From Mesorhizobium ciceri biovar biserrulae WSM1271 (GTDB lineage: Bacteria; Pseudomonadota; Alphaproteobacteria; Rhizobiales; Rhizobiaceae): a stretch of DNA of 64,000 nucleotides. Below the pieces are notes generated by a model. It ran no database searches, was not told the origin of the DNA, and was given only the letters and a program-made list of their open reading frames with translations. Positions 1 to 64,000 of this stretch are shown here, one piece after another. The stretch's first letter is position 1. Each line of letters opens with the position of its first letter. The position numbers and the translations under genes were made by a program. The DNA lies in assembly GCF_000185905.1 (NCBI RefSeq), contig NC_014923.1, positions 4,983,501 to 5,047,500 on the forward strand, read 5' to 3'.

Positions 1-321
1 GCCCTTGCGGCCACATTGATCATGGCCGGTGCGGCCTGGGCCGATCCGATCGAGGGCAATTGGAAGACGCAGGCCGGCGACACCGCAGCCATCGCTGGCG
101 GCGGCTCGTTTTCCATCACGCTCAAGTCCGGCAAATATGCCGGCAAGACCATCGGCTCGCTCAAGGCGACGGGCGACAACAAATATGCCGGCAACATCAC
201 CGATCCGGCAAACGACAAGACCTATTCGGGCAAGGCGACATTGTCGGGCACCTCTCTCAAGATGAGCGGCTGCGTGCTCGGCGGGCTGATCTGCAAGAGC
301 CAGACCTGGCACAAGCTCTGA
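1..321 (+). CDS. DUF2147 family secreted protein, 5' end missing
   Basis: The reading frame is open from the first base and has no good start inside the window, so the gene begins upstream. The first residues (ALAATLIMAGAAWA) are the hydrophobic core and cleavage region of a signal peptide, which puts the mature protein of about 90 residues in the periplasm or envelope. The body matches the DUF2147 fold: a G-N-W-K-T opening, D-P-x-N-D-K-T-Y-S-G in the middle, and a C-terminal G-C-V-L-G-G-L-I-C-K-S-Q-T-W with two cysteines. DUF2147 proteins are small beta-rich envelope proteins of unknown biochemical role. A strong terminator follows 25 bases after the stop. Confidence 0.8.
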   Translation, partial: ALAATLIMAGAAWADPIEGNWKTQAGDTAAIAGGGSFSITLKSGKYAGKTIGSLKATGDNKYAGNITDPANDKTYSGKATLSGTSLKMSGCVLGGLICKSQTWHKL

Positions 322-346
322 TCGAGCGCATCTTTCCGACCTGATG

Positions 347-377
347 ACGGGGCCCCGACGGGCCCCGTTTTCGTTTT
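347..377 (+). terminator. Rho-independent terminator after the DUF2147 gene
   Basis: A 9-bp perfect GC stem (347-355 with 360-368, loop CGAC) is followed at once by a T-rich run (TTTTCGTTTT). It lies 25 bases past the stop codon of the DUF2147 gene. Confidence 0.85.
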
Positions 378-545
378 GTCGACACATCCTGCGCCGGTGA
401 TGCTCGATGGAGGCCGGCGGCTATCCAACCGACGCCGGCGCCGTCGAAACCCCGTCAATCATCTTGAACCGCAGATGAACGCCGCCATCAGAGCCGGTTC
501 AGTTGCATCAGGGCATTCTCCGGCGTGTTGAAGGAGACCGACCCA

Positions 546-704
546 ATGCTTGCTCGCCGCTTCACCATCGTCTGCCTGCTGGTGAGCCTGTTTGGAATGT
601 TCTTCGCCATCCTCGTCGCTGAAGCGGGCCGTCCGGCCCGCGCCTGGGACGAAGCCAGTTCCAGAACCTGCCGCCTCGCCTGCCCCACCCATCTTCGCAA
701 CTGA
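546..704 (+). CDS. Small hypothetical single-pass membrane protein, 52 aa
   Basis: A 52-codon frame starts with ATG 8 bases after a GGAG ribosome binding site. It encodes MLARRF followed by about 18 hydrophobic residues (TIVCLLVSLFGMFFAILV) and then a short charged tail with two cysteines. The positive N-terminus and single hydrophobic helix suggest an inner-membrane peptide or a signal anchor. No family is recognised. A second small ORF with similar architecture begins 40 bases downstream. The good ribosome binding site is the main support. Confidence 0.4.
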   Translation: MLARRFTIVCLLVSLFGMFFAILVAEAGRPARAWDEASSRTCRLACPTHLRN

Positions 705-743
705 ACAAAGAAACCAAGACCTCGAAAAGAAAAGCTGAACGCC

Positions 744-938
744 ATGAACCGCATCGCCGCCAACGTTCTCAAGACCCTTCGGCTTCTGCCGCGGGCGGCG
801 CTTATCCTGACGGTTCTGGCCGCTCCGGTCCTGGCCGTGCCGATGATGCGCGCTGACGCCGGCTCGACGATCGACGCACCGGCCCTGAAGAAGTCCGGCG
901 TCGGCTTTGTGCTTCTGGTCAGCCTGCAGCGCGGTTGA
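744..938 (+). CDS. Small hypothetical secreted or membrane protein, 64 aa
   Basis: This 64-aa frame begins with a basic stretch and a hydrophobic segment (residues 18-33, AALILTVLAAPVLAVP) that reads as a signal peptide or anchor. A short tail of about 30 residues follows. The ribosome binding site is weak (purine-rich AAAAG). No family is recognised. It lies 40 bases after another small membrane ORF and 74 bases before amn. It could be a real small protein or chance coding in a GC-rich intergenic region. Confidence 0.35.
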   Translation: MNRIAANVLKTLRLLPRAALILTVLAAPVLAVPMMRADAGSTIDAPALKKSGVGFVLLVSLQRG

Positions 939-1012
939 AGAAAAACGGCGCTTTGGCCGCCTTCGGTCGCGACACCCCTCCCAAGTGCCGATCCAAGTCT
1001 CTATATTGAGCC

Positions 1013-2518
1013 ATGGAAAAGCGAATCTACCCACAAGCCATCGAATCTGTCGTCATGCCGGAGCCTTTTGGCCGGCAAAGCTTTGATAGCGCTGAAAAGG
1101 CCGTCAAGGCACTGCAGGCGCTTTACGATCGCAACACCAGGTTCCTGCGCGACTCCTTCGCAGAATTGGCGGCAGCAGGCGGTGATAATGGCAAGCGCTA
1201 CCGGGCCTTCTATCCGGAGATCGGCGTCACCACCAACTCATTCACCCAGATCGACTCGCGCCAGGCCTATGGGCATATGCCGACGCCTGGGCATTTTTCC
1301 ACCACCATCACCCAGCCGGGCCTGTTCGAAAGCTACCTCGTCGAGCAGTTGCGCCTGATCATGCGCAATCATGGGGTTGCGGTCACGGTGTCGGAATCGA
1401 CCACACCCATCCCGCTGCATTTCGCCTTCCTTGAAGGCACCCATGTCGACGGCGCGACGGCAGAGCGCATCAAGCGGCCGATCCGCGACCTGTTCGACGT
1501 GCCCGATCTCGACGGCACCGACGACCAGATCGCCAACGGCACCTTCGAAGTCGCCTTCGGCGAGCCGAGGCCTCTGGCGCCCTTCACGGCGCAGCGCATC
1601 GACTATTCGCTGCACCGGCTGTCGCACTATACGGCAACCACGCCGCAGCATTTCCAGAACTTCGTGCTGTTCACCAACTATCAGTTCTACATCGACGAAT
1701 TCGTCGCCCGCGCCCGCGACCTGATGGCCAATGGCGGCGGCGGATACACGGAGTTCGTCGAGCCGGGAAATGTCATCACCAAGGGCGGGCAGAGCGCGCC
1801 CAGCGAAGGCGTTGCACCGCCGCGCCTGCCGCAGATGCCGGCCTATCACCTGAAGAAATCGGGACATGGCGGCATCACCATGGTCAATATCGGCGTCGGG
1901 CCTTCCAACGCCAAGACCATCACCGACCATATTGCGGTGCTGAGGCCGCATGCCTGGGTGATGCTCGGTCACTGCGCCGGCCTGCGCAACACCCAGGCGC
2001 TTGGCGACTATGTGCTGGCGCATGCCTATGTGCGCGAGGACCACGTGCTGGACGACGATCTTCCGGTCTGGGTGCCGATCCCGCCGCTGGCCGAGATCCA
2101 GGTGGCGTTGCAGGAAGCCGTCGCCGAAGTCACCGGCCTTTCCGGCTACGACCTGAAGCGCATCATGCGCACCGGCACCGTTGCCACCATCGACAATCGC
2201 AACTGGGAACTGCGCGACCAGCGTGGGCCGGTACAGCGTCTGTCGCAATCTCGCGCCATCGCACTCGACATGGAATCGGCGACCATCGCCGCCAATGGCT
2301 TCCGCTTCCGTGTTCCCTACGGCACGCTGCTGTGCGTTTCGGACAAACCGCTGCATGGCGAGTTGAAGCTGCCCGGCATGGCGACCGAATTCTACAAGCG
2401 CCAGGTGGCGCAGCACCTGACCATCGGCATCAGGGCTATGGAGAAGCTCGCGGAAATGCCGATGGAGCGGTTGCATTCGCGCAAGCTCAGAAGTTTTTCG
2501 GAAACGGCGTTCCAGTAG
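1013..2518 (+). CDS. amn: AMP nucleosidase
   Basis: Amn hydrolyses AMP to adenine and ribose 5-phosphate in the cytoplasm and is one route of purine salvage and adenylate control. The 501-aa product is close to the usual length (E. coli Amn is about 484 aa). The N-terminal half carries the Amn-specific domain. The C-terminal half is a nucleoside-phosphorylase-like domain with the recognisable GPSNAKTITDHIAVLRPHAW segment (about residues 297-316), GHCAGLRNTQ, and the ribose/base-binding ALDMESATIAANGF segment. The ATG at 1013 gives a full-length protein, although the upstream ribosome binding site is poor. The gene stands alone between small ORFs and an unrelated membrane protein. Confidence 0.93.
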   Translation: MEKRIYPQAIESVVMPEPFGRQSFDSAEKAVKALQALYDRNTRFLRDSFAELAAAGGDNGKRYRAFYPEIGVTTNSFTQIDSRQAYGHMPTPGHFSTTITQPGLFESYLVEQLRLIMRNHGVAVTVSESTTPIPLHFAFLEGTHVDGATAERIKRPIRDLFDVPDLDGTDDQIANGTFEVAFGEPRPLAPFTAQRIDYSLHRLSHYTATTPQHFQNFVLFTNYQFYIDEFVARARDLMANGGGGYTEFVEPGNVITKGGQSAPSEGVAPPRLPQMPAYHLKKSGHGGITMVNIGVGPSNAKTITDHIAVLRPHAWVMLGHCAGLRNTQALGDYVLAHAYVREDHVLDDDLPVWVPIPPLAEIQVALQEAVAEVTGLSGYDLKRIMRTGTVATIDNRNWELRDQRGPVQRLSQSRAIALDMESATIAANGFRFRVPYGTLLCVSDKPLHGELKLPGMATEFYKRQVAQHLTIGIRAMEKLAEMPMERLHSRKLRSFSETAFQ

Positions 2519-2589
2519 GCCGGTTCCACGCATCGCATGGGCATTTCGTCATCTTGATTGAGCCGCATTACTGCCGATAAGCAGGCGGC

Positions 2590-3636
2590 ATGGAGAGAGC
2601 GGGCTTCGGGACATTGCTGATTTCGGTTGCATTCCTGGCAATGCTGGCCTGTTCGATCGCGCTGGTGGCCGGGTTTTTCGGAACGCTGCATCCCGCCTTC
2701 GATTCCTTCTCGCATTTCCGCGTCCATCTTGCCGTGCTGATGGCGCTTTGCGCGTTGCCGCTGCTGGCCACGACATTTCGACTGCAAGCGGCCGTGGCAC
2801 TGCTTTTTGCCGTGGCGGCCTTCGCCACCACTTCCGGCTCGCTGTCCTTCTCCCGCTTGTGGCCGGTTCAGGCCGCCTATGAAGCCAAGAACGAAGACCG
2901 CGCGATCTACAAGCTGCTGCAGATGAACCTGCGCTACGACAATCCAACCCCGAAGAAGGTGCTGTCGCTGATCGGCCGGACCAATCCCGACGTGATCACC
3001 CTGGACGAGGTGTCGGCGATGTGGGCGACCGAGCTTGGCTATATCAGCAGCGCATATCCATACCGGATCCTCTGTCCTTACCCTAACAAGATATTCGGCG
3101 TCGCGCTGCTCTCGCGGCGGCCCTTTGCCGCCGGCACCGAGGCGCGTTGCGAAAGGCGTGGTGCCATGGCGACAGCGACCGTCGACTTCGGCGGCATCGA
3201 CGTCGATGTCGCCGCGATCCATCTCAGCTGGCCCTGGCCACGCGAGCAGTACTGGCAGATCGGCGAGTTGACGGAGCCGCTTTCCGCGCTCGGCGAGACG
3301 GCCATCATGGCGGGCGACTGCAATGCCGCCCCATGGAGTGCCGCCGTGCGGCGGGTCGCGGCGCTTGGCGGGCTGACCGTCATGCCTTCCGCCGGCCCGA
3401 CCTGGATCCACATCAGGCTGCCGGATTTCCTGCGGCGCTTCGCCGGCCTGCCGATCGACCAGGTTTTCAGCAAGGGCGGCGTGACTATCCATTCGGCGAC
3501 ACGGCTGGAAGACACCGGCTCGGATCACCTCCCGGTCATGGTGGAGTTCTCGCTCAGGCTGAACCAGCAAAAGCCGCTCGACGAACATGAAACCGCGACC
3601 GCGGCCATTGTCCAGGCCGGCAAGACGCCAGGCTGA
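2590..3636 (+). CDS. Membrane-anchored endonuclease/exonuclease/phosphatase-fold protein
   Basis: The first 90 residues form about three hydrophobic helices. The rest is an endonuclease/exonuclease/phosphatase (EEP) domain that would lie outside the membrane. Family motifs appear in order: QMNLRYDN (the usual first Asn), DVITLDEV (the Mg-binding Glu), a central H-L-S-W, GDCNAAPWS (Asp and Asn) and the C-terminal GSDHLPV with the catalytic Asp-His. These are the metal-dependent phosphodiesterase residues, so the protein is probably active, but the substrate (nucleic acid, phospholipid or inositol phosphate) cannot be told. The 348-aa length is typical for rhizobial members. It is followed convergently, only 4 bases away, by the DUF922 gene. 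Confidence 0.85.
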   Translation: MERAGFGTLLISVAFLAMLACSIALVAGFFGTLHPAFDSFSHFRVHLAVLMALCALPLLATTFRLQAAVALLFAVAAFATTSGSLSFSRLWPVQAAYEAKNEDRAIYKLLQMNLRYDNPTPKKVLSLIGRTNPDVITLDEVSAMWATELGYISSAYPYRILCPYPNKIFGVALLSRRPFAAGTEARCERRGAMATATVDFGGIDVDVAAIHLSWPWPREQYWQIGELTEPLSALGETAIMAGDCNAAPWSAAVRRVAALGGLTVMPSAGPTWIHIRLPDFLRRFAGLPIDQVFSKGGVTIHSATRLEDTGSDHLPVMVEFSLRLNQQKPLDEHETATAAIVQAGKTPG

Positions 3637-3640
3637 AGGA

Positions 3641-4240
3641 TCAGGGCCTGACCAAAGCGATGACGAGATGCTGGACATGGCCGCCGTCGCGATGCTCGCG
3701 CGCATCGAAAGCGAGCTGCTTGGCCTCATATGCGGCATTGGTGGCCTTGATGCGTCGCTGCGCCTCGCGACGTGTCTTGTAGCAGGACCGGTCGTCGGCA
3801 ATCCTGAGGCCGGAGATGGATCGTTCCGTGGCCCGCATCATCTCCCTGGCGATGCGGCCATGGGTTTCCTCATGGGCGCGGACGCCGGCGAAGAACCGCG
3901 TCCAGCGCTTCCGGAGCGTCGGGGTGGTGGCCGAGGCGACACGCGGAAATGTGTAGAAGAGATTGAGCGTGCCGTTGGCACGCCGCAAGCGGCAGACGCC
4001 ATTGTCCTGGCTGGTGTCGAGGTCCCAATCCACAGCGTAGCCGGTCAGCGCGATGGCATGCGTCATGAAGCCGTGCTTCGGCCCCTTGCGGTCCATAGCT
4101 TGGACTAGCGCCAGCCCCGTGTTCCCGGTGATGTCGTAGGTCCGCGTCTTGACCACCACCCTGGTGCCGGCCGAGGCCGCCGAAGCCAGACCGAACAGCG
4201 CACCGATCGCCACTAGGCATGCCAGAACCGTCAGGCGCAT
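3641..4240 (-). CDS. DUF922 family periplasmic putative zinc protease
   Basis: The 199-aa product begins with a clear signal peptide (MRLTVLACLVAIGALFGLASAASA). The mature part has the DUF922 layout: an N-terminal Y-D-I-T-G-N region, an aromatic L-F-Y-T-F-P strand, and the metalloprotease-like motif HEETH (H-E-x-x-H) followed by a helix. DUF922 proteins are predicted zinc-dependent peptidases; activity is inferred from the motif only. I chose the ATG at 4240 because an AAGGAG site sits 6 bases upstream. A longer frame reaches 4273, but its extra residues would precede the signal peptide. Confidence 0.82.
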   Translation of the reverse strand: MRLTVLACLVAIGALFGLASAASAGTRVVVKTRTYDITGNTGLALVQAMDRKGPKHGFMTHAIALTGYAVDWDLDTSQDNGVCRLRRANGTLNLFYTFPRVASATTPTLRKRWTRFFAGVRAHEETHGRIAREMMRATERSISGLRIADDRSCYKTRREAQRRIKATNAAYEAKQLAFDAREHRDGGHVQHLVIALVRP

Positions 4241-4368
4241 GGCCATCTCCTTATCGTCAAGGAATGGAACCATAAGCGCGCGGCAGTTTCAACAGTTCTA
4301 ATGTTCCACATGCCACGGGAGACCCCGAGCCATCGTCGGGACCTTTGCACGCTGCGGCCGGCGCGGGC

Positions 4369-6048
4369 CTACATGCCCTGATAGACCGGGCCTTCTCCGC
4401 CTTGCGGCGGCACCCAGTTGATGTTCTGGTTCGGGTCCTTGATGTCGCATGTCTTGCAGTGGACGCAGTTCTGCGCGTTGATGACGAAGCGCACATCCTT
4501 GGCCGTGGGATCGGCGGCGGCGTTGCCGTCCTTATCGACCCACTCGTAAACGCCGGCCGGACAATAGCGCGTCGAGGGGCCCGCAAAGACATCGTGCTCG
4601 GAACGCTTCTGCAGCTCCATGTCGCCGACAAGCAGGTGGACCGGCTCGTTTTCCTCGTGATTGGTGTTGGACAGGAACACCGAGGACAGCCTGTCGAAGG
4701 TCAGCACGCCATCGGGCTTCGGATAGGCGATCTTCTTGTGCCGGGCGGCAGGCTCGAGCGTTGCGTAGTCGGCCTTGCCATGCTTCAGCGTGCCGAAGGG
4801 CGAGACACCGAACAGCGTGTTCAGCCACATGTCGAGGCCGCCAAGGCCGACACCGACGATGGTGCCGAAGCGCGACCACAGCGGCTTGACGTTGCGCACC
4901 TTCTTCAGATCCTTGCCGATGTCGGTCGCGCGCCAGGCTTCCTCGTAGGACGCGAGTTCGTCGTTGGCGCGCCCGGCGCCGATCGCCTCGGCGACATGCT
5001 CGGCCGCCAGCATGCCGGACAGCACGGCATTGTGCGAACCCTTGATGCGCGGCACGTTGACGAAGCCCGCGGCACAGCCCATCAGCGCACCGCCGGGGAA
5101 GGACAATTTCGGCACCGACTGCCAGCCGCCCTCGGTGATGGCGCGCGCGCCATAGCCCAGCCGCTTGCCGCCTTCGAACGTAGCCGCGATCGCCGGATGG
5201 GTCTTGAAGCGCTGGAATTCCTCGAACGGCGACAGCCAGGGATTCTTGTAATTGAGGTGGAGGACGAAGCCGACCGCCACCTGGTTGTCCTCGAGATGGT
5301 AGAGGAACGAGCCGCCGCCGGTCTTCAAGTCAAGCGGCCAGCCGAAGGAATGCTGGACCAGCCCCGGCCGGTGGTTCTCCGGCTTGACCTGCCAGAGTTC
5401 CTTCAGGCCGATGCCGTATTTGCCCGGTTCGCGGCCATCGGAAAGCTTGTATCTGGCGATCAGTTGCTTGGCGAGCGAGCCGCGAGCGCCCTCCCCGATC
5501 AGCACATATTTGCCCATCAGCGCCATGCCGGGTGCGAAACCCGGGCCGTGCGTTCCGTCCTTCTCGACGCCCATGTCGCCGGTAACGACACCGGTGACGG
5601 CGCCTTGCTCATTGTAGAGCAGGCCGGCAGCGGCAAAGCCCGGATAGATCTCGACGCCGAGCGCTTCGGCCTTGGTCGCCAGCCAGCGGCAGACATTGCC
5701 CAGCGAAACGATGTAGTTGCCGTGATTGTTCATCAGCGGCGGCATGAAAATGTTGGGCAGACGGAACGAGCCGGCAGGACCAAGGACCAGGAAATGATCC
5801 GCGGTGACCGGCGTCTTGAAGGGATGGCCGTCCTCGTCGCGCCAGCCCGGCAAGAGCCGGTCGATGCCGATCGGATCGACGACGGCGCCGGAGAGAATAT
5901 GGGCGCCGACCTCACCGCCCTTCTCCAGGACGACGACCGAAAGCTCGGGATTGACCTGCTTGAGGCGGATGGCGGCGGCGAGGCCCGCCGGACCGGCACC
6001 GACGATAACCACGTCGAATTCCATGCTTTCGCGTTCGATGTCGCTCAT
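4369..6048 (-). CDS. Electron transfer flavoprotein-ubiquinone oxidoreductase
   Basis: ETF-QO passes electrons from reduced ETF, and so from acyl-CoA and other dehydrogenases, to ubiquinone at the inner face of the membrane. The 559-aa product has the FAD-binding VVIVGAGPAGLAAAIRL motif near residue 14, the quinone/FAD central domain (SGAVVDPIG, GEGARGSLAKQL), and a C-terminal 4Fe-4S ferredoxin-like region with RYCPAGVYEW and the cluster NCVHCKTCDIKDP. Length and domain order match the full-size enzyme (etfD type), not shorter FixC proteins. I chose ATG 6048 because GGAGGGG lies 5 bases upstream. The gene is solitary here; no etfAB genes are seen. Confidence 0.95.
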   Translation of the reverse strand: MSDIERESMEFDVVIVGAGPAGLAAAIRLKQVNPELSVVVLEKGGEVGAHILSGAVVDPIGIDRLLPGWRDEDGHPFKTPVTADHFLVLGPAGSFRLPNIFMPPLMNNHGNYIVSLGNVCRWLATKAEALGVEIYPGFAAAGLLYNEQGAVTGVVTGDMGVEKDGTHGPGFAPGMALMGKYVLIGEGARGSLAKQLIARYKLSDGREPGKYGIGLKELWQVKPENHRPGLVQHSFGWPLDLKTGGGSFLYHLEDNQVAVGFVLHLNYKNPWLSPFEEFQRFKTHPAIAATFEGGKRLGYGARAITEGGWQSVPKLSFPGGALMGCAAGFVNVPRIKGSHNAVLSGMLAAEHVAEAIGAGRANDELASYEEAWRATDIGKDLKKVRNVKPLWSRFGTIVGVGLGGLDMWLNTLFGVSPFGTLKHGKADYATLEPAARHKKIAYPKPDGVLTFDRLSSVFLSNTNHEENEPVHLLVGDMELQKRSEHDVFAGPSTRYCPAGVYEWVDKDGNAAADPTAKDVRFVINAQNCVHCKTCDIKDPNQNINWVPPQGGEGPVYQGM

Positions 6049-6268
6049 CAACCCCTCCGCACTGGCTTATCCCATTCGGGTATCTTGCTGGCTCCCGCGC
6101 TGCATAGCGCATCAATTGACGACAGGAAACCGGCGCATACGTGACAATGCCGTTTTGGCCAAAAAGTCGCGCATTGCGAGGCTGGAAGACTGCTTTTCGC
6201 CTGGCATTGCCTGCGGGGCGCGCGTTTTTAATTGTTCGACGGCTTGCTTATCGGCCATACTTCACGCC

Positions 6269-6913
6269 ATGCGCTTTCCTGGGCCAGCCGGCTTTTCATC
6301 GACGCGCTTTCTTTTCCCGCCCGGCCGGATCCGCCGGGCGCTCCTTTTGGCCCTTCTGATGCTGGCGCCGCATCACGCTGCCGCCGACGAAGTGAAGGTC
6401 TGGGCGGCGGGCGCCTACTCCTTCTCCGACGAGCTTGGCGGCTTCCACATCACCGGCGCCTCGGGCATCGGCACGAAGGACGATCCGTTCGTCATCACCG
6501 AAGAGCTGACTTCGTCAACGCCGGTGACGCTGACGATCCGCACGACAAAGCCGATCCAGGCCTTCGGCAAGGCCGGCGAATTCGCCAACGGCATGATGTA
6601 TATGCGCATCGAGGTGCTCAACAATAGCGGCCAGGCCTGGGTCGAATTCCAGTTCGAATTGCAGGAGATCCTGAACCAGCCGAGCGTGTTCGGCGACGGG
6701 CTTTCCTTCGACCAGCGCAACAAGACGCCGGACAACATCCGGTCGAGCAATTTCGCCGATTTCGATCGCGATTTCGAACCCTATGACCGGCTGCTGTTCA
6801 GGAATGGCAAGGTCGACCCGCTGAAAACCGCCAGCTTCGAATTCCTGATGACCGACTACACGCCCAGATGGACCTTCTACCTGGTGCAGGATCCGCGCAT
6901 ACCAACGGGCTGA
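6269..6913 (+). CDS. Secreted hypothetical protein, 214 aa
   Basis: The start at 6269 gives a basic N-terminus followed by a hydrophobic signal segment (RRALLLALLMLAPHHAAA, residues about 21-38). The mature protein of about 175 residues is beta-rich, with patterns such as ITGASGIGTKDDPFVITEEL and a run of acidic and aromatic residues (NFADFDRDFEPYDRL). The fold suggests a small extracytoplasmic beta-sandwich, but I cannot name the family. It lies divergently from ETF-QO with about 220 bases between. Its ribosome binding site is weak, so the exact start is uncertain, but the signal peptide supports this one. Confidence 0.7.
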   Translation: MRFPGPAGFSSTRFLFPPGRIRRALLLALLMLAPHHAAADEVKVWAAGAYSFSDELGGFHITGASGIGTKDDPFVITEELTSSTPVTLTIRTTKPIQAFGKAGEFANGMMYMRIEVLNNSGQAWVEFQFELQEILNQPSVFGDGLSFDQRNKTPDNIRSSNFADFDRDFEPYDRLLFRNGKVDPLKTASFEFLMTDYTPRWTFYLVQDPRIPTG

Positions 6914-6931
6914 CACGATAGGAATTTTTTC

Positions 6932-6961
6932 TTGACTCGGTGAGCTCAGCTATGGTACATT
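6932..6961 (+). promoter_or_regulatory. Candidate promoter before a short terminated transcript
   Basis: TTGACT (6932-6937) and TACATT (6956-6961) are separated by 18 bases and resemble a housekeeping -35/-10 pair. It lies after the stop of the secreted hypothetical gene and about 30 bases before an intrinsic terminator. Confidence 0.4.
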
Positions 6962-6966
6962 TTTGC

Positions 6967-7013
6967 CTATGGTGCTGAGTTGCGCCAGTGACCCGCCGCA
7001 CAGGCGGGTTTTT
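6967..7013 (+). ncRNA. Candidate small RNA or leader of about 47 nt
   Basis: A promoter-like pair ends at 6961 and a strong intrinsic terminator ends at 7013. Any transcript from this promoter would be only about 45-50 nt and non-coding. Alternatives are a terminator for the upstream gene alone, or an attenuated leader of the uracil-DNA glycosylase gene that starts at 7113. No known family was recognised. Confidence 0.3.
6991..7013 (+). terminator. Rho-independent terminator
   Basis: A 7-bp stem (ACCCGCC at 6991-6997 with GGCGGGT at 7003-7009, loop GCACA) runs directly into TTTTT and then CGTTT. It lies 78 bases after the secreted hypothetical gene and 100 bases before the UDG start. Confidence 0.78.
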
Positions 7014-7112
7014 CGTTTGATGCTCCGTCAGCCAACGCGCCGGCGAGAGGCTCCGAAGGAACCCAAGCTGCCAGCCTTGCAAATTGCCGCCACGCGGACG
7101 AATGTGGAATCG

Positions 7113-7994
7113 ATGACTGCCGCTTCCCCAACCAACAGACCTGATATCGCCGACCTGCTGGCATTTTACGCCAGCGTGGGCGTCGACGAGGCGCTCGAAG
7201 AGCAGCCGGTGAACCGGTTCGCCGAGGTTGCGCCAAAGCCGATGGAGCGCGCGCCGATCGCAGCGCCTTCGGGTGGCACCGCCGCACCGCTGCGCTCGAC
7301 GACCGTGTCCCGCGGCGAAGCCGGGGACAGAGCAAATGCACCACCCGTCGCGCGGTCGCCGTCTGCGACGACTGCGGTTCCCGACGAAGCGCAGGCGGCA
7401 CTTGCCCGCCAATTGGCGACCACAGCAACGACGCTGGACGAGCTTCGCCAGCATATGGCGGCGTTCGAGGGCTGCAATCTCAAGGCCACCGCCAAGAACC
7501 TGGTGTTTGCCGACGGCAACCCGGAAGCCGCCGTCATGCTGGTCGGCGAGGCGCCCGGCCGCGACGAGGACATCGAGGGCCTGCCCTTCGTCGGCCGCTC
7601 GGGCCGGCTGCTCGACCGCATGCTGGCCGCGATCGGGCTCGACCGCACTTCAGCCTATATCGCCAATGTCATTCCCTGGCGGCCGCCGGGCAATCGCACG
7701 CCGACGCCGCACGAAACCGAGATCTGCCGGCCGTTCATCGAACGGCAGATCGAGCTGGTCAATCCCAAGGTGCTGATCAACCTTGGCGGCCCGTCGGCCA
7801 AGACCTTGCTCAACACCTCGGAAGGCATATTGCGGCTGCGCGGCAATTGGCGCGTTCACACGACGGCATCCGGCATCGCCATCCCGGCCATGCCGACGCT
7901 GCATCCGGCCTATCTCCTGCGAACCCCGTCGCACAAGAAGCTGGCGTGGCGGGATTTCCTCGAAGTGAAGGCAAAGCTGCGAGCGCTCACCTAG
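7113..7994 (+). CDS. Uracil-DNA glycosylase, family 4-like
   Basis: The enzyme is predicted to excise uracil from DNA as the first step of base excision repair. The first 100 residues are low-complexity and rich in Ala and Pro. The catalytic domain follows with the family motif GEAPGRDEDIEGLPFVGRSG and a C-terminal HPAYLLR. Canonical family 4 enzymes bind a 4Fe-4S cluster through four cysteines, but only two cysteines are present in the whole protein (EGCNLK and EICRPF), so a normal cluster is not expected. ATG 7113 was chosen (293 aa); an in-frame GTG at 7104 and a longer frame from 6963 exist, but the latter runs through a terminator. Confidence 0.85.
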   Translation: MTAASPTNRPDIADLLAFYASVGVDEALEEQPVNRFAEVAPKPMERAPIAAPSGGTAAPLRSTTVSRGEAGDRANAPPVARSPSATTAVPDEAQAALARQLATTATTLDELRQHMAAFEGCNLKATAKNLVFADGNPEAAVMLVGEAPGRDEDIEGLPFVGRSGRLLDRMLAAIGLDRTSAYIANVIPWRPPGNRTPTPHETEICRPFIERQIELVNPKVLINLGGPSAKTLLNTSEGILRLRGNWRVHTTASGIAIPAMPTLHPAYLLRTPSHKKLAWRDFLEVKAKLRALT

Positions 7995-8048
7995 CGATAA
8001 CCTCGCAGGTAATTGAAATGCCGTCCTCACCAGCCTAACCATTCACTC

Positions 8049-8861
8049 ATGACAACAGCCCAAACCTCCGCCGGCAGCCTTATTCGCGAATGGCGCACGC
8101 GCCGGCGCATGTCGCAGCTCGACCTCGCCATGGAGGCCGAAATCTCGCAGCGGCATCTGAGCTTCGTCGAAAGCGGCCGCGCCGCGCCCTCGCGCGACAT
8201 GGTGCTGCATCTGGCCGAGCAATTGTCGATCCCGCTGAGGCAACGCAACCAGTTGCTGCTCGCCGCCGGCTTTGCCCCCAGTTTCGGCGAACGCTCGCTG
8301 ACCGACACGACAATGGCGCCGGCGATGGCGGCGGTCGAAATCGTGCTCAAAGGCCACGAGCCGTTCCCGGCACTCGCTGTCGACCGCCACTGGAACCTGG
8401 TTTCGGCCAACGCCGCCATCGCTCCCTTCCTTGCCGATGTCAGCGAGGCTTCGCTGCTGACGCCGCCGGTCAACGTGCTTCGCCTCAGCCTGCATCCCGG
8501 CGGCATCGCGCCACGCATCGTCAACCTCCAGGAATGGCGCACGCATCTGCTCGAGCGCCTGAAACACCAGAATGACGCGAGCGGCGACGCGGTGCTGATC
8601 GAACTCGAGCGTGAGCTGAGGACTTATCCGTCAGGCTTGAGAGGCAGCCGGCCGTCGCCGGTCGAGGCGAACGCCATCGTGCATCCGCTCAGGCTGGCGC
8701 ATGGCGATCAGGTGCTGTCGTTCATCAGCACCATCACCGTGTTCGGCACGCCGCTCGACGTGACGCTTTCGGAACTGGCGATCGAATCGTTTTTCCCCGC
8801 CGATGAACAGACGAGGACGGTGCTGGTTCGGTTGGCGAAGGAACGGGCCGAACGTTCGTAA
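8049..8861 (+). CDS. XRE-family transcriptional regulator with MmyB-like ligand domain
   Basis: The 270-aa protein has an N-terminal helix-turn-helix of the Cro/C1 type (about residues 12-66; MSQLDLAMEAEISQRHLSFV, followed by a Glu-Ser-Gly-Arg recognition turn). After a linker comes the MmyB/PAS-like C-terminal domain (about 100-265) that begins with the typical A-L-A-V-D-R-H-W-N-L-V-x-A-N-A pattern. MmyB-type regulators often control a neighbouring dehydrogenase or transporter and are thought to sense a small hydrophobic ligand. The gene ends base-to-base with the convergent EamA transporter gene. ATG 8049 is preferred because homologous proteins begin just before the HTH. Confidence 0.87.
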   Translation: MTTAQTSAGSLIREWRTRRRMSQLDLAMEAEISQRHLSFVESGRAAPSRDMVLHLAEQLSIPLRQRNQLLLAAGFAPSFGERSLTDTTMAPAMAAVEIVLKGHEPFPALAVDRHWNLVSANAAIAPFLADVSEASLLTPPVNVLRLSLHPGGIAPRIVNLQEWRTHLLERLKHQNDASGDAVLIELERELRTYPSGLRGSRPSPVEANAIVHPLRLAHGDQVLSFISTITVFGTPLDVTLSELAIESFFPADEQTRTVLVRLAKERAERS

Positions 8862-9839
8862 TCACCCTTCAGGCAAAGATGCCTTGCGCGTGCGGGTGCG
8901 CTCCAGGCCGAGCTGGCGTTCGCGCCAGATGATGAAGATGCCGGCGGCGACGACGATCAGGCCGCCGACAAGCATATGGAGCGTGGCGACGTCGCCGAAG
9001 ACGAGATAGCCGACGACGAGGCCTAGGATCATCGAGGTGTATTCGAACGGCGCCACGACCGAGGCTTCGGCATGGCGATAGGCCGCCGTCATCAGGATCT
9101 GGCCAAGGCCGCCGCAGAAGCCGGCGGCAACAAGAAGGGCCGCCTGGAGCGGCGTCAGCGCCTGCCAGCCGAATGGCAGCGAGAGCAGCGACATGACGCT
9201 CGCCGTCACCGAAAACCACAGCACGATGGTCGCCGTACGCTCGCTTTGCACGAGATTGCGCACCAAGAGCATGGCGACGGCCGAGATCGCCGCCGCGACA
9301 AGAGCGGCCATGACGCCAAGCACTTCCTGGTCGTCGAGCGCCTGGTCGGAACTCAGCAGCGTCAGTTCCGGCCAGGAGATGATCAGCACGCCGACCAGGC
9401 CGACCGCGACCGCACTCCAGCGATACACGCGGATAGCCTCGCCGAGGAAGATGGAGCTGAACACCACCACCAGCAGCGGCTGCGCGTAGTTCAGCGTGAT
9501 CGCTTCCGGCAGCGGCAGCCGGGTCAACGCGAAAAAGCCGAGCCCCATGGCGCAGACGCCGACCAGGCCGCGGGCGATGTGGTTGAACGGACGCTTGGTG
9601 GTGAAGGCAGTGCCGAGCTCTTTCCTGAAGGCCAGGAAGGCGATGATCGGGAAGATGGCGAAGAAAGAGCGGAAGAAGACAATCTGGCCGGCCGGAACCG
9701 TGCCTGCGGCTTTGATGCAGGTCTGCATGCCGACGAAGACCGCCACCGACACGATCTTGAGCATGATGCCGGTAAGCGTGTCGTGCCCGCCGGCATCATC
9801 GCTGGCTGTGGCCGAGGGGCTGCCGGGGCCCGCTGTCAC
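8862..9839 (-). CDS. EamA/DMT family transporter
   Basis: The 325-aa product has about ten hydrophobic helices in two EamA repeats, the usual plan of drug/metabolite transporters. Typical features are RSFFAIFPI in the second helix of the first repeat and FEYTSMILGLVVGYLVFGD in the second. The substrate cannot be inferred. I chose a GTG start at 9839 because it overlaps the stop codon of the upstream molybdoenzyme gene as GTGA, which suggests translational coupling. An ATG 30 codons further in (MLKIVSVAVF, at 9749) is the alternative and starts right at the first helix. Confidence 0.85.
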   Translation of the reverse strand: MTAGPGSPSATASDDAGGHDTLTGIMLKIVSVAVFVGMQTCIKAAGTVPAGQIVFFRSFFAIFPIIAFLAFRKELGTAFTTKRPFNHIARGLVGVCAMGLGFFALTRLPLPEAITLNYAQPLLVVVFSSIFLGEAIRVYRWSAVAVGLVGVLIISWPELTLLSSDQALDDQEVLGVMAALVAAAISAVAMLLVRNLVQSERTATIVLWFSVTASVMSLLSLPFGWQALTPLQAALLVAAGFCGGLGQILMTAAYRHAEASVVAPFEYTSMILGLVVGYLVFGDVATLHMLVGGLIVVAAGIFIIWRERQLGLERTRTRKASLPEG

Positions 9840-12142
9840 GCTCCCGACGCTTCTCGGATCGTCGCCCAGATACGCGCCGGCGTTGCCGGCATGTCGATGT
9901 GCTTGACGCCATAAGCGCGCCAGAGCGCGTCGGTCACCGCATTGAGTGCCGCCGGGGTCGAACCGATGGTGCCGGCCTCGCCCGCGCCCTTGATGCCGAG
10001 TGCATTGGTCGTCGACGGCACGTTGCGGGTCTCGAAATGGAAGAACGGGAAATTGTCGGCGCGCGGCATGGCGTAATCCATGAAGCTCGCCGTCAAAAGC
10101 TGTCCGTCCTCGCCGTAGATAGTGTCCTCGGTCAGTGCCTGGCCGATGCCTTGCACGACGCCGCCATGCACCTGGCCGGCGAGCAGGATCGGGTTCACGG
10201 TCACGCCGAAATCGTCGACGATGGTGTAGCGGACAATCTCGGTCGCGCCGGTGTCGGGATCGATCTCGACCTCGCAGATATGAGTGCCGTTGGGATAGGT
10301 GCATTCGTCCTGCACGAACTCGCCAAAGCCCTTGAGATCGTCAGGCGTCTTGGCGGCCTTGGCGATGCTGGAAAAATCGAGCGAGCGATCGGTGCCGACG
10401 ATGCGGGCAACACCATCGGACAACTCGATGTCGCCGGCAGAAGCCTCCAGCTCGTCGGCGGCGATGCGCTTGATCTTGTTGGCCAGATCCTCGCCCGCGC
10501 GGGAAGCCGACACACCCCCCAGCGGAATGGAGCGCGAGCCGCCGGTGCCGCCGCCGGCCTTCAATTCATCGGTATCGCCCTGGCGGACATGGATTTTGTC
10601 GATGTCGAGATTGAGCTTTTCCGACAGGAACTGCGCATAGGCGGTGGCGTGTCCCTGTCCGTTGGTCTGGGTGCCGATCTTCAGCGTCACCGTGCCGTCG
10701 CCATTGAGTTCGACGAAGGCCGGCTCCGAGCCCGGAAAGGCACAGGCCTCGATATAGGTCGCCATGCCGAGACCGCGGATTTTTCCGCCGGCCTTCGACT
10801 GCGCCAGCCGCTCCGGAAACGCTTTCCATTCGGATTGCTCAATGGCGCGCTCCATATGGCCTTCGAATTCACCGGTGTCGTAGAGGCGGCCGGTTTGCGT
10901 CCGGTAGGGAAATTGCTCCGGCCGGATGAAATTGCGGCGGCGGATCTCCTCGACGGGCAGGCCGAGATCGTGGGCGCAGGCATCGACCAGTTTTTCCAGC
11001 AGGAAGGCTGCTTCCGGCCGGCCGGCACCGCGATAGGCATCGACCGGGCAGGTGTTGGTGTAGAGGCCGGTCACCGAGACGTCGAGCGCCTGGATATCGT
11101 AGACACCGGTCGACATGGTGACGCCGATATAGGGGATGAACGGACCATATTGCGAGATATAGGCGCCGATGTTGGCGAGCAGGTCCACCTTCATGCCGAG
11201 AAAGCGGCCGTCCTTGTCCAGTGCCATCTCGGCCGTGACGAAATTGTCGCGGCCTTGCGCGTCGGTCAGAAAGTGTTCCGTGCGGTCGCCGGCCCACTTC
11301 ACCGGGCGGCCAAGCCGCTTCGCCGCTTCCAGCACCAGCGGATATTCGCGGTAGACGAAGCTCTTGGGCCCGAAACCACCGCCGACATCAGGTGTGATGA
11401 CGCGCAACTGGCCCTTCTTGATCTTGAACACGCTGGCCAGGATGTACTGCATGGAGTGCACGCCTTGCGACCCGGTGGTCAGCACGAAGCGCTTCTCCTC
11501 GACGTTCCATTCGCCGATCGCGGAGCGCGGCTCCATGTAGTTGCAGACCAGCCGGTTGTTGACGAACTCGATGCGGGTGACGTGTGCGGCCTTGGCGAAA
11601 GCCGCTTCGGTCTTTTTCCTGTCGCCCATGTGGTAGCTGAAGGCGCGGTTGGAACCGAGCTCCGGCCAGACCAGCGGCGTGCCTTCGGCAAGTGCATTTG
11701 CGGTCCCGGAAGCCGCGTCTTCGCCGTCATAGTCGACATCGATCAATTCAGCGGCATCCTGCGCCAAGGCACGGCTGTCGGCGACGACGAAGGCAACGGC
11801 ATCGCCGACATAGTTGACGCGGTCGCGGCACAGGATCGGGATGTCGCGCGTCGGCGCCTTGGTGCCGTCCGGCTGTTCCTGCATGACGCCGGATTTCAGA
11901 TCGCCGAGATGGGCAAGGTCCTTGCCGGTCAGTACCAGATGGACGCCAGGTGCGGCCTTCGCCGCCTCGGTCGAACCGATGGTGAAGCTGGCCTTGGCGA
12001 CCGGCGAACGCAGGAGATAGCCATGCAGGACGCCAGCCGGCTGGATGTCGTCGGTATAACGGCCCTGGCCCTGGATGAAGGCGGCATCCTCGCGCCGCAG
12101 CACGGATGCGCCCATGCCGAATTTCGGTGTGACGACGGTCAT
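9836..12142 (-). CDS. Form II CoxL-type molybdopterin-binding dehydrogenase subunit
   Basis: This 768-aa protein belongs to the xanthine oxidase/aerobic CO dehydrogenase large-subunit family and would hold the molybdenum cofactor. The active-site loop reads DAYRGAGRPEA. AYRGAGR is the signature of form II (CoxL-like) enzymes; form I CO dehydrogenases have AYRCSFR. Other family segments are FGMGASVLRREDAAF at the N-terminus, GGGFGPKSFVYREYPL, and GGTGGSRSIPLGGVS near the C-terminus. Its true substrate is unknown and CO oxidation is doubtful. The FAD (CoxM) and 2Fe-2S (CoxS) subunit genes are absent on both sides, so partners must be encoded elsewhere. It is divergent from pepN and overlaps the EamA gene. 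Confidence 0.9.
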   Translation of the reverse strand: MTVVTPKFGMGASVLRREDAAFIQGQGRYTDDIQPAGVLHGYLLRSPVAKASFTIGSTEAAKAAPGVHLVLTGKDLAHLGDLKSGVMQEQPDGTKAPTRDIPILCRDRVNYVGDAVAFVVADSRALAQDAAELIDVDYDGEDAASGTANALAEGTPLVWPELGSNRAFSYHMGDRKKTEAAFAKAAHVTRIEFVNNRLVCNYMEPRSAIGEWNVEEKRFVLTTGSQGVHSMQYILASVFKIKKGQLRVITPDVGGGFGPKSFVYREYPLVLEAAKRLGRPVKWAGDRTEHFLTDAQGRDNFVTAEMALDKDGRFLGMKVDLLANIGAYISQYGPFIPYIGVTMSTGVYDIQALDVSVTGLYTNTCPVDAYRGAGRPEAAFLLEKLVDACAHDLGLPVEEIRRRNFIRPEQFPYRTQTGRLYDTGEFEGHMERAIEQSEWKAFPERLAQSKAGGKIRGLGMATYIEACAFPGSEPAFVELNGDGTVTLKIGTQTNGQGHATAYAQFLSEKLNLDIDKIHVRQGDTDELKAGGGTGGSRSIPLGGVSASRAGEDLANKIKRIAADELEASAGDIELSDGVARIVGTDRSLDFSSIAKAAKTPDDLKGFGEFVQDECTYPNGTHICEVEIDPDTGATEIVRYTIVDDFGVTVNPILLAGQVHGGVVQGIGQALTEDTIYGEDGQLLTASFMDYAMPRADNFPFFHFETRNVPSTTNALGIKGAGEAGTIGSTPAALNAVTDALWRAYGVKHIDMPATPARIWATIREASGA

Positions 12143-12298
12143 GGATGCCTCGTGATGATGACAGGAGAACGAACGCCTGAAATAGGCATTGCCTCAGTTT
12201 TGTCGAGGGGCCGTTTCGTGTAAAGAGCGCGGACTTCAAATTTCTTGGACCAGCGGACACAATCCGCCGCCAACGCAATCGACAGGAAAACCCACGGA

Positions 12299-14944
12299 AT
12301 GCGCACGGACACCGGCCAGGTCTTCAAGCTCGAAGACTATCGCCCCAACGACTACCTCATTCCGCAAACCGACCTCACCTTCCGCCTTTCGCCAGACGCA
12401 ACGCGTGTCACCGCCGTGCTCACGATAGAGCGCCGTGACGGCGTCTCCGCATCGGCTCCGTTGGTGCTCGACGGCGACGGGCTTACGCTCAAGCACATCG
12501 AGATCGACGGCAAGAAGGTAACACCGGCGGATCTGCTGGCGACGCCCGACCAGTTGACCATCCTCAAGCCACCGGTGGCGCGGCGCTTCCAGTTGCTCAT
12601 CGAGACCGAGGTGGCGCCGGCGGGCAACGAAGCCCTGATGGGCCTCTACCGCTCGAGCCACGTCTACTGCACGCAATGCGAAGCCGAGGGCTTTCGCCGC
12701 ATCACCTATTTCCTCGACCGTCCCGATATCCTGTCCGTCTACACGGTGCGCATGGAGGCAATGCGCGACGAGGCGCCGCTGCTCCTGTCCAACGGCAACC
12801 CGCTCGAAAAGGGCGACCTCGGCGACGGCTGGCATTATGCAGTGTGGCACGACCCTTTCCCCAAGCCGTCCTATCTGTTCGCATTGGTGGCCGGCAATCT
12901 CGGCCGGCTCGCGGACAGTTTCGTCACCCTGTCCGGCCGCACGGTCGAGCTCGGCATCTATGTCGAGCCCGGCAAGGAGACGCTGGCCGGCTATGCGATG
13001 GACGCCCTGAAGCGGTCGATGAAATGGGACGAGGAGGCGTTCGGCCGCGAATACGATCTCGACGTCTTCAACATCGTCGCCGTGTCGGACTTCAACATGG
13101 GCGCGATGGAGAACAAGGGCCTCAACATCTTCAACGACAAATATGTGCTGGCCGACCGGGAGACCGCGACGGACGCCGATTTCGCCAATATCGAGGCGAT
13201 CATAGCGCATGAGTATTTCCACAATTGGACAGGCAACAGAATCACTTGCCGCGACTGGTTCCAGCTCTGCCTGAAGGAAGGCCTGACGGTTTTCCGCGAC
13301 CACGAATTCTCCGCCGACCAGCGCTCGCGCGCGGTCAAGCGTATTGCCGAGGTGCGGACCTTGCGCGCCCACCAGTTTCCAGAGGACCAGGGCCCACTGG
13401 CGCATCCGGTGCGGCCGCGCCGCTACCGCGAGATCAACAATTTCTACACCGCGACGGTCTACGAGAAGGGCTCCGAAGTGGTGCGCATGATCCGCACAAT
13501 TCTCGGTGCCGACGTGTTTCGCGCCGGCATGGACCTCTATTTCGAGCGGCACGACGGTGACGCGGCGACGATCGAGGATTTCATCAAGGTGTTCGAGGAT
13601 GCGTCCGGCCGCGACCTGTCGCAGTTCGCGCTCTGGTATCATCAGGCGGGAACGCCGAACCTGACGATCAGTTCGACGCACAATCCGGCCGCGCAGGAGT
13701 TCACGCTCGAAATCGAGCAGTCGGTGCCGCCGACACCCTCCGAAAGCCGCAAGCGGCTGATGCACATCCCGCTCGCTTTCGGGCTGATCGGCGCCGGCGG
13801 CAAGCCTGTGCCGTATAGTAGCGTCGAGGGCGCCAGCGTCGAGGACGGCGTCATCCATATCCGCAAGCGTCGCCACATGGTGCGGTTTTCAGGCGTCACC
13901 GAGCGCCCGGCCGTGTCGCTCAACCGCGGCTTTTCGGCGCCGGTGACATTGTCCGTCGAGCAGAAAGCCGACGACCAGTTCTTCCTCGCCCGCCACGACG
14001 GCGACGCCTTCTCGCGCTGGCAGGCTTTCAACACATTGTTGACCGATGCGCTGATATCAGCGTTCCGCGAGATCCTCGGCGGCAAGCAGCCGGCCTTTGC
14101 GCCGCGGCTGATCGAACTCGCCGGCAGCATTGCCGGCGACGAGACGCTGGAGCCGGCCTATCGGGCATTGGCGCTGGCCCTGCCCGGCGAAGCCGACATT
14201 GCCCGCGACATCGGCAGGAACATCGACCCCGATGCCATCTATGCGGCTCGCGAGGCACTGGCGCTGGCGATCGGCACTGCGAACCGGGACGTTTTTTCGG
14301 GCCTCTACCTCAGCCTTGCCGACAGAGAAGCGTTCAGCCCCGACGCGGCAAGCGCCGGGCGACGCGCCTTGCGCAACACCCTGCTGGATTATCTGTCGCT
14401 GCAGCCGGGCGGAGCGGAACTCGCTGCCGGGCATTTCCAGTCCGCGACCAACATGACCGACCGCGCGGCAGCACTTGCCGTGCTCGCGCATCGTCACCAC
14501 GGTTCGCCCGAGGCGGTCGAGGCGCTGGCGGCTTTCGAGACGACCTACGGGTCCGACCCGCTGATCATGGACAAATGGTTCCAGATCCAGGCCAGCGTAC
14601 CGGGGCCGCAAACCGTCGACACCGTGAAGGCCTTGACCAACCACCCGGCCTTCTCGATGGGCAATCCGAACCGGGTGCGCTCGCTGATCGGCACCTTCTC
14701 CAGCGCCAATCAGACCGGCTTCCACCGGGCCGACGGCGAAGGCTACTGGTTCTTTGCTCAAACCGTCCTCGAGGTTGAAAAGCGCAACCCGCAAGTGGCG
14801 GCAAGGCTGGCGACGGCGCTCAGATCCTGGCGTTCGCTCGAACCCTTGCGGCAGGCGAAGGCCAGGGAAGCGCTGCTCTCGATCGCCGGCGCCGAAAACC
14901 TGTCGGCGGATCTGCGGGATATTGTCGAGCGCACGCTGGCTTAG
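12299..14944 (+). CDS. pepN: Aminopeptidase N (M1 family)
   Basis: PepN is a cytoplasmic zinc aminopeptidase that trims peptides from the N-terminus late in protein turnover. The 881-aa product is close to E. coli PepN (870 aa). The exopeptidase motif GAMEN appears in NMGAMENKGLNIFN, and the zinc site HEYFHNWTGNR plus the downstream Glu in LKEGLTVFRDHEF are intact. The domain order (N-terminal saddle, catalytic, C-terminal helical) is complete. ATG 12299 follows an AGGAAAA site; an earlier in-frame ATG at 12245 would add 18 residues without family support. It is divergent from the coxL-like gene and followed by the CbrA-like kinase. Confidence 0.95.
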   Translation: MRTDTGQVFKLEDYRPNDYLIPQTDLTFRLSPDATRVTAVLTIERRDGVSASAPLVLDGDGLTLKHIEIDGKKVTPADLLATPDQLTILKPPVARRFQLLIETEVAPAGNEALMGLYRSSHVYCTQCEAEGFRRITYFLDRPDILSVYTVRMEAMRDEAPLLLSNGNPLEKGDLGDGWHYAVWHDPFPKPSYLFALVAGNLGRLADSFVTLSGRTVELGIYVEPGKETLAGYAMDALKRSMKWDEEAFGREYDLDVFNIVAVSDFNMGAMENKGLNIFNDKYVLADRETATDADFANIEAIIAHEYFHNWTGNRITCRDWFQLCLKEGLTVFRDHEFSADQRSRAVKRIAEVRTLRAHQFPEDQGPLAHPVRPRRYREINNFYTATVYEKGSEVVRMIRTILGADVFRAGMDLYFERHDGDAATIEDFIKVFEDASGRDLSQFALWYHQAGTPNLTISSTHNPAAQEFTLEIEQSVPPTPSESRKRLMHIPLAFGLIGAGGKPVPYSSVEGASVEDGVIHIRKRRHMVRFSGVTERPAVSLNRGFSAPVTLSVEQKADDQFFLARHDGDAFSRWQAFNTLLTDALISAFREILGGKQPAFAPRLIELAGSIAGDETLEPAYRALALALPGEADIARDIGRNIDPDAIYAAREALALAIGTANRDVFSGLYLSLADREAFSPDAASAGRRALRNTLLDYLSLQPGGAELAAGHFQSATNMTDRAAALAVLAHRHHGSPEAVEALAAFETTYGSDPLIMDKWFQIQASVPGPQTVDTVKALTNHPAFSMGNPNRVRSLIGTFSSANQTGFHRADGEGYWFFAQTVLEVEKRNPQVAARLATALRSWRSLEPLRQAKAREALLSIAGAENLSADLRDIVERTLA

Positions 14945-14947
14945 CCG

Positions 14948-14985
14948 CTCTCTTCCTTCTCCCCTTGTGGCAGAAGGGAGATCCG
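14948..14985. repeat. Half copy of the palindromic intergenic repeat
   Basis: CTCTTCCTTCTCC followed by CTTGTGGCAGAAGGGAGATC matches, imperfectly, the left arm of the large palindrome at 44677-44833. Only one arm is present. It lies 4 bases after pepN. Confidence 0.55.
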
Positions 14986-15203
14986 TGCACGCCGCCAAGC
15001 TGGTGAATTTCAACCAGGACCTGCCAGCAGCGGCTTCCGTTAGGCGCTGCGCCAGCGAAAGCCCATTATTTTAGTCGATTTTTAATCTTTTTTCGCCGGA
15101 CCACTGGACAAGGCGAATCACCTTTGATTCTTTACTGACGATTCGGAAGTGCGGCGTTTGCCGGATCACCAAGCAGCATAGGCAAATTCGGGGAGTGCCA
15201 TTT

Positions 15204-17525
15204 ATGGCGAAGGCGGACGCGTGGGGCGCGCCCGGAGGGACGGTTTTTGCGCATCGTGAGACGCGCGGCGACGGTCTTGCCGGGAATACGCGACTCATCG
15301 CCGAACCGGCCTACCGGCGGCTTCTGGCCGCCGAGCCGCTGCTGCGCCGATCAATACCCGTCCTCATCATCACCTTCCTGATCGTCATCGCGGCGCTGCG
15401 CGTGCTGTCGCTGATGAACGAGCGCGACGATGTCGAGCGCAATGCCAAGGCGATCCTGACGCTGGCGGCGGGCCAGCTGGCCAGTTCGCTCGCCACCACC
15501 TCGGAAACGGTGCCCGGCGCCATACAGGATCTGCTGGAGACCACCAGCCGTCAGGGCGCGATGGGCCGCAGCCATGTGCTTGTCATCACCGACAGCGCTT
15601 TCAAGATCGTCGCGGTGACGCCACGCTCGATGCCATGGCAGGGCCATTCTCTGGACGGCCTCGTCGAGGGCGGCCAGCCCTTGTTCATGTTCGGCGATCG
15701 TGCGGGCGTCATGGACGTCAACATCGACGGACGGGATTGGTACGCCGCGGTCAGCCTGGCGAATGGCGGAAAGGGTGCATCGGCGGCCCTGGTGCCACAG
15801 GACGCGGTTTTCGATGCCTGGCGCAAGACCGTTTCGCTGAACGTCACCCTGTTCGTGCTGACGGCCGGTGTGCTGATCGTCATCCTCTATGCCTATTTCG
15901 GCCAGGCGGCACGTGCGCAGGCGGCCGACCGCATCTACCTCGAAGCGCATCAGCGCATCGACATGGCGCTGGTTCGCGGCCGCTGCGGCCTGTGGGACTG
16001 GGACATGGTGCGCGGCAAGATGTACTGGTCGCGCTCGATGTACGACATGCTCGGCTACAAGCCTTGCGAAACGATGCTGTCCTTCGGCGAGGTCGATCAG
16101 ATCATCCATCCCGAGGACGGCGACCTGTTCGAGCTCGCCAACAGAATCGTCGCTCGCGAGATCGATCACATCGATCAGGTGTTCCGCATGCGCCATGCCG
16201 ATGGCCAATGGGTCTGGATGCGCGCGCGGGCACAGGTCATCGATCCGGAAGCGCCGGAGATCCAGCTGATCGGCATCGCCGTCGACGTCACCGAACAGCG
16301 TCATCTGGCGCTGCGTTCCGAGGCTGCCGACCTTCGCCTCAGAACGGCGATCGAGAACATCAACGAATCCTTCGTGCTGTGGGATTCGACGCAGCACCTG
16401 ATCATGTGCAATTCCAAATACCAGCAGGACAACGGGCTTTCGGACCGCGACGTGATGCCGGGCACCGCGCGCGCGGCTCTGGAAGAACGCATGCTGGCCT
16501 TTGCTTCCGAAAGGCGGCTTGCCCACACCAGCGGCCTGCAGGGCGGCGCCACTTTCGAGCGGCAGTTGGCCGATGGCCGCTGGCTGCAGGTCAACGAACT
16601 GAAGACCCGGGACGGCGGCATCGTCTCGGTCGGTTCCGACATCACCCAGATCAAGCTGCACCAGGAGAAGCTGGTCGACAGTGAGCGACGGCTGATGGCA
16701 ACGATCCATGATCTCAGCCTCGCGCGGCGGGCCGAAGAGGAGCGTTCGCGCGAACTGGTCGACCTCAACCGCAAATACATGAAGGAAACCGAACGGGCCG
16801 AAGCGGCGAACCGGGCCAAATCCGAATTCCTGGCCAACATGTCGCATGAGTTGCGCACGCCGCTGAACGCCATCATCGGCTTCTCCGAACTGATGGAACA
16901 AGGGCTGTTCGGCCCGCTCGGATCGGAGCGCTACGAGGAATATGCCACCGACATCAACAGCAGCGGCAAGTACCTGCTGGGCGTCATCAACGATATTCTC
17001 GACATGTCCAAGATCGAGGCCGGCCAGTTCTCTCTGGACCGGGAAGAGATCGACCTCGGCCCGCTGATCAGCGAAACCGTACGCGTCGTTTCGCTGCAGG
17101 CGGCGCAAAAGGCCATCTCCGTGGAAACGCGCATTGCCGATGCGCTGACGCTGGTCGCCGATCGCCGTGCGATCAAGCAGATCGTCATCAACCTTTTGTC
17201 CAATGCGGTGAAGTTCACCGGCCACGGCGGCCACATATCGGTCAGGGCCCGCAACACATCCGGCGCGCTGGTGCTGACGATCGAGGACAATGGCTGCGGC
17301 ATCCCCAAGGAGGCGCTCGGAAAGCTCGGACGGCCGTTCGAACAGGTGCAGAACCAGTTCTCCAAGAGCCATGCCGGGTCCGGCCTTGGCCTTGCCATCT
17401 CACGTTCGCTGGCCGAGCTTCAGGGCGGCGCGCTGAAGATCCGGTCGAGCGAAGGTGTCGGCACTATCGTGTCGGTGCGCATTCCGGTGAAGAAGAGCGT
17501 GCTGGCCGTCAAGGTTGCAGCGTGA
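15204..17525 (+). CDS. cbrA: PAS-domain sensor histidine kinase, CbrA-like
   Basis: The 773-aa product has a hydrophobic segment near residue 50, a periplasmic stretch, a second helix near 220 (LFVLTAGVLIVILYAYF), two PAS domains, a HisKA domain with FLANMSHELRTPLNAIIGFS, and a HATPase domain (NLLSNAVKFT, DNGCGIP, GSGLGLAI). The run FGPLGSERYEEYATDI and NDILDMSKIEAG places it in the DivJ/PleC-like PdhS group, which acts through DivK on the CtrA cell-cycle pathway. The double PAS layout and the position next to pepN fit S. meliloti CbrA as I remember that locus, so the symbol is an inference. GGGGAG lies 8 bases before ATG 15204; a GTG at 15195 is in frame. Confidence 0.75.
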   Translation: MAKADAWGAPGGTVFAHRETRGDGLAGNTRLIAEPAYRRLLAAEPLLRRSIPVLIITFLIVIAALRVLSLMNERDDVERNAKAILTLAAGQLASSLATTSETVPGAIQDLLETTSRQGAMGRSHVLVITDSAFKIVAVTPRSMPWQGHSLDGLVEGGQPLFMFGDRAGVMDVNIDGRDWYAAVSLANGGKGASAALVPQDAVFDAWRKTVSLNVTLFVLTAGVLIVILYAYFGQAARAQAADRIYLEAHQRIDMALVRGRCGLWDWDMVRGKMYWSRSMYDMLGYKPCETMLSFGEVDQIIHPEDGDLFELANRIVAREIDHIDQVFRMRHADGQWVWMRARAQVIDPEAPEIQLIGIAVDVTEQRHLALRSEAADLRLRTAIENINESFVLWDSTQHLIMCNSKYQQDNGLSDRDVMPGTARAALEERMLAFASERRLAHTSGLQGGATFERQLADGRWLQVNELKTRDGGIVSVGSDITQIKLHQEKLVDSERRLMATIHDLSLARRAEEERSRELVDLNRKYMKETERAEAANRAKSEFLANMSHELRTPLNAIIGFSELMEQGLFGPLGSERYEEYATDINSSGKYLLGVINDILDMSKIEAGQFSLDREEIDLGPLISETVRVVSLQAAQKAISVETRIADALTLVADRRAIKQIVINLLSNAVKFTGHGGHISVRARNTSGALVLTIEDNGCGIPKEALGKLGRPFEQVQNQFSKSHAGSGLGLAISRSLAELQGGALKIRSSEGVGTIVSVRIPVKKSVLAVKVAA

Positions 17526-17580
17526 AGTTTTTATCACCATCCCAGGCCTGATCCACCTCGTGGACGCGAGGTGAAACGCT

Positions 17581-17615
17581 TTGACAAAGTTATCTATTTT
17601 ATCTATTTTGGATAA
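17581..17615 (+). promoter_or_regulatory. Promoter and putative operator of the toxin-antitoxin module
   Basis: TTGACA (17581-17586) and TATTTT (17604-17609) with a 17-base spacer form a good -35/-10 pair. ATCTATTTT is directly repeated at 17592-17600 and 17601-17609, and TTATC/GATAA flank this as an inverted pair (17590-17594, 17611-17615). Such dyads and repeats over the promoter are typical autoregulatory sites of Phd-type antitoxins. Confidence 0.6.
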
Positions 17616-17632
17616 AAAAGAAAGGCCTTGTC

Positions 17633-17893
17633 ATGCGAGTGACTTCAACGGAATTCCAGCAGAATGTCGGGCGTTTTCAGGATGCTGCCCAGCGTGCGCC
17701 GGTCGCAATCACAAAGAATGGCCGGACCCACACGGTACTCCTGTCGGCGGCGATGTTCGAGGTCTTGGTCAAGGGACGGGTCGCCCGTCCTGTGGAAGAG
17801 CTGGACGACGAGACGCTTAACGCCATCGCCGAAAGCGCCGTATCGAGCGAATATGCCGGGCTTGATGCAATGCTCAAAGACTGGACACCGTGA
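17633..17893 (+). CDS. Phd/YefM-family antitoxin
   Basis: The 86-aa protein shows the Phd/YefM N-terminal DNA-binding fold: MRVTSTEFQQNVGRFQDAAQ, then PVAITKNGRTHTVLLSAAMF, the strand-turn-strand that is the hallmark of the family. The C-terminal half is acidic (EELDDETLNAIAES) and should wrap the toxin. It would neutralise the product of the next gene and repress its own promoter. The stop codon overlaps the GTG of the toxin gene by 4 bases. The reading frame is intact, with an AT-rich promoter unlike the GC-rich neighbourhood, as expected for a mobile module. Confidence 0.85.
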   Translation: MRVTSTEFQQNVGRFQDAAQRAPVAITKNGRTHTVLLSAAMFEVLVKGRVARPVEELDDETLNAIAESAVSSEYAGLDAMLKDWTP

Positions 17894-18323
17894 GCCTGCC
17901 CAAACCTATCCCGGGTCTGGTGATTTCCTATTCTTACCTCTGGGTGAGAGAACACGAAAAGGGTGCCGAAGAAGGTCGCAAAAACCGATCATGCGCCATT
18001 GTCGCCGCGCGGTCGTGGAGGGCCGTGAAGTCATAACGGTCGTTCCGGTCACACACTCGCCACCAGCAGATCCTGCCGATGCAGTAGAAATACCTGCGCC
18101 CCTCAAAGCCTATCTCGGCCTCGATGACACGCCATCATGGATCGTCGTCACCGAAACCAATCATTTCCTCTGGCCGGGTCCCGATCTCAGGCCTATCGCG
18201 GGGAGCAAACCGTCCCGATTCGACTATGGCATGCTGCCGCCGCGTTTCTATGCCTATCTGCGCGACCGGATTTTGCAGTCTCACGCAAGCCGGGCGCTGC
18301 AGCAGATTCGGCGAACAGAGTAG
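17890..18323 (+). pseudogene. PemK-like toxin gene broken by a frameshift
   Basis: Translation from the GTG that overlaps the antitoxin stop gives MSLPKPIPGLVISYSYLW followed by a conserved-looking C-A-I-V-A-A-R, but it stops at 18034-18036 after 48 codons. The rest of the protein continues in another frame from about 18012 (VVEGREVITVVPVTHSPPAD ... ETNHFLWPGPDLRPIAG) to 18323. Joining the frames near 18007-18012 by one extra base restores a protein of about 144 aa resembling the plasmid-maintenance (PemK-like) toxin partners of Phd antitoxins. The toxin is therefore probably inactive, unless the shift is a sequencing error or is recoded. Confidence 0.7.
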
Positions 18324-18382
18324 CTGCATGAGACTGGAGGACCACGAAACGTCCCCGATTCCAAGGGACGATCGCTTCCCGG

Positions 18383-21330
<2,948 letters not shown>

Positions 21331-21331
<1 letters not shown>

Positions 21332-22809
21332 CAGTGATCCTCCCGAACCGGGAAACTCATGACCACGGATAGTCCAGGATTGCCAGGCAAGAGTTCAAGC
21401 CGGCCATTGTGGAATGTCATGACCGCCTTGGCGAGGCTGAGGCCAAGACCGGAACCCGGTTGCGAACGGCTCTTCTCCAGCCGCACGAAACGTTCCGTGG
21501 CACGCGCGCGGTCGCCATCGTCGGGAATGCCGTGGCCATTGTCGGCAACCGACAGGCGAACGTCCGCACCGGTTCGCTCGAGCGTGACGCGCACCGCCGG
21601 CTGGGCATTGGCGCCGGTGGAATATTTGATGGCGTTGTCGACGATGTTCGACAGCGCCTGACCGATCAGTTCGCGGTTGCCGTTGACGGACACCGCCTCG
21701 TGCGCGTCTGCTTCCAGCGACACGCCCGCCTCTTCCGCCACCGGCTCATAGAGCTCGACGACATCGCGTACGGCTTCCGCAAGATCGACGCGGTTCGTAT
21801 TTTCAGACGAGTAGCCAGCCTCCAGCCGGGAGATCATCAGGATGGCGTTGAAGGTTTTTATCAACTGGTCCGACTCGGCGATGGTGCCTTCCAGCGCCTG
21901 CCGGTAGTCGGTGGGCTTTTGCTTGCCCGAAAGCGTCGCTTCGGCCCGGTTGCGCAGCCGGGTCAGCGGCGTCTTCAGATCATGCGCGATGTTGTCGGAA
22001 ACCTGCTTCAAGCCTTCGTTCAGCGTGGCGATCCTGGCCAGCATGGCATTGAGATTTTCGGAGAGCCGGTCGAACTCGTCGCCAACCCCCGTCACCGGCA
22101 GCCTGCCCGACAGATCGCCGCCCATGATGCGACGGCTGGCTTCCGACACGCTGTCGATGCGCTTCAGCGCAGCGCGGCCGACAAAAAACCAGATCAGCAA
22201 TCCGCCCAGCCCCATCATGCCGAGCGCCAGCATCAGCGCACGGCGGATGACGGCACGAAACCGTTCCGGCTCGCCAAGGTCGCGGCCGACCAGCATGATC
22301 ATCTGGTTCGGCAGCCGCAGCACCAGCGCAATGGCGTTGTGGCCTTTTTCGCCCTGCGCCTGCGCATCGTTCTGCTCGGATTGGGTGGTGGTACCCTGCT
22401 CGGCGGGAAGGTTGCGCAGGCGCTCGAGCTCTCCCTCGCCAAAGCGCTGATAAGAGAACGGACTGCTGGTCCAGCCTTCGGTTTCGAGAACGCCAGGTTC
22501 GAGGCTCTGCACGTTGCCGGTCAGGATCTGGCCGTTGGCGTCGGCGATCAGGTAAAGGTTTGCGCCGGGCTGGCGCGAGCGCGCTTCGACCACGCGGACC
22601 AGTACCGGCAGGCCACCGCGCTGATAGGCGCGGGCAAGGCCGAGCACTTCGTCATTGATGGTCTCCTGCGTCTGCGCGGTCAGCATTCGCGCCGACAGCG
22701 AGGTCATGTAGAAGACGAGCGCCACCGCGCAGAGCGCGAAGAGCAGGAAGTAGAGCGCCGAAAGCCGCGCTGCCGTCGTCTTCATGATGGCGGGCACGGA
22801 AAGAGCCAT
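21331..22809 (-). CDS. HAMP-domain sensor histidine kinase
   Basis: This 492-aa kinase has a first transmembrane helix (LYFLLFALCAVALVFYM), a periplasmic domain of about 150 residues, a second helix (LMLALGMMGLGGLLIWFFV), a HAMP linker (RRIMGGDLSGRLPVTG), HisKA with NIAHDLKTPLTRLRNRAE and a HATPase domain (NIVDNAIKY, GSGLGLSLAKAV). It should phosphorylate the response regulator encoded just upstream; the signal is unknown, but linkage to degP suggests envelope stress. Three starts are possible: GTG 22824 inside the regulator gene, ATG 22809 (used) and ATG 22785 (MKTTAARL). It overlaps glnE by one base. Confidence 0.88.
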
Positions 22810-22816
22810 GCCGCAG

Positions 22817-23491
22817 CTAACCACTCTTCAGCATATAGCCGGCGCCGCGAACCGTATGCAGGATGGGCTTGTCGAAGCCCTTCTCTATCTTGCCGCGCAG
22901 CCGGGAGACATGGACGTCGATGACATTGGTCTGCGGATCGAAATGGTAGTCCCAGACATTTTCCAGCAGCATGGTGCGCGTCACCACCTGGCCGGCATGC
23001 CGCATCAGATATTCGAGCAAGCGGAACTCACGCGGCTGCAGCGTTATCTCGCGTGACGCACGGCGGACCGAATGCGACAGCCTGTCGAGTTCGAGATCGC
23101 CGACGCGGTAGACGGTTTCCGCTTCCTTGGCACTGGCGCGCCGGTTCAGCACCTCGACGCGGGCGAGAAGCTCGGAGAAGGCATAGGGCTTTGTCAGGTA
23201 ATCGTCGCCGCCGGCGCGCAAACCCGTGACCCGGTCATCGACCTCGCCGAGCGCCGACAGGATCAGCACCGGCGTCGTGTTGCCCCTGGACCTGAGACCG
23301 GCAATGACCGACAGGCCGTCGCGACGCGGCATCATCCGGTCGATCACCATCACGTCGTAGTCGCCGGCGTCGGCGAGCGCAAAGCCGGTTTCGCCGTCAC
23401 CGGCGACATGCGCGGTGTGACCGGCCTCGGCAAAGGCTTTCTGCAAGTAATCCGCAGCCTCGCGATCGTCTTCTATGACGAGAATCTTCAT
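22817..23491 (-). CDS. OmpR/PhoB-type response regulator
   Basis: The 224-aa protein has a receiver domain with the acidic pocket (VIEDD, residues 5-9), phospho-acceptor Asp51 (VMVIDRMMP) and the conserved Lys in DDYLTKPY. It is followed by a winged-helix DNA-binding domain (LQPREFRLLEYLMRHAGQVV ... VDVHVSRLRGKIE ... VRGAGYML). It pairs with the histidine kinase gene that follows after about 7 bases. The ATG at 23491 matches the family start exactly. Upstream lies a 350-base gap with a strong hairpin and then degP on the same strand. Confidence 0.93.
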   Translation of the reverse strand: MKILVIEDDREAADYLQKAFAEAGHTAHVAGDGETGFALADAGDYDVMVIDRMMPRRDGLSVIAGLRSRGNTTPVLILSALGEVDDRVTGLRAGGDDYLTKPYAFSELLARVEVLNRRASAKEAETVYRVGDLELDRLSHSVRRASREITLQPREFRLLEYLMRHAGQVVTRTMLLENVWDYHFDPQTNVIDVHVSRLRGKIEKGFDKPILHTVRGAGYMLKSG

Positions 23492-23654
23492 AGGGCTGTT
23501 ATACGCGATTTCGCCGGAAGGTTGAGTGGCAGACATCTGCATTGTGGCCTTTGCCAAAGCGCATCGCGACCGAGATCGCTCGAAGCAGTGCGCGATAAAG
23601 CTGCTCGCTGCCGATGTCGTTGGCATCGGATCGTTGAAGCGCTTTTGAAATTGT

Positions 23655-23686
23655 GCGGCAGCGGGCGATGGGAAGCCCGCTGCCGC
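23655..23686 (-). terminator. Strong hairpin between htrA and the response regulator gene
   Basis: GCGGCAGCGGGC (23655-23666) pairs perfectly with GCCCGCTGCCGC (23675-23686) around an 8-base loop. On the minus strand it follows htrA but has no clear U-run, so it may be a transcription pause, an mRNA 3'-end protector or a weak terminator. The remainder of the 350-base gap 23492-23841 shows no other feature I can support. Confidence 0.5.
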
Positions 23687-23841
23687 CGGGGGAAGGCGCG
23701 ATGACTGACTAACGCGCGCTCCTCCATGCTTTCCCGTACGGCGGCTCGGGGGTGTTGAACCGGCGCACTGGAAAAGTCCAACTTGCCGCCGGAACGCCCT
23801 CACCCGTCTCGGAAGGCCGAGAGAACGCTCCGGAGCCGACC

Positions 23842-25395
23842 TCAGCCCTTGGCGACGGGCAGCGCGACGAAACGATTGGTGTCGTCGCGGGTGATCTGCA
23901 TCAGCACTGCCTTGCGGCCGGATTTGACCGCTTCGGTCATCGCCTTGGTGACGTCGTCGGTGCCGTTCACTTCGGTCGAATTGACCGATGTGATGACGTC
24001 GCCCGGCTGGATGCCGCGATCGGCAGCATCGCTGTCGGGATCGACGTCGGTCACCACCAGCCCCTTGCCGTTTTCGGACTTGGTGACGGTCAGGCCGAGA
24101 TCGGCCAGCGTGTCGGGCTTTGCCGGAGCGGCAGGCTGCGACTGGTCGACAGAGGCCTGCTTGTCGCTCGAGGGCAGTTTGCCGAGATCGACCTTGACCG
24201 TCTGGCTCTTGCCGTCGCGCCACACGGTGACGTCAACCGATTTGCCAGGCGAGTAGGCGCCGATCAGCCGTGCCAGTTCCTTCGGCGAAGCGACGTCCTT
24301 GCCGTTGACCTGGGTGATCACGTCACCGGCCGTGATGCCCGCCTTCTTGCCGGGACCATCGTCCTGGGCACTGGAAACCAGTGCGCCGTTGTTGGACTTC
24401 AGACCAAGCGACTCAGCGATGTCGGAGGTGACCGGCTGGATTTCGACACCGAGCCAGCCGCGCTGAACGGAACCGCTCTTCATCAGGTCCTGAACGACCT
24501 GCTTGGCGGTCGAAGCGGGAATGTCGAAGGCGATGCCGACGCTGCCGCCGGACGGCGAGAAGATCGCGGTGTTGATGCCGACGACCTGGCCGTTGAGGTT
24601 GAAGGTCGGGCCGCCAGAATTGCCGCGGTTGACCGATGCGTCGATCTGGATGAAGTCGTCATAAGGGCCAGCGCCGATGTCGCGGCCGCGGGCGGAGACG
24701 ATGCCGGCGGTGACGGTGCCACCAAGGCCGAACGGATTGCCGACGGCCACCACCCAGTCGCCGACGCGAACCTTGGAGTCATCGGCGAAGTCGACATAGG
24801 TAAACTTGCCGACGCCATCGACCTTGAGCACGGCGAGATCGGTGCGCGGGTCGGTGCCGATCAGCTTGGCGTCGAGTTCCTTGCCGTCATTCATCACCAC
24901 GGTGAAGGCCGAGCCTTCCGAAACGACGTGGTTGTTGGTGACGAGATAGCCGTCATCCGAGATGAAGAAGCCGGAACCTTGTGCAACCGGCCGCGGCTGG
25001 TCGTTGTTGCGGTCGCGATGGCTGAAGCGCCTGTTGCCGCCACCCTGGCCGTCCTGATCACCAAATCCACGGAATTCCTTGAAGAAGCGGCGCAGTTGCG
25101 GATTGTTGGGCAGGTTGTTCATGCCATCCTGATCGTCGGACGGGTCCGAGCCGTCATCGGCGGCCGGGCTGATCTTGGCCTTGACCTTGACGCTGACAAC
25201 AGCGGGAGAAACCCGCTCGACGACATCGGCGAAGCCCGGTACCTGCGGCGCCTCGACGCGCACGGCATCGGCCAGAACAGGGCTGGTTCCGCTGGTCAGC
25301 GCACCGACGCCGATCGCACCGGCCACGGCTACAGACGCGACGGCAGCCATGAGACGCTTGCGGGTGACGGAATATGAACGGGGGGCAATATTCAT
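23842..25395 (-). CDS. degP: Periplasmic serine protease, DegP/HtrA type
   Basis: The 517-aa precursor has a signal peptide (about residues 13-43). The trypsin-like domain carries the full catalytic triad: His156 (LVTNNHVV), Asp186 (RTDLAV) and Ser260 (NRGNSGGPTF). Two PDZ domains follow (GWLGVEIQPV and GLTVTKSENGKGLVVTDV). A long acidic, Gly- and Asn-rich insert (about 76-133) precedes the catalytic domain, as in other rhizobial DegP proteins. It degrades or refolds damaged periplasmic proteins. An AGAGGA site precedes the ATG. The gene lies between the ccm operon and a two-component system on the same strand. Confidence 0.95.
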   Translation of the reverse strand: MNIAPRSYSVTRKRLMAAVASVAVAGAIGVGALTSGTSPVLADAVRVEAPQVPGFADVVERVSPAVVSVKVKAKISPAADDGSDPSDDQDGMNNLPNNPQLRRFFKEFRGFGDQDGQGGGNRRFSHRDRNNDQPRPVAQGSGFFISDDGYLVTNNHVVSEGSAFTVVMNDGKELDAKLIGTDPRTDLAVLKVDGVGKFTYVDFADDSKVRVGDWVVAVGNPFGLGGTVTAGIVSARGRDIGAGPYDDFIQIDASVNRGNSGGPTFNLNGQVVGINTAIFSPSGGSVGIAFDIPASTAKQVVQDLMKSGSVQRGWLGVEIQPVTSDIAESLGLKSNNGALVSSAQDDGPGKKAGITAGDVITQVNGKDVASPKELARLIGAYSPGKSVDVTVWRDGKSQTVKVDLGKLPSSDKQASVDQSQPAAPAKPDTLADLGLTVTKSENGKGLVVTDVDPDSDAADRGIQPGDVITSVNSTEVNGTDDVTKAMTEAVKSGRKAVLMQITRDDTNRFVALPVAKG

Positions 25396-25595
25396 GGATC
25401 TCGTATCCTCTTTCCAAATGGACGCTGCTGATGGGCATCCTCAAGCAAGAGAATTAGAGTGGCGCACATTACAGCGCCATTTCCGACACATGAAACTTTG
25501 GTAATGTTTTGGGGTCGGGAGACGCACAAACCCGTTGGCCGCGATGCCCTATGCGCTATCTTGTACACAACTCAGCACAAGGCTTTCATAAATGA

Positions 25596-25820
25596 CAGCA
25601 AGCACGCCTGGCGGATCGTATTCGTGAAATGGGCCGAGGCCTTGGTGATATGGCGACGGGCCGGCCAGGCCGGGTAACAGGCACATATGAGACGTTCATC
25701 GGCCGCCCGCCGTACATCATTGCTTATGAGTTGCGCCCGATCGCTGGCCGTCAGTGCGTCGTTATCCTGCGCGTCATTCACACGTCGCGGGACTGGCCCT
25801 CGGAGGAATGGCCGAGCTAA
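25596..25820 (+). pseudogene. ParE/RelE-type toxin remnant, 5' end lost
   Basis: The frame after a TGA at 25593-25595 reads A-R-L-A-D-R-I-R-E, then GLGDMATGRPGRVTGTYE, PPYIIAYEL and VVILRVIHTSRDWP. This is the C-terminal two thirds of a ParE-family toxin, including the closing IHTSRDWP strand. The N-terminal 25-30 residues that should precede the first helix are missing, and no antitoxin gene lies upstream; an internal ATG at 25629 leaves 63 codons. The remaining sequence upstream to 25396 shows nothing else I can support. It sits as a plus-strand island in a long minus-strand block and overlaps the end of ccmH by two bases. Confidence 0.6.
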
Positions 25821-26281
25821 TTGCCTAGTATCTTGTCCAGCGCCGCCTGTTCCTCAGTGGTCAGCGCATTGGTTGCCGTCGAGCGACGCGACCGCGCGGT
25901 CAGCACGATGAAAACGCCTCCCACCAGCAACAGCAGGACAGGCGTGCCCCACAGCAATGCATTGCGCAGGTCGAAACGCGGCTTGAGCAGCACGAACTCG
26001 CCATAGCGCGAGACCACGTAGTCCATGACCTGCTGGTCAGTGTCGCCGGCGACGAGGCGCTGACGCACGAGGACGCGCAGGTCGCGGGCAAGGTCGGCAT
26101 CGGATTCGTCGATCGACTGGTTCTGGCAGACCATGCAGCGCAAGCCTTCCGAAAGCGCCCGAGCCCGCGCCTCAAGTGCAGGATCAGGCAGCATCTCGTC
26201 AGGCTTCACCGCCAAGGCCGTGCCGGCAAAAAACAGCGCCAGCAGCAGGATAATGGAGGTCAGCGAAAGCCGTGCGTTCAT
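25817..26281 (-). CDS. ccmH: Cytochrome c maturation protein CcmH (CycL)
   Basis: CcmH is a membrane-anchored thiol-disulfide protein that keeps the haem-binding cysteines of apocytochromes c reduced. The 154-aa protein has a signal peptide, the redox motif L-R-C-M-V-C-Q-N (Cys49 and Cys52) and a C-terminal helix (LLWGTPVLLLLVGGVFIVL). Its length matches the short rhizobial CycL form. The ATG overlaps the stop of ccmF as ATGA, so the two are coupled. It is the last gene of the ccmI-ccmE-ccmF-ccmH operon. Confidence 0.95.
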   Translation of the reverse strand: MNARLSLTSIILLLALFFAGTALAVKPDEMLPDPALEARARALSEGLRCMVCQNQSIDESDADLARDLRVLVRQRLVAGDTDQQVMDYVVSRYGEFVLLKPRFDLRNALLWGTPVLLLLVGGVFIVLTARSRRSTATNALTTEEQAALDKILGN

Positions 26282-28269
26282 GGCAGGGTCGCGGATGGCA
26301 CCACGCTCGCCTGCTTGCGCCGTCGCGACGGCGCGCCGACGCGCAGGCGCCGGTCCATCAGCGACATCGCCGCGCCCGCCATCATCATCAGGCCACCGCC
26401 CCAGATCAACGTCACCAGCGGCTTCCACCACAAACGCACGACGACCGAACCGTCTTTGCCCTCGTCGCCGAGCGAGATGTAGAGCTGCGAGAAACCGATC
26501 GTCCTGATGCCGGATTCCGTCGTCGTCATCTGCCGCACCGGATAAAACCGCTTGGCGGAGCTGATTTCGCCAACAGGGCTGCCGCTGACGCCGATCAGCT
26601 CGAAGCGGCCGCGATCCTCGCTGTAATTCGGTCCCTGGGCCGGATAAAGCCCGACGAAACGCAGCGTATGGCCGGACAGTTCGACGGTCTCGCCGGCATG
26701 CATCGACAGGATCTTCTCGGTGCCGAAGCAAAGTGTGCCGACGATGCCGAGCGTGGTCAGGCCGAGGCCGAGGTGAGCGAAGGCTGTGCCGAAGACCGAG
26801 CGCGGCAAGCCGAGCAAGCGCCGGACCATGATCCCCGTTGCGACGGTCCGAAAGCCGGATTTGACGGCGAGATCGGTGAGCGCGCCAAGGATCAGCCAGA
26901 CGGCAAGGCCTACGCCCAGGGCTGCGAACACCGAGCCGCCGTCGATGAACAGAGCGGTGACCAGCGTCGCCAGCAGTGCCGCAGCAAAGGCCACCATCAG
27001 GCGCTGCGCGACGGCGAAGACATCGCCGCGCTTCCAGGCCAGCAACGGCCCGAACGGAACCACGAGCAGCAGCGGCACCATCAGCGGCCCGAAGGTGAGA
27101 TTGAAGAACGGCGCGCCGACCGAGATCTTGTCGGCTGAAAAGGCTTCGACAGCGAGCGGATAGAGTGTGCCGACAAGCACGGTCGCCGTCGCCGTGGTCA
27201 GGAACAGATTGTTGAGGACGAGTGCCCCTTCTCGGGAAATCGGGTGGAACAGGCCGCCGGTCGTCAACCGGGAAGCGCGCAGCGCAAACAGCGCCAGCGA
27301 GCCGCCGATAAACAACGTCAGGATGCACAGGATAAACACGCCCCGGGTCGGATCGGTTGCAAAGGCATGCACCGAGGTCAGCACGCCCGAACGCACGAGG
27401 AAGGTGCCGAGCAGCGACAGCGAAAAGGTCAGGATGGCGAGCAGCAGCGTCCAGATCTTCAGCGCCGAGCGCTTTTCCATGACAATGGCCGAATGGAGCA
27501 GCGCGGTGCCCGCCAGCCACGGCATGAAAGACGCGTTCTCGACTGGATCCCAGAACCAGAAACCGCCCCAGCCAAGTTCATAATAGGCCCAGTACGATCC
27601 CATGGCGATGCCGCCGGTCAGGAACATCCAGGCGACCAGCGTCCACGGCCGCACCCAGCGCGCCCAGGACGCGTCGATGCGGCCTTCGATGAGAGCGGCG
27701 ACCGAGAAGGAAAAACAGATCGAGAAGCCGACATAGCCGAGATAGAGGAACGGCGGGTGGATGGCGAGGCCGAGATCCTGCAGGATCGGGTTGAGATCGC
27801 GGCCTTCGATCGGCGCCGGGTTGAGCCGGATGAACGGATTGGACGTCGCCAGGATGAACAGGAAGAAGGCGGCGCCGATGGCGCCTTGCACCGCAAGCAC
27901 ATTGGCGCGCAGCGTCGCCGGCAGGTTGGAGCCGAAAGCGGCGACGAGTGCGCCGAAGAAGGTCAGGATCAACACCCAAAGCAGCATCGAGCCTTCATGA
28001 TTGCCCCAGGTTCCGGTGATCTTGTAGATCAACGGCTGCAAGGAATGCGAGTTTTCCCACACGCTTGCCACCGAGAAATCGGAGCTCGCATAGGCACTCG
28101 CCAGCGCTGCGAAAGACAGCGCCGTCAAGGCGAAGCCGGTCACCGCGACCGGACCCCCGACGGCCATCAGGCGCTGGTTGTTCAGGCGTGCGCCAAACAG
28201 CGGCACGAGCGTCTGCACCAGCGAAAGCGCAAACGCCAGGACGAGGGCGAAATGTCCGGTTTCAACCAT
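26278..28269 (-). CDS. ccmF: Haem lyase CcmF (CycK)
   Basis: CcmF is the core of the haem lyase that attaches haem to apocytochromes c on the periplasmic side. The 663-aa polytopic protein contains TGTWGNHEGSMLLWVLI in an early loop and the tryptophan-rich haem-handling segment GWGGFWFWDPVENASFMPWL, both diagnostic, plus His residues flanking them. Length and helix number are normal. It is 32 bases downstream of ccmE and overlaps ccmH by 4 bases. Confidence 0.96.
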   Translation of the reverse strand: MVETGHFALVLAFALSLVQTLVPLFGARLNNQRLMAVGGPVAVTGFALTALSFAALASAYASSDFSVASVWENSHSLQPLIYKITGTWGNHEGSMLLWVLILTFFGALVAAFGSNLPATLRANVLAVQGAIGAAFFLFILATSNPFIRLNPAPIEGRDLNPILQDLGLAIHPPFLYLGYVGFSICFSFSVAALIEGRIDASWARWVRPWTLVAWMFLTGGIAMGSYWAYYELGWGGFWFWDPVENASFMPWLAGTALLHSAIVMEKRSALKIWTLLLAILTFSLSLLGTFLVRSGVLTSVHAFATDPTRGVFILCILTLFIGGSLALFALRASRLTTGGLFHPISREGALVLNNLFLTTATATVLVGTLYPLAVEAFSADKISVGAPFFNLTFGPLMVPLLLVVPFGPLLAWKRGDVFAVAQRLMVAFAAALLATLVTALFIDGGSVFAALGVGLAVWLILGALTDLAVKSGFRTVATGIMVRRLLGLPRSVFGTAFAHLGLGLTTLGIVGTLCFGTEKILSMHAGETVELSGHTLRFVGLYPAQGPNYSEDRGRFELIGVSGSPVGEISSAKRFYPVRQMTTTESGIRTIGFSQLYISLGDEGKDGSVVVRLWWKPLVTLIWGGGLMMMAGAAMSLMDRRLRVGAPSRRRKQASVVPSATLP

Positions 28270-28301
28270 GCCCGTGATCCACTGTCGCTCTCCTGCCGGA
28301 G

Positions 28302-28745
28302 CTATTCACTCTTGCTCTCCTGCCACACGCCCTTGGCCTTGAGGCCGTCCGCAACCTCCTTGGGCATATAGCGCTCATCATGCTTGGCCAGCACGCTATC
28401 GGCAACAAAAACCCCGTCCGGGCCGAAACTACCCTCGGTGATGACGCCCTGCTCTTCGCGGAAAAGGTCGGGCAGGATGCCGGTATAGGTGACCTTGACC
28501 GATTTGTGCGTGTCGGTGACCGAAAAGCCGACCGTGGCCCCCTGCCCGCGCTGGATCGTGCCTTTTTCGACCAATCCACCCAACCGGATGCGCTGGCCAG
28601 GCTGGACGCTTGCCGTGGTGAGATCGGCCGGCATGTAGAAATAGGAGGCCTTCTGGCCAAGCGCGTAGAAAGTCAGCCCGGTCGCGGCACCCAGGAAGAC
28701 CAGGCCGCCCGCGATCACCGACAATCGTTTCTGCTTGCGCGTCAT
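28302..28745 (-). CDS. ccmE: Haem chaperone CcmE (CycJ)
   Basis: CcmE binds haem covalently in the periplasm and hands it to the CcmF/H lyase. The 147-aa protein has one N-terminal anchor ([20 protein letters not shown]), an OB-fold body and the haem-binding His122 in the H-x3-Y motif ([10 protein letters not shown], Tyr126). It starts 8 bases after ccmI and precedes ccmF by 32 bases, the standard cycHJKL order of rhizobia. Confidence 0.96.
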
Positions 28746-28753
28746 GTCTTGTT

Positions 28754-29893
28754 CTACTCCGTCGCCGCAAGCCCAAGCGAAGCGGCAAAGGCGGTGAACT
28801 TCTTCGCCTGGTCACTGTCGGCCCCAAAGACGGCAATGGCGCGACCGAGCGCCTCACGCGCCTGATCGGCCTTGCCAAGCACGACATAGGAACGAACGAG
28901 CCGCATCCATCCTTCCGGGTCGTGCGGATTTTGCCGCAGTTTGTCGTCAAGGCCGGCAACCATGGTGTTGATCATGGCTTCCCGATCCTGCGGCGACATC
29001 GAGGATGCGGCGTCGATATCGCCGGCATCGGGGCCGTTGGCGGCGTCGCCAGAAGCCACTTCGGGGTTGCCGGACTTGGCCAGCGCCTGCTCGACGGCAC
29101 CGCGCCATGGCGAGTCCGGCGGCAATCTGCCCAGCATCGCCTGCCATGCCGTGGTCGCTTCCTTGGCGCGACCCTCCTGCGCCAACGCCATGGCCAGGTA
29201 GAAACTGGCCTTCGCATTGGCCGGATCGAGCTTCAGGGCTGCCTCGAAAGCATCCTGGGCATCGGCCGAGACAATGCCGCCTGCCGCGCCGGCGATCGCC
29301 TCTCCGAGACCGGCCTGGCGAACGGCGCTGTCGCCATCAAGCCGAATGGCGTTGCGATAGGCATCCGCCGCGTCGGAAAAGCGCTGCATGCGCAGATAGA
29401 CCGGGGCAAGCACGTCCCAGCCCCTGCCATCGGTGGGATTGGCGGCCAGATGGGCTTCGGCCCGCGCCACCAGTTCGTCGACCGAACTGTCGGCGGGATT
29501 CTTGGCCAACCGCTCGCTGAGCGGTTGTGACGGCAGGTCGGGAGAGCCAAGCTTGACATAGAGCCCCCAACTGACCAGCGGCACCGCCAGCACGGCTACG
29601 GTTGCCACCAGCCTTGCGGTGGCCGGCGCTCGGCCCGCGTTTGCGCCACCGGCGGTACCCGCATTGTCAAGGCGAAGGATGCGGCGAGCGATCTCGGCGC
29701 GGGCTTCGGCCGCTTCGGCCGGCTGGATCAAGCCACGCGCGGCGTCGCGGTCAAGCTCGGACAGTTGGTCGCGATAGACTTCGAGATCATGTTCGCCGCT
29801 CGACGACGCGCCCTTCGCGCTGGCGGCCAGCGGCAACAGCACCGCCAGGCTTGCACCCAGCGTGAGAATGGCGGCTATGACCCAGAACAGCAT
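28754..29893 (-). CDS. ccmI: Cytochrome c maturation protein CcmI (CycH)
   Basis: CcmI is an apocytochrome c chaperone with a membrane part and a periplasmic TPR domain. The 379-aa product begins [21 protein letters not shown] (first helix). It then has a cytoplasmic basic/acidic loop with the typical [10 protein letters not shown]-x-E-L-x-x-D segment, a second helix ([20 protein letters not shown]) and TPR-like repeats from about residue 140 to the end ([20 protein letters not shown], among others). The longer frame to 29938 adds residues before the helix and is unlikely. It is the first gene of the ccm operon. Confidence 0.93.
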
Positions 29894-29986
29894 GGTTCTT
29901 CCAATAACGGCAGAGCTCTGCCGTGCCAACAGATGCATGCTGCGACGCTTTGACGACGCCAGCCGCCAATCGTCGGCAGACGGTCG

Positions 29987-30424
29987 TCAGGTCAGCGGCG
30001 TCCAGCTGCCATCGGCGTTGCGGCAAGCGGTTCCGCGCGCCGTGACTCCGGCGCCGCCGGAAAACACCGTCTGCGTGTACTGGCGGCAGTCCTGCGAACC
30101 GACGCGGTAGGGCTGGGCCGGAACCACCTCGCCGTAGCGCGAAGCCTGGGCGCCTTTCCACGTCACCTTCTGGCCGCTGGTCGTGTATTCCAGCGCTTTG
30201 TACTCAGCCTCGAGCGCGCTGCGCTTCTCGGTCTCGCTGAGGCCGTTGCCGATCGCCCCGCTGATGAGGCCGCCGCCCATCGCCGAAATGATCGTCGTGG
30301 TCACCTTGCCGCTGGAAGGAGGTGTCGAGGCCGGTGTCGCTGCCACGGTTGGACCCTTGCCGCTCAAGGTGGTGCAGCCGGAAACAGCCAGCAATGCGGA
30401 AACAAGCGCGACGCGAATCTTCAT
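29987..30424 (-). CDS. Small outer-membrane-type lipoprotein, RT0821/Lpp0805 surface family
   Basis: The 145-aa precursor has a lipoprotein signal ending in the lipobox V-S-G-C (Cys17), followed by a flexible Thr/Pro/Ser stretch. A glycine-rich helix (AMGGGLISGAIGNGLSETEK) and a C-terminal domain with paired cysteines (QDCRQYTQTV, GTACRNADGSW) match the RT0821/Lpp0805-type surface proteins. The role is unknown. The start at 30424 is fixed by the signal peptide. It lies between feuQ and ccmI on the same strand, as I recall for the equivalent S. meliloti locus. Confidence 0.82.
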   Translation of the reverse strand: MKIRVALVSALLAVSGCTTLSGKGPTVAATPASTPPSSGKVTTTIISAMGGGLISGAIGNGLSETEKRSALEAEYKALEYTTSGQKVTWKGAQASRYGEVVPAQPYRVGSQDCRQYTQTVFSGGAGVTARGTACRNADGSWTPLT

Positions 30425-30608
30425 GCCAACAACCGGTTTTCTTGAGTTGGAGCCTGCCATGGATGCGCCGGGGGCCGCGTCATCGAGAAGTCGGCGTGGC
30501 CATAATATTGATATTTGTCGGAAATTTGGCCGCTGGCCGCTGCGGGACCAATGGACATGCCGCCAACAACATCTCCCGCCCCTCTATGTCGATCGGCTCT
30601 GGTGAACA

Positions 30609-32042
30609 TCACTGAAGGCTCCGCAATCGCACCACCGCCTTCAATCCGCCCATACCGGACCGTTCGAGCGCCAGAACGCCTCCATACTCGTTGACGAGGT
30701 CTGCGACAATGGCCAGGCCCAGACCTGTTCCGGGCTTTGTCTCGTCCAGACGCCGTCCGCGCTTCAGCGCCTCGCGCGCCTTGTCCTCGGGAATGCCCGG
30801 ACCGTCATCCTCTATGCCGATCTCGAACAGGCCGGCCGGGTCGTCCTTGCCGGTCAAGGGCACGATCGAGACCTGCACCGCGCTCTTTGCCCATTTCATC
30901 GCGTTTTCAAGGAGATTGCCCAGCAGTTCCTCAAGGTCCTCGCGCTCGCCGGCGAAGACGATCTCGCCCGCCGGCAGCGACAGCGACAGATTTGTCTGCG
31001 GATTGAGCTTCCGCAGAACCCGCACCATGCGCTGCACCAGCGGCGTCACCGGCGTGCGGTAGACGACGCTGTCGCGTTGTGCCGCGACGCGGGCGCGCTG
31101 GAGATAGTGTTCGACCTGCTTCTGCATGGAAGCCGCCTGTTCGGCGATCAACTGCCCCTTGGCGCCGCCGAGCGCGCGGCCCTCGTTGAGCAGTACCGCC
31201 AGCGGCGTCTTCAGCGAATGGGCGAGATTGCCGACCTGTGTTCGCGACCGCTCGACGATGCGCCTGTTGTTTTCGATCAGCGCATTGGTTTCGTTGGCAA
31301 GCGGTTCGATCTCGGCCGGGAAGCGGCCGTCGAGCCTCTGGGCGGTGCCTTCGCGCACCATGGCGAGCGCGTTCCTGACCCGGCGCAGCGGCTGCAGGCC
31401 GAGCAGGATTGCGATCGCGTTGATGGCGATCATGCCGACGCCGAACAGGCTGAGATAGGTCAGCAGGCGGCGCTGAAAGGTGGCGATTTCCTGTTCGAGT
31501 TCGCTCTGGTTGCCCATGACGCGGAAACGCGCGGCGCGGTTCTTGGCGTCGAGGACGAATTCGCTCTCGAACACTTCGAGTTGCTCGCCGTCGATGCCTT
31601 CGGCTGCGTAGCTGCGCTGGAAGCTCGCGTTGAACGGCACCTCGGCAACGCTCGGTGACGGGATCGTCGTGGTCATCGACGACGAATGGAGATCGCCATG
31701 CACGCCTTCCGAAGCGGGCTCAACCGACCAGTACCAGCCCGAATTCGGCTCCGAGAACCGGAGGTCGCCGAGATCTGGCGCGCCGGTCAGCGCACCGCTG
31801 TCGGAGATGCCGATCGAACCGATCAGGTTGAACAGATGCGCCGAAAGCAGGCTGTCGAAGCCGCGCTCGCTGGCTTGGCGGTATAGGGTGGTGATCAAGG
31901 TGAAGATGACAACGAGCGTCACGATCGCCCAGACCGTGGAAAAGGCGATGACGCGGAACGTCAGCGAACGCGGCCACAAACGCAGCGAAAGCGGCGTCCT
32001 TGCGGTTGGTTTGAGCGGTTCCGAGTTACGCCTCCGGCTCAC
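30609..32042 (-). CDS. feuQ: Sensor histidine kinase FeuQ
   Basis: FeuQ is the membrane sensor of the FeuPQ system, which in Sinorhizobium controls export of periplasmic cyclic glucans (ndvA) and is needed for symbiosis and osmotic adaptation. The 477-aa protein has two transmembrane helices (IAFSTVWAIVTLVVIFTLI and LSLFGVGMIAINAIAILLGL) around a periplasmic domain of about 140 residues. A HAMP-like linker follows, then the H-box LAHSLKTPLAVLLNEG and a HATPase domain (NLLENAMKWA, DDGPGIP, GTGLGLAIV). It overlaps feuP by 17 bases. The PhoQ-like architecture and partner support the name. Confidence 0.88.
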   Translation of the reverse strand: MSRRRNSEPLKPTARTPLSLRLWPRSLTFRVIAFSTVWAIVTLVVIFTLITTLYRQASERGFDSLLSAHLFNLIGSIGISDSGALTGAPDLGDLRFSEPNSGWYWSVEPASEGVHGDLHSSSMTTTIPSPSVAEVPFNASFQRSYAAEGIDGEQLEVFESEFVLDAKNRAARFRVMGNQSELEQEIATFQRRLLTYLSLFGVGMIAINAIAILLGLQPLRRVRNALAMVREGTAQRLDGRFPAEIEPLANETNALIENNRRIVERSRTQVGNLAHSLKTPLAVLLNEGRALGGAKGQLIAEQAASMQKQVEHYLQRARVAAQRDSVVYRTPVTPLVQRMVRVLRKLNPQTNLSLSLPAGEIVFAGEREDLEELLGNLLENAMKWAKSAVQVSIVPLTGKDDPAGLFEIGIEDDGPGIPEDKAREALKRGRRLDETKPGTGLGLAIVADLVNEYGGVLALERSGMGGLKAVVRLRSLQ

Positions 32043-32691
32043 GCATGCGGTAGCCCATGCCGCGCACGGTTTCGATCATGTCGATGCCCATCTTCTTGCG
32101 CAGCCGCCCGACAAACACCTCGATGGTGTTGGAATCGCGGTCGAAATCCTGATCGTAGAGATGCTCGACCAGTTCGGTCCGCGAGACGACCTCGCCCATA
32201 TGGTGCATCAGATAGGCAAGCAGGCGGAATTCGTGCGACGTCAGCTTCAGCGGCACGCCGCCGACATCGGCCTTGGAGGCCTTGGTGTCGAGGCGCAGCG
32301 GTCCGCAGGTCAGCTCGGACGAGGCATGGCCGGCAGCGCGCCGGATCAGAGCCCGTAGCCTCGCCAGCACCTCCTCGATGTGGAACGGCTTGGTGACGTA
32401 GTCGTCGGCGCCGGCATCGATGCCGGAAACCTTGTCGCTCCAGCGGTCGCGCGCCGTCAGGATCAGCACCGGCATCTTGCGGCCGCCGCGTCGCCAGCGC
32501 TCGACCACGCTGATGCCGTCCATCTGCGGCAGGCCGATATCGAGCACGACCGCGTCATAGGGCTCGGTGTCGCCGAGGAAATGGCCTTCCTCGCCGTCGA
32601 AGGCGCGGTCGACGACATAGCCGGCATCGACCAGCGCATCCGATATCTGCCGATTGAGATCCTTGTCATCTTCGACGACCAGTACACGCAT
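32026..32691 (-). CDS. feuP: Response regulator FeuP
   Basis: The 221-aa OmpR-type regulator starts MRVLVVEDDKDLNRQ, has phospho-acceptor Asp51 (VVLDIGLPQMDG), the Lys of DDYVTKPFH, and a winged-helix C-terminal domain (LTSHEFRLLAYLMHHMGEVV ... IEVFVGRLRKKMG). It closely resembles rhizobial FeuP as I know it and overlaps its kinase gene feuQ. In Sinorhizobium, FeuP activates ndvA. A directly repeated 18-bp element lies 20-55 bases upstream of the ATG and may be a regulatory site. Confidence 0.92.
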   Translation of the reverse strand: MRVLVVEDDKDLNRQISDALVDAGYVVDRAFDGEEGHFLGDTEPYDAVVLDIGLPQMDGISVVERWRRGGRKMPVLILTARDRWSDKVSGIDAGADDYVTKPFHIEEVLARLRALIRRAAGHASSELTCGPLRLDTKASKADVGGVPLKLTSHEFRLLAYLMHHMGEVVSRTELVEHLYDQDFDRDSNTIEVFVGRLRKKMGIDMIETVRGMGYRMREPEA

Positions 32692-32710
32692 GCGGAGTTC
32701 GATACCTGTT

Positions 32711-32746
32711 GAAGAGCTTTGTCGGATGGAAGAGCTTTGTAGGATT
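32711..32746. repeat. Tandem 18-bp direct repeat upstream of feuP
   Basis: GAAGAGCTTTGTCGGATG (32711-32728) is followed directly by GAAGAGCTTTGTAGGATT (32729-32746), 16 of 18 bases alike. It lies 20 bases from the feuP start codon, between feuP and the candidate feuN. It could be a binding site for FeuP itself or a recent slippage duplication. Confidence 0.6.
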
Positions 32747-32810
32747 GAAAACTGGGGCAGATATAGGCCGATTCCGGCGGCCTGGGAAACGTAGCCTAAG
32801 ATTGATTGGA

Positions 32811-33113
32811 TCAGTTCAGCGGAACGACGATCTCGGAACGGCGCGGACGTTGTCCGTCCTTGCCCGGAACGAGCACGACGATGACACAGACAGGCTGACC
32901 GCCGCGCGTCGATTGCGAGGCCTTGGCCAGCGTTCCGCCATTCTGCTCAGCCACCTGTTGGCCGATGGCGTAGCAATCGGAGGCCGCCAGTACGATCGGA
33001 CTGGCAAGGTCGGGCGGCGCGATGACCGGCATCGCCATCGCCTGCGACGCAAACAGCCCGGCAGCACAAAGCGCCAGTGTCGCGGTTCGGAAGTGGGAGC
33101 GAAGCGTTTTCAT
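32811..33113 (-). CDS. feuN: Small periplasmic protein, FeuN candidate
   Basis: The 100-aa precursor has a clear signal peptide (MKTLRSHFRTATLALCAAGL, cleaved after about residue 27, ASQAMA) and a mature part of about 73 residues. It has one pair of cysteines (SDCYAIG, QPVCVIVV) and a PepSY-like pattern (YAIGQQVAEQNGGTLAKASQ). It is encoded directly upstream of feuP on the same strand. In S. meliloti, FeuN is a small periplasmic inhibitor of the FeuQ sensor encoded next to feuP. Size, export and position all fit, so I assign feuN by context rather than by sequence comparison. Confidence 0.6.
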   Translation of the reverse strand: MKTLRSHFRTATLALCAAGLFASQAMAMPVIAPPDLASPIVLAASDCYAIGQQVAEQNGGTLAKASQSTRGGQPVCVIVVLVPGKDGQRPRRSEIVVPLN

Positions 33114-33211
33114 GACCGGCGTTGTAACGCATCGGTGCTGAACGTGAAATGAACGGTGAACGCCGCTGAAAACATCCTCGCCACACCCCTGCAACGCGAG
33201 ACAGTCAACCT

Positions 33212-33243
33212 GGGATTTCACCGCCTCGAACAGGCGAAATCCC
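33212..33243. repeat. Inverted repeat (hairpin) between feuN and the DUF3168 gene
   Basis: GGGATTT and AAATCCC at the ends, with an inner CGCCT/AGGCG pair around CGAAC, form a near-perfect stem of 12 or more bp. It may end transcription of the DUF3168 gene on the minus strand, but no U-run follows. Confidence 0.45.
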
Positions 33244-33288
33244 GCGAAAGTCCAGTCTAGACTCCGTTTTGACCATATTGAAAGCGCA

Positions 33289-33696
33289 TCAGGCATTTTC
33301 CTGCGTCATCGCGCGAAAACGCAGCAGCCCGTGATGCACGAGCAGATCCTCGTCATGGCGGGCTTCGGCAAATTCCAGCGACAGTCGTGTCTGGCCGCGA
33401 GGGCCGATCACCAATGCTGCGTCGGCAAGGCGCACCTGGATGGCGGCCATGATGGCTAGCGTTTCGGCATCACCATGGGCTTTCGACCAGACATGCAGCG
33501 TAATCAACTGATCGTCAGTGTTCTCGATGCCCGTATCCCAGTCGAAAGCGGAGGTATGGCCGCAGGTCACGTACGGAAAAGCGGCGTTGTCGGTTGGCCG
33601 TTCGAGCAGTCCGGCGCCGCCCAACAAGGCCGACAGCGATGCGTCGCTTCTCAGCCTGAGAAACACTGCCTGCTGCAAATCGCCTGGCGCGGTCAT
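33289..33696 (-). CDS. DUF3168 protein, phage/GTA tail terminator type
   Basis: The 135-aa protein matches DUF3168: L-Q-Q-A-V-F-L-R-L-R-S-D near the N-terminus, a central F-P-Y-V-T-C-G-H strand, the motif H-V-W-S-K (ITLHVWSKAHGDAET), and a C-terminal HHGLLRFRAMTQ strand. In gene transfer agents and siphophages this family is the tail terminator encoded after the head-tail adaptor. A very good GGAGGAAAAGACG ribosome binding site fixes the ATG at 33696. The ATG overlaps the stop of the upstream frame (ATGA). No other tail genes follow; feuN does. Confidence 0.78.
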   Translation of the reverse strand: MTAPGDLQQAVFLRLRSDASLSALLGGAGLLERPTDNAAFPYVTCGHTSAFDWDTGIENTDDQLITLHVWSKAHGDAETLAIMAAIQVRLADAALVIGPRGQTRLSLEFAEARHDEDLLVHHGLLRFRAMTQENA

Positions 33697-33986
33697 CGTC
33701 TTTTCCTCCGGTTCCTGCGCTGCCGACTGTTGCTTTTCGGAAGCTGTCCGCGTTCTGCGTGTTCTGACAGATATAGCCATTCGACGCGCAGAGGCGATGG
33801 CGATTCGTCATCGGAATGATGGATGCCGATGATCTCGAAAGGGCGGCTTTGCCAAGACCACCGTCGCGGGCACCACGCCGTGAACATGGACTCTCGATTC
33901 CTGGTCACATATTCTCGCTCCATACAGCGTCGCATGACGCAATGTTTCCTTGCCGTTTTTGATCCAGGAAGCAATTTCGGAAGCTG
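33693..33986 (-). pseudogene. Probable truncated phage/GTA head-tail adaptor
   Basis: A frame ending with a 4-base ATGA overlap into the DUF3168 gene contains SRPFEIIGIHHSDDE, which looks like the F-E-I-x-x-V-H-D-P-D-E motif near the C-terminus of head-tail adaptors. This is exactly the gene expected before DUF3168 in gene transfer agents. The possible start at 33935 (MRRCMEREYV) gives only 80 aa, and the expected N-terminal strands are absent. Beyond 33986 the DNA belongs to the divergent hydratase gene. I read it as a 5'-truncated relic, with moderate doubt. Confidence 0.35.
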
Positions 33987-34778
33987 ATGATGCTCGATGC
34001 AGAAAAGACCAGGGCTGCGTCGCGGTTGTTGGTAGGCCACTGGGACAAGGGCACCCGTCTCGACGCCATACCCGAGGCGTTGCGCCCACAAACACGGCTC
34101 GAAGGTTACGCTGTCCAGTCGCATGTCATGGATCGCTCGGCGGCTCCGCTTTTCGGCTGGAAGATTGCCGCGACCAGTCTGGCGGGACAAAGGCACATCA
34201 ACGTCGACGGCCCCATGGCCGGACGTCTCCTGGCCGAGAAAGCGGTGGAGATCGGCGGGACCGTTTCCCTGGCGACGAGCAAGATGCGCGTGGCCGAGAT
34301 CGAGTTCGCTTTCCGTTTCGGCCGCGAGCTGCCGCCTCGTGCGGCACCCTATGAAATCGCCGAGGCGATGGAAGCCGTGGCGAGCTTGCACCCGGCGATC
34401 GAAATCCCGGACTCACGGTATGACGATTTCTGCGCCGTCGGGGCGCCGCAGCTCATTGCGGACAATGCCTGCGCCAATCTGTTTGTCATCGGCGAGGCGG
34501 CGGAAGACGACTGGCACGACGTGGATCTTGCAAAGCACCCCGTGATCGCGTCCGTTTCCGGAAGGTCGCAACATAGCGGATCGGGAGCAGCCGTATTGGG
34601 CGATCCTCGCATCGCGCTTACCTGGATCGTCAATGAACTGTCGGGCCTGGGCATAGCGCTTCAGCCGGGACAGGTGGTGATTACCGGCACCTGCGTGACA
34701 CCGATAAGCGTCGAGGCAGGCGACGAAGTCATCGGCGATCTAGGCAGGTTTGGCCGCGTCTCGGTGCGGTTTGTCTAG
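33987..34778 (+). CDS. 2-keto-4-pentenoate hydratase-like enzyme (FAH superfamily)
   Basis: The 263-aa product belongs to the MhpD-type branch of the fumarylacetoacetate hydrolase family, which hydrates 2-hydroxypenta-2,4-dienoate to 4-hydroxy-2-oxopentanoate in ring-cleavage pathways. Supporting segments are G-Y-A-V-Q near residue 36, FGWKIAATS, the metal-binding acidic motif RVAEIEFAFRFGRELP, and HPAIEIPDSRYDD. The actual substrate is uncertain, because no ring-cleavage genes are nearby and the neighbours are a polyamine-type ABC importer and amidohydrolases. GGAAGC precedes two adjacent ATGs (33987, 33990). It ends 4 bases inside the convergent permease gene. Confidence 0.82.
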   Translation: MMLDAEKTRAASRLLVGHWDKGTRLDAIPEALRPQTRLEGYAVQSHVMDRSAAPLFGWKIAATSLAGQRHINVDGPMAGRLLAEKAVEIGGTVSLATSKMRVAEIEFAFRFGRELPPRAAPYEIAEAMEAVASLHPAIEIPDSRYDDFCAVGAPQLIADNACANLFVIGEAAEDDWHDVDLAKHPVIASVSGRSQHSGSGAAVLGDPRIALTWIVNELSGLGIALQPGQVVITGTCVTPISVEAGDEVIGDLGRFGRVSVRFV

Positions 34779-35578
34779 GCTCCGCGCTGCCTGGCCACGA
34801 AACTGCGCACCGCCAGCACCAGCACGGTGATGATGATCAGGATCACCGACAATGCCGCGATCGCCGGGTCGATGTTGTCGCGCAAGCCCATCCACATGAG
34901 CCGCGGCAGCGTGATGGCGTTGACAGAGGTGATGAACAGGGTGACGCCGATTTCTTCCCAGGACAGCACGAAGGAGAGAAGTGCGGCGGTGACGATGCCG
35001 AACTTGATGTTGGGCATGATGACGCGGGTGGCGCGCTCCCACACAGTGGCCCCTAAGCCCCGCGCGGCAAGGTCGATGCGGCGGTCGAGCTGGCTGAGAG
35101 AGACCAGCATCAGCACCGTGGCGAAGGGCACGGTCATCACCGAATGGGCCATGGCGACGCCAAGCCAGGTGTCGTAGCCGAAGAACGCGCTGAAACCCGA
35201 GATCGAGGTGAGCAAGAAGTAGAGCGTGATCGCCGAGACCACCGGCGGCACCACCATCGGCAGTAGCACGAAGCCGACCAGGGCCGCGGTGAAGCGCGGC
35301 TGGAACATCCAGACGCCAAGGCTGAAGCACAGCGCCAGCACAGTTGAAAAGGCGCTGCTGACGACACCGATGCGGATCGAGAGCAGAATCGATTGGAGCC
35401 AGCGCGGGTCTTCGATCAGCGCCCGGTAATGGCGCAGCGACAGTTCGCCCGACGGCATGGCCAGCATGCGGCTCGGCGTCAGCGACACCGGGATGACGGC
35501 GAGCAGCGGCATCAGCAGGAACAGCGCCACGAAGGCGGCGATGATCAGCGAGACGGGACCGGGGCGGTAGGTCGGCAT
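34775..35578 (-). CDS. ABC transporter permease, PotC-like
   Basis: The 267-aa protein has about six transmembrane helices and the inner-membrane permease signature (AARGLGATVWERATRVIMPN, the E-A-A-x3-G loop that docks to the ATPase). It resembles the PotC/YdcV branch of spermidine/putrescine-type importers. Its ATG overlaps the stop of the upstream permease gene by one base (TGATG). It is the last gene of a four-gene importer operon: ATPase, binding protein, permease, permease. Confidence 0.9.
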   Translation of the reverse strand: MPTYRPGPVSLIIAAFVALFLLMPLLAVIPVSLTPSRMLAMPSGELSLRHYRALIEDPRWLQSILLSIRIGVVSSAFSTVLALCFSLGVWMFQPRFTAALVGFVLLPMVVPPVVSAITLYFLLTSISGFSAFFGYDTWLGVAMAHSVMTVPFATVLMLVSLSQLDRRIDLAARGLGATVWERATRVIMPNIKFGIVTAALLSFVLSWEEIGVTLFITSVNAITLPRLMWMGLRDNIDPAIAALSVILIIITVLVLAVRSFVARQRGA

Positions 35579-36411
35579 CAGATCAACTGCTTCGGTCTGA
35601 CATATCGGAACAAGAGCGCCATCAGCGCGCCGACGAACAGCACCAGCACGACGCTGATCGCTGCACCCAAGCCCCAGTCCGGGCTCTGGAATATCCTGAG
35701 ATAGATCAGCTCGGCAATCATGACGCTGCGGCCGCCGCCAAGGATCGCTGGCGTGACGAAGAAGCCGAGCGAGAAGACGAAAACGATCATCGCCGCGCCT
35801 ATGATGCCGGAGCGCGTCATCGGCACGAACACCGTCCAGAAGGTGCGCATGCGGCTGGAGCCGAGCCCGCGCGCCGCCAGGAGCACGCGGTCGTCGAGGC
35901 TGCGCATGGCCGATGCCAGCGGAAAAACGGCGAAAGGAATGAGGAAGTGCGTCATGCCGACGATGACGCCGAATTCGTTGCGCACCAACGCCAGCGGTTC
36001 GGAGATGAAGCCGATCGCCTGCAGCCACGTGTTGATCAGGCCGCGATTGGAGAGCAGCGCCACCCAGCCGAAGGCACGGGTCAGCACGGAAATCCAGAAG
36101 GGAACGAGAATGCAGAACTCGGCGATCAGGCGCTGTGCCGGGGTTCCACGCACCCAGACGACGGTGATGGCGTAGGCAGCGGCCACCGAGACCACGGTGA
36201 CGACCGCCGCGATGCGCAGCGTGCGGATGAACACCGACTGCACCAGATCGTCGGTGAGCAGCGCCTCATATTGGCCGAGGCCGGGCGTCGGCAGCGTAAA
36301 ACTCCATTTGACGACGCCGAGGAACGGCCAGGCATAGGCCAGGACAAGAAACAGGAGCAGCGGCGCCATCAACAGCGCCGCGCCCATCCTGTCGGAGAGA
36401 TAGGATCTCAT
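35578..36411 (-). CDS. ABC transporter permease, PotB-like
   Basis: The 277-aa protein has six predicted helices and the docking loop LAARGLGSSRMRTFWTVFVP. It pairs with the PotC-like permease to form the membrane channel of a polyamine-type importer. The ATG at 36411 was used; a GTG two codons earlier (36417) is also in frame. It follows the binding-protein gene by 25 bases. Confidence 0.9.
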   Translation of the reverse strand: MRSYLSDRMGAALLMAPLLLFLVLAYAWPFLGVVKWSFTLPTPGLGQYEALLTDDLVQSVFIRTLRIAAVVTVVSVAAAYAITVVWVRGTPAQRLIAEFCILVPFWISVLTRAFGWVALLSNRGLINTWLQAIGFISEPLALVRNEFGVIVGMTHFLIPFAVFPLASAMRSLDDRVLLAARGLGSSRMRTFWTVFVPMTRSGIIGAAMIVFVFSLGFFVTPAILGGGRSVMIAELIYLRIFQSPDWGLGAAISVVLVLFVGALMALLFRYVRPKQLI

Positions 36412-36436
36412 GTCCACCCGATTATCCCGGCCCTGA

Positions 36437-37552
36437 TCAGGCCGAGATGATCTTGGTGTATTCGTCGAGCGCCGGCCCGTAATTTTTGGCGTACCAGTCC
36501 ATGTCGAGCGCGATCTGCTTCTTCATGTTCTCGGGATCGACCGGGTTGATGCGCTTCTTGTCGGCCGTGATCAGCGCGTCTGCCGCCGGGTTTGCAGGAC
36601 CTTGGCCGAGCTTGTCGAACATGACCAGCTGCTTTTCAGGGTCCTGGGCACTGGCGATGAACTTCATCGCAGCGTCCTTGCCGCCGGGGTTGTTCTTGAG
36701 CACGGCCAGCGCACCGGGCGAGATCAGTCCCTGATCCCAGATGAACTTGATCTTGCCGCCCGAATCCTGCTCGATCAGCGAAGCGCGCGTCGACCAGACG
36801 ATCGCCATCGAGGCCTCGCCATTGAGCAGCACGCTCTGGCTTTCGGCGCCGCCACCCCAATAGGCAACGACGTTTTCCTTGAACGCGGCGATCTTGTCAT
36901 GGGCGCGCTTGAGGTCGAGCGGGTAGAGCGACGCCGGCGCGATGCCGTCGGCCAGAAGTGCTGCTTCCCAGCTCGATACGCCCCATTTGTAGAGCGAGCG
37001 CTTGCCGGGGAATTTCTTCACGTCGAAGAAATCGGCCATGCCGGTCGGCGCGTCCTTGCCGTACTTCTCGGAATCATAGGCGATGACATAGGAGAAGAAA
37101 TAGGTCGAGGCGGCGTATTCCCAACCAAAGCCGGGCCGCATCTTCTTCTTGTCGACGATGTTGTAATCGATCGGCTCGAGAGCCCCTTGGGCGCCGAGCG
37201 TGATGGCCGAGAAGGGGTCTACGTCGACGAGATCCCAGGTCGGCGCGCCGCTCTTGAACTGCGCGGCGATGGCGCCTTCGGTCGGACCCGAACCGTCCAT
37301 CTTGACGGCGATGCCGGTGTCCTTGGTGAAGGCCTGGCCATAGGCGGCATCATAGGCGGTGATGGCATCGCCACCCCAGTTGACCAGCACCAGTTCCTTG
37401 GCCTGCGCAAAGGCACCTGTCGAGCGCAGCAGCATCGGCGTGCCGGCCAGCACGAGTGCCGCCAGCTGTGTGAACTGCCGGCGCGAGATCTCGCCGCGAC
37501 CTGCCCTGGCGGACAGGCTCTCGACGGCTTGTTTTTTGTTGTCATGTGTCAT
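36437..37552 (-). CDS. Extracellular solute-binding protein of polyamine-type ABC importer
   Basis: The 371-aa precursor carries a twin-arginine-like signal (ISRRQFTQLAALVLAGTP, cleavage after AFA) and a PotD-type type 2 periplasmic binding fold. It begins ELVLVNWGGDAITAYDAAYG and continues with WDLVDVDPFSAITLG and NGEASMAIVWSTRASLIE. It should capture the substrate in the periplasm and deliver it to the two permeases. Polyamines, GABA-like amines or guanidino compounds are typical ligands, but the specific one cannot be read from sequence. GGGGAACTGAC precedes ATG 37552. Confidence 0.92.
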   Translation of the reverse strand: MTHDNKKQAVESLSARAGRGEISRRQFTQLAALVLAGTPMLLRSTGAFAQAKELVLVNWGGDAITAYDAAYGQAFTKDTGIAVKMDGSGPTEGAIAAQFKSGAPTWDLVDVDPFSAITLGAQGALEPIDYNIVDKKKMRPGFGWEYAASTYFFSYVIAYDSEKYGKDAPTGMADFFDVKKFPGKRSLYKWGVSSWEAALLADGIAPASLYPLDLKRAHDKIAAFKENVVAYWGGGAESQSVLLNGEASMAIVWSTRASLIEQDSGGKIKFIWDQGLISPGALAVLKNNPGGKDAAMKFIASAQDPEKQLVMFDKLGQGPANPAADALITADKKRINPVDPENMKKQIALDMDWYAKNYGPALDEYTKIISA

Positions 37553-37619
37553 GTCAGTTCCCCTTTTTTGTTGTTGATAGTGCCGGAAAGCGGTGGAGCG
37601 ACATCTCGCCACACCGTCG

Positions 37620-38714
37620 TCATTGCCCTCCATGCGGAAGGAGGAAACCCTTTTCCGCCGGCCAGGTGAGCCAGACGGAATTGCCCTTGCTGAGCGCTGC
37701 GGCCGCCACCTCGTTCGGCACCGAGACGGTAACCTTGGCGCCTTGCCGTGTCGTCAGGTCGAGCCGCGTCGCAGCACCGAGATAGGTGGAGTTGGTGGCG
37801 GTAGCGGCGATGCCATTCTCGCCATCCGCCGCCTCGCCCGATATCGACATGTATTCGGGCCGGATCGCCAGGATGGCATCGCCGCGCACGAGTTCGGCCT
37901 TGCAGCCCATGCTGACCGCGCGGTCTTCGCAAAGGCCGGTCGAGCCATTGCCGGCAGGCTTGACGCCCTTCAGCGGCAGCATGTTGATTTCGCCGAGGAA
38001 CTCGGCGACGAAGCGGTTGTCCGGCCGGTCGTAGACTTCGTCGGGCGCTCCGACCTGCAGCAGTTTGCCGTGGTTGAAGATGGCAACGCGCGACGACAGC
38101 GCCAGCGCCTCGCTCTGGTCGTGGGTGACGAAGACGAAAGTGGTTCCGGTTTCCTGGTGCAGCCGCTTCATCTCGGCCTGCATCTGGCCGCGCAGGCTCT
38201 TGTCGAGCGCCGAGAACGGCTCATCGAGCAACAGCACGCCAGGTTCGAACACCAGCGCACGGGCCAGCGCCACGCGCTGCTGCTGGCCGCCCGACAGTTG
38301 CGCCGGCAGTTTCTTCTCGTGGCCCTTGAGACCGACGCGCTCGATCATCTCGCCGACACGGCGCTTGATGTCGGCGGCCGGTTTCTTGCGCACCTTGAGT
38401 GGGAAGGCGATGTTGGCTTCGACGCTCATATGCGGGAACAGCGCGTAGCCCTGGAACACCATGCCGGCGGCACGTTGCTCTGCCGGTCGGTCGGTGATGT
38501 CGACGCCGTCGCTGAACAGCTTGCCCTCGGTCGGCTGCACGAAGCCCGCAAGGATCATCAGGAAGGTGGTCTTGCCCGAACCCGACGGCCCGAGCAGGGT
38601 CAGGAACTCGCCACGGCCGATATCGAGCGACAGATTGTCCAGCGCACGGAACGAGCCGAAGCTCTTGCCGATCCCGATTGCCTTGATCTCTGCGGCACGG
38701 CCGGGTTGCTGCAT
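37620..38714 (-). CDS. ABC transporter ATP-binding protein, PotA-like
   Basis: The 364-aa ATPase has Walker A LGPSGSGKTTF (about residues 41-51), the signature LSGGQQQRVALARAL, Walker B VLLLDEPFSALD and the switch His (VTHDQSEALAL). A C-terminal TOBE regulatory domain follows from about residue 270 (AILAIRPEYMSI). This is the layout of PotA/FbpC-type import ATPases. It is the first gene of the importer operon and ends 67 bases before the binding-protein ATG. Confidence 0.93.
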   Translation of the reverse strand: MQQPGRAAEIKAIGIGKSFGSFRALDNLSLDIGRGEFLTLLGPSGSGKTTFLMILAGFVQPTEGKLFSDGVDITDRPAEQRAAGMVFQGYALFPHMSVEANIAFPLKVRKKPAADIKRRVGEMIERVGLKGHEKKLPAQLSGGQQQRVALARALVFEPGVLLLDEPFSALDKSLRGQMQAEMKRLHQETGTTFVFVTHDQSEALALSSRVAIFNHGKLLQVGAPDEVYDRPDNRFVAEFLGEINMLPLKGVKPAGNGSTGLCEDRAVSMGCKAELVRGDAILAIRPEYMSISGEAADGENGIAATATNSTYLGAATRLDLTTRQGAKVTVSVPNEVAAAALSKGNSVWLTWPAEKGFLLPHGGQ

Positions 38715-38834
38715 ACTGCCCTTTCCCTAACGCTTGTCGAAATCGTAGGCAGGGTGCCGGCTCACCGCAACCGAATAGTTTTCGCGTGATCGGCAAATTC
38801 CATTCATCTATGGCGAGATGGCGCCGCCTTGCCC

Positions 38835-39731
38835 TCAATACGGCAGAATGCGGTTCTCCTGGAGTTTCGACCGCAGCCATCCCGCGAACGCTTCCAGCAC
38901 CGGATGCGAAGCCTTGGCGTGTTCGGAGACCAGGAAATAAGAGCGTGGCGACTTGATCGCGATGTCGAACGGCCTGACCAGCCGGCCCTCGCTCAGCGCC
39001 CGCCGGCTGGTCAGTTCGTCGCCCATGGCGATGCCCTGGCCGGCAATCGCCGCCGAAAAGACCAGGTTCATGTCGGAAAAGAAGATGCCACCCTCGATGT
39101 CGGGGTTTTCCACCTTGGACAGCGCCAGCCAGCGCGCCCAATCCTCGGTGTCGTCGAGATGCAGCAGGTTGGCGCGCAGCACGTCCGACGGTCGGGAAAA
39201 ACCGCCGACCTTGTTGAGCAGCGTCGGGCTGCAGAGCGGCGTGAACGAGATTTCGCAGAGCGGCTCGACCGCCCGGTTCGGCCAATTGCCGACACCAAAC
39301 GCAATGAAGGCATCGGCATCTGCGTTGCTGACATCGTCGAGCCGGCGCGGCGTCAGGATGCGCAGCGCCACGTCAGGATACATCTGCCGGAACTCGCCGA
39401 TATGGGTGCACAAGAACAGCGAGGCGAAGCCGGGCGTGCAACTGACGGCGAACGAGCCGCCGACGCCGGTGCCGGCGTCCCGCGTCACCGCATCGCCCAA
39501 AACGGTGAGCGCCTTGCGCACGTCGCTGGCATAGCGCTGGCCGCGCGGCGTCAGCGCCACGCCCTTGCCGATGCGTTCGAGCAGGTCGAAGCCGAGATCG
39601 CGCTCCAGCAGACGAAGCTGATGGCTCACGGCGCTGCGGGTCAGGTGCAACTCGTCGGCGGCGCGCCAGACGCTGCCATGGCGGGCGAAGCTGTCGAGCG
39701 CACGCAGCGCTTGTGTGGATGGTATACGCAA
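38835..39731 (-). CDS. LysR family transcriptional regulator, GcvA-like
   Basis: The 298-aa protein opens with the LysR winged helix-turn-helix (RALDSFARHGSVWRAADELH, LTRSAVSHQLRLLERDLG, ALTPRGQRY). It is followed by a periplasmic-binding-fold effector domain of the GcvA subgroup (SFAVSCTPGFASLFL). It is divergent from the amidohydrolase/deiminase pair, with 84 bases between, and lies just upstream of the importer operon on the same strand. The simplest model is that it controls both in response to the imported substrate. Confidence 0.92.
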   Translation of the reverse strand: MRIPSTQALRALDSFARHGSVWRAADELHLTRSAVSHQLRLLERDLGFDLLERIGKGVALTPRGQRYASDVRKALTVLGDAVTRDAGTGVGGSFAVSCTPGFASLFLCTHIGEFRQMYPDVALRILTPRRLDDVSNADADAFIAFGVGNWPNRAVEPLCEISFTPLCSPTLLNKVGGFSRPSDVLRANLLHLDDTEDWARWLALSKVENPDIEGGIFFSDMNLVFSAAIAGQGIAMGDELTSRRALSEGRLVRPFDIAIKSPRSYFLVSEHAKASHPVLEAFAGWLRSKLQENRILPY

Positions 39732-39741
39732 GGAACCTCAG

Positions 39742-39758
39742 GTGAACCGAATTTGCAC
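39742..39758. promoter_or_regulatory. Possible LysR-type operator between the regulator and the amidohydrolase gene
   Basis: GTGAACCGAATTTGCAC is a partial dyad with GTG and CAC ends inside the 84-base divergent region. LysR proteins usually bind such short interrupted palindromes near the start of the divergent target. The symmetry is weak, so this is only a candidate. Confidence 0.25.
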
Positions 39759-39815
39759 GAACCGGGAAAACATATCACTTTTTAGCGAACCGCTTCACTG
39801 CTTTCTTCTCATGCC

Positions 39816-41435
39816 ATGGAGAAACCGGTGGCCACCTCGGCGCAAGCAACCGCCCTTGCCTGTCTCGACGGCATCCAGCCGTTGTTGTCCGCGTGGACAC
39901 GCATCATCTTCGATTACGGCGAGACCGCGTGGCGGGAATATCAATCCGCCGCCTGGTATGTCGAGCGACTGAAACTCGAAGGCTTTTCTGTCGAAGAAGG
40001 CTCCGGCGGCATGCCGACCGCCTTCTGCGCACATTGGACCAACGGCCCCGGCCCGACCATCGGCATGTACGCCGAATACGACGCGGTGCCGGGCAATTGC
40101 CAGGATGCCGCTACGGTCGAGCGTCCGCGCCGGGGACTTGGCAACCAGGCCGGCGGCCACACCGACCCGCATTCCGGGCTGGGTATTTCGAGCCTCGGCG
40201 GGCTGCTGGCGACCAAGGCCGCGATGCAGCGCCACGGCATATCAGGCACGCTGCGCTTCACCGGCGAGCCGGCGGAAAAGGTGCGTGGGTCAAAGCCGAT
40301 CCATGCCGCCAAGGGCTATTATGACGGCCTTGCCGGCATGATCTCCTTTCATCCGTTCTACATGCTGCCGCTCTGCAACACGGCGCGCTGGGACACGCAT
40401 TGCGGCGCGGCCTACGCGATGATCTATCGCTTCATCTGCGACCAACCGGAGCGCTGGGCGCTGGCTGCGGGTGCTGCACCCATTCCGCAAGCACATTCGG
40501 CGGCGCGCGCGCCCGGCGCCAACGACGCATTGATGATGATGTACATGGCCTCCAAGGCTCTGCGCGATTCCATGCTGCCTCACCAGGGCGGCTGGTCGAT
40601 CAGCGAGGCGATCCTGACGGCGGGGCAAGCGACCGCCGACAATTTGCCGGCGGGGCTGGCCGAGATTCAGTACATGATCCGCGTGCCGACGCTTGCCATG
40701 GCCGAGCAGGTCACCGCGGTGCTCGACCGCAATGCCGAGGCGGCGGCAGCGATGAGTGATTGCCGCACCGAGCGGCATTGGGTGTCGAAGTCACGACCGG
40801 GACTTGCCAATCATGCCATGGCCGAGATCGCCTATGAAGCGCTGTCGGCGGTCGGGCCGCCGCGCTGGGACGAAGACGCCAAGGCAGTCGCGCGCGAAAT
40901 GCAGGTCAATGCCGGGCGCATGGCGAGCGACGAGCCGTTCATCGAAGAGCTGGAGCGCCTGATCGAGCCGCAGGCGGCGGAAGCGATCCTGCGCCGCGAC
41001 CTGCCGCCCTCGCAGGTCAATTCGACCTCCGACGATTACACCGACATGAGCTGGCATACGCCGACGGCGCGCTTCTATGTCGCCCGCCCGGCGCTGCGTT
41101 CGGAGACCGGCTATCCCTATCCAGCCTGGGTGATGAATGCGCTGGGCGGTATTTCGGCCACGATCGACCCGATGGTGGCCTGCGCCTCCCGCACGATTGC
41201 GCTTGCCGCCCTTCGCCTGCTGGAAGACCAGACTGCCCGCGAGGCGGCGATGGACGAGTTCGTTACCCGCACCGGCGGCGGCATCGGCGGTTCGAACTGG
41301 ATCGCACCGCTTTGCGACTACGAGCCGCCGATCGGGTTTCGCTGGCCAGAATATGTCACCACCCCGCGTGGACGCGACTGGTGGATACCGAGCAATCAGA
41401 CACCCCCAAGTCACCTCACGAGGAGCATCCCATGA
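39816..41435 (+). CDS. M20-like amidohydrolase, AbgB-related
   Basis: The 539-aa protein resembles the aminobenzoyl-glutamate hydrolase B branch of M20 peptidases: GPTIGMYAEYDAVPGN (residues about 80-94), a metal-loop region GNQAGGHTDPHSGLG (110-123), TLRFTGEPAEKVRGSKP (145-161) and FHPFYMLPL. Two metal-site features differ from the family as I know it. The usual G-H-x-x-G-H-N is replaced by G-G-H-T-D-P-H, and the Glu-Glu pair of G-T-P-A-E-E is Glu154-Lys155. It probably cleaves an amide or ureido bond in a small molecule. The stop overlaps the start of the next gene (ATGA), so both are co-translated. Confidence 0.8.
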   Translation: MEKPVATSAQATALACLDGIQPLLSAWTRIIFDYGETAWREYQSAAWYVERLKLEGFSVEEGSGGMPTAFCAHWTNGPGPTIGMYAEYDAVPGNCQDAATVERPRRGLGNQAGGHTDPHSGLGISSLGGLLATKAAMQRHGISGTLRFTGEPAEKVRGSKPIHAAKGYYDGLAGMISFHPFYMLPLCNTARWDTHCGAAYAMIYRFICDQPERWALAAGAAPIPQAHSAARAPGANDALMMMYMASKALRDSMLPHQGGWSISEAILTAGQATADNLPAGLAEIQYMIRVPTLAMAEQVTAVLDRNAEAAAAMSDCRTERHWVSKSRPGLANHAMAEIAYEALSAVGPPRWDEDAKAVAREMQVNAGRMASDEPFIEELERLIEPQAAEAILRRDLPPSQVNSTSDDYTDMSWHTPTARFYVARPALRSETGYPYPAWVMNALGGISATIDPMVACASRTIALAALRLLEDQTAREAAMDEFVTRTGGGIGGSNWIAPLCDYEPPIGFRWPEYVTTPRGRDWWIPSNQTPPSHLTRSIP

Positions 41436-42364
41436 CCGTTCATGACCGCATTGTCGCCGAGCCGTTTTCGCTGCAGCGCCGCAACCCCGCCGGCGGCACC
41501 AAGCCGCTGACCGCCTGGGGTTTTGCCAACGAGACCGACGTGCTGACCGACGTCCTGCTCGGCTCGCCCAATTTCCTGCGTCATCTGTCGACCAGCTCGC
41601 TGTCGCGCAAGCACCTGCGCGAGGCGCCCTGCAACGTGCAGATCGCACAAGCACAGCACAAGGACCTGGTCGCCGCCTACGAGCATTTCGGCGTCAACAT
41701 CCACTGGCACGAGCCGACGCCCGAGCTGCCGATGCAGGTCTATTCCCGCGATTCCAGCGTCATGACGCCCTACGGCGCCTTCATCACCGCCATGGCCAAC
41801 TGGTGGCGGCGCGGCGAGAACTATGCCGCGATCCGCACCTATGAAAAACTCGGCATCCCGATCTACGACATGGTCACGGCTGGTACGTTCGAGGGCGGCG
41901 ACTTCAACGTCATCGAGGATGGCGTCGTGCTGATAGGCTGCGGCGGCGCGCGCACGCAGGAGGAAGGTGCGCGCCAGGTGCAGGCCTGGTTCGACAAGGA
42001 AGGCTGGGAAACCCGCATCGCCTTCATCGACGAATATTACGTCCATATCGACCTGATGGTGGTGCCGATCGCCGAAAAACTGACCGCCGTCTGCCTTGCC
42101 TGCACCGAGCCCGGCATTGTCGACTGGCTGAAGGGCAAAGGCCACGAGATCATCGACGTGCCGTTCCAGGACACGATGGCGCTCGGCTGCAACTTCATGT
42201 CGCTGGGCAAGGACCGGGTGATCGCGCCGACCTCCAGCCAGTCGCTGATCGGCCAGCTCAAGGCCCGCGGTTTCGAGGTCGCGGCCGTCGACATGAGCGA
42301 GATTTCGAAGACCGGCGGCGGCATCCACTGCATGGCGCAGGCGCTGAAGCGCGAACCGGCCTGA
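41432..42364 (+). CDS. Arginine deiminase/amidinotransferase superfamily enzyme
   Basis: The 310-aa protein belongs to the guanidino-group modifying superfamily (arginine deiminase, dimethylarginine hydrolase, amidinotransferase). The active-site set is complete: Asp107 (YSRDSSV), Glu154/Asp157 (TFEGGDFNV), His205 (YYVHIDLM) and nucleophile Cys300 (TGGGIHCMAQ). It should attack a guanidino or amidino carbon and release ammonia or an amine; the exact substrate is unknown. Coupling to an M20-like amidohydrolase suggests consecutive steps, for example deimination and then hydrolysis of the ureido or amide product. AGGAG lies 7 bases before ATG 41432. Confidence 0.85.
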   Translation: MTVHDRIVAEPFSLQRRNPAGGTKPLTAWGFANETDVLTDVLLGSPNFLRHLSTSSLSRKHLREAPCNVQIAQAQHKDLVAAYEHFGVNIHWHEPTPELPMQVYSRDSSVMTPYGAFITAMANWWRRGENYAAIRTYEKLGIPIYDMVTAGTFEGGDFNVIEDGVVLIGCGGARTQEEGARQVQAWFDKEGWETRIAFIDEYYVHIDLMVVPIAEKLTAVCLACTEPGIVDWLKGKGHEIIDVPFQDTMALGCNFMSLGKDRVIAPTSSQSLIGQLKARGFEVAAVDMSEISKTGGGIHCMAQALKREPA

Positions 42365-42514
42365 GCCGGCTCGCCCCTCAGCAACAAACCCGATACTGTG
42401 TCTTCGCTGCCCTTGTGAGTGCTGGAAAAATGGAGGAATAGTCTTGCGGAATGCATCGCCCTGAAATTGCCGGTTTGCGGTACTCAGGTCGTGCAATTGC
42501 TAGCCGGATTCCGA

Positions 42515-44668
42515 ATGGCCAGTCCCGAACCGCGCAAGAGAAGAGGTCCGATCGCCGCCCGGCTGCTGGCGCTCGACGCGTGGATCGATTCCTCGCTCTA
42601 CGAGATCGGCTTCAAGGCGCGCCAGTTCTGGGAATCGGCGACGATCTTCTCGCGGCGCTTCCGCGTCAACGGCTGGCGCCGTGGCATCATCGAAGTGTTG
42701 AGCGAAGGTTTTACGCTCGGCGCCGGCGGCATCGTGGTGATGCTGGCGCTGGCCATTCCGGCTTTCCAGGATACGGCCGGCGACTGGCGCGCCCAGGGCG
42801 ACTTCGCCGTCACCTTCCTCGACCGCTATGGCAACGAGATCGGCCAGCGCGGCATCATCCAGCGCGATTCCGTGCCGGTCGACGAGATGCCCGATCACGT
42901 CATCAAGGCGGTGCTTGCTACCGAGGATCGCCGCTTCTTCGATCACTACGGCATCGATGTGCTCGGCCTTTCCCGCGCCATCTTCGAGAATGTGCGGGCC
43001 AATTCCGTCGTTCAGGGCGGCTCGAGCATAACCCAGCAGCTGGCCAAGAACCTGTTCCTCACCAATGAGCGCACGCTAGAGCGCAAGATCAAGGAAGCCT
43101 TCCTGTCGCTGTGGCTCGAGGCCAATCTGTCGAAGAAGGAAATCCTGCAGCTCTATCTCGATCGAGCCTACATGGGGGGCGGTACGTTCGGCATCGAGGC
43201 GGCCGCCGATTTCTATTTCGGCAAGAGCGTCAAGGATCTGAACCTCGCCGAGGCGGCGATGCTGGCCGGGCTGTTCAAGGCGCCGACCAAATATGCGCCG
43301 CACATCAACCTGCCGGCAGCGCGCGCACGCGCCAATGTGGTGCTGTCCAACCTTGTCGATTCCGGCTTCATGACCGAGGGGCAGGTTCTGCAGGCAAGGC
43401 TGCATCCGGCCGATGTCGTCGACCGCGGCGAGCAGAAAAGTCCGGACTATTACCTCGACTGGGCATTCGACGAGGTCAAGAAGATCGCCAAACCGGGCCA
43501 GCACTCGCTTGTTGCCCACACCACCTTCGACGCGAACATCCAGAAGGCAGCGGAAGAATCGGTGGAGTTCCACCTGCGCCAGTTCGGCAAGGAGTACAAC
43601 GTCACCGAAGGTGCCGTCGTCGTCATCGAGACCAACGGCGCCGTGCGCGCCATCGTCGGCGGCCGCGACTATGGCGCCAGCCAGTTCAACCGCGCCACCA
43701 AGGCGCTGCGCCAGACCGGCTCGTCATTCAAACCCTATGTCTATGCAACGGCGATGGAACACGGCTTCACGCCCAACTCCATCATCTCCGGCGGCCCGAT
43801 CAGCTGGGGGTCCTGGTCGCCGCACAATTACAGCGGCGGATCGGCGGGCAATGTAACTCTGATCATGGCTATGGCCAAATCGATCAACACCGTGCCGGTT
43901 CGGCTGGCCAAGGATCACCTTGGCATCGGGCCGATCAAGGCCATGGCCGAGGCGATGGGCGTGGAATCGCCGCTCGAAGCGCACAAGACGATGGTGCTGG
44001 GCACCTCGGGCATGACGGTGATGGACCAGGCGACGGGCTACAGCGTGTTCGCCGACAACGGTTTCGTCGGCTTCCGGCACGGCATCAGCCAACTCGTCAC
44101 CCGCACCGGCGAGGTGGTTTATGATTTCGCCAAGGATGCGCCGCCGCCACACCGGGTGTTGTCGGAGCAGGCGCTGAAATCGATGAACACCATGCTGGCG
44201 GCAGTACCGGTGATGGGCACGGCGCGGCGGGCCCAACTTCCCAACATCGTCGTCGCCGGCAAGACGGGCACGACGCAATCCTACCGCGACGCCTGGTTTG
44301 TCGGCTTCACCGGCAACTACACGGCGGCGGTATGGATGGGCAATGACGATTTCACGCCGACCAAGAACATGACCGGCGGCTCGCTGCCTGCGATGGTATG
44401 GCAGCGCCTGATGGTCTATGCGCACCAGAACATCGACCTCAAGCCGATCCCGGGCATCGACAAGCCCTTCGTCGACGAGGAGATCGCTGCCAAAGCCGAG
44501 GAAGCACAGAAGAAGAGCGACGCGCAGGCGGTGGCCGATGCAGCCGCCGAACGGCCGCCGGTGCTGTCCAGCCGCACGACGCAGACGCTGCGGGACATGA
44601 CCAGCCTGTTCCAGTCGGCGCCCGTCCTCAATACGCCTCAACCGCCGGAGACGCTGTCGGCGCTGTGA
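42515..44668 (+). CDS. Penicillin-binding protein 1A family, transglycosylase/transpeptidase
   Basis: This bifunctional enzyme polymerises and cross-links peptidoglycan. After a cytoplasmic N-terminus and one helix (LGAGGIVVMLALAIPAF) come the GT51 domain (ATEDRRFFDHYGIDVLGLSR, GGSSITQQLAKNLFL) and the transpeptidase domain, with S-x-x-K in RQTGSSFKPYVYA, S-x-N in AKSINTVPVRLA and K-T-G in VAGKTGTTQSY. All catalytic residues are present. ATG 42515 gives 717 aa; in-frame GTG codons at 42419 and 42491 could extend the N-terminus, and no ribosome binding site decides clearly. The C-terminal tail is Ala/Glu-rich. Confidence 0.93.
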   Translation: MASPEPRKRRGPIAARLLALDAWIDSSLYEIGFKARQFWESATIFSRRFRVNGWRRGIIEVLSEGFTLGAGGIVVMLALAIPAFQDTAGDWRAQGDFAVTFLDRYGNEIGQRGIIQRDSVPVDEMPDHVIKAVLATEDRRFFDHYGIDVLGLSRAIFENVRANSVVQGGSSITQQLAKNLFLTNERTLERKIKEAFLSLWLEANLSKKEILQLYLDRAYMGGGTFGIEAAADFYFGKSVKDLNLAEAAMLAGLFKAPTKYAPHINLPAARARANVVLSNLVDSGFMTEGQVLQARLHPADVVDRGEQKSPDYYLDWAFDEVKKIAKPGQHSLVAHTTFDANIQKAAEESVEFHLRQFGKEYNVTEGAVVVIETNGAVRAIVGGRDYGASQFNRATKALRQTGSSFKPYVYATAMEHGFTPNSIISGGPISWGSWSPHNYSGGSAGNVTLIMAMAKSINTVPVRLAKDHLGIGPIKAMAEAMGVESPLEAHKTMVLGTSGMTVMDQATGYSVFADNGFVGFRHGISQLVTRTGEVVYDFAKDAPPPHRVLSEQALKSMNTMLAAVPVMGTARRAQLPNIVVAGKTGTTQSYRDAWFVGFTGNYTAAVWMGNDDFTPTKNMTGGSLPAMVWQRLMVYAHQNIDLKPIPGIDKPFVDEEIAAKAEEAQKKSDAQAVADAAAERPPVLSSRTTQTLRDMTSLFQSAPVLNTPQPPETLSAL

Positions 44669-44676
44669 TGGCGCGC

Positions 44677-44833
44677 CTCTTCCTTCTCCACCTGTGGGAG
44701 AAGGTGGATCGGCGCGCAGCGCCGAGACGGTTGAGGGGTGCTGGCCGGATCACCGTCCTTGCGAAGCTGGAACACCCCTCATCCGACCGAGCTTCGCTCG
44801 GCCACCGTCTCCCGCAGGTGGAGAAGGAAGAGG
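44677..44833. repeat. Large imperfect palindrome, Mesorhizobium-type intergenic repeat
   Basis: The left arm begins CTCTTCCTTCTCCACCTGTG and the right arm, read in reverse complement, begins CTCTTCCTTCTCCACCTGCG. Similarity continues for about 70 bases per arm, through a GAGGGGTG block, around a short centre. The transcript would fold into a long hairpin. A half copy follows pepN at 14948. Such elements are common between genes in Mesorhizobium; this one fills most of the gap between PBP1A and the DUF1214 gene. Confidence 0.8.
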
Positions 44834-44921
44834 CGGCTGCAATTCTACATCGGCCCGCTTGCCACAAGGCCCTGCGCCGCGATATCCCCGAGCGGCAACT
44901 CTTCGGTGTCCCCGGCCCTTC

Positions 44922-45506
44922 ATGCTCAAAACTGCCTTCCTGACGTTGCTTTCGCTTGCCATAGCCATCATCGGCGGTGGCGGCAGCGTCTGGTATGCGC
45001 TGAAAGTCCAGGATGGCGTCGGCGCCATCCGGATCGGTCAATGGACAGCCTTTCCCGATATCGGCACGCCGTCCGCCGATCCTTATTCCAAGGCTCGCGT
45101 GGCGCGCGAGGGCGTGCTTGCACTCGGCCGTGCCGAGGGGCTGTCCTTCGTCGCCGAGCGAGACACGGGCGGCGCCGAGCTCAAGCGCGAATGCACCTAC
45201 ACCATCGAGGGCGGATTTCCGACGGCGCGGTTCTGGACGCTCTACGCCGCCGACCAGTCGCTCAGCGTGGTCGAGACCGGCAAATCCCGGCTGGCGGCGC
45301 TGCAATCCTACGGGGTGGTGCGCCAGCCCGACAATTCGGTGATCATTTCCGCCGGCCATCACCCGATGCCCGGCAATTGGCTGCTGACAGACGGCTTCGG
45401 CAGGATGTATTTCGTGCTGACCTTCTACGACACGCCAATCGCCAGCAGCACGGGCCTGTCGGACGTCTCGCTGCCGCGGATCGTCAAGGTCGGCTGCGAT
45501 GCGTAG
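44922..45506 (+). CDS. DUF1214 domain membrane-anchored protein
   Basis: The 194-aa protein has one N-terminal helix (FLTLLSLAIAIIGGGGSVWYAL) and a DUF1214 domain outside the membrane, with R-F-W-T-L-Y-A-A-D, HHPMPGNWLLTDGFGRMYFV and Y-D-T-P. Proteins with DUF1254 and DUF1214 in one chain are usually about 450 aa and of unknown function. Here the two domains are encoded as separate overlapping genes. The DUF1254 frame starts 8 bases before this stop, so they are probably translated together. The palindromic repeat lies just upstream. Confidence 0.85.
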   Translation: MLKTAFLTLLSLAIAIIGGGGSVWYALKVQDGVGAIRIGQWTAFPDIGTPSADPYSKARVAREGVLALGRAEGLSFVAERDTGGAELKRECTYTIEGGFPTARFWTLYAADQSLSVVETGKSRLAALQSYGVVRQPDNSVIISAGHHPMPGNWLLTDGFGRMYFVLTFYDTPIASSTGLSDVSLPRIVKVGCDA

Positions 45507-46068
45507 TTTTTATGCGGCGATGCGCAGACTTTTGCATGCCGTCCTGCTCGGCCTGCTCGGCGCCGGCATTGTGCACATCGCCGTGCTGCTTCTGGTGCCT
45601 GAATTTTCCGAACGCGACGCCTGGTCGCGGCTGTCCATGGCTTCGGATCTCTACAAGATGACGCGGCTCGATGCCGAGGCCGGTGGGGCGCCCGTGGTGA
45701 AATCCGTCGACCCGCTGTTTTATGCAACGGCGTGCCGGTTCGACCTGGGCGAAGGTTTGGTCCGCGTCAAGGCACCTGGACATGTCCCGTTCTGGTCGGT
45801 GTCGGTCTATGACCGCAGCGGCCACAACATCTATTCCTTCAACGACCACACAGCGACCGGCGGCGTTCTGGATGCCGTGGTGCTGACGCCGGCGCAGATG
45901 ATCGACGTGCGCAAGGACCTTCCAGAGGATCTTCAGGGGGCGATCTTCGTCGAAGCGCCGATCGAGGAAGGCATCTTCGTCATCCGTGCCTTCGTCCCCG
46001 ACAGCAGCTGGAAGCCGATCGTGTCGCGCTTCTTCGAACAGAGTTCCTGTGAGTTGCAGGACTTCTAG
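45499..46068 (+). CDS. DUF1254 domain membrane-anchored protein
   Basis: The 189-aa protein has one N-terminal helix (LLHAVLLGLLGAGIVHIAVLLL) and then a DUF1254 region, with DLYKMTRLDAEAGG, DPLFYATACRFDLGEGLVRV, FWSVSVYDRSGHNIYSFND and EEGIFVIRAFVP. It overlaps the DUF1214 gene by 8 bases and is presumably its partner in the envelope. Function is unknown. A short palindromic repeat element begins directly after the stop. Confidence 0.85.
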   Translation: MRSFYAAMRRLLHAVLLGLLGAGIVHIAVLLLVPEFSERDAWSRLSMASDLYKMTRLDAEAGGAPVVKSVDPLFYATACRFDLGEGLVRVKAPGHVPFWSVSVYDRSGHNIYSFNDHTATGGVLDAVVLTPAQMIDVRKDLPEDLQGAIFVEAPIEEGIFVIRAFVPDSSWKPIVSRFFEQSSCELQDF

Positions 46069-46069
46069 A

Positions 46070-46166
46070 GCGTGTCGCGTCTGAACGGATTCAGACGACC
46101 CGCTTTAGGTCTTTGTTTTCATGCATGTCGTTCTCCAAAACCGAGGTCACTTTTGGGCGACATGCA
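46070..46166. repeat. Intergenic repeat element with nested hairpins
   Basis: The element has a small hairpin CTGAA/TTCAG (46081-46094). A longer one follows, in which TGCATGTCG (46122-46130) pairs with CGACATGCA (46158-46166) and CCAAAA pairs with TTTTGG inside. It closely resembles an element I know to be common between genes in Mesorhizobium and relatives. A further small hairpin, GGACC-AAA-GGTCC, follows nearby. Confidence 0.6.
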
Positions 46167-46207
46167 CTAGACATGATCCCGGACCAAAGGTCCGTGGCCG
46201 CCGAAAC

Positions 46208-46396
46208 TCAGTGGTGCGGGACCGGCTTCGTCCCTGGCGATCCCGTCTTGTCGGGATCGACCGGCCGCACTTCGCCGGCATGCGACCGCTCATAGCGGAT
46301 GCCGGGAAAGATGATCACCGCCGCCGGCATTTCGGCGGTTTGCTTTGCTCTGGTGTTTGGTGCCGTACGCGGCACGAAAGACAGTACCATGCCCAT
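46208..46396 (-). CDS. Small conserved-looking hypothetical protein, 62 aa
   Basis: The 62-aa protein reads MGMVLSFVPRTAP, then K-Q-T-A-E-M-P-A-A-V-I-I-F-P-G-I-R-Y-E-R, and ends in a Pro/His tail. The middle block looks like a small domain I recall from rhizobial genomes, but no function is known. It has no signal peptide. A GAGAGGA site lies about 11 bases before the ATG, and a longer frame reaches 46453. Coding is supported by the domain-like composition rather than length. Confidence 0.5.
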   Translation of the reverse strand: MGMVLSFVPRTAPNTRAKQTAEMPAAVIIFPGIRYERSHAGEVRPVDPDKTGSPGTKPVPHH

Positions 46397-46469
46397 GGTT
46401 CGCGCATTCCTCTCGGTTTCCCCGGAGCACAACGCAACGCCTCCAAATGTCATTAAGGCGGCAGAGGGT

Positions 46470-46485
46470 TAACGGAACGCTAACG
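46470..46485 (+). promoter_or_regulatory. CtrA-like box upstream of the DUF2336 gene
   Basis: TTAA, seven bases, then CTAAC (46470-46485) differs by one base from the CtrA site TTAA-N7-TTAAC. GCTAAC recurs 13 bases later. It lies about 75 bases before the chosen start of the DUF2336 gene. It could be chance. Confidence 0.25.
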
Positions 46486-46558
46486 GATCGTCGCTAACTT
46501 GATCTTTGTTCTTGGTGCTCGCGAAACCGACACAATCCCGGTCGAGCGCGCCAAGCTT

Positions 46559-47617
46559 GTGTCGAGTACGGGCGTATCCTTCGTGTCATCTTCGGACTTC
46601 AGGCAAATCGCGGTACGAAAAGACTCGGGAAAGGCCGAAAGGCTGTTCCGCGCCGCAGTGTCGGCGTTCTGCTCGCTCACCCGCCCTTCACGCCGCGAGA
46701 TCGGCCAGCTCGAAGACCTGACGCTGCCGCTGTTCAATGACGTGTCCGTCGAATCCCGCCGTTACGTGGCAGCCGCCCTTTCCGAATGCGAATACGCACC
46801 CGCCGCCCTGGTGCGCCGTCTTTGCGAGGAACCGGTCGACATTGCCGCGCCGTTGCTCATCCGCTCACGCGCCGTCAGCGACATCGATCTCATCGCCCTG
46901 ATCGGGCGACATGGCCTGCCGCATGCGCGTGCCATTGCGCGCCGCAAGGGCTTGAACCCGACCATTGCTGACCTGATCAGGGCCCTCGAGAGGCCAACCC
47001 TGGTGCGCGCGCCGGACCCGGATGCGAACGCCGCTGGGGCAGACAAGATCGCGCCAGCGAGCGCGGATACCGCCTCCGGCGAGCCAGCCCGGGAACAGAC
47101 ACTCGGCATCGCGGCCGAGAATGCACGGCGCAGGCTGCGCTCGATGATGCGCACCGGCGACGAGAAGACAGCGACCGCCGAGCCTTTCAAGGGCGCCGAC
47201 ACCTATATGAAATTGCGCGAGACAGCGCTGACGGGAAACGCCGCGTTCTTCCAGACCGCGCTCGCCGATGCGCTCGACATCGATTTCGAGACCGCGCGAT
47301 CGCTCACCGCCAACCAGAATTATGCCTCGCTGCTTGTCGCCTTGCGCTCGCTCGACCTCAGCGAAGACAGGGCCTTCCTGGTCACGGTTGCCGTCTATCC
47401 CAGCCAGTTCCCGCACCCGCAGGCTATCCGGACTTTCCTCGACCGCTACCGGCTGCTGCATCGCGAGGCGGCCCAGGACAAGATGCGGTCGTGGAGAGCG
47501 GAAATCCTTTCAAGGGTGGTTCGCGGCGCAGCACCTGCCAACAGCGATACACGCACCGCTTCGAACAGCGACGATGCGGCGGCTTCTTCCGGCCTCAGGG
47601 CGTCTTCACGGAAATAA
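46559..47617 (+). CDS. DUF2336 family protein
   Basis: The protein (352 aa from GTG 46559) matches DUF2336, an all-helical alphaproteobacterial family of unknown role. The first part has FCSLTRPSRREIGQLEDLTL followed by LFNDVSVESRRYVAAALSEC and P-A-A-L-V-R-R-L-C, a HEAT-like helical repeat pattern. The second part (after an Ala/Pro-rich linker near 170-200) repeats the helical style. No signal peptide is present, so it is cytoplasmic. An upstream in-frame TTG at 46499 would add 20 residues. The 3' end overlaps the convergent DUF1491 gene by 23 bases. Confidence 0.8.
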   Translation: MSSTGVSFVSSSDFRQIAVRKDSGKAERLFRAAVSAFCSLTRPSRREIGQLEDLTLPLFNDVSVESRRYVAAALSECEYAPAALVRRLCEEPVDIAAPLLIRSRAVSDIDLIALIGRHGLPHARAIARRKGLNPTIADLIRALERPTLVRAPDPDANAAGADKIAPASADTASGEPAREQTLGIAAENARRRLRSMMRTGDEKTATAEPFKGADTYMKLRETALTGNAAFFQTALADALDIDFETARSLTANQNYASLLVALRSLDLSEDRAFLVTVAVYPSQFPHPQAIRTFLDRYRLLHREAAQDKMRSWRAEILSRVVRGAAPANSDTRTASNSDDAAASSGLRASSRK

Positions 47618-47942
47618 GCTCCTCGACGGGCACGGCACCGGCCTCGATTTCGACCACCCAGATGTCGGGATCGAATTTTTTCTCCCGTTCCAGCCTGGCT
47701 TCGAGCACCGCGGGATCGTCACCAGCTCCGAGCAGAGTGAAAAACCGGTCGTCGGGCTTGGCCGAATCATAGCTTGTCTGCGGCGCCGGCCCGAACAGGG
47801 CAACCTCACCCAGCCTGCCCCGCGCCAGCACGAACACAGCGCCGGCCTCGGTCGCGCCACGCTTGACCACGGCGGCAAATCCACCGGCGCCGAAAATCCG
47901 GCGCAACAGGGCCGAAACCCACAGATCCGATGTGACGCGCAT
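47595..47942 (-). CDS. DUF1491 family protein
   Basis: The 115-aa cytoplasmic protein matches DUF1491, with R-V-T-S-D-L-W-V-S-A-L-L-R-R, GGFAAVVKRGATEAGAVFVL and a C-terminal L-E-R-E-x-K-F-D-P-D-I-W-V-V-E-I-E. The function is unknown. It lies 69 bases after the peptidoglycan-binding protein gene on the same strand and probably belongs to the same operon as that gene and the upstream histidine kinase. Confidence 0.87.
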   Translation of the reverse strand: MRVTSDLWVSALLRRIFGAGGFAAVVKRGATEAGAVFVLARGRLGEVALFGPAPQTSYDSAKPDDRFFTLLGAGDDPAVLEARLEREKKFDPDIWVVEIEAGAVPVEELISVKTP

Positions 47943-48011
47943 GAGAGAGCTCCCGAAACTGCCGGTTCTCTATCGATATTTCCGCCGCTCGGCGAGCCGT
48001 CGTTTCGGCCG

Positions 48012-48809
48012 TCAGTTGGTCAGGCCGATCTCGCGCATCTTGACATAGACGATCTCATCGGGCTCGCCGGTCTGCGGCAGCCCGAACAGCGACTGGAATT
48101 CCTTGATCGCCGCCTTTGTGCGCGCGCCGACGACACCATCCAGCTGCATGTCGTCATTGCCGAACGCCTTGAGCCCGGCCTGGATCTTGACGATGCGGGC
48201 ATCGGGCGCTTGCGTCGCGGCATCCGCCTGCCCGGAATTTGTCTGTCCCGAACCTGTCTGCAAAGACACCGGAACGGCGGCCGGCATATCCGGGCGCGGC
48301 TGCGGTCTGGGCACGACGGAAGCTGTCTTCGGCGTCGCGCCCAGTTGATCGAGCAGAAGCGCGTCGATCTCGCCGGACGTGTTGAGCCCGACCTTCTGCT
48401 GATAGTCCTGGATGGCCTTGCGGGTGTTGGGTCCGGAAATGCCGTCGACCGTCCCGGAATAGAAATCGAGATCCTTCAATATGCCTTGCACCTGCTCGAC
48501 AACCGGATCGCCCTTGATCGGTGCCGGCGCGCCGGATGGCCGCACGATGTTGAATGTCGTCTCCGGTTCGTCGGGCGTCGCGTGCGGAAAGCCCGCAATG
48601 CTGCGGGTCGCAAAAAATGCGCCGGCATGCGGGAAAGGTTGGTACCACAAGGCATTGGCCGAGACATAGAACAGCGTCACCAGGAACGCCGTCGAGCCGC
48701 CCACCAGGACAGGATTGCGCGAGATCATGCCGCCGACGGCGACAGCGCCGTCCTGAAAGGCATTGCTGCGGCGCTTGACCGCCTTAGCCGGTTTTGCGGA
48801 GCGAGCCAT
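48012..48809 (-). CDS. Membrane-anchored peptidoglycan-binding domain protein
   Basis: The 265-aa protein has a short cytoplasmic N-terminus, one helix (GSTAFLVTLFYVSANALW) and an outside part with two PG_binding_1 repeats. The first is VEQVQGILKDLDFYSGTVDG and I-S-G-P-N-T-R-K-A-I-Q-D-Y-Q; the second is IVKIQAGLKAFGNDDMQLDG and V-V-G-A-R-T-K-A-A-I-K-E-F-Q. A Pro/Gln-rich linker joins them. It should tether the inner membrane to the cell wall or report on it. The start overlaps the end of the histidine kinase gene by 26 bases, an unusually tight link. Confidence 0.87.
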   Translation of the reverse strand: MARSAKPAKAVKRRSNAFQDGAVAVGGMISRNPVLVGGSTAFLVTLFYVSANALWYQPFPHAGAFFATRSIAGFPHATPDEPETTFNIVRPSGAPAPIKGDPVVEQVQGILKDLDFYSGTVDGISGPNTRKAIQDYQQKVGLNTSGEIDALLLDQLGATPKTASVVPRPQPRPDMPAAVPVSLQTGSGQTNSGQADAATQAPDARIVKIQAGLKAFGNDDMQLDGVVGARTKAAIKEFQSLFGLPQTGEPDEIVYVKMREIGLTN

Positions 48810-50517
48810 CTCTGTCCCCTTTCGCCATCGCCACAGGCATGGTCAGCACGCCGGTCTTCTCCGCCTGATGTCCCTTCGGTCCGTTCACCGGCAGGCTGAT
48901 GGTCACCGTGGTGCCCTCGCCTGGCATGCTTTCGATGGACATCGTGCCCTCGTGCAGCGCCACCAGGCCCTTGACCAGTGAAAGGCCAAGACCAGTCCCC
49001 TCGAAACGGCGGGTATAGTCGTTCTGGATCTGCATGAAGGGCTTGCCGAGATTGGCGAAATCCTCCTCGGCGATGCCGATGCCGGTGTCCCTGACCCAGA
49101 AATGCAGGCGCGAACCGATCCGCTTGGCGCCGACGACGACGTCGCCGCCGTCGGGAGTGAACTTGATCGCGTTGGAGACCAGGTTGATGAGCATCTGCTG
49201 CACGGCGCGCTGATCGGCATTGATGTCGCCGGCGTCCGGCGCGATCTGCGCCTGCAGATCGATGTTCTTGGCCTGCGCCTGCAGTTGCATCATCGACTGG
49301 CACATATCGACCGCCTCCGCGAACCGGAACGGCTCGGGTTCGGTCGCATAGACGCCCGATTCAATCCTGGACACGTCGAGTATCGAGGTTACGACGGCGA
49401 GCAGATGCTGGCCCGAATCCCGTACCAAGCCGACATATTCTTTCTGGCGCGGATCCTTGAAGGCGCCGAACATCTCATGCAGCAGCATATCCGAGAAGCC
49501 GATAATGGCATTTAACGGCGTGCGCAGTTCGTGGCTGACCACCGCCAGGAAGCGTCCCTTCGCCACCTCGGCGGACGCGGCCGCCTCATTGGCTGCCGCC
49601 AGATCCTCGCGCAACCGGGCGATCTCGTCATTCTGCCTCAGGACGAACGTAAAGACATCACCCTGTTCCTCACCACGCACGAGATCAAGCGAGAACGGCC
49701 GGTAATTGTCGGCCGTCAGGCCATTGCCATTCTGAGGCAGCCGGATGCGCAATTCGAGCCGGCGCGACAGTGCGCCGTCGCGCATGTCGGCCATTGCGCT
49801 GAGATAGGAAACGCGATCCGACAGATGGACGCGATCGAAGAGGCCGTTTCCGGACAGCAGTTCGGGCGGCAGTTTCAAAAGCGTGCGCGCTTTTGGCGAC
49901 GCGTCCAGGACCTCGCCATGACGGGCGACGCGCAAGACCACCGCATCGATGATGTCTTCGAGCCGGTCGGCAGTGTCGAGCACATCAGCCGCATCGGCCG
50001 TGTTTTGAAATGCCGATGCGCGCGGGATCAGTGTGAGCGTCCAGGCCAACGGCACCAACCAGTGCCACGCCGCGATCTGCGCTCCTGCGAACGGGAATAC
50101 GGTTCCAGCCAAAGGCTGAGCCAAGATGGCGACAGCGGCCGACACGGCTCCCCACAGCGCCGCCCGCCGCGAAGCGCCGATCCACCAGGCTTCAAAAGGC
50201 AGCGCCACGACAAGCATGGCGACAGGCGAACTCAGCCCGCCCGCGGCGGCAATGAGACTGCCGAGAGAAATGCCGGCCAGCACCAGGGCGACCCAACTCG
50301 CTATCGCCATCTTGCCGGTCGCCGCCACCAGCAAGGCGACGAACCAGCACAGGCCAAAGGCGGCGAAAATGGCGGCCATGGTGACGGCGACGCCCATGCC
50401 TGAAGTAACCAGCGTGACCGCGGCACCGGCGACAAAGAAAGGAGCGGCGAGCATGACGCCGATAAAGCGGCGCTGGCGCTCGCGGTCGCTCCGCCCAAGG
50501 ATGGACGGATGGACCAT
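48784..50517 (-). CDS. Multi-pass membrane sensor histidine kinase
   Basis: The kinase has about six N-terminal helices, a PAS-like region (about 200-300; VVLRVARHGEVLDASPKART), a coiled linker, HisKA with FLAVVSHELRTPLNAIIGFS and HATPase (NLVSNAIKFT, DTGIGIAEEDF, GTGLGLSLVKGL). The membrane sensor without a large periplasmic loop recalls the DivJ/PleC-type kinases, but I do not assign a name. ATG 50517 (577 aa) is used; a longer frame to a TTG at 50580 is possible. It overlaps the peptidoglycan-binding protein gene, suggesting that the two work together on a cell-wall signal. Confidence 0.85.
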   Translation of the reverse strand: MVHPSILGRSDRERQRRFIGVMLAAPFFVAGAAVTLVTSGMGVAVTMAAIFAAFGLCWFVALLVAATGKMAIASWVALVLAGISLGSLIAAAGGLSSPVAMLVVALPFEAWWIGASRRAALWGAVSAAVAILAQPLAGTVFPFAGAQIAAWHWLVPLAWTLTLIPRASAFQNTADAADVLDTADRLEDIIDAVVLRVARHGEVLDASPKARTLLKLPPELLSGNGLFDRVHLSDRVSYLSAMADMRDGALSRRLELRIRLPQNGNGLTADNYRPFSLDLVRGEEQGDVFTFVLRQNDEIARLREDLAAANEAAASAEVAKGRFLAVVSHELRTPLNAIIGFSDMLLHEMFGAFKDPRQKEYVGLVRDSGQHLLAVVTSILDVSRIESGVYATEPEPFRFAEAVDMCQSMMQLQAQAKNIDLQAQIAPDAGDINADQRAVQQMLINLVSNAIKFTPDGGDVVVGAKRIGSRLHFWVRDTGIGIAEEDFANLGKPFMQIQNDYTRRFEGTGLGLSLVKGLVALHEGTMSIESMPGEGTTVTISLPVNGPKGHQAEKTGVLTMPVAMAKGDRDGSLRKTG

Positions 50518-51052
50518 ACGTTCGCAACCGGCCGAAATCGCGCCAGGCAATTCAACGTATCTGGCCTTGATTGAACTCAACTCAACGCACTCGCACTTGT
50601 CGTGGACAGCTCTGCTTTGCAGATGGTTCTGGTTGGCTTTGAAACTCGCATCCAGCGTTTAAGGAATGGATAAGGCAGGGCCGACCAGGGCCCGGCCTGC
50701 GGCAAATATCGGGATGCCGGCGGCCGAAAGCACGGACAAATGCAGCCATAGTAAACGGAGAGTTATCCGCCGACTGCACCCATCGGCCGGGCGCACTCGG
50801 CACCTGGACTTCCCTATTTCAAGAAAAACACAGGGAAATCATGGGGATATATGGTTATTTGTTGTTAAGGAAAATTGCTCGGATTTGAGACAAGTCGATT
50901 GCAGAACGGTTCGTTTCGAATTTGCCTAAAATTTGAGGAAAATTCTCTCTTTGCCCGCAAGCCGTCCTTTGCGCCTGTGTGCCAAAATCCTGCCTACAAA
51001 AGAGGTCATGCCATATGGATGCATGATCCGGTCACGACGAGAGGGCAAGGGC
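50518..51052. other. Non-coding stretch with an AT-rich centre
   Basis: I see no gene here. Bases about 50820-50960 are clearly more AT-rich than the surroundings and contain GGTTATTTGTTGTTAAGG and TGCCTAAAATTTGAGGAAAA. The stretch probably holds the promoters of the divergent histidine kinase and DUF5330 genes and could bind AT-preferring regulators such as MucR. Confidence 0.4.
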
Positions 51053-51406
51053 ATGGTCTTCCTCATAAGAATGGCTTTCTGGTTTTCGCTGGTGCTGCTG
51101 GCGCTGCCATTGAGTGTCGGCCCCGATGAAGCGGGGCATGAAAGCGTCGGACCGATCCAAGCCTTGTTTGCGGCACGCGAAGCGGTTGGCGATATCGCCG
51201 GCATTTGCGAACGCAAACCCGATGTCTGCGAGACCGGCAAGTCGGCGATGCACACCATTACCGCCCGCGCCAAAGAGACCGCCAAGATCGCGGCAGCGAT
51301 GATGGACGACAAGTCCGCCGCCGGCCCCGACACGTCGACGATGACCGGCAGCGTGCCCGAAGGAATCGTCTTGCCCGAGACCGTCAACCTGCCGCCTCAG
51401 AATTAA
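51053..51406 (+). CDS. DUF5330 family membrane protein
   Basis: The 117-aa protein starts MVFLIRMAFWFSLVLLALPL, a hydrophobic anchor or signal, followed by the family block AREAVGDIAGICERKPDVCE and then T-G-K-S-A-M-H-T-I, with two cysteines seven residues apart. The C-terminal tail is Pro/Thr-rich. The function is unknown. A purine-rich GAGAGGGCAAGGGC precedes ATG 51053; the frame is open further upstream to 50933, but the anchor argues for this start. It lies 100 bases before sufE on the same strand. Confidence 0.82.
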   Translation: MVFLIRMAFWFSLVLLALPLSVGPDEAGHESVGPIQALFAAREAVGDIAGICERKPDVCETGKSAMHTITARAKETAKIAAAMMDDKSAAGPDTSTMTGSVPEGIVLPETVNLPPQN

Positions 51407-51506
51407 GCCGTTTCGACGGCGCACCGCGGGCTGTCTGCCCTCTCGACGCCCGCGGTGTCCTTGTTTTTTCCGTGACGCGGAGCCGCCGCGTGACTATATC
51501 CCAGAC

Positions 51507-51935
51507 ATGACCACGACGATCCAGACGATCCGCGACGACTTCTCGTTCCTCGAGGAATGGGAAGACCGCTATCGTTATGTCATCGAACTCGGCGAGGCGC
51601 TGCCGCCGTTTCCGGACGAGCAGCGCAGCCCCGCCAACAAGGTGCCGGGATGCGTCAGCCAGGTCTGGCTGACCACTGAACGCGGAGCTGGAGCCGATCC
51701 TGTCATCACCTTCTCCGGCGATTCGGACGCTCATATCGTGCGTGGGCTGGTCGCGATCATGCTGGCGCTGTTTTCCGGCAGGACCGCCAGCGAAATCCAG
51801 AAGACCGATGCGGAAGCGACATTGAAAGAACTCGGCCTCGACGAACATCTGTCGCCGCAGCGCGCCAACGGCCTTCGCTCGATGGTCAAGCGCATCAAGC
51901 GCGACGCCGAGGCAGCGCTCAAGCAGACCGCCTGA
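51507..51935 (+). CDS. sufE: SufE family cysteine desulfuration protein
   Basis: SufE accepts sulfur from the desulfurase SufS on an active-site cysteine and passes it to Fe-S scaffold proteins. The 142-aa product has the family motif N-K-V-P-G-C49-V-S-Q-V-W-L with the acceptor Cys49 in the expected loop, and a C-terminal R-A-N-G-L-R-S-M. Length and fold are normal. It lies outside any suf operon here. It is convergent with mucR, and the mucR terminator lies between. Confidence 0.93.
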   Translation: MTTTIQTIRDDFSFLEEWEDRYRYVIELGEALPPFPDEQRSPANKVPGCVSQVWLTTERGAGADPVITFSGDSDAHIVRGLVAIMLALFSGRTASEIQKTDAEATLKELGLDEHLSPQRANGLRSMVKRIKRDAEAALKQTA

Positions 51936-51967
51936 CGCTTCCCGACCCGATCCGCGCGTCGCGGCTC

Positions 51968-51997
51968 GCAAAAATCAAACGGCGCCCGAAGGCGCCG
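51968..51997 (-). terminator. Rho-independent terminator of mucR
   Basis: On the minus strand CGGCGCC-TTCG-GGCGCCG (51980-51997) forms a 7-bp stem with a stable TTCG loop and is followed by TTTGATTTTTG. It lies 31 bases after the mucR stop codon. Confidence 0.82.
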
Positions 51998-52027
51998 TTG
52001 ATGTCGATCCGATCTGGCTGGCAGCAA

Positions 52028-52453
52028 TTACCGCGCTTTGCGCTTGCGGCCGAGACCCATCTTCTTGGCGAGTTGGGACCGGGCAGCTGCATAGTTGGGT
52101 GCAACCATCGGATAGGTAGGGTCGAGGTTCCACTTTTCGCGATACTGGTCCGGCGTCAGGTCATAGTGGGTCATCAGGTGGCGCTTCAGCGACTTGAACT
52201 TCTTGCCGTCTTCAAGGCAGACGATGTAGTCGTCATGAACCGACCGCTTCGGGTTGACCGCCGGCTTCTGCTTGTCGGCAGGCGGCTGTTCGGCGGTTCC
52301 GCCCACACGCCCGAGTGCGGCATGGACATCGGATATCAGGTTCGGCAGTTCGCCGACCGGCACGGGATTGTTGCTGACATAGGCGGCCACCACATCGGCG
52401 GTCAATTCGATCAGCGCATCGCTGTTTCTGGAAGGTGTTTCGACAATATCCAT
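52028..52453 (-). CDS. mucR: MucR/Ros-type zinc-finger-like transcriptional regulator
   Basis: MucR proteins are global regulators of exopolysaccharide, motility and cell-cycle genes that bind AT-rich sites and often repress their own gene. The 141-aa product has the helical N-terminal oligomerisation region and the finger [20 protein letters not shown]. Compared with Ros (Cys79, Cys82, His92, His97), Cys79 and His92 are kept, but position 82 is Asp and position 97 is Tyr, with His at 96. Such Cys-x2-Asp fingers occur in Mesorhizobium Ros homologues. The long non-coding leader upstream suggests strong transcriptional control. Confidence 0.93.
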
Positions 52454-52897
52454 GGTCTTCGGTCCCCAACAAGAGTTACATCGATCTGCGCCCTTTTTTA
52501 CAAGCAGGGCATCGCACGAATTTTGTGCAGGTAGAGTTTCTACGATTCGTGTCGCGGGCACATCAATGAGCGTGCAGACCAAGTAAGTCAATTCACCCCT
52601 CGCGCTATATTGAACGATATTGATCAAATGTTCCGCGATCAGCTTCAATCTTTCGTGCATTGTGTAATTTATCGATATTTCGCGTTCCCGTCGGCGGCAG
52701 CTGACGCAACGTCAGATCGCCGTTACATTCGTGGCAACTCACGAAACGGGTTTTAATGTTTGATCTTGCTTGGCTATCGCTCGAGAAATATTGGTTGTTC
52801 GCATTTGCCCACAAAACCACAGGTTGCCGTGGTCATACACAAGCAATCAGGCGACATGCCAGTCATCCGACCGATCGGCTGATTGCTGCCGCGTCAA
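52454..52897. other. Long mucR leader and promoter region
   Basis: No gene is visible in these 444 bases. The region is AT-rich for this genome, with TATATTGAACGATATTGATC and TTTATCGATATTTCGCG near 52605-52690 and GAAATATTGG near 52787. MucR-type proteins bind such AT tracts, so autoregulation is likely. The ribosome binding site of mucR (GGGGACC) lies about 10 bases before its ATG. Confidence 0.45.
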
Positions 52898-53266
52898 TCA
52901 ATGCGGGATGATGTATTTGCCATAGGCCCAGCCGGTGACGAAATTGCCGTTCTGGACCGGATCATGCCAGACTTCGCACCAGCGATAGCGAATCTTTTGT
53001 GCCTGCTTCCATGCCGGCTGGTTGGCGATGTCGAGCAGGTTTATTCCGCCGGTGCATCGCCCGGTCATCTGCAGAACGGTACCGTTCGGATATCCCGCCT
53101 GCTTTTGGGATGTGCCCGAAGGGTATTTGCGTACATTGAGCGTGTCGCCGAACGGGACATTGGCCACTTGCCAAGCCGCGAATACGGTCGCATGAGACTG
53201 GCCGGCAAAGCCCAGAGTTAGCGAAGCAACGGCGAAAGCCGCAGCAGTCCGAGACCAAATAGTCAT
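52898..53266 (-). CDS. Secreted SH3-like domain protein
   Basis: The 122-aa precursor has a signal peptide (SRTAAAFAVASLTLGFAGQSHA). The mature part looks like a bacterial SH3 domain, with DTLNVRKYPSG, GYPNGTVLQMTGRC, WCEVWHDP and TGWAYGKYI. Bacterial SH3 proteins often bind cell-wall material or stabilise envelope complexes. GGAGGAGAG precedes two adjacent ATG codons; 53266 has the better spacing. It is followed by the mucR leader. Confidence 0.82.
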   Translation of the reverse strand: MTIWSRTAAAFAVASLTLGFAGQSHATVFAAWQVANVPFGDTLNVRKYPSGTSQKQAGYPNGTVLQMTGRCTGGINLLDIANQPAWKQAQKIRYRWCEVWHDPVQNGNFVTGWAYGKYIIPH

Positions 53267-53352
53267 CATCTCTCCTCCCGGCTCATCTCCTGGAGCCGAC
53301 ACAACCCATACGCTCCGGCTCTTGAACCTGCCCTGATCGGCGTGTTCATTTG

Positions 53353-53416
53353 CCATTCAAGATACTTCTCCATTCGAGATGGCCCTTCAAGATACTGGCC
53401 CATTGAAGATACTGGC
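53353..53416. repeat. Four imperfect 14-17 bp tandem repeats upstream of the S9 peptidase
   Basis: Units run CCATTCAAGATACTTCT (53353-53369), CCATTCGAGATGGC (53370-53383), CCTTCAAGATACTGGC (53384-53399) and CCATTGAAGATACTGGC (53400-53416). They end 13 bases before the chosen start codon and contain an alternative in-frame ATG (53379). Confidence 0.7.
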
Positions 53417-53429
53417 AAAGCGAGATGCA

Positions 53430-55553
53430 ATGACCAAGACATCCATATTTCCGATCGTCAGCCCGCCAACGCCCGAGAAGCGGCCGGTTTCCGACACGCA
53501 TCACGGCATCACGCGAACCGACGACTATGCCTGGCTACGGGCCGACAACTGGCAGGAGATGTTCCGCGACCCGTCATTGCTCGATGCGGGGATCCGCGCA
53601 GAACTCGAGGCGGAGAATGCCTACCAGTCGAAGCTGATGGCCGACACGGTCGAACTGCAAAAGCAGCTTTTCAAGGAGATGAAGGGCCGTATCAAGGAAG
53701 ACGATTCTTCCGTGCCGATGAAGGATGGGCCCTATGCCTACGGCTCGTCCTTTAAACTTGGTGGCGAGCAGCCGCGCTATTTCCGCATGTCGCGCGACGG
53801 CGGCGCCGAGCATATCCTGCTCGACGGCGATGCGGAGGCCGCGGGCAAGGCCTATTTCCGTCTTGGCGGTGTCGACCATTCGGCCGACCACGCCAAGCTG
53901 CTATGGGCATTCGACGACAAGGGCTCCGAATTCTACACGCTTCGCGTGCGTGACCTTGCCGATGGCAAGGAGCTTGCCGACCAGATCCCCGACACCGGCG
54001 GTTCAGGCGTCTGGAACGCAGGCAATGACGGCTTCTTCTACACCCGTCTCGATCCCAACCATCGCCCGTCCAAGGTACTCTTCCATGCGCTGGGCGACAG
54101 CCCGGACAGCGACCGGCTGATCTATGAGGAAACCGATCCCGGCTTCTTCATGAATGTCGACGGCACCCGCAACAACGAATGGATCATGATCGGCATCAAC
54201 GATCACGAGACTTCGGAATACCGCCTGATGCGCGCCGACGATCCGTTTGCCGAACCGAAACTGGTGTCGCCGCGCGAGGTTGGCCTTCAATACGAGCTGG
54301 AAGAAGGCGGCGATATCTTCTTCATCCTGACCAATGCCGACGGCGCCAAGGACTTCAAGATCATGACGGCGCCGGCGAGCGATCCCGTGCGCGCCAACTG
54401 GCAGGAACTGGTGCCGCACGAGCCCGGCCGGCTGATCCTGTCGGTGATCGGCTTCAGGGACCACATGGTCCGGCTCGAACGCAAGGAAGGCCTGCCGCGC
54501 ATTGTGGTGCGCGACCGTATCAGCGGCGAGGAGCATCTTCTGTCCCTCGACGAGGAGGCCTTCTCGCTCGGCCTGTCGGGTTCCTATGAGTACGACACCG
54601 AGATCATGCGCTTTTCCTACTCGTCGATGACGACGCCCGCGCAGGTGTTCGACTATAACATGCGCACCCGCGAGCGGGTGCTGCTGAAGACCCAGGAAGT
54701 GCCGTCCGGCCATGATGCGGACCATTATGTCACGCGGCGGCTGATGGCGCCGGCCAGCGATGGCGAACTGGTGCCGATCTCGCTTTTGCATCATCGCGAC
54801 ACGCCGCTGGACGGATCCGCACCTTGCCTGCTTTACGGCTACGGCTCCTATGGCATCACCGTGCCGGCCGCCTTCAACACCAACTGGTTCTCGCTGGTCG
54901 ACCGCGGCTTTGTCTTCGCCATTGCTCACGTTCGCGGCGGCAAGGACAAGGGCTATGGCTGGTACGATGACGGCAAGCGGGAGAACAAGATGAACACGTT
55001 CACCGATTTCATCGCCGTCGCGCGCCATCTGGTCACCGAGCGTTACACGGCGCATGACCGTATCGTCGCGCAAGGCGGTTCGGCCGGCGGCATGCTGATG
55101 GGTGCCGTCGCCAACATGGCGCCGGATTGTTTTGGCGGCATCGTCGCCGAGGTTCCCTTCGTCGATGTGCTCACCACCATGCTCGATGCGACCCTGCCAC
55201 TGACGCCGCCGGAATGGCCCGAATGGGGCAACCCGATCGCGTCCGCCGACGACTATCGGACGATCGCTGCCTATTCGCCCTACGACAATGTCTCTGATCA
55301 CGACTATCCGCCGATCCTGGCGCTGGCCGGTCTCACCGATCCGCGCGTCACCTATTGGGAACCGGCCAAATGGGTGGCCCGGCTGCGCGACCGCAAGAGC
55401 GGCGACAATCCGGTTCTGTTCAAGATCAATATGGATTCCGGCCATGCAGGCGCTTCCGGCCGGTTTTCGCGGCTGGAAGAGATCGCCTACACCTACTCCT
55501 TCGCGCTGAAAGTGATGGGCAAGGCGCAGCTTACGGGAGCAACCAACAAATGA
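53430..55553 (+). CDS. ptrB: S9 family oligopeptidase (oligopeptidase B type)
   Basis: The enzyme is a serine peptidase that cleaves short peptides, in oligopeptidase B usually after Lys or Arg. The 707-aa product has an N-terminal beta-propeller domain (HHGITRTDDYAWLR, GSSFKLGGEQPRYFRM) and a C-terminal alpha/beta-hydrolase domain. That domain has HVRGGKDKGYGWYDDGK, the nucleophile Ser in QGGSAGGMLMGA, Asp in LAGLTDPRVTYWEP and His in DSGHAGASGRF. All triad positions are present. ATG 53430 matches the family start; ATG 53379 lies within a tandem repeat and would add 17 residues. The stop overlaps the LysE gene as ATGA. Confidence 0.9.
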   Translation: MTKTSIFPIVSPPTPEKRPVSDTHHGITRTDDYAWLRADNWQEMFRDPSLLDAGIRAELEAENAYQSKLMADTVELQKQLFKEMKGRIKEDDSSVPMKDGPYAYGSSFKLGGEQPRYFRMSRDGGAEHILLDGDAEAAGKAYFRLGGVDHSADHAKLLWAFDDKGSEFYTLRVRDLADGKELADQIPDTGGSGVWNAGNDGFFYTRLDPNHRPSKVLFHALGDSPDSDRLIYEETDPGFFMNVDGTRNNEWIMIGINDHETSEYRLMRADDPFAEPKLVSPREVGLQYELEEGGDIFFILTNADGAKDFKIMTAPASDPVRANWQELVPHEPGRLILSVIGFRDHMVRLERKEGLPRIVVRDRISGEEHLLSLDEEAFSLGLSGSYEYDTEIMRFSYSSMTTPAQVFDYNMRTRERVLLKTQEVPSGHDADHYVTRRLMAPASDGELVPISLLHHRDTPLDGSAPCLLYGYGSYGITVPAAFNTNWFSLVDRGFVFAIAHVRGGKDKGYGWYDDGKRENKMNTFTDFIAVARHLVTERYTAHDRIVAQGGSAGGMLMGAVANMAPDCFGGIVAEVPFVDVLTTMLDATLPLTPPEWPEWGNPIASADDYRTIAAYSPYDNVSDHDYPPILALAGLTDPRVTYWEPAKWVARLRDRKSGDNPVLFKINMDSGHAGASGRFSRLEEIAYTYSFALKVMGKAQLTGATNK

Positions 55554-56176
55554 TCGACCTGACCACCCTGATCGCCTACATCGCGGTCGTGCTCGGCTTC
55601 GTCTTCATTCCAGGCCCCGCCACCCTGCTGACGATCGCCCGGGCAACGAGTTCCGGAACCAGGGTCGGCATCGCGACGGGCGCCGGGATCGCTGCCGGCG
55701 ACGTCTTTCATACCGTCATGGCCATGATCGGCATCTCGGCGATCATCGCCGCGTCGGCGACGCTGTTCAGCGTCATCAAGTACATCGGCGCGGCCTACCT
55801 GGTTTATCTCGGCATTCGCGCGATCATCGAGAAAACACCGGCCAACCCGGCGGCCGGTGCGCTCGCGATCTCCGCCGGCAAGGCGTTTCGACAGGCTGTC
55901 CTGACCGAAGTGCTCAACCCCAAGACCGCTCTGTTCTTCCTCGCTTTTCTGCCTCAGTTCGTGCGGCCTGAAAACGGATCGGTGATGCTTCAGATGGCCG
56001 CGTTGGGGGTCATCTTCGTCATACTGGGCCTTTTCAGCACGGTCGTCTTTGCCGTGAGCGCTGGCCGGCTCGGCACGTTCCTGCGCCGAAATCCGTCGGT
56101 GTTACGATTGCAGGGCAAAGTTGTCGGCGGCATCTACTGCGCTTTGGGCGTCCGTCTGGCGCTGCAGCAACGCTGA
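55550..56176 (+). CDS. LysE family amino acid exporter
   Basis: The 208-aa membrane protein has about six helices and the LysE/RhtB signature near the N-terminus (VFIPGPATLLTIARATSSG). It also has KYIGAAYLVYLGIRAI and F-R-Q-A-V-L-T-E-V-L-N-P-K-T-A-L-F-F-L-A-F. It should export amino acids or related compounds. Its start overlaps the stop of the peptidase gene, so export of peptide-derived amino acids is a reasonable inference. Confidence 0.9.
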   Translation: MIDLTTLIAYIAVVLGFVFIPGPATLLTIARATSSGTRVGIATGAGIAAGDVFHTVMAMIGISAIIAASATLFSVIKYIGAAYLVYLGIRAIIEKTPANPAAGALAISAGKAFRQAVLTEVLNPKTALFFLAFLPQFVRPENGSVMLQMAALGVIFVILGLFSTVVFAVSAGRLGTFLRRNPSVLRLQGKVVGGIYCALGVRLALQQR

Positions 56177-56333
56177 CTCTGGACGATAATCGACGCACCC
56201 TTTCCAGAGGGCTGGGTGTCAGGACTTTTTGAAGCTCCCGTCGCTCATTTTCACTCGCAATTGCGACGACCGCGCGCTACCCAGTGCGCGGCTTTTCCCG
56301 GCCTGACAGCCTCCAATCGCGTAAAGGTTCATT

Positions 56334-56741
56334 ATGCTGCTCGTCGACGTCTATCTCGACAAATCACCCATCCAGGGAATCGGCGTCTTTGCCAAGAACC
56401 ACATTCCTCGCGGTACTCTGATCTGGAAGTTAGACCCAAGGTTCGATCGGCTCATCGAGGTCGAGACTTATGAGCGGGCGGCCGGCCCGGTGAAGAGCTA
56501 TCTCGACCGCTACTCCTATCCTGACCGCCGCGATCCGAACTACATCGTCTTCGAAGCCGACGACGCGCGCTACATGAACCATGCCGACGAGCCTAATTGC
56601 GACGTCTCCTCACCCGAGGAGAGTTTTGCGCTGCGCGACATCGCGCCTGGCGAAGAGTTGACCTGCAACTACAACCATTTTTTCGAAACGGGCTTCGATT
56701 TTCTCGGTGACCGCCACCTGTCATCCGCAGACTCGATCTAG
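56334..56741 (+). CDS. Small SET-domain protein (putative lysine methyltransferase)
   Basis: The 135-aa protein is a compact SET domain. It has the N-terminal strand SPIQGIGVFAKNHIPRGTLI (G-x-G for S-adenosylmethionine), the knot motif YMNHADEPNC with Asn82-His83, and the C-terminal GEELTCNYNHFF with the active-site Tyr in L-T-C-N-Y. There is no pre-SET or post-SET zinc cluster. SET domains mostly methylate lysines of proteins; the bacterial target is unknown. It is a single gene, convergent with the diheme cytochrome gene, only 1 base away. Confidence 0.85.
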   Translation: MLLVDVYLDKSPIQGIGVFAKNHIPRGTLIWKLDPRFDRLIEVETYERAAGPVKSYLDRYSYPDRRDPNYIVFEADDARYMNHADEPNCDVSSPEESFALRDIAPGEELTCNYNHFFETGFDFLGDRHLSSADSI

Positions 56742-56742
56742 A

Positions 56743-57690
56743 CTAGTTCGCCCTCTTGCGGGCCGGATAGCCGTTTGGATGCGCGGGTATCGCCTTGAGA
56801 TAGGCGGCGATGGCAGCACGGTCCTGCGGCGCCAGCTCGGCCATGTTTCGCTGCACGTCGACCATGGCGCCGCCGACGGAATCAAAATCGGGCGTGAAGC
56901 CGGTTTCGAGGTAGTTGGCGATGTCGGCTTCCGACCAATCGCCTATACCGCCCTCGCCCGATGTGATGTTCGGCACGACGCCGCTGCCTTCGGCAGCCAC
57001 CGCACCGGCCAGCCACACGTTCTTTTTCGTACCACCTGCGAGGTCGCGCGGCGTGTGGCATTCGCCGCAATGACCCGGCCCCTCGACCAGATAGCGGCCG
57101 GCCATGACCGGATCGGGCGTGGCAGCGGGAAATGGAACGACAGGCTGGTCGCTAAGATAGAGCAATTTCCACAGGCCGATGCCGCGACGAATGTTGAAGG
57201 GAAAACCGAGCGAATTTGCAGGCGCCTTGCCGGCGACGGCCGGCAGCGTCTTGAGGAAGGCATAGAGATCGCCAATGTCGACCGGATTCATGCGCGCGTA
57301 GGACGCATAGGGAAACGCCGGATAGAAGTGTCGGCCCGAAGGCGACACGCCCTTCAGCATGGCATTGGCGAGGTCCTCGACCGACCATGCGCCGATGCCG
57401 TCCTTGGCGTCTTGCGAAATGTTGGGCGGCACGAAGGTTCCGAACGGCGTCTTGAGCTCGAGACCGCCCGCGAGTTGAAGCCGCGCATCGCCCTGTGAGC
57501 CCGGCTTTGCATGGCAGGATGTACAACCGCCGGCAAAAAAAATGCGCTTGCCCCTGGCTGCGTCGCCAGGACCGAGCTTGGCCAGGGTCTCCCTGTCGAG
57601 CCTCACCGGCGCCGACCCGACCCACCCGGCAACCGCGCCGACGCCGCCGAGGATGACGATGGCGCCGACGAGTTTCTTTAGCCAGGGCAT
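56743..57690 (-). CDS. Diheme c-type cytochrome
   Basis: The 315-aa protein has an N-terminal anchor or signal (LVGAIVILGGVGAVAGWVG) and two class I cytochrome c domains with haem motifs GGCTSCHAKPG and GHCGECHTPRD. Distal Met candidates lie in the following loops. It resembles the cytochrome subunits of membrane-bound alcohol or aldehyde dehydrogenases, but no dehydrogenase gene is adjacent. It is encoded 9 bases after a c-prime type cytochrome on the same strand, so the two probably share an electron path. Maturation would depend on the ccm genes in this window. Confidence 0.9.
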   Translation of the reverse strand: MPWLKKLVGAIVILGGVGAVAGWVGSAPVRLDRETLAKLGPGDAARGKRIFFAGGCTSCHAKPGSQGDARLQLAGGLELKTPFGTFVPPNISQDAKDGIGAWSVEDLANAMLKGVSPSGRHFYPAFPYASYARMNPVDIGDLYAFLKTLPAVAGKAPANSLGFPFNIRRGIGLWKLLYLSDQPVVPFPAATPDPVMAGRYLVEGPGHCGECHTPRDLAGGTKKNVWLAGAVAAEGSGVVPNITSGEGGIGDWSEADIANYLETGFTPDFDSVGGAMVDVQRNMAELAPQDRAAIAAYLKAIPAHPNGYPARKRAN

Positions 57691-57699
57691 CGCCCGCTA

Positions 57700-58140
57700 T
57701 CAGCCTTTTTTCACCCGGTAGGTCTGGTGGCAGGTGCCGCAATCGGAGCCGATGGCGCCGAATTGCGCCTTCAACGCATCGACGTCGGCAGGAGCGGCAG
57801 CGGCCGCTGCCTTGACGTCGGCGACATATTTGGCGTTGGTGGCCTTGAAGCCGGCCATGTCTTCCCAGATCTTCGGCGACGCAGTGGTATCGCCGCCTGT
57901 GTCGCTGCCCGCCGGAAACAGCGCGTCGACGTCGACTTTCTCGGCATTCGCATGCAGCGCCTGCAGCGCCGTCAGCACCGCGGCGGCATCAAACGGCTCC
58001 TCGCCCTTGACCACTTTCGACAGGCCGCCGACGATCTTTCCACGTTCCTTCATCAGTGCCTGCCGGTCGAGGATCGGGTCGGCAAAGGCCGCCGAAGCCG
58101 CGAGTGCGAGCATAGAGATGGCGATAACAAGCTTTCTCAT
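57700..58140 (-). CDS. Cytochrome c-prime type (class II) cytochrome
   Basis: The 146-aa precursor has a signal peptide (LVIAISMLALAASAAFA) and a four-helix-bundle body, with the haem motif SDCGTCHQTYR at the very C-terminus as in class II cytochromes c. These proteins bind NO or CO or carry electrons in the periplasm; the role here is unknown. It precedes the diheme cytochrome gene by 9 bases. Confidence 0.9.
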   Translation of the reverse strand: MRKLVIAISMLALAASAAFADPILDRQALMKERGKIVGGLSKVVKGEEPFDAAAVLTALQALHANAEKVDVDALFPAGSDTGGDTTASPKIWEDMAGFKATNAKYVADVKAAAAAAPADVDALKAQFGAIGSDCGTCHQTYRVKKG

Positions 58141-58254
58141 TCAATTGGCTCCATGATGAAGGCATTTCGGGACAGGACGTCAACGGATGTTACAGAGGGA
58201 AAATTCCCTTCCCCCTGATGATTTTTGCCGGACCTTTGCTCTTGCGGGACGCAG

Positions 58255-58284
58255 AAAAGAAAAGCCCCGGGTGATACCGGGGCT
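58255..58284 (-). terminator. Rho-independent terminator of sodB
   Basis: An 8-bp perfect GC stem (58263-58270 with 58277-58284, 6-base loop) is followed on the minus strand by TTTCTTTTC. It lies about 12 bases after the sodB stop. Confidence 0.85.
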
Positions 58285-58296
58285 TCTGGAAATCGA

Positions 58297-58896
58297 TCAC
58301 TTCGCCTTTTCGTACAATTCCAGGACATGGTCCCAGTTGATCAGGCTGTCGACGAACGCCTCGAGATATTTCGGCCGGGCGTTGCGGTAGTCGATGTAGT
58401 AGGAGTGCTCCCAGACATCGACGCCGAGGATCGGCGACGCGCCATGGACGAGCGGGTTTTCGCCGTTCGGTGTCTTGGAGATCGCCAGCTTGCCATCCTT
58501 GACCGAGACCCAGGCCCAGCCGGAGCCGAACTGTGTCGTGCCAGCGGCAATGAAGTCGGCCTTGAACTTGTCGTAGCCGCCGAGATCGCTATCGACTGCC
58601 TTCTGCAAGGCGCCCGGCAGCTTGTTGCCGCCGCCGCCTTTCTTCATCCACTTCCAGAAATGGATGTGGTTGTAATGCTGGGCGGCATTGTTGAAGAGGC
58701 CGGCATTCTTGCCGAACGACTGCTTGACCACCTCTTCGACCGACAGATCGCCCAAGCCGGCCTCGGCGGCGAGTTTGTTGCCGTTATCGACATACGCCTT
58801 GTGGTGCTTGTCGTGGTGATATTCCAGCGTCTCTTTCGACATGTAAGGCTGCAAGGCCTCATAGTCGTAAGGCAGAGCGGGCAATTCAAAGGCCAT
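58297..58896 (-). CDS. sodB: Superoxide dismutase, Fe/Mn type
   Basis: The enzyme converts superoxide to peroxide and oxygen. The 199-aa product starts MAFELPALPYDYEALQPYMS and has the metal ligands His27 (EYHHDKHHKAY), His in AAQHYNHIHFWKW, and Asp and His in DVWEHSYYIDY. It most resembles the iron (SodB) branch, though metal choice cannot be settled by eye. GAGGGAGT precedes the ATG. A terminator hairpin in the leader separates it from the upstream aminotransferase gene, so it has its own promoter. Confidence 0.95.
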   Translation of the reverse strand: MAFELPALPYDYEALQPYMSKETLEYHHDKHHKAYVDNGNKLAAEAGLGDLSVEEVVKQSFGKNAGLFNNAAQHYNHIHFWKWMKKGGGGNKLPGALQKAVDSDLGGYDKFKADFIAAGTTQFGSGWAWVSVKDGKLAISKTPNGENPLVHGASPILGVDVWEHSYYIDYRNARPKYLEAFVDSLINWDHVLELYEKAK

Positions 58897-58915
58897 GGAT
58901 AGTACTCCCTCGTGG

Positions 58916-58938
58916 AAAAATCCGGTGTCGATACCGGA
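58916..58938 (-). terminator. Terminator hairpin between the aminotransferase gene and sodB
   Basis: On the minus strand TCCGGT/ACCGGA (58921-58926 with 58933-58938, 6-base loop) is followed by TTTTT. It lies 64 bases after the aminotransferase stop and 20 bases before the sodB start. It may end the upstream transcript or act as a sodB leader attenuator. Confidence 0.65.
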
Positions 58939-59002
58939 GTAAGATAGGTCTGGAATGGGTTGGGACAACTCCGGATGAAGCGTCGATCGCCTTTTTATCC
59001 GC

Positions 59003-59881
59003 TCAAACAGCAGAAGTCGAATGCGCCCAATCCCAATAGAGTTCGCGCGCTTTTTTGGCCACCGGCCCGGGTTGCAGATTGCGATCCTCGATGCGCGTGA
59101 TCGGCACCACCTTGGAATGGTTCCCGGTCGAAAAAATTTCGTCTGCTTCGAGGAAATCGCGCACCGACAGCGTCTTTTCCGTGGTCCTGAAGCCATATTC
59201 GCCGAGCAGCGCTATCGTGCGCGAGCGGGTGATGCCGGATAGGAAGGTGCCGTTCGGCGCAGGCGTAAAGACGTGGCCATCCTTGACCAGGAAGATGTTC
59301 GAGGTTCCGGTCTCGGCGACGTTGCCCAGCATATCGAGCACCATTGCGTTGTCGAAGCCGCGCATCTTGGCTTCGAGAATGGCCCTACCGTTGTTGGGGT
59401 AAAGGCAGCCGGCCTTGGCGTTGGTCGGCATGGTTTCAATGGTCGGACGCCGGAACGGCGACACGGTCACCGAAAAGCCAGTCGCCGGAATCATCGGTGA
59501 TTCATAGAGGCAAAGGCAAAAGCGCGTCGAGGCGGGATCGGCCGGCACGCCCATATAGCCGCCATGCTCGGCCCAGTACATCGGCCTGATATAGACCGCC
59601 GTCTTGCCGTCGAACTTCTTCAACCCATCCCATGTCAGCCCGACGATCTTGTCGGCGCTCATGTTCGGCTTCAGGCCGAGCGCAATCGCCGAGGAATTCA
59701 CCCTGGCTGCGTGGAAGTCGAGATCCGGCGCCACGCCTTCGAACCAGCGGCCGCCGTCAAAAACGCTGGTGCCGAGCCACATGGCGTGGCTGCGCGGCCC
59801 CAGAATGGCGACGTTGCCTTCGTGCCAATCACCATCGACGAAAGTCCATGTCGTGGATTGCGCCGCAGCCGCCAGTGTCAT
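59003..59881 (-). CDS. Branched-chain amino acid aminotransferase-like, class IV PLP enzyme
   Basis: The 292-aa protein is a fold-type IV aminotransferase: WLGTSVFDGGRWFEG near the N-terminus, the PLP-lysine segment PTNAKAGCLYPNNGRA, DMLGNVAETGTSNIFLV, and SGITRSRTIAL. It most likely transaminates branched-chain amino acids, although D-amino-acid and aminodeoxychorismate enzymes share the fold. ATG 59881 was chosen, since the family begins T-L-A-A-A-A-Q; an ATG immediately before (59884) and one at 59920 are alternatives. A terminator separates it from sodB. Confidence 0.88.
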   Translation of the reverse strand: MTLAAAAQSTTWTFVDGDWHEGNVAILGPRSHAMWLGTSVFDGGRWFEGVAPDLDFHAARVNSSAIALGLKPNMSADKIVGLTWDGLKKFDGKTAVYIRPMYWAEHGGYMGVPADPASTRFCLCLYESPMIPATGFSVTVSPFRRPTIETMPTNAKAGCLYPNNGRAILEAKMRGFDNAMVLDMLGNVAETGTSNIFLVKDGHVFTPAPNGTFLSGITRSRTIALLGEYGFRTTEKTLSVRDFLEADEIFSTGNHSKVVPITRIEDRNLQPGPVAKKARELYWDWAHSTSAV

Positions 59882-60038
59882 CATCTCGTCCCGTCTCAAT
59901 CGGTCTCGTGTGACAGCCATTGGAAGATGCTTTGGCGGGCGCCGTCAACCGGCATCATGGAGTTTTGTTGAGGCCAGTGCCGGGGCGCAATGCAATCAAA
60001 GCTTGCACCTTGTCGCGCCTGCCCTCAAAACTGCTGTC

Positions 60039-60701
60039 ATGCAATACGCCGCCTATGTCTTCGACGCCTATGGCACGCTGTTCGACGTGCATGCCGCCGT
60101 ACGCCGTCATGCCGACCGGATCGGGCCGGACGGCCAATTGCTGTCCGAGATCTGGCGCGCCAAACAGCTCGAATATTCCTGGGTGCGCACGCTGATGGGC
60201 GCCTATGCCGATTTCTGGCAACTGACCGAACAGGCGCTCGATTTCGCCTTGCGCAAGGTTCCCTCGGCCGACCCCGGTCTCAAGGCGATATTGCTGGATG
60301 CCTATTGGCGGCTCGATTGCTATCCGGAAGTGCCGGCCGTGCTCAAGGCGCTCAAGGCTTCGGGAGCGAGGCTGGCGATCCTGTCCAACGGCTCGCCCGA
60401 AATGCTGCAGGCGGCGGTCAAATCCGCCGCGCTCGACCAGGTTCTGGACGATATCTATTCCGTCGATACGGTGCGGCGCTTCAAGACCGATCCCGCGGTC
60501 TACGACATGGTCGCCACCGGCCGGCGCCTCTACCCCGGCGCGGTTTCCTTCCAGTCGTCCAATCGCTGGGACATTGCAGGCGCCACCAAATTCGGCTTTC
60601 GCACGGTGTGGATCAACCGCTCCAACCAGCCCGAAGAATACCGGGACTTCCCACCGGCCCTGATCCTGCCGTCGCTCGAAGCCCTTGTGCCCGGCAGCTA
60701 A
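60039..60701 (+). CDS. Haloacid dehalogenase, type II (L-2-haloacid)
   Basis: The 220-aa HAD-superfamily protein has the nucleophile motif YVFDAYGTLFDV (Asp9), the type II dehalogenase signature ILSNGSPEMLQAAV, the Lys in RRFKTDPAVYDM, and FQSSNRWDIAGATKFGFRTV. All residues of L-2-haloacid dehalogenases are present, and the length is typical. It would convert S-2-haloalkanoic acids to R-2-hydroxy acids. Close relatives are often annotated this way without proof of dehalogenation. It has no operon partners. Confidence 0.9.
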   Translation: MQYAAYVFDAYGTLFDVHAAVRRHADRIGPDGQLLSEIWRAKQLEYSWVRTLMGAYADFWQLTEQALDFALRKVPSADPGLKAILLDAYWRLDCYPEVPAVLKALKASGARLAILSNGSPEMLQAAVKSAALDQVLDDIYSVDTVRRFKTDPAVYDMVATGRRLYPGAVSFQSSNRWDIAGATKFGFRTVWINRSNQPEEYRDFPPALILPSLEALVPGS

Positions 60702-60868
60702 GAGACCTGTGTCTCTGGCGCCACAGTAGCAGCCTGGTCACAGCTTCGCCTTTCTTTGCCCACGTTCGGGCCAGAATCGGAACCGCCTATCGCCCCAGGT
60801 GTTGTCAGGCACCCGCGTAACTGTCGGCGAATTCACGCTTTGCGATTTGAGACTTAAAGAAGGCAACC

Positions 60869-61693
60869 ATGTCCATAACCGAAATCGAATCTTTTCGCCT
60901 GAGCCGTCGCGGCTTTCTCAATGCCGCAGCCCTGGGCGCCGCTTCGATCGCGGTTTCCGCATGCGCCACCACCGGGCCGGGTCCGGTCGAGCCGCCGCCA
61001 CCAACCTATGTCGAGCCGCCTCTGGCGGACTATGTGACGATGTATGCAGCAGTCAGCGACGGCGGCTTCGATTTGCCGGCCATCCCAGTCGACAAGATCG
61101 ATCCGCAATTCCTGCGTCAGATCGTTCCCGACCCGACGGGACAGAAGCCGGGAACCATAGTCGTCGATACGACCGGCCACTTCCTTTATCTGGTTCGTCC
61201 AGGCGGTCAGGCGATACGCTACGGTGTCGGCCTTGGCCGCGCCGGCTTCGAATGGTCCGGCGACGCCGTCGTTCAGTGGAAGCAGAAATGGCCAAAATGG
61301 ACGCCGCCGGACGAAATGATAGCCCGCCAGCCGGAACTGAAACCCTACAGCGCCGACAATGGCGGCATGCCCGGCGGCCTGAAGAATCCGCTCGGTGCAC
61401 GCGCGCTCTATCTGTTCCAGGGCAATGTCGACACGCTCTACCGTCTGCACGGCTCGCCGGAGTGGCGCTCGATCGGCAAGTCGGTGTCGTCAGGCTGCGT
61501 GCGTCTGATGAACCAGGACATTATCGACCTCTATGATCGCGTGCCCTCGAAGACGCCGGTCATCGTGACCAGCGACGCCAGCCAACCCATGGTGGCGACG
61601 GCCAACCGACAGGCGATCCCGATCGATGCCGGCGTGCCGGACGGTTCGGTGCTGCTTGGACCGGTCAAGGCGATCACGAATTCGATTTTCTGA
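60869..61693 (+). CDS. L,D-transpeptidase (YkuD family), Tat-like exported
   Basis: The 274-aa precursor has a twin-arginine-like signal (LSRRGFLNAAALGAASIAV) that ends with a lipobox-like A-V-S-A-C. After a Pro-rich linker comes the YkuD domain with I-V-V-D-T-T-G-H-F-L-Y-L-V and the catalytic motif YRLHGSPEWRSIGKSVSSGC (nucleophile Cys), followed by V-R-L-M-N-Q-D. It forms L,D cross-links in peptidoglycan or attaches proteins to it. Rhizobia use many such enzymes for polar growth. The ATG follows an AAGAAGG-like site. Confidence 0.93.
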   Translation: MSITEIESFRLSRRGFLNAAALGAASIAVSACATTGPGPVEPPPPTYVEPPLADYVTMYAAVSDGGFDLPAIPVDKIDPQFLRQIVPDPTGQKPGTIVVDTTGHFLYLVRPGGQAIRYGVGLGRAGFEWSGDAVVQWKQKWPKWTPPDEMIARQPELKPYSADNGGMPGGLKNPLGARALYLFQGNVDTLYRLHGSPEWRSIGKSVSSGCVRLMNQDIIDLYDRVPSKTPVIVTSDASQPMVATANRQAIPIDAGVPDGSVLLGPVKAITNSIF

Positions 61694-61725
61694 GCTGACT
61701 AGGCAGCGGCGCCCGCTGCCTCCAG

Positions 61726-63273
61726 TCACCGCCCGCGCGACAAGCTCCCCAGAATGCCGCGCACGATTGCCCGACCGACCGAGGAGCCGACCGAGCGCAC
61801 CACCGACTTGATCGCCGCCTCTGCGACCGTCTGGCGGTTGGACGGGCGCGGTGCAGATGTGCGCCTGCCACCGGATTGCGGCGCGGGATCGTCATTGCCG
61901 AAGCCCGGAATGGTCCAGCGCGAGCCGCCGCTGCCGGCCTGCTGGGCCTGCTCTTCGGCATCCTGCGCGTCCTTGGCCTTTTTCTGCAGCATTTCGAAAG
62001 CCGATTCGCGATCGACGGCCTGATCGTACTGGCCGGCGACCGGGCTTTCCTGGATCAGCTTTTGCCGCTCAGCGGCCGTTATGGGCCCAAGCCGCGAGGA
62101 TGGCGGGCGGATCAGTGTCCGCTGCACCATGGACGGAACACCCTTGGCTTCCAACGTCGAGACCAGCGCCTCGCCAGTGGCAAGCTGTGTAATGGCGGTC
62201 ATGCAGTCGAAATCGGGATTTGGCCGGAACGTTTCGGCCGCCGTCCGGACTGCCTGCTGCTCGCGCGGTGTATAGGCGCGCAGCGCGTGCTGGACGCGAT
62301 TGCCGAGCTGGGCCAGGACTTTTTCAGGGATATCCAAAGGGTTCTGGGTGACGAAATAGACGCCGACGCCTTTCGAGCGGATCAGTCGGACGACCTGTTC
62401 GACGCGATCGATGAGCACCTTGGGTGCTTCGTCGAACAGAAGATGGGCCTCGTCGAAGAAGAACACCAGCTTCGGCTTGTCGGGGTCGCCGACTTCCGGC
62501 AGCACCTCGAACAGCTCCGACATCAGCCATAGCAGGAAGGTCGCGTAGAGCCGCGGATTCATCATCAGCTTGTCGGCGGCAAGCACGCTGATGGCGCCGC
62601 GTCCGTCGCGGGTGGTGCGCATGATATCGGCGATACGCAGTGCCGGTTCGCCGAAGAAGTTTGCGGCCCCCTGCTGTTCGAGGACCAGCAGCGTGCGCTG
62701 GATAGCCCCGACCGATGGCTTCGTCACGTTGCCATAGCGCGAGCCGATCTCGTCGGCGCGCTCGGCGATGTTGGCGAGCAGCGCCTGCAGATCCTTCATG
62801 TCGAGCAGCAGCAAGCCTTCCTCGTCCGCCAGGCGGAAGGCGATGTTCATGATGCCTTCCTGCGCCTCGGTCAGGTTCATCAGGCGCGACAGCAACAACG
62901 GCCCCATTTCCGAGACCGTGGCGCGGATCGGATGACCCTGCTCGCCGAACAAGTCCCAGAAGATAACGGGAAATTCCTGGAAGTCATACGGATCGAGCTT
63001 GACCTGTTCGGCCCGCTTGACGAGGAAATCCTGTGCCGTGCCCATCATCGCGATGCCCGACAGATCACCCTTGATGTCCGCGCAGAACACCGGCACGCCG
63101 GCGTTGGAAAATCCTTCGGCCAGGATCTGCAAGGTGACGGTCTTGCCGGTGCCGGTGGCGCCGGTCACCAGGCCGTGACGATTCCCATATCGCAGCAACA
63201 ACTGCTCGGCACGCTGATAGCTGTCGTCGGGCTTTCGGCTGGCGCCGATGAAAATACTGGTCTCGTCAGCCAT
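61726..63273 (-). CDS. HerA-like ATPase, DUF853 family
   Basis: The 515-aa cytoplasmic ATPase has Walker [13 protein letters not shown] (residues about 36-47), [13 protein letters not shown], Walker [13 protein letters not shown] and the arginine-finger-type [20 protein letters not shown]. This is the HerA/FtsK-like DUF853 (E. coli YjgR) family. These form ring-shaped ATPases whose DNA or protein target is not established. A Gly/Arg/Gln-rich C-terminal linker ends in a basic helix. ATG 63273 follows purine-rich sequence; the divergent region contains a striking tandem repeat. Confidence 0.92.
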
Positions 63274-63353
63274 ATGTCCGGTCTCCGCAAACTGATGTGT
63301 CTAAAGCCAGTGGCCTTGCCGCAGGTATAGTGAGGCCATTGCACAGCGACAAT

Positions 63354-63429
63354 GCCATTCGTCCAAATCGGGGCCATTCGTCCAAATCCGGGCCATTCGC
63401 CCAAATCGGCCCCATTCGTTCAGATCGGG
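63354..63429. repeat. Four perfect-period 19-bp tandem repeats
   Basis: Units start at 63354, 63373, 63392 and 63411, each about GCCATTCGTCCAAATCGGG with one to four changes. A decayed fifth unit (63335-63353) keeps the phase and the first six bases. They fill the centre of the 329-base divergent region (63274-63602) between the HerA-like gene and mutA. No other feature is seen in this gap apart from the mutA ribosome binding site. Confidence 0.88.
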
Positions 63430-63602
63430 TTTTTGGAGCTTGCGGATTTTGCCGCTGTTTGGCAATCGTCGTCCACGCGGACTGACCTATATCTGATGGA
63501 TCGAATCCGGTCTCTGAAAGCGCATTGCATTGCGATATCGGACCGGGGACCGTAGACTGAACCGCTCCCGGCTGGTGCGGCCGCATGAAACGAGGAGGAC
63601 GG

Positions 63603-64000
63603 ATGGGCGCCGGAGCCTTGATCCAGGACGTGGAACCCGAGAACGCCGAGCGTCAGCGATGGCTCGCCTTGGCGGAAAAGGCATTGGCAGGCGCTTCCTT
63701 CGAGGAAAAGCTGGTCTCGCACAGCGATGACAACATCCGTATCGAACCGCTCTACGACCGCAGCACCGCGGCGGAACCGATCGTGCGTACAAACCCGAAA
63801 TCGCCATGGATCGTCAGCCAGCGCATCGACGATCCGGACATCGACCGTGCCAGAAGCCAAGCGCTGGAGGATGTTGCACAGGGTGCCACGGGATTGTCGC
63901 TGGTCTTCGAAGGGGCGCCCAACGCGTTCGGCTACGGCTTGCCGAGAACGGCGGAGGCGCTGGAGGCGGTGCTGGACGGCATACCGCTCAACCGCATCCA
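63603..64000 (+). CDS. mutA: Methylmalonyl-CoA mutase small (beta) subunit, 3' end missing
   Basis: The first 132 codons are present and run off the window. The protein starts MGAGALIQDVEPENAERQRW and has L-A-E-K-A-L-A-G-A-S-F-E-E-K-L-V-S-H-S-D-D, I-E-P-L-Y-D-R and P-W-I-V-S-Q-R-I-D-D-P. These match the N-terminus of the small, B12-less subunit of heterodimeric methylmalonyl-CoA mutase. The enzyme interconverts methylmalonyl-CoA and succinyl-CoA in propionate metabolism; the catalytic large subunit (mutB) is expected just downstream. A strong GAGGAGG site lies 4 bases before the ATG. Confidence 0.85.
   Translation, partial: MGAGALIQDVEPENAERQRWLALAEKALAGASFEEKLVSHSDDNIRIEPLYDRSTAAEPIVRTNPKSPWIVSQRIDDPDIDRARSQALEDVAQGATGLSLVFEGAPNAFGYGLPRTAEALEAVLDGIPLNRI

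Follow-up and report, generated by a model that had tools for sequence, protein, structure and literature searches.

Tandem repeats that change in copy number have already been described in promoters. In Mycobacterium tuberculosis, promoter tandem repeats (PTR/VNTR) are located upstream of dop, lpdA, and cysG, and changes in them have been ascribed to strand slippage and recombination (PMC12817950). Tandem repeats are also present in the promoter regions of nadA in Neisseria meningitidis, as a TAAA repeat, and of the bidirectionally transcribed pair hifA/hifB in Haemophilus influenzae (PMC3899988). Satellite families of prokaryotes have been reported as well, including one from Mesorhizobium ciceri based on (AGGGGAGT)2 (PMC6749651).

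The array considered here lies between the divergent genes for a HerA-like ATPase and methylmalonyl-CoA mutase (mutA), in a window of 64 kb (the whole stretch analyzed, G000:C1:4983501-5047500) from a genome of 6.69 Mb (G000), and it reveals no new kind of system. Like the M. tuberculosis repeats, it is formed by tandem units upstream of a gene with a copy number that changes repeatedly on the tree; those repeats vary also within clonal populations whereas the variation of the herA-mutA array was seen between species, and they are described as promoter elements, with evidence in the case of lpdA that expression is affected, whereas the core promoters predicted here lie outside the array (PMC12817950). 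With hifA/hifB it shares the location in a divergent promoter region; however, the unit of nadA measures 4 bp in contrast with 17-20 bp as a rule at herA-mutA, and the hifA/hifB repeat changes the -10/-35 spacing whereas our array is placed upstream of both predicted -35 elements (PMC3899988). The array and the reported satellites coincide in having at least four tandem units of 10-200 nt and in the genus, but the M. ciceri satellite is octamer-based whereas the 19-bp herA-mutA unit, GCCATTCGTCCAAATCGGG, bears no relation to AGGGGAGT and makes up a single array genome-wide (PMC6749651). Among the literature matches listed, no paper on this locus was recognized by its title or the start of its abstract, which does not exclude that one exists.

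Structure of the herA-mutA spacer

From left to right, the region comprises the herA-like gene, its predicted promoter, the four units, TTTTTGGAGC, and a conserved 29-bp box, followed by a second variable spacer, the predicted mutA promoter, and mutA. Features are given below with their positions in the window.

61726..63273, minus strand: gene of a HerA-like ATPase, 515 aa (open reading frame; PF05872 HerA_C, E = 1.8e-250)
63324..63352, minus strand: predicted herA core promoter, with -35 TTGTCG (complement 63347-63352), 17-bp spacer, and -10 TATACC (complement 63324-63329)
63335..63353, no strand assigned: segment initially taken for a decayed fifth unit, corresponding to the predicted herA -35 plus 12 bp of its 17-bp spacer
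63354..63429, no strand assigned: tandem array of four 19-bp units with consensus GCCATTCGTCCAAATCGGG, by TRF and repeat-family search; its copy number varies in relatives
63411..63439, no strand assigned: mutA-proximal unit plus TTTTTGGAGC, mildly conserved; place of the lone copy in one-unit species
63440..63468, no strand assigned: conserved 29-bp box TTGCGGATTTTGCCGCTGTTTGGCAATCG (columns at ≥95%), fixed right-hand border of the array
63530..63558, plus strand: predicted mutA core promoter, with -35 TTGCGA (63530-63535), 17-bp spacer, and -10 TAGACT (63553-63558)
63603..64000, plus strand: 5' part of the methylmalonyl-CoA mutase gene, mutA (PF01642; NCBIfam)

The four 19-bp units reported between the divergent genes in the initial annotation were recovered by TRF at 63354-63429 (period 19, 4.0 copies, 84% matches, no indels, score 110), with unit starts at 63354, 63373, 63392, and 63411. 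The array consists, as a VNTR or minisatellite does, of head-to-tail copies of a unit within the range of about 10-100 bp, and its score was the highest of the eight TRF rows in the window. Over 800 kb of the same chromosome sampled as background (40 × 20 kb), arrays of period 13-22 reached a score of 80 twice and never 100; in a single Markov-1 random sequence of equal size (864 kb), arrays scored ≥50 twice and never ≥60. The fifth unit proposed at 63335-63353, which matched the unit at 8 of 19 positions (our own count), had to be discarded. It corresponds to predicted herA promoter sequence, -35 and part of the spacer, and also precedes the unit in species with a single copy; the array proper therefore starts at 63354.

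Direct repeats of 17-22 bp are typical of plasmid iterons, a resemblance that would favor an iteron cluster; the same class of explanations includes a dispersed repeat family or a chance pattern. The two flanking genes, however, are not replication genes, a single copy is present in 38 of 124 genomes, and the random sequence contained no array scoring ≥60. An Rfam search gave no match at E up to 1, which also argues against an RNA element. When the unit was searched in the same genome with ≤2 mismatches, 15 matches were obtained (three with the reversed control); four fell within the array and 11 elsewhere, scattered, and no second array appeared; a dispersed repeat was rejected on this basis. 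We give next to no credence to any explanation of this class.

The genome under study is from a root-nodule bacterium of the genus Mesorhizobium, to which most of the best 80 named relatives of the HerA-like protein also belong, and the herA N-terminus was present in 145 of 146 genomes of the genus. In G005, the HerA-like protein was matched by two segments that overlap and are read in different frames (G005:C1:195673-197180), which points to a frameshift or a misassembly. As regards mutA, the ATG at 63603 was kept in many relatives and the one at 63585 was not. Its best NCBIfam model was TIGR00642 (small subunit), with a match below the full-length cut-off because the query was cut, only 390 aa being given.

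Both core promoters were inferred from conservation. The distance from the herA TATA to the -35 was 23 in 124 of the 126 genomes with landmarks, in conserved columns, and in 111 of 124 genomes the two elements of the predicted mutA promoter were spaced at 23 bp, start to start. A generic sigma-70 and terminator scan of the region retrieved nothing, including neither of the two predicted promoters. The array adjoins the putative herA -35 (63347-63352), and both predicted core promoters remain outside it, with -35/-10 spacers constant at 17 bp.

This arrangement bears on the suggestion that the array is a phase-variation device, in which gain or loss of units would turn herA or mutA ON or OFF through promoter spacing or reading frame. 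Very close relatives do differ in copy number, in agreement with such a switch. On the other hand, the spacing within both predicted -35/-10 pairs is constant, and the ORFs overlapping the array were not called as genes by our codon-usage script, so that no called gene overlaps the array. Phase-variable genes are typically surface genes, unlike a metabolic enzyme or a HerA-like ATPase. Because both predicted pairs lie outside the array, the switch finds no support and we regard it as very improbable; the array is most likely an unstable, mostly neutral spacer rather than a genetic switch.

The 29-bp box, TTGCGGATTTTGC...TGTTTGGCAATCG, displayed strong conservation over most of the genus, starting with TTGCGGA in 118 of 124 genomes, which had been selected for its TTGGCAAT end. 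It was weighed as a candidate site of the propionyl-CoA regulator PccR (ScfR/PccR box). ScfR sites commonly consist of two near-identical boxes (PMC10370305); in the genome under study the box occurred once with ≤3 mismatches, no second copy being found at this threshold, and a shorter box pattern gave one further 3-mismatch match, on contig 2 (one with the reversed control). The distance from the box to the mutA -10 also differed between genomes. In G002 (L032), a 65-bp element containing ACCGGTTCCC was tandemly duplicated in this second variable spacer, between the box and mutA (TRF period 65, 2.1 copies).

Variation of the spacer across Mesorhizobium

The upstream DNA of all 145 genomes with a herA N-terminus was examined by script, the genome sets containing one genome per species. 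Both borders were located by pattern in 124 of these congeners, making the spacer measurable. Among the other 21, 15 presented no TTGCGGA-like box and apparently lack the whole segment of unit plus box, and six (G064, G070, G099, G105, G139, and G145) had variant borders; an array was still present in G064 (5.8 copies of 20 bp).

The length from the herA -35 to the box was distributed in discrete classes over the 124 genomes: 27-32 bp (n = 38), 43-47 bp (n = 33), 61-68 bp (n = 27), 81-86 bp (n = 12), 96-105 bp (n = 5), 119-120 bp (n = 2), and 138 bp (n = 1), with six genomes in between. The ladder has a step of around 18-19 bp and corresponds to 1-7 unit-equivalents, which after rounding were represented from one to seven by 38, 36, 29, 13, 5, 2, and 1 genomes, respectively; since these numbers are rounded spacer lengths, other indels are counted as units (for instance in G023, G041, and G108); in G023, part of the box segment was duplicated, accounting for the extra length.

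For the 124 genomes, a maximum-likelihood tree was built from 478 columns of the flanks, leaving the array out, with 62 of 121 inner branches starred. Regarding rate and INDEPENDENCE, the unit classes needed at least 35 changes on this tree, the least possible number being six; as the tree is unrooted, it does not distinguish in each case the duplication of a single copy from a loss out of several. The proposal of a variable-number locus was thus borne out between species by the ladder of 1-7 unit-equivalents together with this number of changes.

Copy number also differed between close relatives with conserved flanks. Among genome pairs with flank identity ≥97%, 10 of 28 differed by ≥10 bp in array length, and so did 22 of 91 pairs at ≥95%. 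In comparison with the genome under study (86 bp, four units), G110 and G047 (98.6% flank identity) presented 67 bp and three units, G109 (97.5%) 65 bp and three units, and G014 (97.5%) 104 bp and five units; the nearest relatives, with flanks at 97.5-98.6%, therefore contained 3, 3, 3, and 5 units vs. 4. A length of 85 bp was found in G087 (95.9%), and G073, G113, and G094 (93-94%) presented a single unit.

A starred clade of 14 single-unit rows (27-31 bp) displayed no unit gain, as expected if slippage needs a second copy. In a clade of 24 rows, 23 had two unit-equivalents although the copies had diverged, which could reflect a constraint on length or merely the loss of slippage. A doubling was found in G153, placed beside the single-unit genomes G054 and G084.

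Origin and possible function of the repeat copies

The periods found by TRF at the herA-mutA spacer across the genus included 13, 14, 16, 17, 18, 19, and 20 bp. The match within arrays averaged 88%, as compared to 73% between the consensus units of different genomes (33 arrays), a contrast that is biased upward because TRF picks arrays with alike copies. Copies are, on these figures, alike within a genome and different between genomes, unit and period being particular to each lineage.

These changes bear on another function suggested for the array, that of a multi-site operator of fixed geometry, to which a protein would bind cooperatively on one face of the helix, repressing or activating both genes. 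The exact 19-bp period in the genome under study and the location between two divergent genes would fit an operator. However, 19 bp does not correspond to an integral number of turns of the helix, and the lengths of the 124 spacers showed no phase concentration at 10.5 bp (R 0.108 for all, 0.22 for distinct lengths); periods (13-20 bp) and unit sequences differ between relatives rather than displaying a conserved unit with helical spacing across species, and the unit has no second array in the genome. Given that period and unit change between lineages, that phasing is absent, and that 38 of 124 genomes have one unit, an operator of fixed geometry was not supported, and we hold it to be highly unlikely.

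We consider it probable that the array is a promoter-spacer minisatellite (VNTR) derived from one ancestral segment, with extra copies that are mostly neutral. An ancestral segment of around 18-19 bp (roughly GCCAATCGTCGAAATCGG) would have stood between the herA -35 and the 29-bp box and would have been duplicated head-to-tail in several Mesorhizobium lineages. Whole units would later have been gained and lost, replication slippage or unequal exchange among the copies being the presumed mechanism. The array would alter just how far apart the two divergent core promoters, themselves intact, are located. The extra copies may be mostly neutral, since both predicted core promoters stay intact, and the mutA-proximal copy would retain a weakly constrained core.

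The mean modal frequency of the mutA-proximal 30 bp was 0.657 and that of the herA-proximal 30 bp was 0.635, as compared to 0.592 and 0.523 in two spacer controls treated alike and 0.761 in the herA 5' leader. The terminal unit being somewhat above the spacer controls, not everything in the array need be neutral. Among the units of long arrays, 33 of 50 terminal ones contained the core AAAT[CT]GG vs. 27 of 133 internal ones, and only 17 of 38 single units did. From these sequence comparisons, we read the array as a single site under weak constraint accompanied by extra copies that vary more freely, with modest evidence for the constraint.

The same data are relevant for a possible copy-number rheostat, in which each unit would hold a site (with a core near TCGAAATCGG) recognized by a regulator, or contacted by RNA polymerase upstream of the herA -35, so that transcription of herA and/or mutA would be graded by the number of units. 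The array adjoining the predicted herA -35 and the higher conservation of the terminal unit than of the spacer controls are consistent with this possibility, as is the precedent of the M. tuberculosis promoter repeats, which are reported to vary in number, with evidence that lpdA expression is affected (PMC12817950). Against it, the core is less frequent in internal than in terminal units, units and periods vary freely between lineages, 38 of 124 genomes have one unit, fewer than half of these having the strict core, and the excess of conservation is small. A rheostat therefore seems rather unlikely to us. We are similarly doubtful of the broader form of this proposal, that the herA-mutA spacer is a hotspot for repeated amplification of a constrained single site, its unit number being, genus-wide, a rheostat by which evolution tunes one or both of the divergent promoters. 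If a rheostat did operate, the locus would provide a copy-number-tuned promoter array outside pathogens, in soil symbionts, with a series of 1-7 units made by evolution.

The spacer offers a natural series from one to around seven units, with many changes on the tree and constant flanking promoters, in which neutrality can be asked against tuning of expression. It may also serve as a species- or strain-typing marker in Mesorhizobium.

Other intergenic arrays

Two further arrays of the window had been considered in the initial annotation, together with the herA-mutA array, as hinting at a general duplication tendency. An 18-bp array (32711-32749) is located just upstream of a response-regulator gene (32026-32691, minus strand) initially named feuP, for which family searches indicated an OmpR-type response regulator only. 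A 17-bp array (53353-53416) ends 13 bp before the gene of an S9 peptidase (53430), in which the S9 domain was found. All three arrays of the window are at gene starts.

Copy number varied at these two loci too. On the feuP side, around one copy was found in G109, two in G000 and G047, and 5.4 in G014; the S9 peptidase array had from one to about five copies among relatives. In comparisons of the best 30 of 60 and 61 matching genomes, respectively, a TRF array was present at seven of 30 loci for the feuP-side gene and six of 30 for the S9 peptidase.

Intergenic arrays were present in each of five relatives over the 64 kb in synteny with the window. These regions contained, according to the gene calls, 13 array places between genes, seven of them away from the three named loci; of these seven, one was between two gene ends and one (near 32000) was probably inside a gene. 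Within the sample of the genome under study plus the window, 17 of 35 arrays with score ≥60 were intergenic vs. 5.2 expected, and a weaker excess was obtained for period 13-22 and score ≥50 (10 of 44 vs. 6.5 expected); the gene calls in these location tests came from our own codon-usage script, not from a standard annotator, and the sample was small. A local excess was also apparent, with three intergenic arrays (period 13-22, score ≥60) in the 64-kb window vs. three in 800 kb, although it was noticed post hoc.

A preference for gene starts was not shown by the scan of tandem repeats relative to start codons in the sampled genome. Outside the window, six of eight intergenic arrays of period 13-22 were ≤250 bp upstream of a start (59% for random intergenic positions) and three of eight were nearer a start than a stop (58% for random positions). 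Against the same random values, the corresponding figures were 11 and six of 17 for period 8-30, and eight and four of 15 for a third cut of size and score. The suggested tendency was thus upheld as regards the variation of the feuP-side and S9 arrays and the intergenic enrichment, but not as regards gene starts. Since the enrichment is intergenic and starts were not shown to be preferred, the tendency concerns the intergenic DNA of the genus. A strong example that recurs is provided by the herA-mutA spacer, which illustrates how short tandem duplications reshape intergenic DNA in Mesorhizobium.

Arrays with an 8-bp unit were also observed elsewhere in the genome under study, namely CCTACTCC repeated 8 times (L284, 17650-17713) and AGGGGAAT repeated 17.6 times (L273, 12344-12484). 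The latter unit is one base off AGGGGAGT, the octamer of the M. ciceri satellite family (PMC6749651).
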